Source: Marchantia polymorpha subsp. ruderalis
Taxonomy: Eukaryota > Streptophyta > Marchantiopsida > Marchantiales > Marchantiaceae
Direction: 5' to 3'
Length of the DNA: 64,000 nucleotides
Assembly (NCBI GenBank): GCA_037833965.1
Contig: AP031357.1
Span: 15,210,001 to 15,274,000, forward strand
Shown here in pieces: positions 1 to 64,000 of the stretch (positions within the stretch are counted from its first letter, which is position 1; every line of letters begins with the position of its first letter). A program made the position numbers and the translations under genes. The notes under the pieces are model-generated. The model searched no databases, was not told where the DNA came from, and was given only the letters and a program-made list of their open reading frames with translations.

Positions 1-149
1 ACTAACCTGCAGACGCTTGGATCGGAAAGCATGTAGGCAGGCAGCATAGCGCTGTGTCTTATCTCGACATGGAAGGGAAGGAAGTCGAGCGCGGAAGGGA
101 AAAAGTCGGAGGAAATATGGAAATGAAAGTGTCGACGAATGAGGGAGTG

Positions 150-1200
150 CCTTGCCCTGCAACGCCGACTGCAAGCAGAGCTGGTCGTTCACGAGCACCA
201 CACACACATACGCGCACACACAATCGCTCGCACCGCAGCGCACACGCGCACAGAAACACGAACACACACCGAAAGGAGCAGGCAGCATTTCGGGAGGCCA
301 GAGGTGCGAGGGGAGAGAAGCCAGGCTCAGCCTAGCCGATCCAATCCGCGAGCGGCCAGCCCCCTGTCTACAAATGCACCCAACTGCACTACGTCGATAA
401 AGCTCGGCAATGGCAACCTGGATCGTTTGTCTGGCAGTCTTGATGGCTAGTTCTTGCTCGCTGCATGTACGGGTCAACTTGAGCATATCACCGAGCTCGA
501 AAAGCGCACGAACATGCATTGCATGGCTTATCTCCAACGCAACATGCCTCGACTATTGTTTGCTAAAGTAATCTATTTTTTTCGCATCGCCAGGAGGTTG
601 GTTCAGCCGATCCGATCCGCCTCCAGCTCCAGCTCCAGCTTCTGGAGCCTAGAGTCAAGACATATGTGCAAATGTTGGCGCTACCCATGGCTGGATGGAT
701 GGAAGGTGTTTCCAGTTCCGCTTCCATCTCGAAGCGCACAAGTCCACACCCGAGAGCTTGTGCTAGGGTTTGACAGTTAGCGGTTGACACATCGAGCTGT
801 CTTGGCATAGAGTGTGGGGGGTGGATGGGTACGGGACAGTAGGGGGAGCACAGCTTCAACGCCGACTGCAATGCGTTTCCATCACCACACACGCCCGAGG
901 GCCGAGGGGGGCGAGGGGGGCTAGGGGGCCTACGAGGGGTGGAGAGTGGGGGGGGCATCGGGTCGAGACGAGAGAATCGAGCCGAACCTAGGCCGGGCAG
1001 GCGGTAGCGTAGCACGAGGCAGGGCTCCTGCTGTTCTCGATGCAGGTCTACCTAACTCCATGGGGCTAGTCGGGTGGTCGTGCTGGATAAAAGTCTACAC
1101 TAGCACCCTGAATTATTTGTCTGGCAGCTTTCATGGCTAGCGCTCGCCCGATCTACGGATCAACTTGATCACTAGAGTCACCACCGAGCTAAAAAGGGCT
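150..1200. repeat. Diverged direct duplication of a ~350 bp block
   Basis: Two blocks, about 150-507 and 850-1200, carry the same ordered landmarks at a spacing of about 695 bp. The first landmark is CAACGCCGACTGCAA (near 160 and 857). The second is TTTGTCTGGCAG, followed a few bases later by ATGGCTAG (near 427 and 1117). The third is a GGATCAACTTGA or GGGTCAACTTGA segment, then CCGAGCT. The copies have drifted by point changes and small gaps. No gene is recognised in either copy. Confidence 0.6.
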
Positions 1201-2757
1201 CTACTGCTGCTTCGAGGTGATGTGAATGGGCAAGTCCAGCCCAGAGCATATCGCCCAAACTCTTGGAGCATCCATGGCTCCATGGCTCCATGGCTCGGCA
1301 GAAGCAGCGGCCGCTGAAGCATGCTCCCGAAATCTGATATGGCTGTGGTGGATAGTGAAGTTGCACTGTACAGCATAAGGCTGATCGAAAACTGTGGTGC
1401 TTAATCCAGCACCGTGTTTTCGACTTCGTAGACTTTTCTTTCTTTCTGCTCTGACAGTGAACGGTGATCAGTGAAGAGCTGTCTTACTCAACTCATAAAC
1501 AAGTGAGGGCATTGTGCAGTGTGAGGCCAAACCTTTTCAGATTGGAAGCTTCAGATGCAGATTCAAGCCACATCCTGTTCCATCACCAATTAATCTGGTG
1601 ACCAGATTGACGGTATCGAGGTCAGTCAAGCTGTGAGTCATCGATGTATCATCAAAGTTTCTCAGAGAGACTAAAAGTGGTCTCAGATTTTTTGCTATTC
1701 TCAAGAGTTGGACGGATGATTGAAGTCGGTCACCCAGACACTACTCCAACAGACTTTACTATTAGTCGCTTCTGTTGTCGATGTCCTCTGTGACGGATGT
1801 AAGTGAAAAGTTTCACCGGAGGGAAAATACCGAATTACTATGCAATCAGAAAATTACTTAAGGGAAAGTCGCGTTTCTAACCTGGACCTGCAAATTATCT
1901 GGGAGGCTGCAACTCCCAGTTTAGTTGTAATCTTCTCGAGACACGTCATGACGAAAATGACATGTAGTGGTTAGTGCAGTGCTGAATTTCTCCCGAGGAG
2001 TTCTCTTGTCCTTCTTTTTGGTAACCATTACAAGACTGCATGATATGCTTCTGACAAAAATATTTGTTCAGAGTTTCTTCAGTGTCTTAAGACAGTACTG
2101 TCAATGTTGCAAGCAGACAAATAGAAGTTGACAAGTTCCCATCTCGAAATATCCAGATATTTCCGTCATGCAGTGAGGTACCCCCTACCAATACGAAAAT
2201 TATGATACAGTTATTGGATACATTACCGTGCTCGGCAATATACGTGTAAACAAATGCAAACTCTCGTTTCCAGTCCAGACCCAAAACAAGCGTGGTCGAT
2301 TCCAGTGCTAAAGTTCAATCTGCAGTAAGTTGTACATTCAGTCAACAGTAATCTGATCAAGCGCAACAAAAAGTTTCCGATGTGTAGATTCTCTCAAATG
2401 CCTATACAATTGAAATATTTCTACAGCACACAAAGACTTAACACTTGCTGTCGATGATGATGGGGGAAACTTTTCCAAACTCATGAGTCGAGAAAACGAA
2501 TAAAAGTGATCGTCTGTCTGACAAATGAAAGATGAAGAGATCATTAGGGTAACTTCATGTTCCTTCATTATGAGCGCCCAAGGTCTAACTACTTAGAATC
2601 TTTTCTGAGCTCATTGACAGATGAAGTTTTGAGAGAAAAGGGTCACTTAAAGTTTGCACCTGGAGGTTCGAACAAGAGAGTTGTGATGTTCGTTAGGCTA
2701 TGAGGGGTCGCTAAAGGTACTTGCATTGTTGGCTTACCTTTACAGAAGACTGCTCTT
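1201..2757. other. Intergenic DNA, no supported gene
   Basis: There is moderate AT content and no long reading frame with a recognisable domain. A triplet of CTCCATGGC units lies near 1268-1295. Some minus-strand frames (2087-2568) are open for 60-75 codons but lack ATG-anchored support and convincing homology. I see no RNA gene or transposon ends. Confidence 0.5.
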
Positions 2758-3047
2758 CATGCAACGATTCCTGAACATAAGTAACCCTAGCCACGGTTGT
2801 GTAGTAAAACGGGACAAATGACATCATACGACTGGTCCTGAGAAAAAGTCTTCAGATCAGATTCATTCTTTGTGCGCAGACTGAAAACCGAACATTGCAA
2901 ACCATGCAACAATTCCGTAAACACAACATACCTAGCCACGGGCGTGGAGTGAAACTTGACCAATGACATCATACGACTAGTCCTGAGGAAAAGCATATAG
3001 ATCAAATTCATACTTTGTGCAGACTGAAAACTTCTCTGCATGTTGCT
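2758..3047. repeat. 145 bp tandem duplication (two copies)
   Basis: Copies at about 2758-2902 and 2903-3047 share ATGCAACRATTCC, CCTAGCCACGG, a long block around ATGACATCATACGACT, GGTCCTGAG or AGTCCTGAG, AGATCARATTCAT and CTTTGTGC. Identity by eye is roughly 75-80%, so the duplication is old. The unit contains a TGACATCA-like (bZIP/CRE-type) motif in both copies. It is not in a recognised gene. Confidence 0.75.
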
Positions 3048-3660
3048 CAAAAGTCAAGTTGAGATTCGAGTCCAATGATAGATACATACATACATAAAGA
3101 AATTTTAGTTGAACGTCAAGAAACACATAAAATATCTGAGTGGGGTTGAGGCGAGAACAAGAGATAAGGACTGAAGCGGGCTCAATAAGATCTGTCTAGT
3201 GGTATGTGCAAGGCATGAGCCGAGTCTTTACAAAAGTGGTGGATGAGAGGGTTATCGAGGGTTTGGGGCCAATGAAGAGAAGGATTTGAAGAGGATGTCA
3301 GAGCAATTTGGGACGGCCGCCCGAGAAAGACAAGGATATTTTATGAACAGTGTAGGTAACCAGACAGTGAAGTGTGAAGATCAAATTTAAAGGACGTCAA
3401 AAAGATGTCGCAAGATGTGGAGGACTTGAATCTGAACGACGATACTTTCGTGAAAGTTCTAAAAAAAAATTTCTGTTCTTGCTTCCGGATAAACGTGAAA
3501 ATCTAGATACAACTGCTCGATTTGACGGTTTACTTCGGAATCGACGCGACGTGCGATCCTACTACTTCTTGACCATTTGTTTATTCCATGGCTGTGAGAA
3601 TCCCATTCTCTTCCAGCGAAACTCTAGTTTATACGACTAGCAAACAACCCCTCCGAACAA
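3048..3660. other. Intergenic DNA, nothing recognised
   Basis: A mixed-composition stretch with an 88-codon plus-strand open frame (3374-3640) that is lysine/arginine-rich and matches nothing I know. I see no promoter, repeat or RNA gene. Confidence 0.4.
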
Positions 3661-4200
3661 CAAGCTCAACTGTCATCGGCATACCGTGCGTTCGTTAGAG
3701 TACAGCAGTGTCCTGTGTGGAAGACATCAAACGGCACCCTCAAATCCCTCGCCATGTCTCGCCACCCATTCGAGCATGGGCCGTTTTCTTTTGTAGCCTC
3801 TTTTCTTCTGCGCGCGAGCCTCGACCTTCCCTCGACCACGACGAGAGCCGGCCTCCGCCCGTGGTGGGGAATCCCTATCCGCCTCCACATAATTTAGTGT
3901 TTGCTGCATGCCCCGCGTGAAATCCATGGTCGCGCCCAGACGCGCCGTCGACCGACCGCGCTCCCGACGTTCTCGCCGTCGGGAGCGCGGTTCTCGCCGT
4001 CCGTGGTCCCATGGTCGTTACTACGTGCCGTGACAATCGGCGCGTCCCAACGATGTATGCTCGACTGCAACGCCGTTCGAACCGCGCTACATTTTGTGCG
4101 CATGTCGCGCGAGGACGTGGATCGTTCGTTACATTTCCTCGGCAGCAAGAATGTTCGCCAAATATTTTCATTATCCCGCGCATAGCTAGTCTAGTCCACA
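3661..4200. other. GC/CpG-rich island with stem-loop
   Basis: This ~500 bp block is markedly richer in CG dinucleotides (many CGCG and GCGC) than the sequence on either side, and several frames on both strands stay open because of the composition. It contains the strong hairpin annotated separately at 3955-3991. It could be a CpG-rich promoter, a captured fragment or a decayed element. No protein family is recognisable. Confidence 0.4.
3955..3991. repeat. GC-rich perfect stem-loop (15 bp arms)
   Basis: ACCGCGCTCCCGACG is followed by a 7-base spacer (TTCTCGC) and its exact reverse complement. The spacer sequence with its flank (GTTCTCGCCGTC) recurs immediately downstream, so a small direct repeat overlaps the inverted one. 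Confidence 0.8.
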
Positions 4201-5996
4201 CTCTGGGAATACTGAGAGTGGATGATGATGATAGCTTCCCCACCTATGACACATATTCGATACTCCATGATCATATATGTCTCGTGTGGAATGGGACTCT
4301 TCACATACTGCGAGGATCCAAACATTCGAGTAATAAAGATAATGCTTAATGTATGTGTGTGTGTGTCTGTGAAAGACAATGAAAGAAAAGTATAGGGAGT
4401 GCATTATGTTTCAAATGTCGAGGTGATTTTTCCGATTGCCACTTCCGGAATATCATAATAATTCCGTAGATTATGAAGTAGAAGCGTCGGCTTAAAGTGA
4501 ATCGTGACAATTTCTATATGGTGAGATGGCGGGTCAACGTTTTTCTCTTCAAGATCTCATTTTCTAAATCTATTAAGTAAATCTTCCTCCTGGATTTGAA
4601 AATATAATCAACTATATACTTAGGTTTCATATTGCTCCACACCGACTTTGGTTGCACCATACGCGGCCGATATGAATTGTTAAGGTTTTATTCGTATTTT
4701 GGCTAGCATTAAATGTGGTCGTGCTATTGACACGTCTTATCTAATTCAAATTTTATAAATATTTGTTTAGAATAACTAAAAATAAGATACTATACATAAT
4801 CTAAGGTAGAAAATTTCAACTAAAAAAACGTCACATTTTTTAATTAGATGGTTTTGAGAACATGTATCCCAGATTGGCACTTTCCTCCTAATCTCAGTAA
4901 CTGTTGCTGGAGAAAGAGGGGAGGTTGACATACGATCCAAGGATCGTTGAGTTTCTTGGTATTAAAATGAATGAAATTAAATAATTAGTGATTATCGTAA
5001 GGTTTTTTTTTTGGGTGATGGTTTAGAAGTACTAATAGTTCATGACGTACAATTTTTTCGAAGACAAGTTGACATTTTTCATTCAAAGGTAAAATATTGA
5101 TTAACACTAGAATGTTTCAAACTTACCTTAGATAGATACAATTTCCATTTGAATTGAATCTGAATGAATGGAAGAAATACAATTCAAATACCAATGGTAG
5201 AAATCAAATTTTATCGCAGAAGTTGCACACTCTATCTACATAAGACGGGGAAAGTACATGATATACGAGTTAAAAGTACTTCTCACATCTTAAGGAGTAT
5301 CAATGATGTTTACAAATGTAATAATGTAACAAACAAACGAACATACATAATACTTCTATCTTCACAAATTTGAAAAAAGACATAGAATGATTGTCACATG
5401 TCAAGAGTTTGCATATTTTATGGACTTTTTGAAGATTTTCTTTCTTGCACACAGGTGTAACCTTCCCATTACATGAGGCATTGAAAAATATTCCACATGA
5501 ATCAAAACGAAAGTGCATCCATTTTATTTAAAGTTGAAGGTTGCATTGAATATGATATGTTAAATCAAATAATTCTTGATATACATGTAAGTAAAAAAAC
5601 ATTAGATAAAAAAAAAAAACATAAAGATCACGATCAGAAATGAACTTGTGACTTATGATTAAATACATATCGCAAGTTCCACGTTTAGAGAAAATGAAAA
5701 AAATATAAGGTTCACATTCTGTAATAAATGTTAGACGACAAATTCTAATTTCTGCTCAGATTTGATGTTGGACTTAACCGAATGTGTTTTCCAAAGTACT
5801 GGTGTCATTCTTTTCAGCTGGAGTTTTTACATGATGAGGTGTCTCTTCCTTTATTGAGCTCACTGTGAGATCATCCCTTCGGTGATTCTCATGACGTCTC
5901 TTAAGTATTAGAGGGACAGTCGAGTTCCCAAGGAAAGAAAAACGTTAGAACAGGAACGAGTTTAAAATAATTTCACATAGACCAGCATGGACAACG
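4201..5996. other. AT-rich intergenic stretch
   Basis: Mostly 65-70% A+T with a short GT run near 4352-4366 and homopolymer A and T runs. The open frames (for example 5164-5373) are short and low in complexity. I see no transposon ends, RNA gene or recognisable coding sequence. Confidence 0.4.
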
Positions 5997-6031
5997 GTGG
6001 AATTGAATATGAGTTGGTTGGTTCCTTGTGT

Positions 6032-6223
6032 TCACGAGGCTAGGAGTTTATCGATAAGCAGACGGTTGTCGATGACGTCACTCAAAGTTTCACCCTCATG
6101 CACACACTCACTGGAAACCCACGTCTTACAAGCCAATGAGCCACGCCCACATACCCGCCGGTGCATTATTACAAAAATATTCTCACCAAGGTCAATGGAG
6201 ACAATATCTGCTGCTTCACTCAT
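6032..6223 (-). CDS. Unrecognised 63-codon ORF (weak candidate)
   Basis: An ATG-initiated minus-strand frame of 63 codons ends in TGA. The product is mixed in composition: an acidic start (MSEAADIVSIDLGE), a short Cys-containing middle (VCGRGSLACKTW) and an acidic end. It has no signal peptide, membrane segment or family motif that I recognise. It overlaps a longer plus-strand open frame (5997-6374) on the opposite strand, and at most one of the two could be real. Chance occurrence is quite possible, and I give it only as a frame worth checking against transcripts. Confidence 0.15.
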   Translation of the reverse strand: MSEAADIVSIDLGENIFVIMHRRVCGRGSLACKTWVSSECVHEGETLSDVIDNRLLIDKLLAS

Positions 6224-6847
6224 CCAGTTTAACGGACAGAAGTGGACAGAGCTTTTGTGGCTCCAACAAGAGACGTGTCCTCAGCATAACCTCGAAGACG
6301 AGATCCAAACTCAACAACATGTAGCAGCAGCGACCCGGGATTCATTGATTCAAACTAGAAAAGAAAAGCAGTGAACAAACGAACGAGCGAAGGCAAGTTA
6401 CTTACCGAGAGATTCTCTTCTTTCCACGAGATCGGCGGACAGATAGATATGGAAGACCGGAAGACCCAAAAGTCTCGACAGGCCAGAGAGGGAGACCGAA
6501 TGAATGAATGAATGAATGGATGAGTAAAAGAGTGAATGACTCGGTGGTGCCTCAAGCCTTCTAGCCCTCGAGCCCGCAAGCGCTCGGCAGCAGTAGAAAA
6601 GAAATCCTTTCTACTGCAGAGCGAGTCAGAACAGAGCTGTTCGAGCTCCGAAGGCAATTGGATTTGGACGGCATACACAAGCAGCCAAGCGTACAGTGAT
6701 CGAGCGAGCAAGCAAGCGAGCAGTACTGATACGTATAAAACATGCATTGAAGGGGACCGTAAAGCGTCCTAGTCTACGGGGGCTCTGAGGTGCGTAGCAG
6801 CTACACGGACAACAGTAGCATGCCATATCACCAGGCGGTTCCACGTC

Positions 6848-6883
6848 ATCCCGAAACGTTTCGGGATACTGTACATGTACAGT
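6848..6883. promoter_or_regulatory. Two abutting perfect palindromes; candidate regulatory cluster
   Basis: ATCCCGAAACGTTTCGGGAT (20 bp, self-complementary) is followed without a gap by ACTGTACATGTACAGT (16 bp, self-complementary). The second contains two GTAC cores, the sequence recognised by plant SBP-box (SPL, copper-response) factors. A CCACGTCATC (bZIP-like) motif lies just upstream at 6841-6850. Factor identities are inferred from motif knowledge only. The nearest recognised gene is 7.6 kb away. Confidence 0.4.
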
Positions 6884-6951
6884 TCGCGATGTACTATACG
6901 GTGAGGCTCAAAAGGGCAGATTAAAGGAATGTTCTCATCCGTGAGATAAGA

Positions 6952-6992
6952 AGGTCAGGTCAGGTCAGGTCAGGTCAGGTCAGGTCAAGTCA
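6952..6992. repeat. (AGGTC)n pentanucleotide microsatellite
   Basis: About seven exact AGGTC units run into two diverged AAGTC units. Tandem direct repeats of this half-site are only a microsatellite here and there is no gene context. Confidence 0.9.
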
Positions 6993-9900
6993 AGTGACTG
7001 GGGTCAAGGCAGGAGGGGAAGGGTTTAATAATTGGCGAGGAATTATTTAACTCCGACCATGGCTCACAATGCTGGTGCCGGAGAGCCGGAGAGCCAGAGC
7101 AAAGGCCAAGTGCGAAGACGAGAATAAATGAGCAATTACTCGGGCTACAGAGAAAAGCGAACTCAGATGCCGAAGAGCGTACTATTTATCCGGCTGCTTA
7201 AATCTCCATTATAGAGATAATTCCAAAATGGGGGTGGGAGCCCTTTAGCCCTGCTTTCGCGCGCAGGGCAGCCAATGGGAGGGCGCCAAGGCGCCGAGCA
7301 GCAAAGAGTCATCCACTACAACAACTACTAGTTGCCGCTGCTGCTTTTTCATGGAGTGACGAGGAACCAAGTCAAGGTCGCCTGCGCCGGAGATGAATGC
7401 CTAACACAGACATCGGAATAAAAAGGCATTTTCTATATAAAAATAGACGACGTGTGTACTTTCCCTGGGATTCAGGGGATATTTTTACGTAGTTATGAGA
7501 TTGAGAAACGCGAGGAATGCACGAGGCTGCGATCAGCTCGGTGTCTGGACAGGGTGATATTCTCCGAGTAAGAATAAAAGAATATGTAGATTTGTGTGCT
7601 TCCTGTCACACAAAGATGATGTGTACTTTGATTCGCTTTGAGCTGTAATTCATGGTTTGGAGAAATAAGCGTGGTCGGTTCTCTTTTGGAAGGGTGTTTA
7701 AAGTGCAAAAGATTACAACATGGTGTAGGTGGATGATGATCGGATCATGGTGACTCCACTGTTGTTGTTCTTTGTTTTGTTCTTTTCCGGGCCTTCTGCG
7801 GAATGTTGTTGTCGGTTTCTTCACAATGCGAAGACTTGCGTGGTTCCGCGTGAGCTGGAGGCCGGCCATTGGGCCAGGACTCGTTTCGTGAGGAGGATGG
7901 AGTGTTAAGACATGTCTCGGATGCATGAGGATGATTGATACTCGATCGGAAATGAGTAGATTTTACGTGGATGGATGTAGTGCAAAAGCTCTGCCTTGTT
8001 CTCTCTTCGACAGTTGTTGCGGACCTGGTGTGGCAAGCGCGAATATGTAGAAGTTTGTGCTTTTTGTGAGGGTGGCCGCCGTGGACCGGCATTCCTCCTC
8101 TGTCATGTGGATCTGGCAAAAAATCGCCACCCATGCGCTGGCCTCTCACAAAGAACAGAACAGCGACGCCATGCGCTCATGGGGCGCGACGCGGTCTTCT
8201 TCTTCACAATCGGTCCCCCTTCAGCTGGCGACCAAGAAAAGAAAAGAAGAAAACAAGAAGAAGAAGAAGCAGAAGAAGAAGTGAAGGACCCGATCGAATA
8301 AACTTCGACTTGCTTTTATTTGCCACTTGTTTTCTCCCGAGGATCTTGACCATGACCAAGGGCACCGGTGGGTTAGGGTTCTGCATGTCGGAAGTTGTAC
8401 ACTAGTCTACGACAGGGAGTCCTGGATCTATTATTGTCACTCGGCCAGAGGAAGGCAGTTCCGACCTTGGAACACAATGGTCGAATGAAAGGAAGCATCA
8501 AGATCGTGGCCCTTCTTGATTTTTGCAAATATTGAATGTAACCGAAAGGAGGAGAGAGAGAATACACATCTGAGAAAAGCGATAACGTACGAAGGACTGG
8601 AGTTATGACGAGTCGCTCCCTAACCGTCGCGCTACTCTGCACTGTAGTGTCTCGTCAGTTTTGTAAGGGCTGTTCGTTTTCCGAGTCTTCCAGACTTCGG
8701 CTTCACGGCTGTGAATTCTTTCTTGCGTTTTTGTCCTTGCGATTTTTGAGGGTTTGATATCTCGCGCAAAGGCTTTCGAATCATTCTCGAAGTCGTAGAT
8801 GGATGGGATGGGAGGGGAGGGATTGTCTGTCTGTCGAGGATTCGGGTGCGGTGCATTCAAACAACACTTCAAAAGGAGGGCCTGATGTTTTGTTGTTATG
8901 CGCGTGGTACCAAATATTCCCAATTTTCGATTATGGGATAAAGCAAGGCGAGAGCCCAAAGATGCCCGATGCCCGCCTGGCTGCTGTGCCGATCTTTCTT
9001 CGGGAGCGGTCGAACAAAATATTGCAGATGGCTCATGCGAAGATCTTGCGGTTTAAAGAGAAGTGCACATTTTCAAAAAGGAATTCTCAGTAAAGAATCT
9101 TTCCGTCATTTGGCCAAAAAGTGAGATTCAGTCTTGCAAAAAGAAACAAAAAACGAGAATCTTTCGCACCACTCGCCTGAAGGATTCAGCATAAAGAGAA
9201 GAAGCATCTCATCTGCGGTTTGAATTGAGGAATCGTGCATTAAGGGAGACACATTTTTCTTCTGCTAATGTTGTAAAGAGTTCCGCCCAACCGTAAAAGG
9301 AGAAGGCATCATTGATCAACAGAGAAGGTGAAGCAGGAGAATCTTTCATCTCGTTAGGGCAACCCCGGTGGTCATGAAGAGTCCATCTGATATTCATAAA
9401 GAAAGCCAAATAATTTTTTGTTGCTATAAAGTCCACCGCATGGATGAATCGCATGTGTGGGTGAAAAGCTTACGTGATGTTGTTGTGCGCGCTTGTGCAT
9501 ACGAGATCCTGATATATACATGTATACAAAACTTTTTAAATCCTTGTCATCCACATATACTCTACATGTAGTTCCCATGGAGTGTAGTTACCGTAATATT
9601 TGATGATATTTAAATTTGGGGAAGACTAGTTATCCCTCATTTAGTTTTAATTAGCACTCACCTTAGTAGGTCGTACACCATAACTTGATAGTTATTCATC
9701 CGAGGAACCTATAACCCTTCATCGACTAATTAGAGAAGAGAAGAACCTGGAGTAGAGTGAGCCGCTCCCTTAAATTTTAATGTTTCCTTCTTTACTTCCT
9801 TTGTGGTAGTGGTATGTTGGGAGAAGTAGGATTTGAGCCCATTTTGGGCTGTGGCTCAAAAGTTGGAGAGACTGGGGGTATGGTAGACTTAGTCTGTTTA

Positions 9901-10468
9901 CATACAGTAGAGGGAATTATTTGATGGGTCAATGTCGTCAAACTACTCCAGCAAATGTGGAGGAATATGAAACACTGGAGTGCTGTTGAGCATCGAGGCA
10001 TTCTAATCACGTGCTGTCAATCAGCCATTGAACTTTTGTAATCAAGTGTACACTTTCACTAATCGCCATCATCGCCTCTCATGAGGCTATGTATGAGGTG
10101 TTGTGGAGCTGCATCCAGTGGAAGTGTGGAACAGTGCTCTGAACTCCACTAATTATTGTAACTCGCTCTTGAACACGAATGATGGTCTCGATTTCATGTG
10201 ATTGTCTAATGATGGAGGTAAAACCTATTTTGCTGAAGAGAGCCCATCATCACACAGATTTGCATGTGCCTGTACCTGCCTTCCCATGCAGGCCATACTG
10301 CTGTATGCTCTTTTCATACCACGACCACCAAGCGAGCGAGCGGAATTCTGTATTTGTTGTCTTCTCTCTAGGCGTTCTCGAGGCGGCATGCAAAAGATGA
10401 CACAATGATCGAGTCAAAGCCTCACACAGATGAGAACATCACTGACATTTGGTCAAAACTTTCCCTGC
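6993..10468. other. Intergenic DNA with short repeats
   Basis: No gene is recognised. A TATA-like CTATATAAAAATAG sits at about 7433-7446 and could mark a promoter pointing right, but no coding frame follows. A purine-rich AAG/AGA tract covers about 8236-8281. The remaining open frames are short and overlap on both strands. Confidence 0.4.
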
Positions 10469-10912
10469 TCAGAGATGGGAAGACAACACACGCTCTTGCA
10501 CTTGGTGCTGAAATAAGCCCTCGTCCATCGGCACAATGCAAGCACCAAACAGTCCATACAAAGAACCGAGATGTGATCTCTCGATGAGACTCTCATCGAT
10601 TTCGACGCATCCAAAGGCCATCCAACACGTCGATGGGGATTCCAGCGCGAATTTGCCAAACACTTTCGTTAAGCACGTTTTACATATGCTGCCTTGCTCA
10701 CGACAGAGGGAAAGAGGGGCGTGACCGTGCCACACACTTGAGACTCGAGGCCACCAAGTCGATTGACTTTTGCGTGAGCATTCTTTGGGTACGGAGTGCA
10801 AGCGCTTCTGGACGATAGACCGACGTATAGTATGGCTGCTGATCGAGATGACAAGCAGCGCAAGTACCACAAATATCGCGAACTTGCAAGATTTGATCCC
10901 CAGGAGGTTCAT
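10469..10912 (-). CDS. Putative small secreted Cys-containing protein (weak candidate)
   Basis: An uninterrupted minus-strand frame from ATG gives 147 residues. I take the ATG at 10910-10912 as the start, because the open frame extends only a little further upstream. The N-terminus reads as a secretory signal: a short polar part with Lys (MNLLGIKSCK) and then about 18 hydrophobic residues (FAIFVVLALLVISIS). The rest is soluble-looking, with about eight Cys, including a CX6CX2C group (LCREQGSICKTC), and a basic segment after the presumed cleavage site. I recognise no family. Neighbours are intergenic and there is no clear promoter or poly(A) signal. Competing open frames exist on both strands, so this may be a chance frame. 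The signal-peptide-like start is the main argument for it. Confidence 0.25.
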   Translation of the reverse strand: MNLLGIKSCKFAIFVVLALLVISISSHTIRRSIVQKRLHSVPKECSRKSQSTWWPRVSSVWHGHAPLSLCREQGSICKTCLTKVFGKFALESPSTCWMAFGCVEIDESLIERSHLGSLYGLFGACIVPMDEGLFQHQVQERVLSSHL

Positions 10913-11495
10913 TGTCAAAGGTGGTCAATATTAAACTACACGGTTGACTTTGAATCTAAGTGTGTGTACTTGCCCTAACAAGATTATTCAATTCGATCTG
11001 TTCGAAGTCAGGGGTGAGGGCGTTTATTCTTTCGTCCATCCCATGCAACTAACTGACTGACGAGCCGTCTCACTGCAGTCGTATGCGAGGTCGAAGGCCC
11101 ATGGCAAAAGGCTACAAAACGGCTTTCAGCGTCTGGAGCAAGCTCAAATTATTTTTAATAGGCCATCGAATCTAAGGTGGGCGGCTTAGAGCGAATAGGG
11201 GCGCTGTAGAAGCGATGCATGAGCCGATCTCGCCCCGCAGAGCGAAGACGAAGTGGCTAACAGCCTTCTTCGGTTCGGTTTAGGGAATGGGGATGAACGA
11301 TCGGACCACCCATTCGACGCTTGTGTGACCTGGAAGTCTACGACGATGTTGTGGTCACTGTGCATTATCTTCAAAAAGTAACAAAAAAGGCCAAGCGGAG
11401 GGGGAGCGAGCCGAGGGAATAAACCGACCATGACGATGCAAATTACTTGGTGCAGAAGTTAAGACGGAGAATGTAAGAGATGGATGGAGCGTTAC

Positions 11496-11496
<1 letters not shown>

Positions 11497-11585
<89 letters not shown>
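11497..11585. repeat. (AG)n microsatellite, 89 bp, uninterrupted
   Basis: A perfect AG dinucleotide run. Plant BPC-type proteins are known to bind GA repeats. Here it lies 2.9 kb upstream of the methyltransferase gene. The Ser/Leu-rich open frames across it are artefacts of the repeat. Confidence 0.97.
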
Positions 11586-11588
<3 letters not shown>

Positions 11589-12459
11589 TGTGTGGAATTT
11601 TGCGGTTTGGCCGCATGCTGGCAATGTCTGAACTGTAAAAAGCGCACTTGGCCCCTTGAAGATCCAGTGGTCTTCTTTTGTACTTGTATTGTTCCTCAAC
11701 TCCAAGCAGCGACCTTATCCCAAGGCAAGCAGGCATGCGCTGCTTGCATAGCAGATCAAGCTAAACACCTGCTCTGAGTGCGCTTCCTTACTAAGATGAC
11801 GGAGAAAAATTCTACCGCCAGCCGGGACAAGAGAGACAAGAGAGCGATTACTTCTCGGGGAGGAGTGTAATTTCGAAACTGAAGAGAATGGATGTTGGAT
11901 GAGATGTAGGTCGCCATCTGCACACTAATTGGTTCGCGTAGGAACTGTAATGTCCTTCTGAACCCGTAGGCCACAGAACAGGACGGAAAGTAGTCGAGTC
12001 AGGTCAGTCCTGATGTCGACGGGCTTGAATATCTGAATCTGCAGCAGGCGATTGGCGAATCCGAAAGAAAGAACGGACAAACTCTGGGACAGGATCTAGA
12101 ATTATGGAAGACCACGCACTCCCTCGTTTCCCTTATCTGCGCGTAGTTCCGCTCAGCTCAGCTCAGCTTCGTTCAGTTGTTTTTTCCCAAGCTTGTAGGT
12201 CCACGATGAGGGCCGGCACAGAGCAAGCCCCTGTTTGCTAGAGGCGGCATTATCCTCCGACAGGTCCCCGGAGAGAGAAGGAGAAGGAGAAACACTAGCC
12301 ATAGCAATAGCAATAGCAATAGCACTCGCGCTGGACTAGCCGTAGAAGAGTGGCGAGACAGAGAGGGAGGCTAGCAAGACCTGGTCTCTTCTTTTCTTCA
12401 ATTATAAATCCTACTGTAGATACAGCGTTAGTGCCGGACTCTACTGGTTGGTGGCACAG

Positions 12460-12492
<33 letters not shown>

Positions 12493-13606
12493 AGGGGCAG
12501 GGAGGCAGGCCTCGCTTCATTAGGCTTGCGTAGTACAGGAGTGTCGCCTTCAGCTGCCAGAATAGATGGACTGATGGCGATAGATGCAGACAGAAGGACG
12601 AAGGACCGCGCTTCAGATGTACACTGGGACTAGGACTGGGACTGCACTGGAAATACCGTGGGCGAGCTCAAGGCGCGGACAATCCCTCGCCTGGGACATG
12701 GGAGCTGCAAGAATCCGAGCTGCCGGACGGAGATAGTCAAAGTCGGTGCCATCGGCAGGCTGAAATCATGAGTCTGGAAATGGGGATGGGGTGGCGAAAG
12801 AAAAAGCCCCGACGTTGACAAAACAGAGACGCACGCACGCACACTCGTAGATTTGGAGGTCGCAGCCGCAAATTAGGCAGGCAGGCAGGCACGCAGAGCA
12901 GAACATGGGCTGCATTTGCGTCAAAAGAGAAAAGGGAGAAAAAACAGAACATAATTAATATAGGTCTTGGGAATCTTGCGACTCCTTGCTTGTCCATATA
13001 ATCCAGATGTCTCACCATCACGACGCTCAAGGCCGAGAATTGTCGAATCACGACCAGAAGAGGAGCACAAGCTGTAGAACCGTGATGCGCGATGACGAGA
13101 GGCGAGCCCATCCGCTAGCGATCGCTATTGTAGCTGCCGCGCTCATCCACGCCAAGCTTAGCCGAAGACATACGGTCGGGATCTGGAGACGAGAAGAGAG
13201 CGAACCTGGGACAGTGATGGGTGTGCGGAGAGTGGGGAGAGTGCGTGGGGCCCATCGCTAGGCAAAAGTGTCGCTCCTTGATGGAACACGGAGTGGTTCT
13301 GGTCTTTGGCGAGGCAAGCGGGACTCTCCCTCCCTTCCATGCTGCTAACTTCCTTCCCTTGCAGTCTCAGCGAAATAGATTAGGATGCCAAGGGTAGTAG
13401 TAGTAGTAGTAGTAGTAGGGGAAGCACGCCAGGAGAGCAAGGATGTGACCTGTGAGAGGACGGAAAGCAAATCCGAGCATATCAGATTTCGAGCGAATTT
13501 ATGGTTCTAGTTAAACACGGTTACATATGCCTCCTCCTGTCCTGACTGCCAGACGGAAGTAGAGAAAGAAAGAGGGTGACTCGGAGAGAGAGAGAGAGAG
13601 AGCGCG

Positions 13607-13647
<41 letters not shown>

Positions 13648-13957
13648 AGAGATACATGAGAACCTTCATGTCACGCATAGTAGGAACGCGGCAGTAAAGT
13701 TTCGAAACGCTTCCATACCAGAACTACTACTTCTACGACTTGACTACGACCACCAGACGTTAACCTTTCTGCAAAAAGGCCAAAGAAAGAAAGGAAGAAA
13801 CAAGGCAGACGAAAGGTATGGATGGCCAGAAAGCTACGCGCGTCTCCGTGGCAGCAGCGGCAGAGAAGAGCTGAGCTGAGCCGAGCTGAGCTGAGGCGAG
13901 CTGAGCAGAGCAGAGCAGCACAGAGCAGAGCGAGCTGACAGTTTAGGCTGCCTACGG
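11586..13957. other. Microsatellite-dense region upstream of the SABATH gene
   Basis: No gene is recognised. It holds a (CAATAG)n run (12299-12324), a (GGCA)n run (12459-12491) and a second shorter GGCA group (12876-12892). It also has an (AGT)n run (13394-13418), an interrupted (GA)n tract (13583-13653) and a GAGCT/GAGCA-type imperfect array (13866-13940). The density of such tracts is typical of plant upstream or untranslated regions, but I cannot point to a transcription start. Confidence 0.5.
13583..13653. repeat. Interrupted (GA)n microsatellite
   Basis: GA repeats are broken by GCGC and GACA interruptions. This is the second GA-rich tract within 3 kb upstream of the methyltransferase gene. 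Confidence 0.9.
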
Positions 13958-14495
13958 TAGTCTGCGGCGTGTGCCAGTGCTGATTAATATTGTTAGTGAG
14001 ACAGAGAAGGCGGCGGAATGCGGTGCTCAGGGGTTTTGGGTATGCGGTAATAAGAAGGCTTGGCTTGGCTTGCTTGGCTCGGCTCGGTTAGGATCGCTGC
14101 GGGGCTGGAGGGCTGGACTGGGCTGGGGCTGGGCTTCAGGGCTATACGATCGTCAGTTAAGATTCGGAGTGAACAGAACTCATCCATTCATCTGCGGTCT
14201 ACATAGGCACCGAGGTTATGATAGCCTCCCCGTCGCCTGCCTCGCTCGCGCTAGGCGTCTGTTTGGATTCGTCGAGTGAAGGACTGATCATTGATCGACG
14301 TTTATTACTCGAGTCCGCAGGAGCCCCAGGGGCAGCAACGATCTGAAATATTTGAGCTCTTCTTAGCCTGCCTAACGGCAGCACAAGAGCCACACCGCGC
14401 AGCAGCCGCAGCACCAGTGAGAGTGCTCGCTCGCCCCCTTGCGAGTTCAAACCTCAGAGCCCCTCCGGTTGCGTCTGAGAGCTGTAGTATCAGTC

Positions 14496-16499
14496 ATGAC
14501 TGCGGGAGTGCAGAGTGATGCGGCGGGCCTGGACGTCATGTCGAATGCCAAATTGCATTACAGCAGCAATGCTGCCGAACCCTACAACAAGGAGCAAGCG
14601 CCGGGCAAGATGGCGGATGTGAACGAAGTGACCGAGCTGAATGCGCTCCTGGCCATGAAGGGCGGCGAAGGCGACGCCAGCTACGCTAAAAATTCCCAGA
14701 CTCAGGCTCAGGGATTCAGATTCGTGCAGCCCGTTTTGCAGGCTGCAATTCACCGAATGGATTTGCCGACTCGCACGGGCGTGGTGCGAATTGCGGACCT
14801 GGGCTGCTCGTCCGGACCCAACTCCGTAAACCACATGAATATCATAGTCAATACTCTCCGAAAACGCTATGCCTCGGCTGCTGCTGCTGCTGCTACCGTC
14901 GCAGCTCAATCCGCGCATCCGCAGCAGCTGCCTGCCTCGGGCCGAAAATCTGCGGCTGTACCGGAATTCGACGTGTACTTTGCCGACCTCCCATCCAACG
15001 ATTTCAACAGCCTGTTGCGCCACATAAACCGTGACTACTCTCGATCCTCGCGGGATGGCACCGCTGCTGCTGCTGCTGCTGCTAATGCCACGGGCCGTGT
15101 GGGCTCTCGTGTGGCGGGGAATGGGTATTTTGCGTCATGCGTGGCAGGATCCTTCTACGGCAGATTATTTCCTCGAGCCTCTGTCAACGTGGTCTTCTCA
15201 TCATTCTCCCTCCACTGGCTTTCCAAGGTGGACACCCGCGGCCAACCTGCCGAATAATTGAATGAATGTTTGCTCCGTTCGTGAAGCTTGTGTCTCGCCG
15301 AAACCAAACTCCAGTAATTCAACCGGACCCGAGACCAGGACGAATCTAATAGGAATAACGAAATGCCAATTGAATGTAGTACTGTACAATTAGTGCTGCT
15401 TGCCTGCGCAAGTGAGTGAGCTTCCGTCCTCTGGCCTAACTCTCATCTGCTGGTCTGGTCAGATTCCGGAGGCGGTGCAACGACAGGACTCTCCAGCTTA
15501 CAACGATGGCTTCGTGTGGATCCACGGCGGGAAACCGGCTGCGGCCAAAGCATACGCCGAGCAATCTCGCAGGGACTTGGTCACCTTTCTGAGAGCACGT
15601 GCCGAGGAGATGGTGTCGGGAGGACTCATGTTCCTGCTGCTCAAAGGACGAAAAGACAGCGACCCCACTGTCCAATACGATCCGGATGGCGTGACCATGT
15701 TCGGCACGCAGATGGAGGGCGTCTTTAACGAACTCATTTCCGAGGTATGTATTTCCCTCCTCCCCGACCTTGCGAGCGCAATTTGGCACGGTCATGAATC
15801 TGCCATCTCGCTCAGGGCAATTTAGCTGATCCCGCTCGCGAGCTCGATCTGAATCGACCTGCTGGAGTCAGCCTGCGGGTCAATTCCTGCGGCTGGTCAA
15901 CTGTGTGTCCTGATTGGGAGCGTCGAGAGCCTTTGAATTATACTTTCCAGCTCCCATAGTCCTGCCCGCGCACTTTCTGTAAAGAGTGCTGCTGCTGCGG
16001 CCGCCGTACGATCCACCCGTGGAGGCTGGTGCCGATTCAATTTTACTATTATACTATGCTGCTGTGCTGCGGTGCTGTTCTGTCGCCAGTTCGAAGCTTA
16101 CCTGTGGATCCGGTGCTAAATGTGCAGGGCCTGCTGGACGCGAGTGTCCGGGATTCATTCAACATTCCCATGTACTACCCGACTGTGGACGAGATGCGCG
16201 AGGCGATCGACGAGTCCGGCTCATTTTTGGTAGATAGACTAGAGCTACTGAACGATGTGCCTGCCAATCCGTTCACGAAGCAGGAGCTGGAAGCCAATCC
16301 CACGGACTGCGGCAGAAAATTGGCCAAAATCTGTCGCAGCCTGCTGGGCGTGCTCGTGGACACGCACATGGGAGTGAATGTAGCGGACCAGTTCTTCCAC
16401 CGGCTCGAGCTCCGGGCGATCACGCGATCGCGAGCTGAATCCTTAAGGCCTCGAGCGGCCTACTCCAACGTGAATTTGGCCGTCCTGATCAAAAAATGA
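14496..16499 (+). CDS. SABATH-family S-adenosylmethionine-dependent carboxyl methyltransferase
   Basis: It probably transfers a methyl group from S-adenosylmethionine to the carboxyl of a small acid (the salicylate, jasmonate, indole-acetate type). The substrate cannot be told from sequence. There are three exons in phase 0: 14496-15227, 15463-15744 and 16128-16499, with GT..AG introns of 235 and 383 bp and TGA as stop, giving 461 residues. Family marks in order are MKGGEGDASYAKNS (about 54-67), IADLGCSSGPN (about 99-109, SAM-binding Asp), YFADLPSNDF (about 160-169), GSFYGRLFP, FSSFSLHWLSK at the end of exon 1, then IPEAVQ, AYNDGFVWI, a FNELISE exon end, and DSFNIPMYYPTVDEMREAI with SGSFLVDRLEL in exon 3. 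At 461 residues it is longer than the usual ~360-380, because of low-complexity inserts including two alanine runs (about 126-137 and 189-195) encoded by GCT repeats. The aromatic pocket shows Phe where salicylate methyltransferases have Tyr, and His before Trp as in many IAA/JA enzymes. The exon 1 frame is open upstream, but ATG 14496 is the first Met; a later in-frame Met (14538) is an alternative start. Confidence 0.93.
14877..15083 (+). repeat. GCT trinucleotide runs coding for polyalanine in the SABATH gene
   Basis: Two in-frame GCT runs (about 14877-14894 and 15061-15083) encode alanine stretches. They sit between conserved blocks (after the SAM-binding segment and after the NDF motif), where the family has variable loops. 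They therefore probably lengthen surface loops without destroying the fold. Confidence 0.85.
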
Positions 16500-17141
16500 G
16501 CCCGCCCGGTCGAATTCGAATCGCAAGCACGACCGACCTTGCGACCTGCTGCTGCCGGCTCACTAATTTTAGTGATAGCGAGACCGTCTAGATGATCGGA
16601 AGCCCACCCCGCGTCAAGTGTAGATAACTGGAGGAGCTAGTGGAGGCACATCTTAATACATTCATAGAGGCACCGCAGCGCGGTGCTTTTCAGGTAATTA
16701 GATTAGGCTTATCAGTGTACATGTACGAGAGAAGTTTTGACCCCGTTTACGTACCTGTGTATAAAGAAGTTTGCAAGCGCAATCTACCCAACAATCATGG
16801 GTAAATTCTATGTCACTATAAAATCATTTCCATCTCATTTGCGTCCAGGCCTCTCTCTGTCTGTCGGTCGGTCTGTCTGTCTGTGCTTGACTGTGCGCAT
16901 GCGTTCTTTCGTTCGGCTCTCTCTCTCTCTCGTACTCCGCCCTTCTTTCCCTCTCGGGTCTGGGCTGGGCTGTGCACATGCACTGGAGGACGAGCGAACG
17001 AGGCCGAATTGTGGATTGGAATGGATCAAAGTCGGTCAGCCCAGCGCAGCAATCCAAACGCCCAGAGCGAGCCGAAGAATTGTTAATGGAATCTGGGTGG
17101 CTTTTCGGCATGGGGGTTCGCATGGCGGGCCTGGGCTCTGC

Positions 17142-17177
17142 AGGGAGGGAGGGAGGGGAGGGAGGGGAGGGAGGTCA
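17142..17177 (+). repeat. GGGA/GGGGA array with G-quadruplex potential
   Basis: At least six G3-4 runs are separated by single A residues on the plus strand. This satisfies the usual four-G-run rule for quadruplex-forming sequence. It lies about 650 bp past the methyltransferase stop codon. Confidence 0.75.
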
Positions 17178-20154
17178 GGCGATCACGCATCGGGTTTGTT
17201 AACGAGCGAAATCTCAGGCAGGCCAGAGATTTCGTAATCAGTGGCCGTTGTCACGCAAGACCACCACGACACGAACATGCGCAATTGCGCGCAGTGGGTC
17301 CCGTCGCGTCGCGTTTACTCGCGCAGAAACACGAATTCGAACTTGAACGGCGCGTAAAGGGCCAAATTGCTGGGGCTCGTGAGGGAGGGAGGGAGGGAGT
17401 CGGGTACGGGCCTCCTCCTTTTCTTGCGGGCTGGGGGGCGGGCGAGGGGGGCAGGCAGCGAGAGAGGGAGGCGGCAACTGCATGCTGCAGCAGCCAGCCA
17501 GCCAGCAGCGCTACCGTATCCCCCCCCGTCCGCGGCTCGTCCTTTTGTTGCAGACAAATCTGTCTTCGACGCTTGCGATCTACTCAACACACTAGCGCAA
17601 TATTCCTTCGCGGACTAGCGTTAGAAGAATGCGAGTAGGACCCTCCCCTCCGAGGTGTCCATTGTCGCCAGCCGCTGCCGCTGCCGCTCTGAAAAGCGAG
17701 CAGCAGAGCGGGAAGCTCGCGGGTGCCGGGCGAATCTGGGGCTCATGCTGCGGGCAGAGGAGAGAGAGGAATGATGAGAGAGTTGCGGCGCGGGTGAGTA
17801 AAATTCGAGGCGGCCGTAAGCAGTTCCACTAGTATGACTGTAAGCAGGCACAGCATCTACACACATACCTATCCAGGCCACCGACTCCTGGAAGATGGAT
17901 GATCCCGTGAGCGAGTGGCCCGAAGTGGGCTGACATATGCCCTTGCCGTTTGATCGGGGCCAGATCGACCAAAAGTCTCAAAAGGTCTCATGGAGACCCG
18001 AGTAAAGTGCCCGAATTTCCTTGATGCCATGAGAACATTGGCGGGTGAAAATAGTCTCTGTCCTCGTGACCCGCAGAAAAAGCTAATCGGGCTGGCTGAC
18101 CCCAGCAGCAGCAGCAGCAGCAGCAACAATAGCAGCCCCCCAGGTGCAGCAGCAGCGTGGAATCTATGTACTCCTATGAGATTTGTTTTCAATAGCCACG
18201 GCAACGTCAGCAACGACATCTCTTAATCTCGCCTTGAGTGGAGTGTCGTCCATACCGAACCTGTCAACGATCACAACTTCCACTCGCAGGCTCTCAGGCT
18301 CTCAGGCCCGAGCTCCTCCCCTCCCCTCCCTCTCATGTGCTTCCCTTCCCTTCCCTTCCCTTTCTCTTCCCGTTGCCTCTCGCTGCCTCGTTGGCTTTGC
18401 CCTTTGCCCTTTGCCAGTTGCCCCCTTTCCCTCACATATCTCGTGACCCTCTTCCCGTTGTTGCCTTTCCGAGAGATTTTGTTTTTACCCCAACTCGTGG
18501 AATTACTCCCATGTTCGCAACCGAACCAGAGCATCGATACACCCGTGATGGGAATTGGGACGACAGACATCAATAACAGAAAACAGACACAGTATGTTTT
18601 TGTTACGCACACACACGTACACATACGGTACACGAACTCTGAGACCGTGGGAGACGACGGGGTAAATACGGGTATCCATTTACGTGAATACGTACGTACA
18701 CGTACGTATATTTCTGGTAGAGTAGTAGACCAACGAGAATGCATGATTGCAGCTCCTTCGAATGTGGGAGGAGACTTAGGCGAGGGTATCGACGGGGATC
18801 TTCCGAGGGAATAAGTAGACGGCTAGACAAGTATTGTTTACTGGTGCTGACGGTGGGTTGATGATTGTACAATATTTAATCCTCCCCCCCCCCCCTCGCC
18901 CGGGCTCCCACTGACGGAATATTGATCCAGTACTATAATCATACGGTACCGAACTCGTTCTGACAACTTCGAATAGCGTAAAGTGGTTTTTTTGAATGTG
19001 CTGTCTCTTCGGAAGAGTTTCAGCTTAGGACTCTGCAGGCCGAGCAAGCGCTCGTCGCCAGTCAAAACTCCACACAAGAGCAGCAGCAGAGTCCAGCCGA
19101 GATGCGCTGAGCGGGCATTGTGAAGGAGAAGGGGCTCTGCGTGGTTCGTGTGTAGGGCGAGCGCGTTTGTTCCTTCATTCCTGGAGAAAAGGCTCTGCTA
19201 TTCTGTTCTGTTCTATTCTGTTCTGTTCTGTTTGGAACTTCAGATCGAGGAAAGGACCGGACTGTCTTCTTTGGACTCTGAGATCTGACTTTTCCTTCCT
19301 TCAAGCCCTGGCCCTGGGCCTGGCCCGGCTCCTCTCTCCCAGGCTACATGCTCCTAGGAAACTGCGTTCAAAGTGGGCGACCGGTCTCTGCTTCAAGTAG
19401 CAGCAGCAGAAGCAGAAGCAGGGCCTCAATGTTCTTCACGGTAATAAACTTTACCATGGCTTTGGCTTTGGCATCTCCTGGAGGCGAGAAAGAGAGAGAG
19501 AGAGGGGGGAGGGAGAGAGGGCGGTGGGGCAGGAGGAGGACAAGCGAGGGCGTATTGGAAGGGGGGGGGGGGGCGGGGGGGGGGGAGGCGAGAGGACAGA
19601 GCGAATGAGTGAGGGAGGGACTGATCGGATCGGGCCACCTAAAAGCAAATGGGATTATGAACCATAGAAAGTGAATATGTGGCTATATCCCCGTCCCTCG
19701 AACGCGAAACAGTCGATAACGCTAGCACTCGATGAAGATTGGCTGGCCCAACAAACAAATCAGCGACGAGTTCACTCCAGCAGAATTTCAATGCCTGATC
19801 TGCAGTGCACGACTGCGTCGCAGCAATAGCAGCAGCAGTCGTTCGTCCCGAGCTGCTGGTCGTCTCGACAACAAACGTTTGGGTCGCTCAACAACATATA
19901 TGAATTTGGTTTGCAACTTTTGACTCAATCATCCAATCCTACTCCGCTAGCATTCCTCAAATTCCTTTATTGCTTCTCGACACCCATTACTCTCACCGGT
20001 AAGCGGTTCGCGTAGCTATCTATCCATCCATCCTCGCTCGTCCCCTGCGGCCAGCCACCCAGCCGGGCCCCTGCGGTGGACGGGGAGCTTCACCCATCAC
20101 TCACTCGCTTCGCTCTCGGCAAAATATCGTCACCTCGAAAGGTCTTCCCCCCCT

Positions 20155-20184
20155 TCCCCCACCCCCACCCCCACCCCCACCCCC
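20155..20184 (-). repeat. (CCCCCA)n array; G-quadruplex potential on the minus strand
   Basis: About five CCCCCA units. The complementary strand reads TGGGGG repeats, resembling but not equal to telomeric repeats (plant telomere is TTTAGGG). It is probably a microsatellite and not an interstitial telomere. Confidence 0.8.
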
Positions 20185-22000
20185 GTCTGCCATGCAGCCC
20201 AGCCCCAAGGCGACGCGCACCCGCTCGCTCGGTCGCTCTCGCGGCCTCTGTAAGTGCTCTGCTCGCAGGGCTGGATGGCTGGATAGATCGACAAGAGAAG
20301 CGACCCCCCTTAGCCACGGCCAGCTGGAAAAGGCGCCCCGCCCCTTTACTCGCTCGGCTTTCATAAATTAGTCTCGTCATAATCGAGCGGCATGTGCATG
20401 CGATCCTTCTCCCGATCAAAGCTGCTGCTCGCTGATGTATTCAAACCGCTCGAGATGATTAAATATAGAAATCGCTGCAGCAGACCAAAAGCACCTCCTC
20501 CTCCTCCTCCTCCTCCCTCTCCTCGTTCCCGATGACCTGACTCCCCTCCCTCCCTCCCTTCGGTACACACTCTCTGATCAAATCCTCCCCACAGACAAAA
20601 AGGTCCTCCTCTGCTCCTCTCCTCTTCCTTCCTTAATTCTCCGCAGCACCGGAAGGGCACCAGCATCAGCAACCACCGTATCAGTATGAATGAATAGCAA
20701 TCTGAGCCTCTTCGATTCCTTTCGATTTATTCTTCTTTTTCTTCGGGCCCCGGATATCAGATCATCAGTGTACCGGCGACCGACCCACCTTCCGTCCGAT
20801 CCACGACCAGTTATTCCTCGCTGAACAAAACCCGCAGCGGCGAGGGAGTGCTGGTGCTGTGGGACGTACGAGCGAGTGTGTGGAGGTTAGTATGAGCCGG
20901 TTCACTAGATTCTATGGCCTACCGTCCCCACCTCCTCCACCACAACAACGCAGCTATATGGCGCTTTCTGATGTACGAGGGTTCTATACGCCATACATCG
21001 GGGGTACACACACACACACACACACTGTCTCGCAACAGGAGCATCACATCACAGCCAGCAAGCACCAGGCGATGGGGCCCGTGGGTGTGGTGAAAAAACC
21101 GAAGTCAATTCTCTCCTGGCGGCTCTTAACCCAAGTCAAATGCAATGCGCTATTCTTGCTGGTGCATGGCTTTTGTCCTTAAGGTCTCATGGCCGGCTCT
21201 GTTAAAGTATGTTATCTATGCATATCCGAGTTTCTTTTTTAAGTGGGCTCCCTCCGAAGTCTGTGCGAGGGTGCAGTGAAACTCTGGATTTCGGATATAC
21301 TCGGACTAGAGACAATTATGAGCAACAGAGCGAAATCGTGAACTCGTCTGCGCGCAAAGTAGACTCCACTCCACTCCACGGAGCAGAAGGGCATGGACAA
21401 ATATAGCTGCAATCACCGAGGGATAACACTCGTCCTCCTAGGCGTCCTTGCATCTTCCTCTCACCTCCCGCCCCCCAAGCCCATTCATTGCGGACCATCA
21501 TGTGTTCGGTCAACATGGTGGAATGCAAACTCGAATCTCGAAAGTTAGCATTTCGTCGTATTAGACCCGCTTTCTTCTCGCTCTTAAGTGGGCAGACTTC
21601 CATCCAATCCGATTGCACACAGCCGGAGGCAAATCGTACAGGCTCCGGACTCACCCTAGTGAGTAAACTTGCCATGAAACCGTACCCTGTATACTTCTAA
21701 TCGTCAGACAAAAGTTCACGTAGACCGTGAATGGTAACGAGGTTTCGCCCACATTTGCGCAGATTACAGTGATCAGTGATCTCTAAGGGCTTCGTGCACT
21801 CGCTTGATGTCAGCATGCTTATACGGCATCTTCAGAGTGCATGTTAGGCTGACTTTCTGTGAGATGCAATGAGATGAAGGGTGGTGTTCATCTGTTGACA
21901 TGAACACTGTCAACACACACCCGTCGATGATGCATGCCCGTTTTGACTTCGGATTGGAGCATGACTCAGTTGTGGTAATTGTTTGCGCTGAATTCTGTCA

Positions 22001-25000
22001 AATTCTACGGTTCATTCCAGTGTCTGATTATACAACAACATAAAAAGGTTTAATGTACTTATCGATTTATTCTCGAAAACCCTATTTTCCTATAACCTCT
22101 TCCTTATATTTCGAAAAATGGCCACTTCATATGGTATTATTTTTGTATATTTCTTATACAGTCCGAAGTTCTCACTTGTCATGTTACTAGTAGAATATTT
22201 TAGTGGTCTACTACTCTCGAGGTTTTATATACCGGCTGGCCTTTTCTGATTGGTTGGAGGCCTCTTTTCATGGAGGTTCATGTATGTAGAACATTGCTGA
22301 AACATATTTATATGATGTATGTGTTTCTGTCAGTATTTTGACCAATTATCGTTAAATTCCAATTTTGTTTAACTTCGGTTAGTTAGACTCGTCAGCTAGG
22401 GCCATATCAGGGAGCTGGCAGAAGATGTATGTGACACAGAGTAGAGTTTTTAAAATAATAATCTTGAGTGTCTATAGAACATAGTCTCCTTTAGATGAAA
22501 TTCTATGTTGACTCTGTTTAAAATGCTTGGCGTTTTATATATTGATGAAGACTAACAATTACCATCAGAGATGATATATGTACTTTATATAACAGGAGAA
22601 CAAATGACAAGTTTTGAGTTAAGGGATACTGAGTGAGGAGGGTTTCAAACATGCATGCGGTGTGCAAGCAATTTGAAAGCGGTACGTGAACAAAATCGCA
22701 TTACCATCAACAAGTGAGGAACTTTGAGAGCAGCAGATGGCGGCACGTAATCAGTCAAGTGAAACTCAATATGCAAAAAACTGCAACATTTGTTCGCATT
22801 GTGGTTAAGATCTTGGTACAACATTAGAGAAGTTGAGGATTTGTGTCTTTTTGCATCAAACTGGAGTAACAATCATTTAATTATAGATATCACAGCATTT
22901 TGTATCGAGTGATGGATAACAAGGCTTTATTGTGGCATGTATATAAGTCCATTCCGAGAACATTTGAAAGTCATCTACTTTCATTTTTCTCTTCATTATC
23001 TTGCTTTCGGCGTAGCAAATTGTTTTACACATATCTATCTTCGATCATTCACTTGTAGCATAGAGACATATGCAACTATGTACAACAATCAATCCAAATT
23101 CAACGCCCCAAACAAGTCTATATTTCACTTGTATCATAGAGTGATATGCATATCTTGGTGCATAAGATCTAACACAAATTTTAATTCGTCACTTCAATCA
23201 ATTCTTAACCTCACACAAATAAGTGTTCGCATTCAAAATTTGTTTTTGAGAAGTTGTATACTATTAATCCTTAGTTCTTCTATCTATGAGTGTTTATTTT
23301 GCATCTTTGTATCAAATATTGGCCATCAATTCTTATTCAAAACCAATCATATTTATCCAAAATTTGAATTTATCACAAAACACAAGTTGTAAGCTTCTTT
23401 TTTGTTGAAATTGATCTATCAAAAAACTTTTGACACCTTTGTAATTACTCAAAACATCATCTCATCTCATGTGTGTACTTCACTCCCAACTTCAAATCAA
23501 ATTCCTAATCCTTTGATTTGATAAATTATATGTTTTGTATCATCAATCATGAAGTTTGTCATGTCTCTTCAACCTGATTAATCGCTCTTTCAAAAATTCT
23601 TATCTCATTCTTACAAAATAGAATTCATATCCGTTGTAAATCTTTGTTTTTTAAGTTTGTGCCTTTTTTTCACCGTCGTTTAATTCTGTCATCCTGTAAT
23701 TTTTCAATACCCATTTTTTCACTTACATAAGTTTTTGCTGGTCCACTACTAGTTGTTTTGACATCTCATGCTTTCGGAATTCATCATTTGTCTTTTCATC
23801 AAACTTTCTTTCTTGTCCTCACTCGTCCTACCTTAAGCCATTTAAAATTTTTATTAGTTTCAAATTTTAACGTTTTTTTTATAAATTTTGGCTACTTAGA
23901 AAAGTTACTATGATTTGTTTTTAATTAAATTAACACTTTGTAGTTTAATCTTTGTCCCACTTTGTACAAGCGCAATATTTTTGACTATTCTTCATGACTT
24001 TATATACTCATTTGTTATATGATCTTTGTAGCATTTTTTTCACTAGTCCAAGCATCTTTGTATTAGTTTAGCTTAATCAATTTAAACATCTATAGAGTGT
24101 TTGTCTACTACTTTGAACCTATGCATATCAAGTTATTTCATTTATCTAGTCTAGTTACAACAGTAATTTTTTCATGTTTATAAACCTATCTGTTGCAATA
24201 TCCATGATCACTTTAAATTTATTTGTAACATTTGCAGCTCAACAATTCACTTTATTGACATATTCTTCTTAAAATTGTTTGAATTGATAACCTTATTATG
24301 ACACATCATCGTAGCAATACTTCATTACTCCTAAAGTTAAAATTTTTGCTGCTTTTTTTTTCAAAACATTGCTTGTCATATTTGTATTAAGTTGATGCGA
24401 CAACATCAATGTTTAAAACAACAAACAATAATGCTTGAGTCAATGCAAATTGATGATTTAAAGGTTGTGAAACTTTCTTTATAAGAAAAATATTGTTGCT
24501 TGAAAGAAGATCTGTATATGTCAACAATTAACACACAAAAATTTTGACTTCAAAGATTCAAATACTTTGATACATCTTGTGAGTTTGTGTGAAAATGAAA
24601 GAGGTTAAAGAATAAAAAACTACTATGCCTAGCCTCAGTAGGGACAATGTGGCTCATGAGCTTTATGTAAACTATGTGCTTTATTCTGAAACTTTTCCTT
24701 TGTCTTGTACCTCTCTTGTTAAAGTTTGAGTAATATAGTGTGAAAATCAAAGTTTTGTTTGACTCTAGATGCTCAACATGTTCCATTAACAAAGATATAG
24801 CCAAAAAAAAATCATAGCTTGCCCTAAGTTGTCAAGAAATCTGTAAGTGTTATTGATGCTAGACTCCTTGCATCTTCTGACGTGATCTAAAATACCAAAT
24901 CATTAAATGTTGTGATGAAAAATCATCACATTACTATAGTTTTCAATATCATCTAATCTTTGTCCAACTCTGTTGTGTTAAGATTTTTTTTGATTTGATA

Positions 25001-25180
25001 ATTACATTCTAGACTTTGACTAAAAACACTCAAAATTTTTCATTTTTATCAGAGATCTCTCAAGATGTTGATATGAATATTTCTAAAATATTCATATCAA
25101 TATTATAAGGGACATATATGTTTATGAGGAGCTTGTAAGAACATATTTTACTTTCTAATAGAATATCAAAATTTCAAACC
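22001..25180. other. AT-rich stretch, no supported gene
   Basis: About 70% A+T with many homopolymer runs. A 151-codon plus-strand open frame (22937-23392) is rich in Ile, Phe, Asn and Ser and has no motif. It contains a small internal repeat (CACTTGTA-CATAGAG near 23050 and 23128) and looks like chance. A CACTTCAATCAATTCT-like segment near 23190 resembles one near 26225, perhaps worn transposon DNA. Confidence 0.4.
25068..25100. repeat. Perfect inverted repeat, 14 bp arms, 5 nt spacer
   Basis: TTGATATGAATATT, spacer TCTAA, then the exact reverse complement. It is one of a series of such fold-backs in this part of the window. Confidence 0.8.
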
Positions 25181-25189
25181 TCCATATTT

Positions 25190-25620
25190 GTAGGTGCTAG
25201 AGTGTTCATGTGAGTCTCAAAGACATGAGTCACATCTGCTATCTATGCAACTCCAACATTTCAGTCAATCTAAACTCCAAGCCAACTTTTGGTCCAATAC
25301 CATAAAGATGTATCTAAAAAGAAAAATATGGATCTACTTCATTAACATTGGCCGTACAACTATGAAATTGAACCTCAAGAAGAAACTTCATCATCTTTTG
25401 AACCAATGTACAGTTCTTTTCAAAACAAACTTGACGTACTACAAAAATATATTGACAAAAACCTTGACAAAGACATTATGAAGCATTCTTTGTTGTCTGG
25501 GGAAGCTCTCATCTTTGTTGCGAAGAAGAATTATGGCTCACTTTGAATGAGCATGCATTATCATTAAATAAAGGGTTCCAGATTTTCAATGTTGAAATAG
25601 TTTTCAAATCTTTGCATCCT
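25190..25620 (+). mobile_element. Worn trace of a Ty3/Gypsy retrotransposon (reverse transcriptase start)
   Basis: A short plus-strand stretch near 25515-25580 reads like the Ty3 reverse transcriptase entry motif (F-V-x-K-K-x-x-G-S-L followed by a Y-x-x-N/I-K pattern). Nothing else of the element is clear. It is a badly broken fossil with several breaks and no recognisable ends, so it is an old insertion. Confidence 0.4.
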
Positions 25621-26375
25621 TGCTAATTGAAAATTTGATCAGTTTAGCCTTAATAAACATCAAAATTTATTTCATGATGACTCTTTGTACTTTTGATCTA
25701 ACGTGACTTGTATAATAAATAAATATATGAATATATTTTCTGATATTGTGTGATTATAATTACATAAATTATAATTAGATTTAGTTAATTATGATTAAAA
25801 TTACTCATTATTTCATACTTGACAATATAACAAACTTATTAACAGTTGTGTCAAAAATCACTATTTTTACTTTTATCAATGATTGAATTACAAACTAATT
25901 TTTGTTAATTTATGTTATTTTTGATTATTTTGATTAATTTAGATTATTTGATTGACTGGATTACGTATAAATTTGACTTATTTACATATTTATGTTTTAG
26001 TATATTCAAATACATTGATTTTCAAATCAATGTAGTAACAATTTAGCTTCTACATATTATAAGTAGTTGAATGACATATGATCATATAAGTTTTTTTTTG
26101 AAAATTAATAATATCCAGTAAGATTAATATAAATGAAAAAAATGATTTGGTAATAATAATCAGTTATTATGATTCTAAAATGCAGAACTTTATGTACAAG
26201 ATTTATGTTCAAATTTCAACATATTGCTTCAACCAATTCTAAACTTCACACAATATGCATTTATATGAGACCTTTATTTTTGATAGATTTTACTTAAAAT
26301 ATCTTAGAGATTTCAATTTCTTTTGAAATCCATCTGGTCCAACATCGATGAAGTTGGGAAACCTTTGACATAGAG
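25621..26375. other. AT-rich stretch with small fold-backs
   Basis: Extremely A+T-rich with no gene. A perfect inverted repeat with 11 bp arms and a 2 nt spacer (TACATTGATTT-TC-AAATCAATGTA) lies at 26011-26034. Confidence 0.5.
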
Positions 26376-26414
26376 AAGGTTTTGCACAAACCTTCTCGGT
26401 TTGTGCAAAACCTT
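26376..26414. repeat. Perfect inverted repeat, 17 bp arms, 5 nt spacer
   Basis: AAGGTTTTGCACAAACC, spacer TTCTC, then its exact reverse complement. Confidence 0.85.
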
Positions 26415-26529
26415 GGGATGTATATCAAAAATTGAATATTGATAACCCGTGTGTGACACCATTAGCACCCAAAATTTGTTGAGCAATTGCGATTTTCTCA
26501 ATCATGGTGGATTGATTGCTTACCACCAC

Positions 26530-26657
26530 CTTTTTAAAATTAGATCCTTCAAGCCTCGTTTGAACACATCCAAGACTTTTGCTTCACTCATATCCATGAT
26601 AGATATTTCAAGATAACGAAATTCTTCAATGTACGCATGGACTTTATGCTTAAAATC
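26530..26657 (-). mobile_element. Fragment of a Ty3/Gypsy gag (fossil)
   Basis: The minus strand shows a retrotransposon gag signature: a V-x-x-Y-I-x-x-F-R-x-L block followed by MDMSEAKVLDVFKRGLKDLI, which fits the conserved M-S-E/D...F-x-x-G-L-K of plant Ty3 gag. It is an isolated, broken piece. It ends exactly where an oppositely oriented LTR (26658-27078) begins, suggesting that the LTR landed in or beside this older element. Confidence 0.55.
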
Positions 26658-27078
26658 TGTAATCATCTTTAGTTAGTTAAAACTAAAGTAGAGGTTAGTC
26701 TAAATGTTGATATAGATACTTTAGCGTGCATTGATCATAAATGTCACGTCAACGATCCACAAGCTTGGTAGGTAGAGAGTAGATGTGTTAGTTGGCAGCG
26801 TCACGTCAGCGATCCATTTGCTTGTTAGGTAATGATTGAGTATGTTAGTAACTGTGTTAGTTGGAAACGTCACGTTAGCAATCCGTGTGCTTACTAGAGT
26901 TATTCGCCACATCATCCACTCACTAGGAGTGGGATGAATGGTGGAGATAAGATCTTATCACCTTGTGCTTCTTGGTGAGAGCTATATATAAGGAAGAGGA
27001 GAACCATTGTTGGTATCTCTCATCTTTAGAGTTTGTGTCCATCTTTGAGTGAACTTCTCTCTAAATCGAGTGAGTCCA
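26658..27078 (+). mobile_element. LTR of family B (Ty3/Gypsy), solo or stranded
   Basis: It starts TGTAATCATCTTTAGTTA and is co-linear with the LTR at 40149-40536 over its whole length at roughly 80% identity by eye. It contains three ~50-65 bp subrepeats with a GTCACGT core and a TATA box (CTATATATAAGG, about 26992) pointing right. No paired internal region follows directly. It may be a solo LTR or the far end of a heavily nested Ty3 B. The ends show no convincing target duplication. Confidence 0.75.
26733..26890. repeat. Three subrepeats inside LTR B (copy 1)
   Basis: The motif YCACGTYAGCRATCC(N)TGCTTG..GTA..GTGTTAGTTG recurs three times with drift. The same triplet is present in the other LTR B, so it pre-dates the split of the two copies. 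Such U3 subrepeats with a CACGT core commonly act as enhancers in plant LTRs (family knowledge). Confidence 0.65.
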
Positions 27079-28180
27079 CCGTTTGAAAATTTTGCAGAAG
27101 TACTTCCTGCATTCCACTCCACGAAATGATAACATCCCGTTTTGATAACATTCTTTCCCATGTTGTGTATCATGTGATATTCTTATTCGTAAGATAATAT
27201 TTCATGAACATTCATGCAATATAATCGGAAACATGAAAATGGTATAAATTAGTATTCATCCTCACTACCCATTTCTCAAACACTTTCATCGCTCTACTTC
27301 CTACAATCAATCAAATTCAAATTACAGATGAAGATGTCCACAAGACAACTTTTCATACTAGATATGATCACTTTGAGTATCTAGTGATGTGTCGTGCAAA
27401 TATATATTGTCATACATTCTACATCGCTGACATGCTACTCACATACGCATACGCACACATAACCCTCGGCAAGGTAAGGTAAAAGGTAACGGGGTAAGGT
27501 ATGAGCCTCTACCTTTACCCTACCTTTTACCTTACACGTAACACTAAGGTCTACCTTTACCCTTTACCTCTACCTCAGGGTAATTACCCGGTTACCTGGT
27601 AAGGATTTAAAAAGTTTTAATTTTGGACGCATCATATACAGATTCTGCTCGGGGTATGCGGTTTTTGGTTTTCTTTGAATGCTTTTTTTAAGCTACATGT
27701 TGATCTTCTATCGTAACACTATGAGACGTCTACTGCCTCGTTGTCGATGAATAATCACTTCCTTCGTAGGTACTGGGACATGAATTGGAATGTTGCAAAT
27801 GGATCAGATACTTATTACTTCTAAGTTTCTTCTTCACTTCCTATTTAGCATTAGTGCTTGAGAGAGTGTGTGTAAAACAAAGATAGAGTAGGAAAAATAC
27901 CTCAATCATGAGAAACATGAATTATTTTGTTATATGCAGTATAAATGAAGGACTGAACTCCGTAGCCATTAGAAGCGGCTTTACTCCATTTTAGATACTA
28001 AATTATCTCATATTGACCTAAAATTTTCAATCCAAATGGAACCCATTTTCAACTGGTTCACTCGGATGGAGATAATGTTGAAGTCTCCTTCACTCGACCA
28101 TACGATTCAAGTCGAACTCCAGCCATGCTGACTCTTAACGTTGACAGGAGGTATATCTTCTTTAGTTTTTTTTATGTTTT
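27079..28180. other. Intergenic or transposon-derived DNA
   Basis: No gene or clear element is recognised. The GGTAA-rich hairpin region (27471-27600) is the one distinctive feature. Short T runs occur near 28155-28195, just before Ty3 fossil A. Confidence 0.4.
27471..27605. repeat. GGTAA/TTACC-rich region with hairpin (27474-27535)
   Basis: An array of GGTAAGGTAAAAGGTAAC type switches to TACCTTTACCCTACCTTTTA on the same strand, so arms of about 27 bp (a few mismatches) flank an 8 nt spacer. Further degenerate units follow to about 27605 (GGTAATTACCCGGTTACC). Composition is strongly skewed to one strand in each arm. Confidence 0.75.
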
Positions 28181-28722
28181 TTATGTTTTTTTTTGCCTCT
28201 ATGTTGACAAGTCTGGATCTCGGCCGTGCAATAGAAAATATGGTGAGAAGGAAGTCAAGGATGTTTGACAAATGAATCGGTATCTCATGGCCAACCGTGA
28301 TAACTCAATATCGCAGTCCCCAAGATGACCTTTCTGGAGACCATACTTGCGCAACGCACTCTTCACCGTATGTACAACACGTTCAGCTAAATCATCCGCC
28401 TCTGGAATATCTCGCGACGCGGTCCGATGATCAATCAGCGCCTTGTCACACATGACCTGAAACTCATCCTAAAATTCTATACCTTGATCGGTCAACACCT
28501 TAGCTGGTGCACCAAAGTGACTAAGCATCCTGTCAAAGAAGGCATACACTGTTCCCTCACTCGCTTTGTTAGGTAATGCCACCAACTCAATCCACTCGAA
28601 GAAATGCTCTACCATGACCAACACATACAGATGTTGTCGTACAGTCAAAGGTAGTGGTCCAGCAAAGTCCAAACTCCAACGGTAACCCAACCCCATGATG
28701 GGTAATGGATGTAACTCTGGCA

Positions 28723-29494
28723 TGCAACCTCCGGGCTGACTCTCACTCAGGTTTACCTCATATGGCTTTTCGGCAGTTCATCATGATTCTAGAAGACTAG
28801 GATTCCGCATCATACTCATAACCTAAACACCCTCTCACACAATCTCTCAAGGTATCACTCCAACTCATACACTCATCGACACTCTAAGGTAATGAAAATT
28901 TGTCACTCTTTCATATATGAAACAAGTCTCTACATATGAACTCTCCAAACTTGCTTGAGATTCTTTTCCCTACCTCTCTATATATACTATTTGAGAATTT
29001 ACCATAGTAACAAATGGTAATTCTTTTCTAACCTACTTTTACAAAGATAACCCATAGTATGGTTGACTAGTTATCAATATGTGGCAATATGTCATTGGCC
29101 TCCTAAACCTTCTAGATGTTTACTAATCCATAGATTGAGGTGGCGACATGTCATTTGTGCCTTTCCAACTTCTAGAACTTTTCACTTTCCACTAAGTCAA
29201 CATTAGACTTAGTCTCACCAATGGAATACTCCTTACTTTAGTCAAACCAATCAAAACTAAACATGAAGTCCAAAAGTCTTTTCTCTTGGAATCTAGACTT
29301 TTGTACAAGACAAAATAGAAGTGCTCACTCAAATCTTCCAGAATTTCTCTAGTTATTCCGCCAAGTATAGACATTATAGCTAAACTAGCTAGACTTAGTC
29401 ATAACTAGCTAGATTTAGTCATAACTATCATAACCATGATTAACTCCTTGGCTAATTCTAGTTTTATTTCACACATGCAATATCTGGTCTTACA
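28723..29494 (-). mobile_element. Solo LTR, family A, inside Ty3 fossil A (minus orientation)
   Basis: It is 772 bp and on the minus strand reads TGTAAGACCAG...GGTTGCA (TG..CA ends). Both sides carry GGCA (28719-28722 and 29495-29498), a 4 bp target-site duplication. It interrupts the integrase part of the host element. It is co-linear with 32157-32927 in inverted orientation at about 94-95% identity by eye. Confidence 0.9.
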
Positions 29495-32156
29495 GGCATC
29501 AGGGCATTGAACGATGTCATCATCCTATCACAAACTATGCAACGTGATACCAACTGCTGTACTTGAGTATGCATATCACGCGACCAATACTGACCAAGGA
29601 GTAAGCTGTATGTACGTTTCACTCCAAAATTTCCAAACTCTTCATGAGCATGCCTCACAATGCGTGCTCTCTGAGCTAGATGTGGTACTACTTGTACCCT
29701 ACCGTTCTCCCACACTCGGAGAACATGTGATCCCTCCAATCGGTATCTCTTTGCCCGTGGGAGAACACGATCTCGCTCCTTGGCACCCATTGTGCCTGGC
29801 ACCATGCTGATCCGTAGGAACTCCAACACCAATGCATCATCGTGAACATCACACTCATCCACATCACCATCCTCAACCTCAGGATCTGAAGATCGACCAT
29901 CCACTCTCTTACTAGAGTAAGATGTTAGATGATACTCTCTGCTGGAGTCTTCACGTAACCAACACATGAAGGCAGATGCATGCCAACCACACACTATCTC
30001 CTCGTCAACCTCACCATGCCATCTAGCTCCAATGTCATCCTCGTGGCTAGTGCATGGGTTCCGACTCAAACCATCGGCATCCAGGTTCGCAACTCCAAGT
30101 CTATGCACTACTTGAAAGTCATACTCCTGTAAGATGAAAGCCCATCGTGCAAGCTTCCCTATGAGGTTGTCGGACTCCATCAACCACTTGAGCGGCTGAT
30201 GATCAGTAACAATGGTGCGTACTAAACAAGTAACATCTGAAGTGTGCCACAGCCCACACCGCTGCCAAGCACTCTCCCTTGTATGAACTATACCGCGACT
30301 CCGCTGCATTGTTTGAACAACTAGCATCCGCAACCACAAACTCCTTGCCCTTATCATCACGCTGTGTCAAAACCGCTCTAAGTCCCAACATACTCCAATC
30401 AATGTGCAACTAGTATGGATGACCTCTGATAGGTCTCCTCAAGATGGGAGCGGCCACCAACCTGGCCTTGAGCTCAACAAAAGCTCTCTTTTGCTCATCT
30501 CCCCATTGCCACTCCTGATCTGACTTCAGCAACTGGTTCAAAGGCTTGGCTATAGCACTGAATCTCTTCACATACCTTCGGTAGTAGTTTGTCAAACCCA
30601 TGAATGCACGAACTCTACTCACATCTGTGGAACAAGGGTTGCGTGCAATAGCCTTCACGTTTGCTTGCTGAACTCATAAACCACTTGGGTATATCACATG
30701 ACCCAAGTACTCAACCTTCTCCTGGAAGAACTTACACTTCTAGGATGTAACCTCAAATCATGAGCCCCCAACCGCTCAAATAGAATCTGCAAATGTATCT
30801 GGTGTTGCTCCACAATGTCACTAAACACCAAGATATCATCAATGTAACATCTAACAAAATCCAACTCCGCCAGGATTCTATCCATAACTCTGTGAAACTT
30901 GGTAGGTGCATTCTTCAACCCAAAGGGTAAGAATCATCATTGATACAAACAATCCTTGCCGTGGGAGTTGACGCCCCAAAAAGCTGTCTTGGCTTTGTCC
31001 TCCTCCGGCATTGGTTTCCTACCCGAAGATTCAAAGTATTAAAAATCCTCGCATGTTCCACCACATCGAAGATCTCCTCAAATGTAGGCATGGCATACTT
31101 ATCGGACTTCGTCGGCCTATTGATAGGACGGTAGTCTTCACACATGCGCCTATCCATGTAGTTGCCATATACATCCTTCTTCACCGGCATGACAGTGGAT
31201 GACGCATACTCACCATGCGATAACTCCACTAGTTCGGACTCCAGTAGGTCCAACAGTTTACTCCGAATCAAATCCCTCTCCATCTCACTGTATCGATAAG
31301 GACAACGGAAGATTGGCGTATCACTAGCCAATTCTATCCGTATACTCGGTCCAATCAAAGCATCCAACTCCTTCATACCGTCAATACTTTCAACTCCTTC
31401 ATACTCCTATCATCTTGTAGGAATTGTGTCAACTGTCGCCTCTCTCCTCCTGTGATCTGGGAACCTATCAATGGTTTCCATTCCTCCATAGTCACACTAG
31501 AGGAAGGCGATACTCTCACTTATTGCTACATCACATCCTCCAAAGAAGGGGTCTCTGTACCTTCCTTCGTAGCAACCTCTGCATGGGAAACCTCTTTAAC
31601 TACATGGGCTGCAACTTTGGCAAGTCCTCTCGTCATGTCCCATGAACTTCAAGGATGATGAATATCTTGCATGTCGCCCCAGCCATTGCCAATACCGTCT
31701 CGGTAGGCAATAAGCTAACAAATGATGTAATAACCACCAAATCAACGCACAAACGACGTTGCTCGACTAAACCCAAGCTCACAATCCACGTTAAACAGTT
31801 CAGGTCCATAACCTGACCCAAACCTGACAACGCGAAGCCTCAGAAACTGAAGATGCTGAGGTCACACCAGTCATAAACCCCATCGCACACTCTCTCTCGT
31901 CAGCGTTGGGTTCCACCAATTGATGTACTGCAGAATCTCAAAGTAGCCCAGGTCTATCATCACGATATGCATGTGTTGCTGGATAACTAACCAACGTAGG
32001 TAAAGCCATCCGAGGCTGACCTACACGGTTCACCAACGCCTTCACATGTGTGGCACTCGCAAAATAGGAAAAATCATCTCCCTCGTAAGACGTGGAAGTG
32101 CTCACCCCAAGACCCGTAATAGCCGCAAGCCTCTGCTCCAACTGCTCAATCCGGAC

Positions 32157-32927
32157 TGTAAGACCAGATATTGCATATGTGAAATAAAACTAGAATTAGC
32201 CAAGGAGTTAATCATGGTTAAGATAGTTATGACTAAATCTAGCTAGTTATGACTAAGTCTAGCTAGTTTAGCTATAATGTCTATACTTGGCGGAATAACT
32301 AGAGAAGTTCTAAAAGATTTGAGTGAGCACTTCTATTTTGTCTTGTACAAAAGTCTAGATTCCAAGAGAAAAGACTTTTGAACATCATGTTTAGTTTTGA
32401 TTGGTTTGACTAAAGTAAGGAGTATTCCATTGGTGAGACTAAGTCTAATGTTGACTTGGTGGAAAGTGGAAGTTCTAGAAGTGGGAAAGGCACAAATGAC
32501 ATGTCGCCACCTCAATCTAGGGATTAGTAAACATCTAGAAGGTTTAGGGAGCCAATGGCATGTTGCCACATATTGATAACTAGTCAACCTTATTATGGTT
32601 TATCTTCGTAAAAGTAAGTTAGATAGAAATTACCATTTGTTACTATGGTAAATTCTCAAGTAGCATATATAGAGAGGTAGGGAAGAGCCTCTCAAGCAAT
32701 TTTGGAGAGTTCATATGTAGAGACTTGTTTCATATATGAAAGAGTGACGAATTTTCAGTACCTTGGAGTGTCGATGAGTGTTTGAGTTGGAGTGATACCT
32801 TGAGAGATTGTGTGAGAGGGTGTTTAGCTTATGAATATGATGCGGAATCCTAGTCTTCTAGAATCATGATGAGCTACTGAAAAGCTATCTAAGGTAAACC
32901 TGAGTGAGAGTCAGCCCGGAGGTTGCA
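32157..32927 (+). mobile_element. Solo LTR, family A, inside Ty3 fossil A (plus orientation)
   Basis: It is 771 bp with TGTAAGACCAG at the left and GGTTGCA at the right. The flanks are GGAC and GGAT, a possible 4 bp target duplication with one change. A TATA-like CATATATAGAG lies at about 32659. It is separately inserted from the copy at 28723-29494 and oriented the opposite way. It lies between the gag and pol parts of the host element. Confidence 0.85.
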
Positions 32928-34199
32928 GGATAGCCGTAGCGCTCTCTGTGGCTGAAGTAGTAGTCACTACGGTACATTCAATGGCACCGGTACCTCTACC
33001 ACCTCGGCCTCGTGAAGCATCACCGCCACGGCCTCTACCTCCAGACCTCAACTCCGGATGAAGGTCAAAACAATGCTTTCGAGGATGACCCGCTCGACCA
33101 CAATGATCACACATCATCTGTGCTGGCTGTGGTCTAGCCTATGAAGTTTGTTCCCCTCTATTCTGAGGACAATCCTTCCTCATATGACCGCCTGCGCATG
33201 TCCAACATGATGGTCCTTGTGGTTGATCCCAGGTAGTGGTCGTGTCCCTCGCAAATGAAGACGTCATCACCCTCTCCTCCACCATGTTAAACTCAATCTT
33301 CTTAGAAAGAGCAAACACATGGGCTAATGTGGATGATGCGTCGCTCATGAGAGTAGCATCACGAACTCGCCTCCGCAACTCTCTGTCCAGAATCCGATAC
33401 CAATATTGGATAGCTTGTGCCTCAGTCACACCGTGAGTAATTGAGATCAGCCGTCACATATGAGTGTATGCCTCACAAAGACTCTCACCAGTCTTCTGCT
33501 CGAACTCCTGGAGACTCCTCAACTTCTCCGTCTTCACTCCCTGATAGTTCTTCCTCAACCTCTTGAAGAACTCAAGAATGGAGCTAAATGAAGGTACGCC
33601 CCTAACCTCTCCACTCGTGCCGCCACCAGCAATGCTAACCGTACTGCTACAGGTACTTGCACCAGTTGCGCCAACTCCTCCACTAGTACTCTCGCTGACG
33701 CTACTACTAGCACCTCCACTAATGCTGCTACTTGCATCTCCACTGGTACCCACATCACCATGGATAATGGATAAGTAATTTGGAGACCAATGACGTCTCC
33801 ATGCATCAATCTCTGTAGCATAATCTCTTCCAAACTCATGATAATCGTCCATGTGAAGACCCTTCAAATGCTGAAATAACTCCTTCCACACAAAAAAGTG
33901 TGTGAACAACGTGGGATTACGTAGAAACTACATATCACACCACGTGTTAAAATTCTGAATAAAAATCATCGAGCTCGATGGTGCCCATTGCATCGGAGTA
34001 CCGTCGAGGGCCCTTCACGGCCCAGTACATCCCGTTTATGTCCCAAATCAATGGGCTTGGTACAGTGGATGATGTGACCACCAAAAACTCTGTGTCTGCA
34101 ACATCCTGGTCCTTCTCCGCAAAAACTGGCAAGATAGATGAAGGTAGCCGATACCTCAACCCACTCCGCATATATCCACCGCGGTCTTCAACAAGACCA

Positions 34200-35000
34200 C
34201 TAAATTGCTCCGTGATGACAAAAACTCAAATGGCACCACTGCCAGATCTCCACCCAATAACCCCTGCACCTGACGTCGTGCCGCACTAAGCTAATCTAGC
34301 TGTACTAGCTAAGGGATATGGGCAACCTAACCTGTCATCACCGCAAGATGACTCTCACGGTCTACTGATCATCACTCCAGTCTCACCGTGAGAGAAACAT
34401 AGATAGGCCGGCCGGTGATCAAGTTCAGCCTCGCTATCGACAGCACATAGGAGTAAAACTACTCCGGAAATCAGCGTCACCCCAACACAGGCGCGCACGA
34501 GGAAGCAAGACTCGAGAGAATCCAAACACAAGCAAACAACTAGCAACGACTCTCGGGTCTAAAAGAAACATAGCTCAAAACAAGAAAACACACACAGGAT
34601 ATCGCATTGCATCGCAATCCCGATTCGCTCTCCATCGCCCGCTATCACCTTCTGCCTCCAACGCCTACGATGCACTCTTCTACCAAGTCGCAAAGAGATT
34701 CTCTAATCGGGGTCACACGCCACCTCAATGAACACACTAAGCACTGAAAGCTTAATATGGTTTTGATCACGTCATATATGTATAAATACAATGCTCTCCA
34801 TACCGTCAAGTCTATAGTGAGTGAGACCGGATACAAACTCTCAGTCCCTTGAGAAATAAACACTTTCCTTAAAAAAATATTATTTTTTTCAAGGGCATCG
34901 AGGATTGGAGTGATACATCACGTGGAAAGGGATGGAAAGGTGCAAGTTTGCTTCAGTATGGATTCACCTATAACGGTTCTATTATATGTTAGCTTTTGAG
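34200..35000. other. Leader or LTR-like sequence beside Ty3 fossil A, unresolved
   Basis: This is the side where the 5' leader and LTR of the minus-strand element should lie. A short inverted pair (ACTCTCACGG and CCGTGAGAG) and a TATA-like stretch near 34771-34787 are present, but no matching partner LTR was found near 28.1 kb. I cannot define ends. Confidence 0.3.
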
Positions 35001-36350
35001 CTCTACTTTTCATGTCGGAACGTGATGATCGTCGTTTGTACATGATATGTTTGGATATGCATGGAAGGAGACAATTGCCTCAGTACACCACGGATGAACT
35101 TGGGCCTAATGCATATACACAATCACATATGATTGCTGAAGGGCTTATAACTGACAAGGATTGAGATTCACCTCAAGACTAGGTCTAAATCTGCGTTTAT
35201 CTGCGCTTGATCTTTATTTAGATACAAGAGTTAACCTATAGCTTCAACCTTTTCACACACACTGCATTTCTAACCACCCAAAACCTTTCGCTTCCTTCAA
35301 TGCCAAAGAGTTAGTAGCCCCTGCTGGAAGAATCAGGTCTCTATTATAACAGCTAGAGCTAAGATCTCAAGCTGAGGCTGTAGAATATGAAGTAGCTGTT
35401 GCGAAGAAATTTTCTGAGTGAGCTCAACTCAACGTTCGAGCTGTCATTATTACTAAAGCTTTGAAAGTCGTGCCAGAGGCTTGACTCAAGTCAGCAGATA
35501 TTATAACGCCGTGATACTTCAGGCACAGCAGCTTGCAGCTTCCACAAGTCAATTTGGCGGTGTTTGTCATCAACCAAGTTCAAAGATGTACCATAGTTAT
35601 GTCTTGAGTATGAGAAAAATCATGCATAGTACAAGTGACAATATGAGACCAGAAACTTGAGCTAAGACCAGGAGAGTGGAAAGAATACCGCCTTCGTGAC
35701 GGTGCTATCCTTTTGCGCTCAAGTTCATGTCAACAACCTAGATTCAGGAACCGTAAAGGATGGTGAGCAAATGCTGAGGAAGTTGAGGTTGTACGGATCT
35801 AGAAAAAATTGAAGGCATTGTGCAAAAATATCATCACATCAAATCGATGCACTGGGCCATCCGTACTGAGGTTTCATTGCTGTGACTCCTTATAGTTTCC
35901 CGGGCCGTATCGTGGGTGTAAATGTTATGACATATCCATTTCAGGTAACATGTGATGATGACGCTGTAATGGATGCAAAGGACTACCTGGAGCCGGAGGT
36001 AAATATGAACCCCAAGTCCAAGAGAGTCAATTAAACAATGTGGTTTTAGAAGACTCCCTACAAGAAAATTCTGCTAATGTTTCTAGAGAAGTTGATTGGG
36101 ATATTAGCAATGCTCTCAAGAACCACAGGTAGAAAATAATTGAGGCTAGTTCATTCATAGTAAAAGTATAGTTCAATTGCTACTGTCACTATTCACCTTG
36201 CTATTGGTATAGTATAAATAGTGAAGAAGTATGTCGCACCTTGAGTTGCACGAATGATAATGAATCATTTGTACACCTAAATGATAGTGAATCATTTAGA
36301 TATTTTATTTTACATGGAAACTGAGATAAGAATCGTCGAGATTATCAGGA
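35001..36350 (+). other. Protein-like but broken, unrecognised stretch
   Basis: Several short plus-strand open stretches look protein-like in composition (for example about 35023-35160 and 35900-36030). They lie in changing frames with interruptions and match no family I know. This could be a decayed host gene or a decayed element, and I propose no function. GC content is higher than the AT-rich DNA on either side of the transposon cluster. Confidence 0.2.
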
Positions 36351-36357
36351 ATATCTG

Positions 36358-36591
36358 ATGGCTTCAGTACACAGAAGTAGTTTAGGCAGAGTCGATCATA
36401 TATCAGCCTTCTATAATCCGTTCTTGACCAACAGCTGCATCGTCAGTATCAACGGCCCATCCACCTCCCGAAACTATCTAGTCTTCAACTACCGAGCCTC
36501 TCGAAACCCATTCGATTTTGATTGGATCAGCTTTCCAAAGTTTTGTGAATCCTCTAAAAGAAACTTCGACGACTCCGTTGTTGTCATTTAG
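36358..36591 (+). other. Open frame of 77 codons, unrecognised
   Basis: ATG to TAG, with no motif, signal peptide or membrane segment. It is Ser/Asn/Phe-rich. It lies downstream of (3' to) the FolB-like frame and on the opposite strand. It may be chance. Confidence 0.12.
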
Positions 36592-36804
36592 ACCAACGAC
36601 TAATGCTTCTTTATTGTGACTCACCTCTGATACTCCCAACTAGCCAAAGTGAGGAAAAGAAACAAAGTTCTTCAATTTGCCTCTCTCTCTCCCGACTCTC
36701 GAGAAAGGCACCCGGAGTTTGTCTTCTTTGAACTTATGTCTGTGGGTTTCTGAATTTAGACGTTGCTCCACGGCTGATAGCAGAGGAGATCATTAGGAAT
36801 TTGA

Positions 36805-37182
36805 CTAACTTCTGCTAACAAAGTCCATAGAGGTTCGGAAGATATCAACACCCTGGCTATCCACAAACCTAGGTATTGGTGGAGTGCATTTGCAAACCCT
36901 GACACGTACGTTCGTTCTTAGCGGATGTGCCACTAACACTTCGCGAGCTATCTCACTAGCAACCTTTACTACCAGATCAGAACTCGGACCTTCCACGATC
37001 TTCTCCACAACACTGGAAAGGTCCGCGTAGTTGACAGAGTCGTTTAGATCGTCAAAACTGTTGCTCGTTTGAAGCTCTAACCATGCATCCACGTTCATCA
37101 AAAATTTCTGTCCAATCTTCAAGCCACCTTTGTACGAGCTCACCGACCGCCTAAACGTCATCCCCGCTAGACCGATAAGTTT
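36805..37182 (-). CDS. Dihydroneopterin aldolase (FolB)-like protein, probably one exon or an intron-less copy
   Basis: FolB splits dihydroneopterin to hydroxymethyl-dihydropterin and glycolaldehyde in folate synthesis, cytosolic in plants. From about 37182 to the stop at 36805-36807 the minus strand is uninterrupted and aligns without gaps, by memory, to Staphylococcus aureus FolB residues 3-106. Key blocks are LAGMTF, LKIGQKFLMNVDAWLEL, DDLNDSVNYADLSSVVEKIV, EGPSSDL, VRVRVCKCTPPIP and GVDIFR. Of the four catalytic positions known in that enzyme, Tyr54 and Lys100 are kept; Glu22 is Gly and Glu74 is Val, and the usual Y-H-G loop is replaced by R-S-V. The frame stays open upstream to about 37370 but without ATG. 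The first in-frame ATG (37159-37161) falls just inside the conserved domain, so either an upstream exon is joined at an AG near 37192 or this is a start-less copy. The likely reading is a decaying retained copy or a diverged, perhaps non-aldolase, paralogue. Both neighbours are retrotransposon fossils. Confidence 0.75.
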   Translation of the reverse strand, partial: KLIGLAGMTFRRSVSSYKGGLKIGQKFLMNVDAWLELQTSNSFDDLNDSVNYADLSSVVEKIVEGPSSDLVVKVASEIAREVLVAHPLRTNVRVRVCKCTPPIPRFVDSQGVDIFRTSMDFVSRS

Positions 37183-37266
37183 AGGACCTCTGCTGAGGAT
37201 CTCTACAACTGTTGCCGGCAACAATTGACACTCTCTCCTCTTGCAATAACGACTGTCAAACCACAA

Positions 37267-37740
37267 TTGATGCGAATTGAAAAGTAAAACTATTAAACCC
37301 GACCGATCTGAAGAACCAAACCTCGACCGAACTTTGATCCAAAACCAAAGAACCGTACCCGATCAATCAAAAGAGAAATTCACCTTCGAACATACACCGA
37401 TATTGAATCACAAAAGCCACGGAACAGATTGTAACATGACAGGTTTAACACACTTTTGCGTGATCCTGCACTACAGGATCACCAACAGAGTTCTTCGAGT
37501 GAAAAAACGTGGTTTTTTCCACTGAAAAACCCATAAGTTTCAACTACTCCACTATCAGCAAACCGTCACAAACATAAGTCGAGCCTAACTCACTGAAGAG
37601 ATTCCGGGTCGACGCTACCGGATCGTTCTACTCACACTACTCTCAACGCACTAGGTTCGACTCAAAGAACTGACGTTCTTCGAGTCGTCTTCAACCCTAT
37701 ACCCTTCGCGACCTGAAATCCTAGCTTGACACTATTTTTA
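37267..37740. other. Short non-TE stretch upstream of the FolB-like frame
   Basis: Moderate GC, with GTTCTTCGAGT-type repeats (about 37491, and again near 37674) and a small hairpin AAAAAACGTGGTTTTTT (about 37502-37518). It could hold an upstream exon or promoter of the FolB-like gene, but no coding start is recognisable. Confidence 0.3.
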
Positions 37741-37744
37741 TTAA

Positions 37745-40148
37745 ATACCGAGTTACATGACAGATGCCTTTTAGTCTCACTAATGCACTAGCTACATTCA
37801 TGGAATTGATGAACGACATCTTTCGCTCTTATGTAGATAAATTTGTCATTGTTTTTCTAGATGATATATTGATGTATAGCAAAACTTTGACTGATCATAG
37901 AGGTTATTCACAAGAATTTATTCAAGTTTTGAGATACTATCAATTGTATGCCAAAGCTTCAAAATGTGAATTTGGCAAATTAGAAGTAGATTACTTGGAT
38001 CATAGAGTTACAGCCGCAGGAATCCAAGTGATAAGTGAGAAGATAGATGCCATTGAGAAATGTACAACATCTGAGTATCAAACTCAATTGAAGAGTTTTC
38101 TAGCGCTCACTAGATTTTATCGTAGATTTTTGAAAGGTTTTGCTCGCCTAGCTCAGACCTTGAGTTCCATGTTAGGGAAAGATCAAAAATGAAGATGAGA
38201 AAAAACTCAAGAGTTAGCTTTTCAAGCATTGAAGATGCTTTGTTACACGCATCTATCCTCAAAAGATATGATCATAACCGTCATATCAAGCTGGAAACTG
38301 ACGCATCAGGTACAATGGTAGCTAGCACACTTCAACAAGAATGGAAGGATGCATGACATCTAGTTGCTTTCTATTCTTGAAAGTTGATGGCGGCGGAACA
38401 AAATTATCACACAACAGAAAGGAAGGACTTGATTATTGTGTTGGCAACCAAACACCGGAAGCATCACTTGGGTGATAAAAAATACGTGATGGAGATCTAT
38501 CATAAATCCTTGGTTTATTTTGAAACTCAGAAGTATCTATCTAAACTATTAATTTGATGGACAAAGTGGCGTCAACGCTTCAACATGAAGATTGTGTATG
38601 TGGAGTATCAGAAGCAACGTGCAGATGTTCTCACACACATGCCTTGTTTGAATCATGTTGTAAAAGTGAAGATTTAAGCAGATTGATGGAGCAAGATGAC
38701 ATATGCCACAAAGTAGTATGAAGAGATCATGAAGGCATTACAAGCTGGAAGGGCAGAGAAAGTTAGAGATTTGGCTGTCTACAAACAGTGTATATTGATT
38801 CCACAAGACCAAGAGTAACGCACAATGATATTATGAGAAAATCATAATACACCAATTGTAGGTCATGTGAGAGTGGAGAAGACCTTAGAGAGCATCCATC
38901 AAGTTTACTTTTGGCCCAAACTATGAGAGAACGTGGAGGCTTATGTTCAAAGTTGTGTTGCTTGTCAATACAACAAGGCAAGTAATCAAATATTAGCTGG
39001 TTCCTTATAGCATCTTCCTAATGTCAAACAGTAATGGGAACATGTCACCATGGATCTTGTATGTGAGTTACCAAAAACTTTGTTAGGAAATGATTCAGTG
39101 GTGGTTTTTGTGGACAAATTGAGCAAGGTGATTCTCATCAGACCAACCACAAAAACAATGATAGCTCCACAACTTGCTCAATTGTACTTAGATGCTATTT
39201 TTGTGAATCATGGATTAAGCAAAGTCTTAATCATTGATAGAAGTATTCGTTTCACTAGTTTGTTTTTGAAAACTTTGTTTAGTTTTTTCAAAACCAAATT
39301 AGCAATGTCAACAACTTACCATCCTCAGACTTATGATTAAACAGAGAGAGCCAATAGATTTTTAGAGGATATGATACAAGCATTCACATTAGAGGAGCAA
39401 GAAGAGTGGGATACTCTTTTGCCTCTTGTGGAATTTGCATATAACAATTTTGTAAATGTATCCACAAAGGTGTCTTCATTTTACTTCATGTATGGTGCTC
39501 ATCTCATTACTTCATCAAGTTTGATGAAATTTTTGAAAGGAGAGGAGTTTTCAACTAAGGTAGTCGCGGTCAACGAGTTGTGGAACATATCCACCGATGC
39601 CTACATCAAGCAAAGAAAAAGTTGTTGATTGCTCAAAATCAATAAAAACAGCATGCTGATGCTTATCGTCATGAAGTTAGTTTTTCAAGTTGAAGATTAT
39701 GCTTGGCTATCCACAACAAATTTATCTCGGGTAGAAACATCAAAGTTTAAACCTAGATTCATTGGTCCTTTTGTAATATTGAAACGTGTTGATGAAGTGT
39801 CATACAAAGTTAAAGCTTCCGTAACATATGAAAATACATCCTTTATTTCACGTGTCACAATTGCAAAAACATGCGCCATGATCAAAACAATTCACGAATC
39901 AACAAGTGTTACCTCCTTTATCAATTTTGATAGTTGATCGATAGGAATTTGAGGTAAAAAAATATCCTCAAGAAACAGATTAGAGGCCATAAGTATTCAA
40001 AGGTAGAGTATTTGGTTCAATAAAAATGATATCCATCATACGAATCAACTTGAAAACTAGCTAAAAATCTAGCTAATGCACAGTTGATAGTTCAAGAATT
40101 TGAATACATGTGCAACAAGGACGTTGTGTCTTAAGACGAAATGAAGTT
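37745..40148 (+). mobile_element. Ty3/Gypsy retrotransposon fossil B, 3' half (broken)
   Basis: In order on the plus strand it holds reverse transcriptase (MPFSLTNALATF and FLDDILMYS, about 37764-38190), an RNase H region (about 38.2-38.7 kb), integrase (LVCELPKTLLGND..VVFVDKLSK and YHPQTYD, about 39050-39600) and an integrase C-terminal region (KFKPRFIGPFVILKR, about 39750). The 3' LTR (40149-40536) follows. Gag and the 5' side are not present next to it. It is broken in many places and AT-rich, hence older than Ty3 A. It may have been fed by the same family as the LTR at 26658-27078. Confidence 0.85.
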
Positions 40149-40536
40149 TGTAACCATCTTTAGTTAATTGGAACTAAAGTAGAGATTACTCTAAATTTTG
40201 ATATAGATCCTTTAGTGTGCACTAGTCATAGTTGCCACGTCAGCGGTCTGCGTGCTTGGTAGGTAGAGAGTAGGTGTGTTAGTTGCCACGTTAGCGATCC
40301 GTGTGCTTGTTGGGTAAGGATTGAGTGTGTTAGTTGGAAGCGCCACGTTAGCAATCCGTGTGTTTGTTAGCGTGATCGACCATGTCATTCATCCACATGA
40401 TATGATCTTATCACCTTGTACTTGTACTTGTTGATGAGAGCTATATAAGAAAGAGTAAAATCATTGTTGATATCTATCATCTTCAAAGTTTATGTTTCTA
40501 TCTTCGAATGAACTCTCTTTAAACCCTAGTGTTACA
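40149..40536 (+). mobile_element. 3' LTR of Ty3 fossil B (family B)
   Basis: TGTAACCATCTTTAGTTA at the start and CTAGTGTTACA at the end give TG..CA termini. It contains three ~50 bp subrepeats with GCCACGTTAGCGATCC (about 40231-40372) and a TATA box (CTATATAAG, about 40441). It follows the integrase end of Ty3 B directly. Confidence 0.85.
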
Positions 40537-43330
40537 ACAGCTAATGAAGTGCTTACAACTTTAGCATTTAACATGTTAAACCTAGCAAGTACTTTCTTTG
40601 CTTATCACGTCTGTGTCAACTAAAGTTTGCTTGATGACTCGTTCCTGTGGATCTCCATGTATAAAATATGCTTAGCAAGACCTAAATCTTTCATATTAGA
40701 CTCAAAACAGAGCTGGACTTTGAGTTGAATAATCTCACATATATCCTTAGAAGCAATAAGCATATCATTTACAACACGAGTAATATGAAGCCAAAACTTG
40801 TGTTACTAACACGCTTCATCTATACACAAGGGTCATATGCACTTTGTATGAAGCCTTGCGTATGCATGAACTAATCAAAATGTTTGTTTCATTGTCAGGG
40901 ACTTTGCTTAAGTCCATACAAGGATTTAAGCAACCGACAAATCAAAAGTTCCTTTTCTCTCTTCAAGAAACCCTCCGATTGTCTCATGTAAATCACTTCG
41001 TCCAATGCTCAATGCAAAAATGTTGTAACAACATCTATGATTGAGGAATAGATCAAATAATGTGACAAGTGCACACAACAAGCATATAGTTGAAAACCTA
41101 GCAATTGGTGAAAAAATCTCAGTGTAGTCGATGTACTTCCTCTGTTCAAAGCCCTTAGCCACCAATTTTGCCTTGAAGATTTTCTTCACCGTGAAGCTCC
41201 ACTTGCAATATATAGCTCAATTTCCATTGGGCAACTTCACAAGTTGCCCAATGGAAATTGTCATGAATTGATACCATTTTCTTTTGCATTGCTGCATCCC
41301 AATCAAGTTCTTCTAGAACTGATTGAGATTCAATATAAGAGTATGGACTCCCATTCTCCATAATCAACGCTTCTCTTGAGTCATCAACAAGTAGGTCTTC
41401 GTCTCTAACATCATGTTCAGTATGAAACCAAGTACCATACCTTTTGAGTGCACGACAAACACGTGTTGGTCTTGCAGTTGAAGACTCTGGTTGATCACTA
41501 TGTGCTGGTTCAGATCGTGGCCCACCAACATTGTGTTGCTCCTCATGGTTCTCTTCAGGAGCAAATTCTTGCTCTTCTACCTTGCCCATTATTTGTGGAG
41601 CACCTCCTTGCGGCCCATCATGAAAAATTTCATGGAAAATCTTTCCCTCAATGATGTTTGGGGAAGATAACTAGGCTTTGTTAGTAGCAAGATCAACAAT
41701 CTTCCTCTCTTTTGATGATCAGGACTCATTGAAAGTAACATCTCTACTAACCACAAGTTTACAGTCTACAGGATCCCAAAGCCGATATTATTTGACATCA
41801 GGTTGATAATCAAGAGAAATACACAGGTAGCCTTGGGATCAAGCTTAGTCCTTCATTCCCTGAGAACATGTGCATAAGCATCACATCCAAATACTCTAAG
41901 ATAAGATTGCTCAGCATTCCGTTTATGCCACATATCAAACATAGTCTTATAACTTGTTGCACTACAAGAAGACATGTTTATCAAATAAGTCGTACTACTG
42001 ATGAGTTCAGCCCAAAAAATCTATAGTAATCTAGCATATTTGTCTAAATGCAAAATTTCAGCACCTTCCGCAACATTTGGAACAATTTCCGCTCCTCACT
42101 TCAAGCTACTCATGCCAAGAAAGTGCTCACAATGTTAACAATTCTCAACACTTAGGCTCAAAAATTGTCAAAAATTGAAATTCTCAAAATTGAAATCTGA
42201 TATCATCCACACGTAGCCCACAATCTAATCCACTAGCATTTGAAAACGGTTTGTCAAAATTAACTCCGAGCACAAATTCATTAATTCTAGAGTTAAGGGC
42301 GTAAAAACTTGAATCTAGACCCCCAAGGGAATGCCTACTAACTAAAATTTACACGAAGTCTATTTCCAAAACCTTCTCTCGCCTCGCGTGCTCAACTTGC
42401 TTGAGAATCACGATTGGTCTAATCCATCAAAATTGCCCAAAAAAAATACACTCTTTGTTTGATTCTTTTGTGACGGGATTCTTCACACTAGCATTTTCCC
42501 CTATGCACCTTACGTGATCCCTTTTAAAGCCTTTACAGACCCAAGAATTCCGAAGTTCCCTCCCATTCAAAATTCCTGAACCCTAAATCCACTCAAAATT
42601 CCTCAAACTTTAAATCCGAGATTTGTCACTCCAAATTTGCGTCCCAGTGAAACCATCATATCTGAAATCAACCTCAATCTTCAAACACCCATAACTTCAC
42701 GAACTCTCAACAAAATTTATGTCAAAATGATCGTTTCGGAGAATACATCACAACTATGTGTAAAAAATCAGAAAATATAGCGAGAAAAATTTTGAATTTT
42801 GAGAAATCAAAGCGATTCTATGATAGTTGAATGTAAGAAAACTCTCTACTTCAAATTTGAGAAATCTCTCTAGCCACTCCATGAAACTATATCGTTCTTT
42901 CATCAAAGTGTATTAGTGACTCTGACTACTCTTCTACAAAGAATAACCTAACAATTACTTCAAATTGCAAGTAGAAATTTCAACAACACTTCCGTGCCTC
43001 TCAGATCTTCAATTGTGAAAATCAGAAATCTGCATGCACTGAACGAGCTTTGACACAAATTGAAAGGCCAAACCATCCAGATCAATAAGTACGCACGACA
43101 ATCACAACACCAAGATAACTCCACATGCTACGTCCACGAGCAAGAGTATAAACTTTATTAAAGCATACATGTGTACACGACCTCCATAGCCAAACTTTTC
43201 TCCTTCCTATTCACTCTCTAAGTGCAATACTGAACTATACGTAATGAATGTCTCCTTCTCTCTTCTATACAAAAAGAGATAAGGTGCACAACTTAGCTAA
43301 CCTAACCACAGTTAACTTTCTAACTATGGT
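40537..43330 (-). mobile_element. Ty1/Copia retrotransposon fossil 1 (broken)
   Basis: The minus strand shows copia integrase C-terminal text (SYLRVFGCDAYAHV, about 41870-41920), the reverse transcriptase start (WDAAMQKKMVSIHDNFHW, about 41250-41310) and core (FKAKLVAKGFEQRKYIDYTE, about 41110-41175). A primer-binding-like site on the minus strand (complement of GCTTTGACACAAA, about 43047-43059) is followed at 43061 by LTR-like sequence with the ACACCAAGATAAC and GCTACGTCCACGA words also seen at 45.4 kb. Gag is not recognisable. It is a fossil with many breaks. Its 3' side meets LTR B of the Ty3 fossil. Confidence 0.75.
41218..41260. repeat. Perfect inverted repeat, 20 bp arms, 3 nt spacer
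   Basis: CAATTTCCATTGGGCAACTT, spacer CAC, exact reverse complement. It lies inside copia fossil 1. Confidence 0.9.
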
Positions 43331-43339
43331 TATCACTCA

Positions 43340-45290
43340 ATAAAGTTAATTCAATATAATATTAACTTAAAAGTTTGATTTATATTACTTATTTTTTTTA
43401 GATAATTTTTTTCTCTCATTATTTTTTTATGATAAAAAAAATATCAACGTGTAATCAAAATAATAATAACATTAACAGAAATAAATTATGAGTATACATA
43501 AAATTAAAAAATATTTTACTAAATTTGACATGTATGAATCCAAAAGTTAAACATGATCATAACTAGAATAATAATAATAATAATTTTTTAATATTATCAA
43601 AAATTTCAATGATAGATTTTACATTTTTATTTGATGTTTTATCTTCATATGCAATGAATGATTTAAAAGATGCAAGATATTAAAAATTATAAAATTTTAT
43701 GAAATTTGATCAATAATAAAAAACCAAATTTTATATAGCAAAGTTTTAAATTTTTTAAAGTAACTAGAAATGAATGATGAAATGCAATTCACACATAAAA
43801 AACCTATATCAATGCTTTACATCAAATTGCTTTTGCAATTTATGAGCATATATATGATTGCAATACTTTGATTTTCGAAAGAAAAAAATTCCTTAGAAAT
43901 TCATGCATAATTATTGAAAACAAACAAAATTTCGAATTTTTAAAAAATTTGATATATTTGTAATTAATAAAAAATTTCTAGCTTATTATAAAAATTCTCA
44001 TAGAATCAATCATTTTTTATATTGTTTTCTAGAAAAAAATTTCATCTAGGATTAATTGCCAGATGTTTCACAATAGTTTTTCAACTTTGAAAAGTATCAC
44101 AATTGCTATGACAATACTATAACTTTTCAAATAAAATTAAACAAATATTCAACTTCATGTACATATGTGTTGTCACTTAAGTCTTCTTCTTTCAGAAATA
44201 TTTTCTAAAGTATATTTTTGAAATAAAATTTGAATATTACCTATAACAAAATAGTGTCTTTTTTAAATGAATGGTAAAATTAATGGCAGAATTTTATCTT
44301 TATCTTTATATTACCTAGAAAGATAAATATTTTATTACAAACTACTATCAAATTTTCTTTCTGAAACAACTTTCAATAAAATACGCTTAAATGCATCTTT
44401 TGAGTGATTGAATTGTGTTAATTGTGTTTGATTGAGAATACAGTTTTTCAATTTTATGTCAAATTTATGTTTGAAAATATGTGAGTTTTCATTGTTTCTA
44501 AAACTATGCTTAAATGTCATTGATGTATATATTTTTTTTCAACAGAGAAAGTCCAACTCTAAAATAGCATGAATTAATAATTTAATTTACAAAATTTACA
44601 GGTTTTTCATTGAAAATTATTTTATTATGCTACAATTGCACAAATATTTGCAAAACTTTTTCTTTCACAATATATATCTTCAGTATGTCAATAGTATAGT
44701 TTTTCACATAGATAATTTAAGAATGAATGTAGTCTAATATTTTCCAATAATAAACAGAACTTTTGTTGACATCTATATTTTACAGAATTTTGATAACATA
44801 TAAAATAAATTGAATGATCAAAACATAATTTTGATATTGTAATCTTTGGAAAAAAATTTATATATGGATAGATGGAATGACATATTTGAAAATTTTAAGC
44901 ATTCAAATTTTTAAAAGATTTTTTTCTCATTTTTATTTTTTATTCTCAATTCACTTATTTTAGTTTCAAAAATATAAAACTCTGTCATAAAAGATTATTT
45001 TGATTAATTTTAAAATTATTATCTTTTATCTTTTATCTTACACTACTTGGAAAAAATGTTATTTGAATTTTTCTAAATGCTATATTTTTTGTTTTACAAT
45101 TTTGTTATTATAACTAAAATGTGATTTAAGGTCTATTTGCATTAGGTTATTTAAGCATATTTTGTATTACTTATTGATATTTAAGCTTAAGTTTTTTAAT
45201 TCATAACTTGTAACAACATTGACATAATTTGAATAAATTTTATCATTTCTATCATTTAATTTCATTTCAAAATTAGTTATCATATGTCAA
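43340..45290. other. Very AT-rich gene desert
   Basis: About 80% A+T with long runs of A or T and short ATT/AAT repeats (for example TAATAATAATAATAA near 43568). No coding frame, RNA gene or transposon end is recognised. It separates the two copia fossils. Confidence 0.6.
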
Positions 45291-45599
45291 ATTGTAAACA
45301 TATAACCAACTATCAGTAAAACAAAGTGAGACAAAAAAACCACACAATTGCACATAACACCAAGATAACGTGGTTCATCAAAGAGTGCTACGTCCACGAT
45401 TATGGAGAACACGCAATTGATTATTTAATGAAGTGCTTTTTAATTTAAAAGTTTGAGGGGTAAAGTATCCCAAGTCATAAGGTTGTTGTTAGCTAAAGTT
45501 AGCTAGTTAGAGGTTAGTCCAAAGCATGAGTTAACATCAACAATCTCCTTGTTAACTCATGTTGAGGTAACTGTAACCTCCATATATTATTATTATGTG

Positions 45600-45870
45600 A
45601 TAAGTTCTAGTTTGAAGCTTAACACAAGGTTAATCTTGTTAACCAGAGTTAACTAAAACTAAGTCGTAGTCATAACATTACATTGTAATAATATATAAAA
45701 GTAACTAAAAAACCAGCTAGCATAGAGAAAATAGTGACATTTTGTAACTTATATAATTACTCCGAAAGAAGTTTCAGAAAAAAATCTAACACAAGTATGT
45801 TCTTTATAACAAGAGTTAATTAAAACTAAGCCATTGTCATAAGAAAATAGACTAATGAAATAAAGACGTA
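45600..45870. repeat. Diverged direct repeat within the left LTR region of copia 2
   Basis: A TAACACAAG...AGTTAAYTAAAACTAAG segment at about 45628-45675 recurs at about 45788-45835, with a spacing of roughly 160 bp. The right LTR has one similar CTCAACACAAG word near 51651. Confidence 0.55.
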
Positions 45871-48094
45871 ACCAAAGATATTATGCTTGCAAACTACAAT
45901 TTTGCTCTCCATGCACAACCTGCCTTGTAGCACAACGTCATTTGAAGTTTTTCAAAGTAATAACTTTGATCAACGCATTAGTTAGAGTAGATTTTTCATC
46001 TATCTTGACTTGCTCAATCATCTAATTTTAAACTGTTTGTGTGATAAATTGATATCCAATGTCGATGGACTTCATTCTAACGTCCATAACTTGATTTGCA
46101 ACCAGACTATCACAATGAAGATTGATCACTTCTTGTTTCATTCCATCTCTTTGATAAGTATATCTAACCAATTAACTTTCTTTGTCATTTTTGTTACTGC
46201 CACATATTCAACTAGAGTTGTAGATTGAGCTACGCACTTAACCAAAGAATATCTTCAATTAGTGTTTCCATCATTCATTGTAAACACATATGATTGTAAA
46301 TCTTCTCTTGTATAGATCCTGTTTGCAATCAACATCAACGTAATCGAACAAAATTTTGGCAATCTAATGAACCATCAAACAATAAGTCATAATCCATAAT
46401 AATCTTCAAATACTTGAGATTTCATTTCACTGCTTTCAAATTAAAATTTTGTAGATTTGACATCTTTATTCACCTTGTGCAGTTCTAGAGCAATATCAGA
46501 CCTAGCGCACAACATCAAATACATGAGGTTGCCGATAGCTTGTTCATAGAAAACACATGACATTTTTACTTTCTTAATTATATTGGTAGTACATTGAGTT
46601 ACAAATGATTTGAAATGTGTTGCCTAAGAAGTCCATATTTATTTAAAATCATCCATGTTGAATCTGTCAGATATACGACAAATATACTTGACATGACTAA
46701 CCATGGACTCCTCTCTACAAAATTTCTATGAATATTCATGCCTAATATTAGATGTAAGAGAAAAAACAATAGAGAAAAGATATAATCACAATCATCAAAT
46801 GCATAACAATAATAAATATTGTGGCTAATGCGCATACTAAATAAATTGTAGCATATTTTGCTAGAGATAAAAAAACATTGTTGTAGTCTATATAATTCTA
46901 TTCTATGAAACCTCTAGCCATCAATCTAGCTTTGAAGATTTTTGCCTCGTCACCAATTAGATTTTTTTCCATCTTGTAATCTACTACATCTTGGAATCAA
47001 TCAATGCTTGATCGCTAAGAAGCTTAACTAGCTTTCAAATCCAAGCTTGTAATTTATTAGCAACTGCATTTCACGTTCCATAACAACATTTCATTCAAGC
47101 TTATTGACCAAAGTTTTAGTTTTGATTTTATTGTAGGAAAAAGGTTTGATTCTTCCAAGATTAACGCAATATCATCTTCATCCTTTGTATTAATCTCACA
47201 ACTTTCAAAAATGGATGAGTTGATTCATACAGCATTGCTTTGAAGAGTTCAACTAGCATAATTTGATGATTTTGTAGTAAAAGATTCTGTTTGATCTATA
47301 TTGTCTAATGTAGATCTATGAGTTTCACTAACAATAACCTAATTCTTTAGTTCCTATTTCTCAAGAATTTGCTCCACCTATATTGGTGTTTTTCTTTGTG
47401 TCAGATCATAAATCACATAATGATTTAGCTTTCATAACAACATCATTGAGTGGAGATTTTTACTTGTCAATACGAGGAGCATGAGAACTCTCCCCATGTT
47501 TCAATGGTATTGAATTATTGAAAAAAAATATCTCTACTGACAAGAAACTTAGAGATTAATGGATAGCATAACTTGTAATCCTTCACAACACTAGCATATT
47601 TAAAAAATGACACTTTTGGATGTAGTATCTTACTTAATCTTATTTTATTTGGATATGAGAGTATAAACATTACAATCAAAAATTCTCAAACGACTATAAT
47701 CAGTCATTCATTTGTGTCTCAATTTGAAAGGTCTCAAAAATATGATCTCATTTAAAGGAAAAGATTTATCAAGTAAATTGTGTTGTTGACAATTTCAATC
47801 TAAAATTCACATGGTAAATTTGATTGGATGAACATACTACATAGCTTCTCTAACACAATTTGGTTAAAATTTCTAGAAACAAAGTTTGTTACGGAGTATA
47901 AATCGTGATGAGATGACGAGTAATTTACTCCTTTTTGTAGTAACTTTAAAATAGTTTAGACATATACTTCCTACCGTTATCTGTGCACAAATATCTCACC
48001 TTGTGTTTCGTCTAAGTATCAACTTTGGTTCACCAACTTTTGAAAGTTGAAAACACTTTAGATTTGTGGGTAAGAAAATACAATCATACATACA

Positions 48095-48279
48095 TTGAGT
48101 AATCATGTTTAAATAATACATAGTAGACCTTTCTATAGAGTGAGATCACACATACTTTAATAATCATCTTCAAATGATACATAGTACAACTATCTAGACA
48201 ATGAGGTCACATATACCTTGAGTAATCATATTTAAATGATACATAGTACAACTTTCTAGGGAGTGAGGCAACAGGAGAG
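48095..48279. repeat. Three tandem ~61 bp units
   Basis: Units start at 48095, 48156 and 48218 (TTGAGTAATCAT, TTTAATAATCAT, TTGAGTAATCAT). Each continues with RTTTAAATRATACATAGTA and a TCTAG/TCTATA end. The units differ by several point changes, so the array has aged. It lies within copia fossil 2. Confidence 0.85.
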
Positions 48280-48449
48280 TGTCCCCACACGTCACTATGT
48301 ATATATTCCAGTATCTCCTTATAATTATGTGTTCCAGCATCAAAGACTCAACTATGATGTTTATCCATAATACAATGTTTGCAACATGCTAAATCAACTT
48401 AACCCAAACTCGATAACACTTTCTTCTTATCAAAGAATGACATGTATCT

Positions 48450-48483
48450 ATTGCAAACTATGTCATATGACATAGTTTGCAAT
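48450..48483. repeat. 34 bp perfect palindrome, no spacer
   Basis: ATTGCAAACTATGTCAT is followed directly by its exact reverse complement. It lies within copia fossil 2. Confidence 0.9.
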
Positions 48484-49959
48484 GCCATACATGAGAAATC
48501 TCAACTCAAGATTTGATTAATTGAACTTTTTTACAAATAGTAATGACGTGTAGCAAGAATAGATTATTGTATTTATATACTCAAAGTTAATCTTTTCATA
48601 TGATCAAAAATCTAACACGCCTATCTTAAACCTCCATTCTAGGCCGTGTACGTCTTAGACCAAGAAAGATCAAGTTTTTTCTCAAGTTAGGTGTAAAATT
48701 AATGTAAGTCGATGTATATTTTATTCCATTAAACATGTGTATCTTCACAGATCCAACATCTTCAATCCTACAAGATTGATCATATTCCATAAGAACTTAG
48801 CCGTCCAATTTTGAAAAAGTACAAAAGAACTTTCTAATATTACAAATGTGATAAGAAGAAGCATAGTCTAGAATCCATACGTCATCAACAAGATTTGATG
48901 AATTGCAAAACACATACCTTTATCATCATAAGTCATCTTTCAACACGTCGTAATTCTTTGGATCAAAGTGTTTTACAACGTTCGTTAATGGAGTAAAAAC
49001 TATGATTTAACCTTTATCCAGCAATACTTCTTGATGTGGCCACTCTTGCCACATTTTTAACAACCCATCATCTTCATCTCAAAAGATTTATCCCTAGTTT
49101 CAAATTTTTTTCTCTTAGGGCTTGTATTCATGGATTTAACATTTTAACGATCTTCTTGATCCCTTGAAAGTGACTGTAATCATCTAAACGTGATTATTGT
49201 CAGTGTCATCTTGGATGTGAATGGGCGATAGTTTGTCATCATTTCTTCGTGCACCTCATTTGTGAATAAAACTAGATTCTTACTAGATTATAGAGATCTA
49301 TCACTAGATCACCGTATGCATGGATGTCATTTTGGATTCAAATCTGTGATCTCATTTTGAAGATCATTAGCTTCAAGGATGCATGCAATCAGTTCGACAG
49401 TCTTGTGTGATGAAATCATTGCTGAAGAACGTACAAAAGAAGTGTAAACTCAACACGATCTTCATAACCAAAAAATCTAGATGATCCATAAGGATGTACA
49501 CTGTATGTTTTTGTAAATCACTTCATTTGATATCGCTAAGATTAGCAATCTTCTTCCTGAGCAACATAACAAGGTTCATAATCTTCAACCTTCATTTTAT
49601 TTATTATTCTCAAAGCAGGTAATCTACTCATCCATAGTCCAATCCTGACAATCTCATAGTCTGATCTTTACATTCTCATAGTTTGATCCTTCCACTTGTC
49701 TTGATGTCACCTTAGTTCAACAAAAACTAGAAAAAATGGCAAATCTGCGGCAATTTCCTCTTTGTCTATCATCTTTAAGCTCTCCAATGATATCTAGATG
49801 CACTAGTCGCGTCATGAGCTTTCTGATGATACCCAATTTGTCTATATTTTGAAAAACATCCTTTTAAATGGTATATTTTGACGGAAATAAAATTCCCTTA
49901 GATAGAATATTCTTGGCAAATGGAATATTCAGACAAAATACTTTCAAAATCTGTCCCGA

Positions 49960-50412
49960 CTGCAAGAATCTACCCGCTGCAACTGCCCATCTCGTGTCCG
50001 CTTACGTATTCACATGTGTGATTAGTCAGATGATCACTCACTCCACGATCGCTACGCGTCTGGCGTATTCTTTGCGTGCTATGTGTCTTGCTCACATTGT
50101 GTCATTAGCCTTCAAGTCTTGCCCGTGCCTACGTGGCTTGCCCAAGCATATGTGTTATGCATGCGCGTGCTATCTGCACTTACGTGTTGTAATGCATGTG
50201 CCATCCATGTCTATATGTTCTCTTGCTCATGCTGTCTTGCTAGGTGTCCGCTCGCAATTTGTTTCATCCGTACCGCACTTCATACGCGCCTCGTGTTCGT
50301 CACGTGTCAGCCTGTCGCAAGTCCTAGGGGTTGATGTGGCACCGCGATGTCAACGTGACATCTACGTTTGTATGACGTGGAGTCTCGCAAGTGTGACAAG
50401 TTGACGTGAGGA
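49960..50412. other. GC-rich, internally repetitive insert in AT-rich DNA
   Basis: A sharply bounded ~450 bp block is rich in CGTG, GCGTGCTATGTG and CTTGCxCA words with loose internal repetition. A 178-codon Cys/Ser-rich plus-strand open frame (49868-50404) crosses it, but the frame follows the composition and has no family signature. The block ends at the nested LTR A. It may be leader sequence of copia 2 or a separate insertion. Confidence 0.4.
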
Positions 50413-50420
50413 GAAAGATG

Positions 50421-51213
50421 TGTAATATAGGAACTTTTTTTTGTATGTGTGAAGTAGTTGTTAGAAGAAGTGAATGAATACATAACGGTAAGTTTATTAT
50501 AACTAAATCTAGTTATTATGTCTATATTTGATTGAATAATTAGAGTAGCTTTAGAAATTGTGAGTGAGCTCTGCTCTTTTGTCTCTTGAAAAATTTAACT
50601 TTCAAGAAAAAAGATTTTTGATTATATGATTAATTTTGATTGGTTTAATTAAGTAATTGAAATTTTATTGATTAAACTAGATCCAAAAGTTGACTTAGTG
50701 TTAAGTGGAAGTTTAGAAGTTTGAAAGTCTCAAATGACATGTAGCACCTCAATTTAGGAATTATGAAACTTCTAGAATGTTTAGTTAGACCAATGGCATC
50801 TTGCCACGTATTGAAAATTAGTCCAACCTAGTATAGTTTATATTTTAAATAGTAAGTTAAATAATGACTACCATTTGTTATTATCGTAATTTCTCAAATA
50901 ACTAAAGTAGAGAGTTGGAGAATAAAACTCTCCAACTCTCTACTTTAGTTATTTGAGAAATTAAGATAATAACAAATGGTAGTCATTATTTAACTTACTA
51001 TTTAGAGAGTTCATTGTGTGAATATTTGTTTCATCAATATAAGGCAAAGCTACACTATCATCATATGTGATTGATTGGAGTAATAGACTGAGAGTTTGTG
51101 TGAGAAGTTGTTTAAGAAGTGTACCAATTGAAAAATCTTTACATTCTAAAACCATGATATACTGCCAAAACTTTATCCAAAATAAACATGAGTGAGAATA
51201 AGCCTGGCAGTCA
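50421..51213 (+). mobile_element. Solo LTR, family A, older copy nested in copia fossil 2
   Basis: It is co-linear with the 32157-32927 LTR from TGTAATATAGGAAC to AGCCTGGCAGTCA, with shared words ATGTCTATA, GATTGGTTT, AAATGACATGT, ACCATTTGTTA and GAGTGAGAAT. It is much more diverged (perhaps 25% by eye) and carries an inverted duplication (50846-51004). No clear target duplication remains. Confidence 0.8.
50846..51004. repeat. 76 bp inverted duplication with 7 nt spacer
   Basis: The left arm 50846-50921 and right arm 50929-51004 are reverse complements with one mismatch, spacer ATAAAAC. The other two LTR A copies have only the left-arm sequence at this place, so the right arm is a derived, inverted copy made within this LTR. 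Confidence 0.95.
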
Positions 51214-51682
51214 CAACCCGTGGGGATGGCAACAAGTCGCGTTGTGCAATGCATCACGGCGCACGCTGCTGTTTGCCCGCTAGATTCTGCGGTCCAAATT
51301 TGTCTTCCACCTTCAAATGAGATTTGTCGAAGAAATGACTCGTAATTTTCCCAACCATCTCGGCTACGAGATGTGCTTTATCTGGCTACTTTTGTAAACA
51401 AACAGAAACAAGCTTTGATATCATTTGTAAGCATATAATTGAGAAACAATAAAACATAGTGATAGTAAAAGAACTCACAAGTACACACGATGCCAAGAGA
51501 ACAAGGTTCAACCAGAGCTTAGTAAGAACATGTGATTGATAATTCAGGAAAATGGTTTGCAATTTATAAGTTGCGAGATTCAATATTCCAAGTTAGACAC
51601 TTGCTAGCTAAACTTAATTAGCCATTCACAATTCCAAAAGAAGATTTAAGCTCAACACAAGTGCTATTTTCCCATATAAAAA

Positions 51683-51685
<3 letters not shown>

Positions 51686-51714
<29 letters not shown>
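51686..51714. repeat. (AT)n microsatellite
   Basis: About 14 perfect TA units near the outer end of the right LTR region of copia 2. Confidence 0.9.
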
Positions 51715-51720
<6 letters not shown>

Positions 51721-51729
51721 CTCTGTGTG

Positions 51730-53190
51730 AATCTATTTCCGATTCCACAATTTACTTAATGTGATACATATTAACATTTTTTACCAACAAATACTTACAC
51801 AACTTGATGCAGTCATTGATACATGTATAAGTAGATTGAAGTTTTTTTTTCAACAAATGAGTTGAGTTTTGCAACTAACTATCTCATATTCTCATGTGTA
51901 ATCAATATCAGGAGTTGGCAAAAAAATTAAGAATTTAAACTTGAAAAAAAATGTTCCTTTATGTACTTCAAGGGTATATAACAAAATGAAATAGTTTGCG
52001 TGACTTGTTAGCATATAAAATGGAGTAATACAGAACTAAAAGTACAATAAATTGCAATATTCTTCAAATCTTATCTTTAGATTTTATTAAGTATAAGAGT
52101 GAAGTATTTCTTTGACTGAATATCGTCATTTGACTTTCACTTTCTCCTCATAAGACTCATTGTTTACTTATGCTCATACCTTGTGTCGGTATAGAAGCAA
52201 GAGTAGATAACTTTTAACATAGTGAACAATTATTATATACTTCCTTTTGGAATCCCTAACTATCAAGTTACAGATATTTGAAACGTTTTATTCCATGTGC
52301 TGTATACAACCCTTCCTGAAATGTAGAAATTGATTGATATTTGGTAACACATATGAATCTAATTTTGGAGTGAAAGCACAACGTCATATTTACCTTGCAA
52401 TTATTCGTTGCAAGGTAAGATATGCACGCTCTCAAACTAGTATCCACAGTTATCGAAGTGCAGTGTATATAATCCACAAGTTTTTCACCGTACTTCAGAA
52501 AGAATGATAATAATGAAAGATGGTGACTCTAGGTCAGGATTTAAGAACTTGTTCCAACAGTAAAGCTACATGATGACCAAGAAATTAGGCTTGTTAATCT
52601 TCCTCAGCTGCGTTATATACTACTTATAAATATGACTCTCGGCTATTCTCTATGTCTTGCTCTATGTAATGGCTCTGAGAATAATTTCAGACAAGAGTTC
52701 AAATAATAGGAATAACCGATAATGTAAGCTTTCGCCGGCAATCCTACTGTTGAGAAACATCAGCCGAAATCTAAAGCTCTGTCGGAGGCACTCGGATTGA
52801 CAGAATTATGCAATCAAATTGATAAACCTAAACTGCTCACCCACAGAAGGAACAAGCAGCAAATCCACTTTAATAGGTATGCGCAAGTTGTTGCGAGGTT
52901 GATCACGCACTACTGGAGTATACGAAAGAGCACTAAAAACTGCGACTGTCGGGCTTTCTTCCCTAGACAGCTCTATCTGTTTTCTGCCTCACCTCTCTGT
53001 GAACTGTCAATTTGGACCCATCTCAATGCTTTCCTCTTCAGGGCTTAGTTGGTCTACCAAGTGTCTGTTTGATATGTCGTCAGAAGCCTTATTTTTCTGA
53101 TGTATGCTGCTTTCGGCTTGGATTTGAACTCCTACTCTTTCTGTATCCGGCGGTTTCGGTTGCTTGGTCTTCAGCTTCGTACTTAGACTT
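51730..53190. other. Intergenic DNA, nothing recognised
   Basis: AT-rich to 52.5 kb and then mixed composition. A 10 bp inverted repeat (TACCTTGCAA, 52391-52417) is the only structure seen. No supported gene. Confidence 0.4.
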
Positions 53191-53253
53191 GCTGGAGATT
53201 CTTCGTGTTTTACGCTTTTAAATTAAAAGCGTAAAACACGAAGAATCTCCAGC
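53191..53253. repeat. 63 bp perfect palindrome (31 bp arms, 1 nt centre)
   Basis: GCTGGAGATTCTTCGTGTTT-TACGCTTTTAA, a single A, then the exact reverse complement. It is too perfect for an old transposon end and has no target duplication, so it is probably a fold-back duplication or an assembly or library artefact. Confidence 0.95.
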
Positions 53254-56796
<3,543 letters not shown>

Positions 56797-56819
56797 GCAA
56801 GGGCACCTAACAACGATCC

Positions 56820-57305
56820 ATGAGACCTTCAACTCTTTTAGTCATTGATTTGTCTAATGCCTGTAGACTTTCATCTCCACAGGCCAAATCATACCTTCGC
56901 CCATCTCTTGTGGGAATAAAAGCCAGACTGGAGAGAACTGATTACGACGAGGTTAAATTGGTTTTCCAGTTTCCCATGTCCACCCATGTTCAGCATCAAG
57001 AAGGCGGTGGGTACGGCGATGTAGCAGTGTGATTATACAAGAGCAACTACCTGCGAGGATTTCTAGATTGAATATTCCCAAGAACATGTCATGGAAAAAA
57101 CTTTGTCTCATGCAACCAGGATTGGGCTGTCAAGATACTCAAACTTAGAACAAGATCACGAACTTGGAGTGAGAGACAGAGACCTGCTAAACACATTTCA
57201 GACCATTAAACAGCTCCGAACGATCTTCTCCTCTTTTGATATTTTCCCAACTTTACTTTCAGTCACTCAGATGCAGTGCCAGTATTGTGTTTTTTTGAAA
57301 TTGTG
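56820..57305 (+). other. Exon-like open frames, unrecognised
   Basis: Two neighbouring plus-strand frames (56820-57032, ending TGA, and 57091-57305) have balanced amino-acid use (for example SLVGIKARLERTDYDEVKLV and LEQDHELGVRDRDLLNTFQT). They are unlike the repeat-driven frames nearby. No domain is recognised and splice joins are not obvious. They could be chance or worn exons. Confidence 0.15.
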
Positions 57306-57437
57306 AGCGTTAGTGATATTACTTTCTGACTTTAGAGAACTACATATCCTTCAGGATTTAAAAATAAAATGATGCTAGCCTGTTTTAGCAACTGAATCAG
57401 GGTTCCAATTACGGAGTACAAAGATAGTGCGTGAGCT

Positions 57438-57530
57438 TTGCTCATGCATCGACTGCAAGTAGAGAAAGAGCTAGACGCCATGGCGGAGAACGTCGACCTC
57501 GATCAGCAGAGGGTCAGAAGTCTAAAAATA
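57438..57530 (+). other. Exon-like segment, unrecognised
   Basis: The short, locally GC-richer stretch reads LQVEKELDAMAENVDLDQQR, a charged helix-like sequence, before composition changes near 57527 (CAGAAG, a possible splice boundary). No family is assigned. It is too short to judge alone. Confidence 0.15.
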
Positions 57531-57701
57531 GACTGGCTTTTTGTAAATTTGAATCACAACAGTTTCTTAAAATTAAATCGTACCGATCACACGTTTGATT
57601 CCATGAAAACACATCAAAAAAAGGACGTATACATCTCTCGAGTTGGGCAATGTTTGATCTGTTTGATGTCTGCTGATTTGAATACAAATGCATCAAAATG
57701 A

Positions 57702-59434
57702 GATTCCATATGTAAGACAGATGATTTTACCGTATCTACAGAGTTGTTGGCATGATACAACATTAAGGCAGTGCGCTTTTATGCATAACGTACCTCATCA
57801 GCTTGGACCACATGAGTTCAGGTGTTTATAATCTGAGCACCATTGTCCTCAGCCATTTCAATGGATGACATTACCAAGTACGTCCTTCGCGTTAGAGTTA
57901 TCACCCTCTGCCATCCACAACATTAGAAAAATTCAGGAACTCATTTTCGGGACCCTTTCTTTGATAGCCTCCGGATATCAATTACAGAACACAGACAGCT
58001 TTGTATTTTCACTGTAGGCCATTGGTACCATAGCTTGAGGTAAAATCCAAGACAAGGGCCATTGCCATCCGTGTCCTGCGGGTTTTCAGAATATCTGGAC
58101 ATATCATCTTGTACACGCGCAAGCAACCCAAAGAAGCTAATTGTATGGCATCTAATAAAGTTAACATGCACCTTCATCCCGACGGGTTCTGAACAGAAAA
58201 GGCTCCATGAGGAAATTGCGTCCGAAGTGGTTATCACTTTCCTTCTCCCTCGAGATTTAACGGATCTCCTGAGATAAGCATCTTCATTCTGTTAGCACGG
58301 ATGTTCGCACAAATTTGGCACTGTTATGATGGCCCCAGCTACAGCTGATATGAAGAGCGGGTCAATGAGTGGTTCTGCACATACAGAATGAAGATAACAC
58401 TCTGTCACTCATTTTCAGGCAAAAAAAATCTGGAGCAATATTTGCCTCAGCAAAGCCAACAATTAGTCAGAGCATGAAGTTGCCACTCACTTGGCCCTTG
58501 ATGTTAAGGTTCTCTCTGGATAACACAACGTACTACTTTCCAGACATCCATCTGCTAAGTCTCATCACATGTGTGTCTAAACCATAAGCTACAGTTGAGA
58601 AGAAAGGTCCATGACAGTGTTCAAGGCAGTTTTTCAAAAAACTTCTACGTAACCCTAGTCTCCTGAAACTGAACTCCATCATGACGAAGGGACGACTGTC
58701 CCTTGCTCACAGCTCACAAGATCAAATGCACATCTTAAGAAGAAGTTTGTAAGCTGATTATTTGCATTTTCACCTGGTAAGGGCCAATGACGCTAGTAAA
58801 GCGTGAACCTTATACGTGGCTTCCGGGTAAGCGGAACACTATTAGAGCGCCTGTGTCCTCCAGCTTCAGCCTGCTTAAAACCGTCTGAAATAAACAATGT
58901 GACGTGCGCCTGCTTGTCGGCTCAGCATATCGGTATTATGTTTCGGGCGCGGTGCCACCTTATGGGATAAGCACATAAGCCATGAGGACTTACTTGCCTT
59001 CACTGAAGCCATCTAAGAAATCAGACGAATATCAGCAGTCCCTGATTTCTCAATAGTCTGAGGACTCTAATCCTACCCATGAGATAGTCATCAGTGCGTA
59101 GGATTTTTCTCCCTTGCCTGCAGGTGGTACTGCTCTACACTGATGAGAGCCCTGATTTCAAGTAGCTAATCAGTGACAAGAGTCTATACGGTGACCAGCA
59201 AAAGCGATGTGGTAATACTTGATGTATGAGTGTACTGGATTCTGGATAAATTTGATTACCTTCAGGAAATTATGATAAAGTTGCTGACTCTACGAAATAA
59301 TATGTTTGGACTGACGAAACTGCGGATTTCAACTGGAGAGGTTGGAAACAAGAATGTCAACAGATGTAAACACATTTGATGAGAGAGAGAAAAAATTCTT
59401 GAGAGTAAAGATTTTTGAATGTGAGGACATATAA
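57702..59434. other. Intergenic DNA, nothing secure
   Basis: Mixed composition. Open frames at 57941-58237 (minus) and 58369-58587 (plus) have no secure match. I see no RNA gene, repeat array or transposon end. Confidence 0.35.
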
Positions 59435-59523
59435 ATGGAGATGCATTATTCCGAACGTGAACCAAGTTCATTGACAGCCTGTCGTAGGCAAAAGGTACAC
59501 AAATTTGTATACAGCTACGCACA

Positions 59524-59919
59524 GTGCGATATTTTCCTCAAACTCAAAGGTCCTCAAGAATGGAATTTTCTCGCGTTAAATCGCTCTCACAATCGTTTCA
59601 CGTTGTTCATGCTCGCAAGATCAGATGTAATGGAAAAGGACCTGCGCTGTGGAGTCATGTAAGAGACATGTCCGTATGTTTGTGGCCGATTCCTGGCTCT
59701 GAATATGGATATAAACTATTTCGCGACATCGTGATAAAGCTCCGAAGTTGTCCAGATTTGCTGATCAAAATCGAAGCGAACTTGAGGAAGAGCGTCGGCG
59801 CTCCATTCGATCATTTTCCATATTTTCCGCGGGATTCAAGAACTTGCGCCTGTATCAACGCCACAACCGAAACTTTGGCAAAGGACAGATCGGAGAATCC
59901 CTGTCGTGGAGCCGGATGA
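59524..59919 (+). other. Open frame of ~131 codons, unrecognised
   Basis: The frame has no ATG at its upstream end (it is open from a GTG). The first Met within it is at about 59560. Its composition is balanced, and the middle reads WSHVRDMSVCLWPIPGSEYG and then IVIKLRSCPDLLIKIEANLR. A second frame overlaps it (59748-60023). Local GC is higher than the AT-rich DNA that follows. It may be a worn exon or chance. Confidence 0.15.
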
Positions 59920-60023
59920 TAAGCGATCCAATTCAAATTCAAATTCATTGTACAATTTTCAAGCCGCACCTAAGAATTGAACGAGAATGTCAAACCCCAC
60001 CGTCTATCTACATGAAACAGTAA

Positions 60024-63000
60024 AGGTTCCCACCTCTACTACGAATAAGTTAATAGTAATCATCAAACCCCTTATGACTTCCCACCATGTTAAGCATACA
60101 TCTTCAGCTCTCAGAAGAAACTAAATTTTCTTAACGAATTGTAAGACGGGTATGTTTCACAGGATATATGATAAAAATAAGTAATGAAAATGCTCGAAAT
60201 CGAGTCTTAGATTTGAGATATGCCTAATGGCAAAGCAGAAGAGATACTAAACGAAAGAAGGGGTGAAGTAAATGATGGAAAGATCTTACCAAGTCATACA
60301 AAGAAGAAATGAAACAGAAATTTCTCACTTTTGTGAATCATGGAATTAGGCTACAAAATTTTCACAATCAGATATTTATCATCCACTAACTACTATTTTA
60401 AAATAATCCACATCAAAAAGTCTCCAAAGAAGTAAAACATCCGAAAATTCATCCTATAACGTGGTACTTAATCAAATGATTGTAGCGATGGAAAATGTTC
60501 TTTATATATTGGATATCTTGAACAATAAGCTAAAAAGGTGATACTTTAGTGCATTTCCTCACTACATATTCAAGTCTGCATCCATAACTCTATAAATTCT
60601 AATATTATATAAAGAAAAATTCCAAAACTCCTCATTCACCAATTCTTGAATACTGTTTCTATATCAATTTCACTCAACATCTATTTAAAAAAATAAAATC
60701 ACTATATAGAATTGTAGTGCTAACATTTATCTGAGTAAATTTAGACAAATCTAGTTGAAATCAATTTTACTCTCTTTAAACTGTAATTGAAAAAGGGAAA
60801 TACTTTTTCTTCATATATCATGAATTTGTTAGTTACTTATGAACCAAATCATTTTCTTAATTATAACAGTGGTATGTGCACCTATCATTTTCTCCTCGAG
60901 AAACTCAGAAAAGAATCTCATACATATACTTACGTTGTTAGGGTATATGGCAATTTGCAAAACATTTATGCTACGTTATTTCTATCGTGCAATCCTACAC
61001 TAAACTTCAAGATGCACACCCAAAAATTATCAAAATTAATTCTGGACTTCTAACTCATTCTCTTTGTCTCAAATGGTTATTTTGTGATAAATTTGATAGC
61101 AAATAGATTTTTTCACCCCGTCTTATCATGCAAAAACGTTGCTATAGTGTACGATCGTCAATAAAATTTGTAAACGATCACATGAGAATCTGAGTGCATA
61201 CTTTGATTAATAACTACGAGCTCGCCAGTGATGTAAAGATATTTAAGTAAGATGACATCTCATATTGATGCATTTCATTTCATGCATTAGCATTTCACTT
61301 ACCTTTTTTCCATATATCAGACATTAAAAGAAGTAAGTAACATGCAATATTCTGCAACTTGGTAAGATGAAGTGACTTATATTACACCTTGCCCCAAAGA
61401 GTTGTTTGAAAAAATTTAGAATCCTATTAAGGATTTTTACCGAATAGAATTTTATGGAAAAAATTTTCCATACATTTTTTTTCCATTTTCCATAACACAT
61501 TTCAAAGATTTTACTACATTACTCTTTTACTCATAGATTAAACCAACAGCTACTTTTCCTCAATATGAAATCAAAATACATAACACAGTACCACTGATGT
61601 TTTAGGATCTTAAACATGAATATACTTTAAAATTAAAAAAAACGGAATTGCAAATGCAGAAAAAATAGCGTTTACAAAGAGAACTAAGCAAACTAAGATC
61701 AAATCACCTGAAAGAAGAGGAATACATGCCCGAAGAGAAAAGAAACCTATAAACAATAATAAATAAAAGAGTTGAAAATATGATGAAAATAGAAATAAAT
61801 TATACATCTCAAGATGATACTATACAATAAACGGTTTTTGATGCCATGTATTATATATTACTTCATGAATTCCATATAACCAATTGGAGATGCGATCTTT
61901 TGAATAGCAAACAATCATACCGGCATGTCTCTGAGTTGTAATGTGATTGAAACAAAATATATATAAGTTAGTTGTAAATTCTCACAGACAGCCACAAAAA
62001 TAAACATCTTGCAATTTTATTTTATATGTTTTTCACGAATTCTATTCCTTGAGACTCTACGTCATACTAACTTTATACAATCCATGTTGTGTAAAGATAG
62101 TATGTACTTCATTCAGACTATGAGAATTTAGCAACAATCTGTTATAAGTAACCTGGTTGTCTACAGCAGCCGGTAAGCGACGTGCCGTGCGAATGGAAAA
62201 TCTGAATCAACTCGTGCAATCGGACCACAAATGCTAGACATTGGTCCTAATTCTTCAAGTATAACATGGATCGAAAAGAACTTAATATACTTGTCTGTCC
62301 TACAAACAAAGCCCGTTGTGCCTACAAAGCCCGTTGTACCTCACAATACTTATATAGATTCTAGTATGTATTTAAGAAATGGAAACGCCCTTGTGCTATG
62401 GGAAGTTATCTTATATATTCTGCATGTCATTATTTAATTAACGTGTACATATTCTAATTCTACAATAAGTACCTATCGACTTTGTCAACTTTTTAACTCA
62501 ATCACAACTTCATATCATACATTCGCAAGTAGAGAAAATTTGCTTGGATCAACATTGTACAACAGAGAGAAACAGTGGGTGTGGAAATTACATCATCGTT
62601 CTTACTTGTAAGTATTGTTACCGATTTAATATACCAAATGAAATCTATTGATGCCAGTTAGAAATCTATTAAATCTACCCGTGCCAGTTAGATCAGTAAC
62701 AAGAAAGAATATTTCTTGGACTGTGCTACCAATACTCCCCATACCACATCAATTCTTCTTGGAACAGAATGTTTATTTGGATACGTATACAGTTATTTCC
62801 TCATCCGGAAATCCTTATGGATTCTTTCAAATTTAGTGTACTGGCATATGTCCTGCGATCCACAGCATTTTGTAAGAGTTTACTACAGTTCCCATCGAGA
62901 AGAGGTAATCATGAAGATGGCGATTAGCATGATTAGAAACTTTGACTGTGCATTCAGATTGAGTAAAGCGATATAACTGTTGGCTGTACCAAGAGACCAA

Positions 63001-63860
63001 GGTACGTGGAGTCCAATTTACAACCTGCATCTTGTGTTTACGCGGAACGTGCAGTAATCCTAGATGTAGTATACTAATTTTTCTCCAAGATAATGGAGCT
63101 CAGGGTATGTGTTAAGGTTTGGGGGCGTTAAGGCAAGAGATGAATACGACGTCTAGTACACGTACGTAGGCTGTTCTCAGCAATAATTGTGTGTAAATAA
63201 TAACATACATGATGAAGTGCATTATCAATAAAGAAAATGCGGAAGAGGAAGAATGTTCAATAAATTGGAGATCACCTGTGTTTATTTATGATTCAAATGG
63301 TCAAAGCTCACTGAGTGGACTTCCATATGAGTGGTCCATTTTGCGGGTAGAGCGAGATGCATGCGTTAGCGTCTGTGAACTCGAAGTCACATCTCTTGTG
63401 ATCATACTTTTACAGGATACATAATAACTTCGACATCATAATAACTAGAGAACAATCATTCTCTTCTTAATCGGGAAACTCTCGAGCGTGTTATGTAAGG
63501 CCTGTATATGTACCTTCAAGAAGGGGTGTTCATGTTCAGTTACATGACGTCCAAGCTAACGTACAAAGCAACAGGCAAAAGGCAATACAATCTGATGTAA
63601 CGAAAAACTGCAGTAGTAATGATGACTTCAACACAAAAGAAACTGGAGATCACTTCTTTTATACCTCATCACGTACAAGAAATTATCAAAAAAGCACATA
63701 CTTGCTACTGTCCCTGTACCCGGAGAGATCGAGGCGTAACACTGATTTTAGTGACGGCAAAGCTAGAGTCCTTCCATAGTGACCAGTACTGGGCATTTCA
63801 CTGCATGTCTTATAGTAGCGTTTGTAAGTCATGCGCTGCAAGAGCAATCTATGTACTTTC
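60024..63860. other. AT-rich intergenic DNA, nothing recognised
   Basis: About 65-70% A+T with short open frames only and small inverted words (TATGGAAAA..TTTTCCATA near 61453-61471). No gene, RNA gene or element ends were found. Confidence 0.4.
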
Positions 63861-63881
63861 GGGGGGGGGGGGAAGGGGGGG
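63861..63881. repeat. G homopolymer tract with one AA interruption
   Basis: G12, AA, then G7. Such tracts are prone to sequencing and assembly error. Confidence 0.9.
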
Positions 63882-64000
63882 TTGATTTCACTCGAATTTG
63901 AGCAGCACAATCATGTCTCGTTCACTTGTTGGTAACCCTGAGGAAACCAACCAGAATGAGGAGAATTAAGTCGCAGAAGATCATGAGACAAAGAGTACTT

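Follow-up and report, generated by a model that had tools for sequence, protein, structure and literature searches.

The window analysed here comprises 64,000 nucleotides of the genome of the liverwort Marchantia polymorpha subsp. ruderalis (C8:15210001-15274000; positions given without a contig refer to this stretch), and the genome searched comprises 241.5 Mb in 9 contigs. On its minus strand, the window carries a frame similar to FolB, the dihydroneopterin aldolase, which is part of a single LTR retrotransposon and occupies its leader, bounded by the LTR (from 37762) on one side and a gag-like region on the other. Listed from the LTR inwards, the features of this element are:

37489..37762, minus strand: 5' LTR of the host retrotransposon, starting TGTCATG, with an approximate inner end (similarity to relatives)
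37228..37377, minus strand: 5'UTR piece of a glycine-rich RNA-binding protein gene (GRP, an RRM gene; C3:28604752-28604910), 83% over 159 columns
37148..37185, minus strand: FOLB exon A, 3' part (parental PKLIDQAVAAFRR), 76.6% over 47 nt, a match that is weak alone (E 0.003), and exon structure
37114..37147, minus strand: FOLB exon B, fused directly to exon A without an intron (exon structure)
37013..37113, minus strand: FOLB exon C, 3' part, 87% over 101 nt against the C3 gene
36805..37012, minus strand: FOLB exon D, coding as far as the TAG, with Glu74 changed to Val, 80% together with the 3'UTR against the C3 gene
36693..36804, minus strand: FOLB 3' untranslated piece, no poly(A), 111 aligned columns with 23 mismatches and 1 gap
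36425..36687, minus strand: KEG-like piece (C8:21146542-21146804) with two in-frame stops, 85.6% over 263 nt
34892..35945, plus strand: further KEG-like pieces (34892-34953 and 35743-35945), inverted with respect to the donor (donor comparison)
33139..34856, minus strand: gag-like region, frames broken in the window, 82.7-87.6% against seven of eight relatives
32156..32927, no strand assigned: later insertion of ~773 nt, whose flanks are contiguous in the relatives C9, C8b and C3b
28198..32040, minus strand: pol region, with RNase H and integrase zinc-binding and core domains in pieces (PF17917, PF17921, PF00665)

The FolB-like frame and its parental genes

From stop to stop, the frame extends over 36805-37362 (185 codons); read from a TTG start, it is open over 36805-37266, of which 36805-37185 is the FOLB-derived part. 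Its first in-frame ATG would give a product of 118 residues. It matches the FolB family (PF02152) in hmmscan with an E-value of 7.3e-20 and 72 bits, above the curated cut-off of 31.8, and is aligned to positions 20-112 of the 113 in the profile, positions 1-19 being absent. A phmmer search with the frame returned 13 PDB sequences at E <= 0.001, every one of them named dihydroneopterin aldolase, with 1sql_A on top (6e-14). The first-pass annotation, which had described an uninterrupted minus-strand FolB-like frame and proposed an HMM search as its check, was right on this point.

Glu22, Tyr54, Glu74 and Lys100 (S. aureus numbering), which we take to be the catalytic positions of this enzyme, are half represented in the window frame (two of the four). 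Alignments to 8su7 and 5f3m, read by eye, show that the equivalents of Tyr54 and Lys100 are retained and that a Val occupies the position of Glu74, as had been annotated; both alignments start past the Glu22 position. The annotated Gly in place of Glu22 turned out to be something else: the Glu22 codon was deleted with 29 others, and Gly is aligned at position 22 because this deletion displaced a linker residue of exon B, which rules out an active site remodelled by substitution there. The annotated alignment to FolB also failed at the start of the frame, where the first 24 FOLB-derived residues correspond to parental exons A and B and lie ahead of the FolB domain.

A FolB profile search of the whole genome gave six matches: the window, two exons each of a gene on C3 and a gene on C4, and, on C1, a piece similar to exon C that scores weakly and does not reach the cut-off. 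The C3 and C4 FOLB genes have four exons and three introns each, every donor site being GT and every acceptor site AG; as gene models predicted from the sequence alone, each would be spliced into one open protein of 200 residues, and the equivalents of Glu22, Tyr54, Glu74 and Lys100 are all present in both (by eye from the alignment). A sole FOLB gene in this species is ruled out by these two intron-bearing genes, and a reading of exons A and B as untranslated was dropped, the spliced parent being one open frame through all four exons.

Comparison of intron positions with the parents, another check that had been proposed, shows that the window copy is intronless. It spans 37185-36693, from inside exon A via B, C and D into the 3'UTR, and joins A to B and C to D at the exact splice points; the B-C join falls within the deletion and is kept in four relatives of the element (C1a, C1b, C7 and C9). 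Exactly 30 codons (90 nt) are deleted in frame between ...KI, in exon B, and GQKF, in exon C. The residues preceding the gap match exon B, and the deletion takes the codon for Glu22 along with the first strand of FolB, so a complete FolB domain with that strand and the Glu22 loop is not present in the frame. The other copies of the capture carry deletions, a truncation or a frameshift in the same FOLB stretch: C1b and C7 have a different in-frame deletion of 17 codons, C1a is out of frame and C9 is cut off. A gap of 6 nt in the window frame is also seen in relatives. Exon D with the 3'UTR occurs at three genomic places, namely C3, C4 and the window, and the window is the one copy found holding both halves of FOLB. 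That the FOLB piece came from RNA is thus supported by nearly direct evidence.

The carrier retrotransposon and its copies

A DNA search with 36400-37720 gave at least 55 matches among the best 40 of 468 candidates, many of them to a repeat family. Sixteen genomic stretches were compared, nine of which are element copies with LTR and leader (the window, C1a, C1b, C7, C9, C8b, C3b, C3c and C2); counts out of nine refer to these copies, which are a sample of those in the genome, further ones being present. The other seven stretches are the two FOLB genes, the GRP and KEG-like donors, and C3d, C2b and C3f, whose similarity is concentrated around the LTR and which do not enter the counts.

The carrier is, by its RNase H and integrase domains, classed as a Ty3-like LTR retrotransposon. 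The matches to RNase H (PF17917), H2C2 (PF17921) and rve (PF00665) follow in this order on the minus strand of the window, and 32040-28198 shares two blocks of 89% identity with sequence upstream of the C3b LTR; an RT-like frame at 30915-31406 had no Pfam match. LTR and leader of the window are 67-70% identical to those of C1a, C1b, C9 and C8b. The identity in the gag-like region (34856-33208) covers part or most of it in seven of the eight relatives, with no match in C2, and Retrotrans_gag (PF03732) matches the gag-like frame of C8b weakly (E 0.02, below the cut-off), a frame that is uninterrupted over more than 740 codons.

The terminal direct repeats of the family can be seen in C8b, which extends from local position 4245 of the C8b stretch to C8:12190970 and carries GRP and KEG-like pieces: its LTR recurs ~11 kb downstream. 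C8b was probably inserted recently, because its two LTRs are 100% identical over 292 nt. No second LTR or 3' end of the element was found within the window, and no primer-binding site, polypurine tract or target-site duplication was recognised in the LTR edges of C8b and the window. The window copy also holds a second, inverted copy of the ~773-nt insertion at 28723-29495; the two are 94.6% alike, lie in the pol and gag-pol part of the element, and their sites are empty in relatives. A third relative of this insertion, 67-68% alike, lies at 50510-51207.

The first-pass annotation had placed the FolB-like frame between two retrotransposons. It lies inside one, whose LTR adjoins a plus-strand RT fragment of another element (37761-38192), and a simple retrogene between two fossils is ruled out, as other copies of the element carry FOLB exons in the same position. 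A direct repeat, 74% alike and ~13.5 kb apart (40144-40523 and 26653-27065), flanks the element on both sides and perhaps represents remnants of the terminal repeats of an outer element.

Two element copies with FOLB pieces, C1a and C1b, are held by C1 (5.59 Mb). This contig is probably the liverwort U or V chromosome, because the sole BPC-type match (PF06217) across the genome lies on it. BPCU has a V-linked counterpart, BPCV. The feminizer BPCU is described on the U chromosome of M. polymorpha, the genic parts of U and V being given as 4.5 and 7.5 Mb (PMC9516144).

Other host genes in the leader

The GRP piece is present in all nine element copies; its donor ORF (PF00076, E 6e-22) starts just downstream of the matched 5'UTR, and in the window 41 unassigned nt separate it from the FOLB piece. 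FOLB pieces were found by BLAST at the same place in five of the nine copies. At least some of the KEG-like piece, likewise in 5/9, derives from a gene that we take to be KEG-like on account of its ORFs with a protein kinase domain (PF00069) and SH3_15 repeats (PF18346); a PDB search with this piece produced no informative match (best E 0.028). Only 5 nt, without poly(A), separate the FOLB 3'UTR from the KEG-like piece. All host pieces are in sense with the element, except for the KEG-like parts in a segment of the window copy that includes 34892-35643, which is inverted relative to C8b, C3b, C3c and C2.

These four copies align to the window only as far as 37161, at most ~25 nt of exon A being left in them, and most of FOLB is replaced by a stretch of 606 nt (local 4870-5475 of the C8b stretch). 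The source of this stretch was not found among its five genomic places, four of which are the same copies and the fifth C2:23975504-23976385. In C7, C1a and C1b, exon C is followed by 2.6 kb with multi-copy matches and no single-copy source among the best 40 of 147 candidates. The FOLB piece of C9 ends in exon C and gives way to a piece of ~970 nt (local 5072-6043 of C9:7574500-7584400) that is 98% identical to the 5' end region of a patatin-like gene at C8:20080902 (PF01734, E 3e-24; local 893-1861 of that locus). This gene is the likely source of the piece, because there is no other element sequence within 2.6 kb of it. Two further LTR matches (C8:10508678 and C7:9257500) also have parts of the patatin-like piece in their vicinity.

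Origin, function and comparison with known systems

Intron loss at exact points, the identities of the pieces, their presence in several copies, the deletion and the decay can be read directly from the copies, and we are highly confident in the following reading of them: the frame is a decayed, transduced FOLB fragment, captured from spliced mRNA by an LTR retrotransposon, largely open by chance and most likely without a role in folate synthesis. An intronless host gene piece inside an element, in several of its copies, is what a transduced gene looks like, and the capture that the first-pass annotation had offered as possible proves correct and can now be specified. Reverse transcription in the Ty3-like element would have covered its own RNA and a spliced FOLB mRNA, the two most likely being joined when the template was switched inside the virus-like particle; the element would also have gained sense pieces of the GRP 5'UTR and the KEG-like gene, and been amplified with all of these carried as passengers in the leader that separates its 5' LTR from gag. 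The window copy would then have decayed through the in-frame deletion of 30 codons, with the first FolB strand and Glu22, and the change of Glu74 to Val, and also had part of its leader inverted, received the two ~773-nt elements and lost its 3' end; its frame would have stayed open largely by chance, most likely with no folate role. Switching with packaged host mRNAs, a process described for plant elements (PMC13317346), would fit exons that are spliced, pieces that abut one another in sense orientation without poly(A), and a position common to several copies. On the other side, template switching leaves no unique scar, and the 41 unassigned nt between the GRP and FOLB pieces also count against this reading.

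The first-pass annotation had suggested either a retained duplicate without folate function or a paralogue with a new role, and we consider it improbable that the frame is expressed and was kept after capture for a FolB-like protein with altered or no catalysis, for example one joining FolB oligomers or binding pterins. The frame is open across all FOLB-derived codons, 121 of which are comparable, and both the 6-nt gap shared with relatives and the 90-nt deletion are in frame. The proposed comparison of dN/dS with the parent, run as a codon model on the window frame and the genes on C3 and C4, gave a window-branch omega of 0.60 over 121 codons and 0.56 over the 102 domain codons; however, omega = 1 was not rejected (2 delta lnL 2.08 and 2.10), significant constraint on the frame is not supported, and the window branch did not differ significantly from the other branches (2 delta lnL 0.4, 121 codons). 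In simulation, the chance that a neutral frame shows no stop was 0.21-0.35 at 40-63 substitutions, 63 being the number of differences between the window and C3. The chance of no frameshift was 0.08-0.21, from the frameshift rate of four stretches of the window copy (14 per 354 mismatches). By our own estimate, an open and unshifted neutral frame has a joint chance of about 2-7%, which is mildly unusual and overstates the case for function, because the frame was picked for being open. Against retention stand also the missing first strand, native start and Glu22, the changed Glu74, the 2 stops in 87 codons of the adjoining KEG-like piece of the same copy, the damaged sister copies and the two FOLB genes with all four residues.

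A processed FOLB retrogene of LINE type, landed by chance inside the LTR element, would account for the precise absence of introns, and insertion into an ancestral element before its amplification would remain compatible with the data. We regard it as very unlikely: FOLB exons at the same place in 5/9 copies would put the insertion before the separation of these copies, other host pieces in sense flank FOLB, and the hallmarks of such retrogenes were not found, the FOLB 3'UTR meeting the KEG-like piece within 5 nt without poly(A) and target duplications having been sought by eye in the junctions. Capture of genomic DNA, in the style of Pack-MULEs or Helitrons or by recombination, with later intron loss, is hardly credible, since across the copies all three introns are absent precisely at their splice sites and the carrier has LTRs, RNase H and integrase, although the GRP and KEG-like pieces, each from one continuous donor stretch, cannot tell RNA from DNA, and C1a, C1b and C7 diverge at the end of exon C with a few bases that resemble both exon D and the beginning of the intron.

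Beyond capture of FOLB from its mRNA, it is conceivable, and we put it forward tentatively, that the leader is prone to capture: transcripts or gene ends from four or more host genes (GRP, FOLB, KEG-like and patatin-like) would have entered the lineage one after another directly upstream of gag, with later losses or exchanges among copies. Some of these captures may be recent, because the patatin-like piece is 98% identical to its likely source, and the FOLB cargo of the window may still yield a short, catalytically dead FolB-like protein or small RNAs against host FOLB. If confirmed, such a leader would make the order and place of capture readable from one family. The case adds a liverwort to the examples of LTR retrotransposons that transduce host genes; the missing introns testify to an RNA template, and a single genome contains the donors, a recent copy and decayed ones. 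A further lesson is that a frame may be intact, show altered active-site residues and still be a fragment left by capture, with a deletion that mimics a substitution. Among the papers listed by a literature search, none points to capture of FOLB by a retrotransposon, or to gene capture of this kind in Marchantia or liverworts, although such a case may still have been published.

Compared with plant FolB (PF02152; 1sql_A), the window frame is homologous across most of the domain and shares the equivalents of Tyr54 and Lys100, but lacks the first strand, the native start and Glu22, and has Val for Glu74. Host genes inside LTR retrotransposons are reported from rice (672), sorghum (1,343) and maize (424); in that report, a higher share of the rice genes is described as pseudogenes under neutral selection, whereas more constraint and expression are given for sorghum (PMC3726574), which counts against a non-functional reading. 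In contrast to these sets, a single family was traced here piece by piece, with intron-level evidence for one piece. The closest known case is the maize LTR retrotransposon Bs1, described with three transduced host gene segments, of a proton ATPase, a xylan endohydrolase and a beta-1,3-glucanase (PMC13317346). The chimeric gene of Bs1 is reported there to be transcribed and translated. Bs1 and the present element are both LTR elements in which parts of three host genes, none of them complete, form a mosaic; here, however, the host is a liverwort, the cargo consists of a GRP 5'UTR, FOLB and a KEG-like gene, and the copies still have gag-like and pol sequence and differ from one another in the cargo that they carry.
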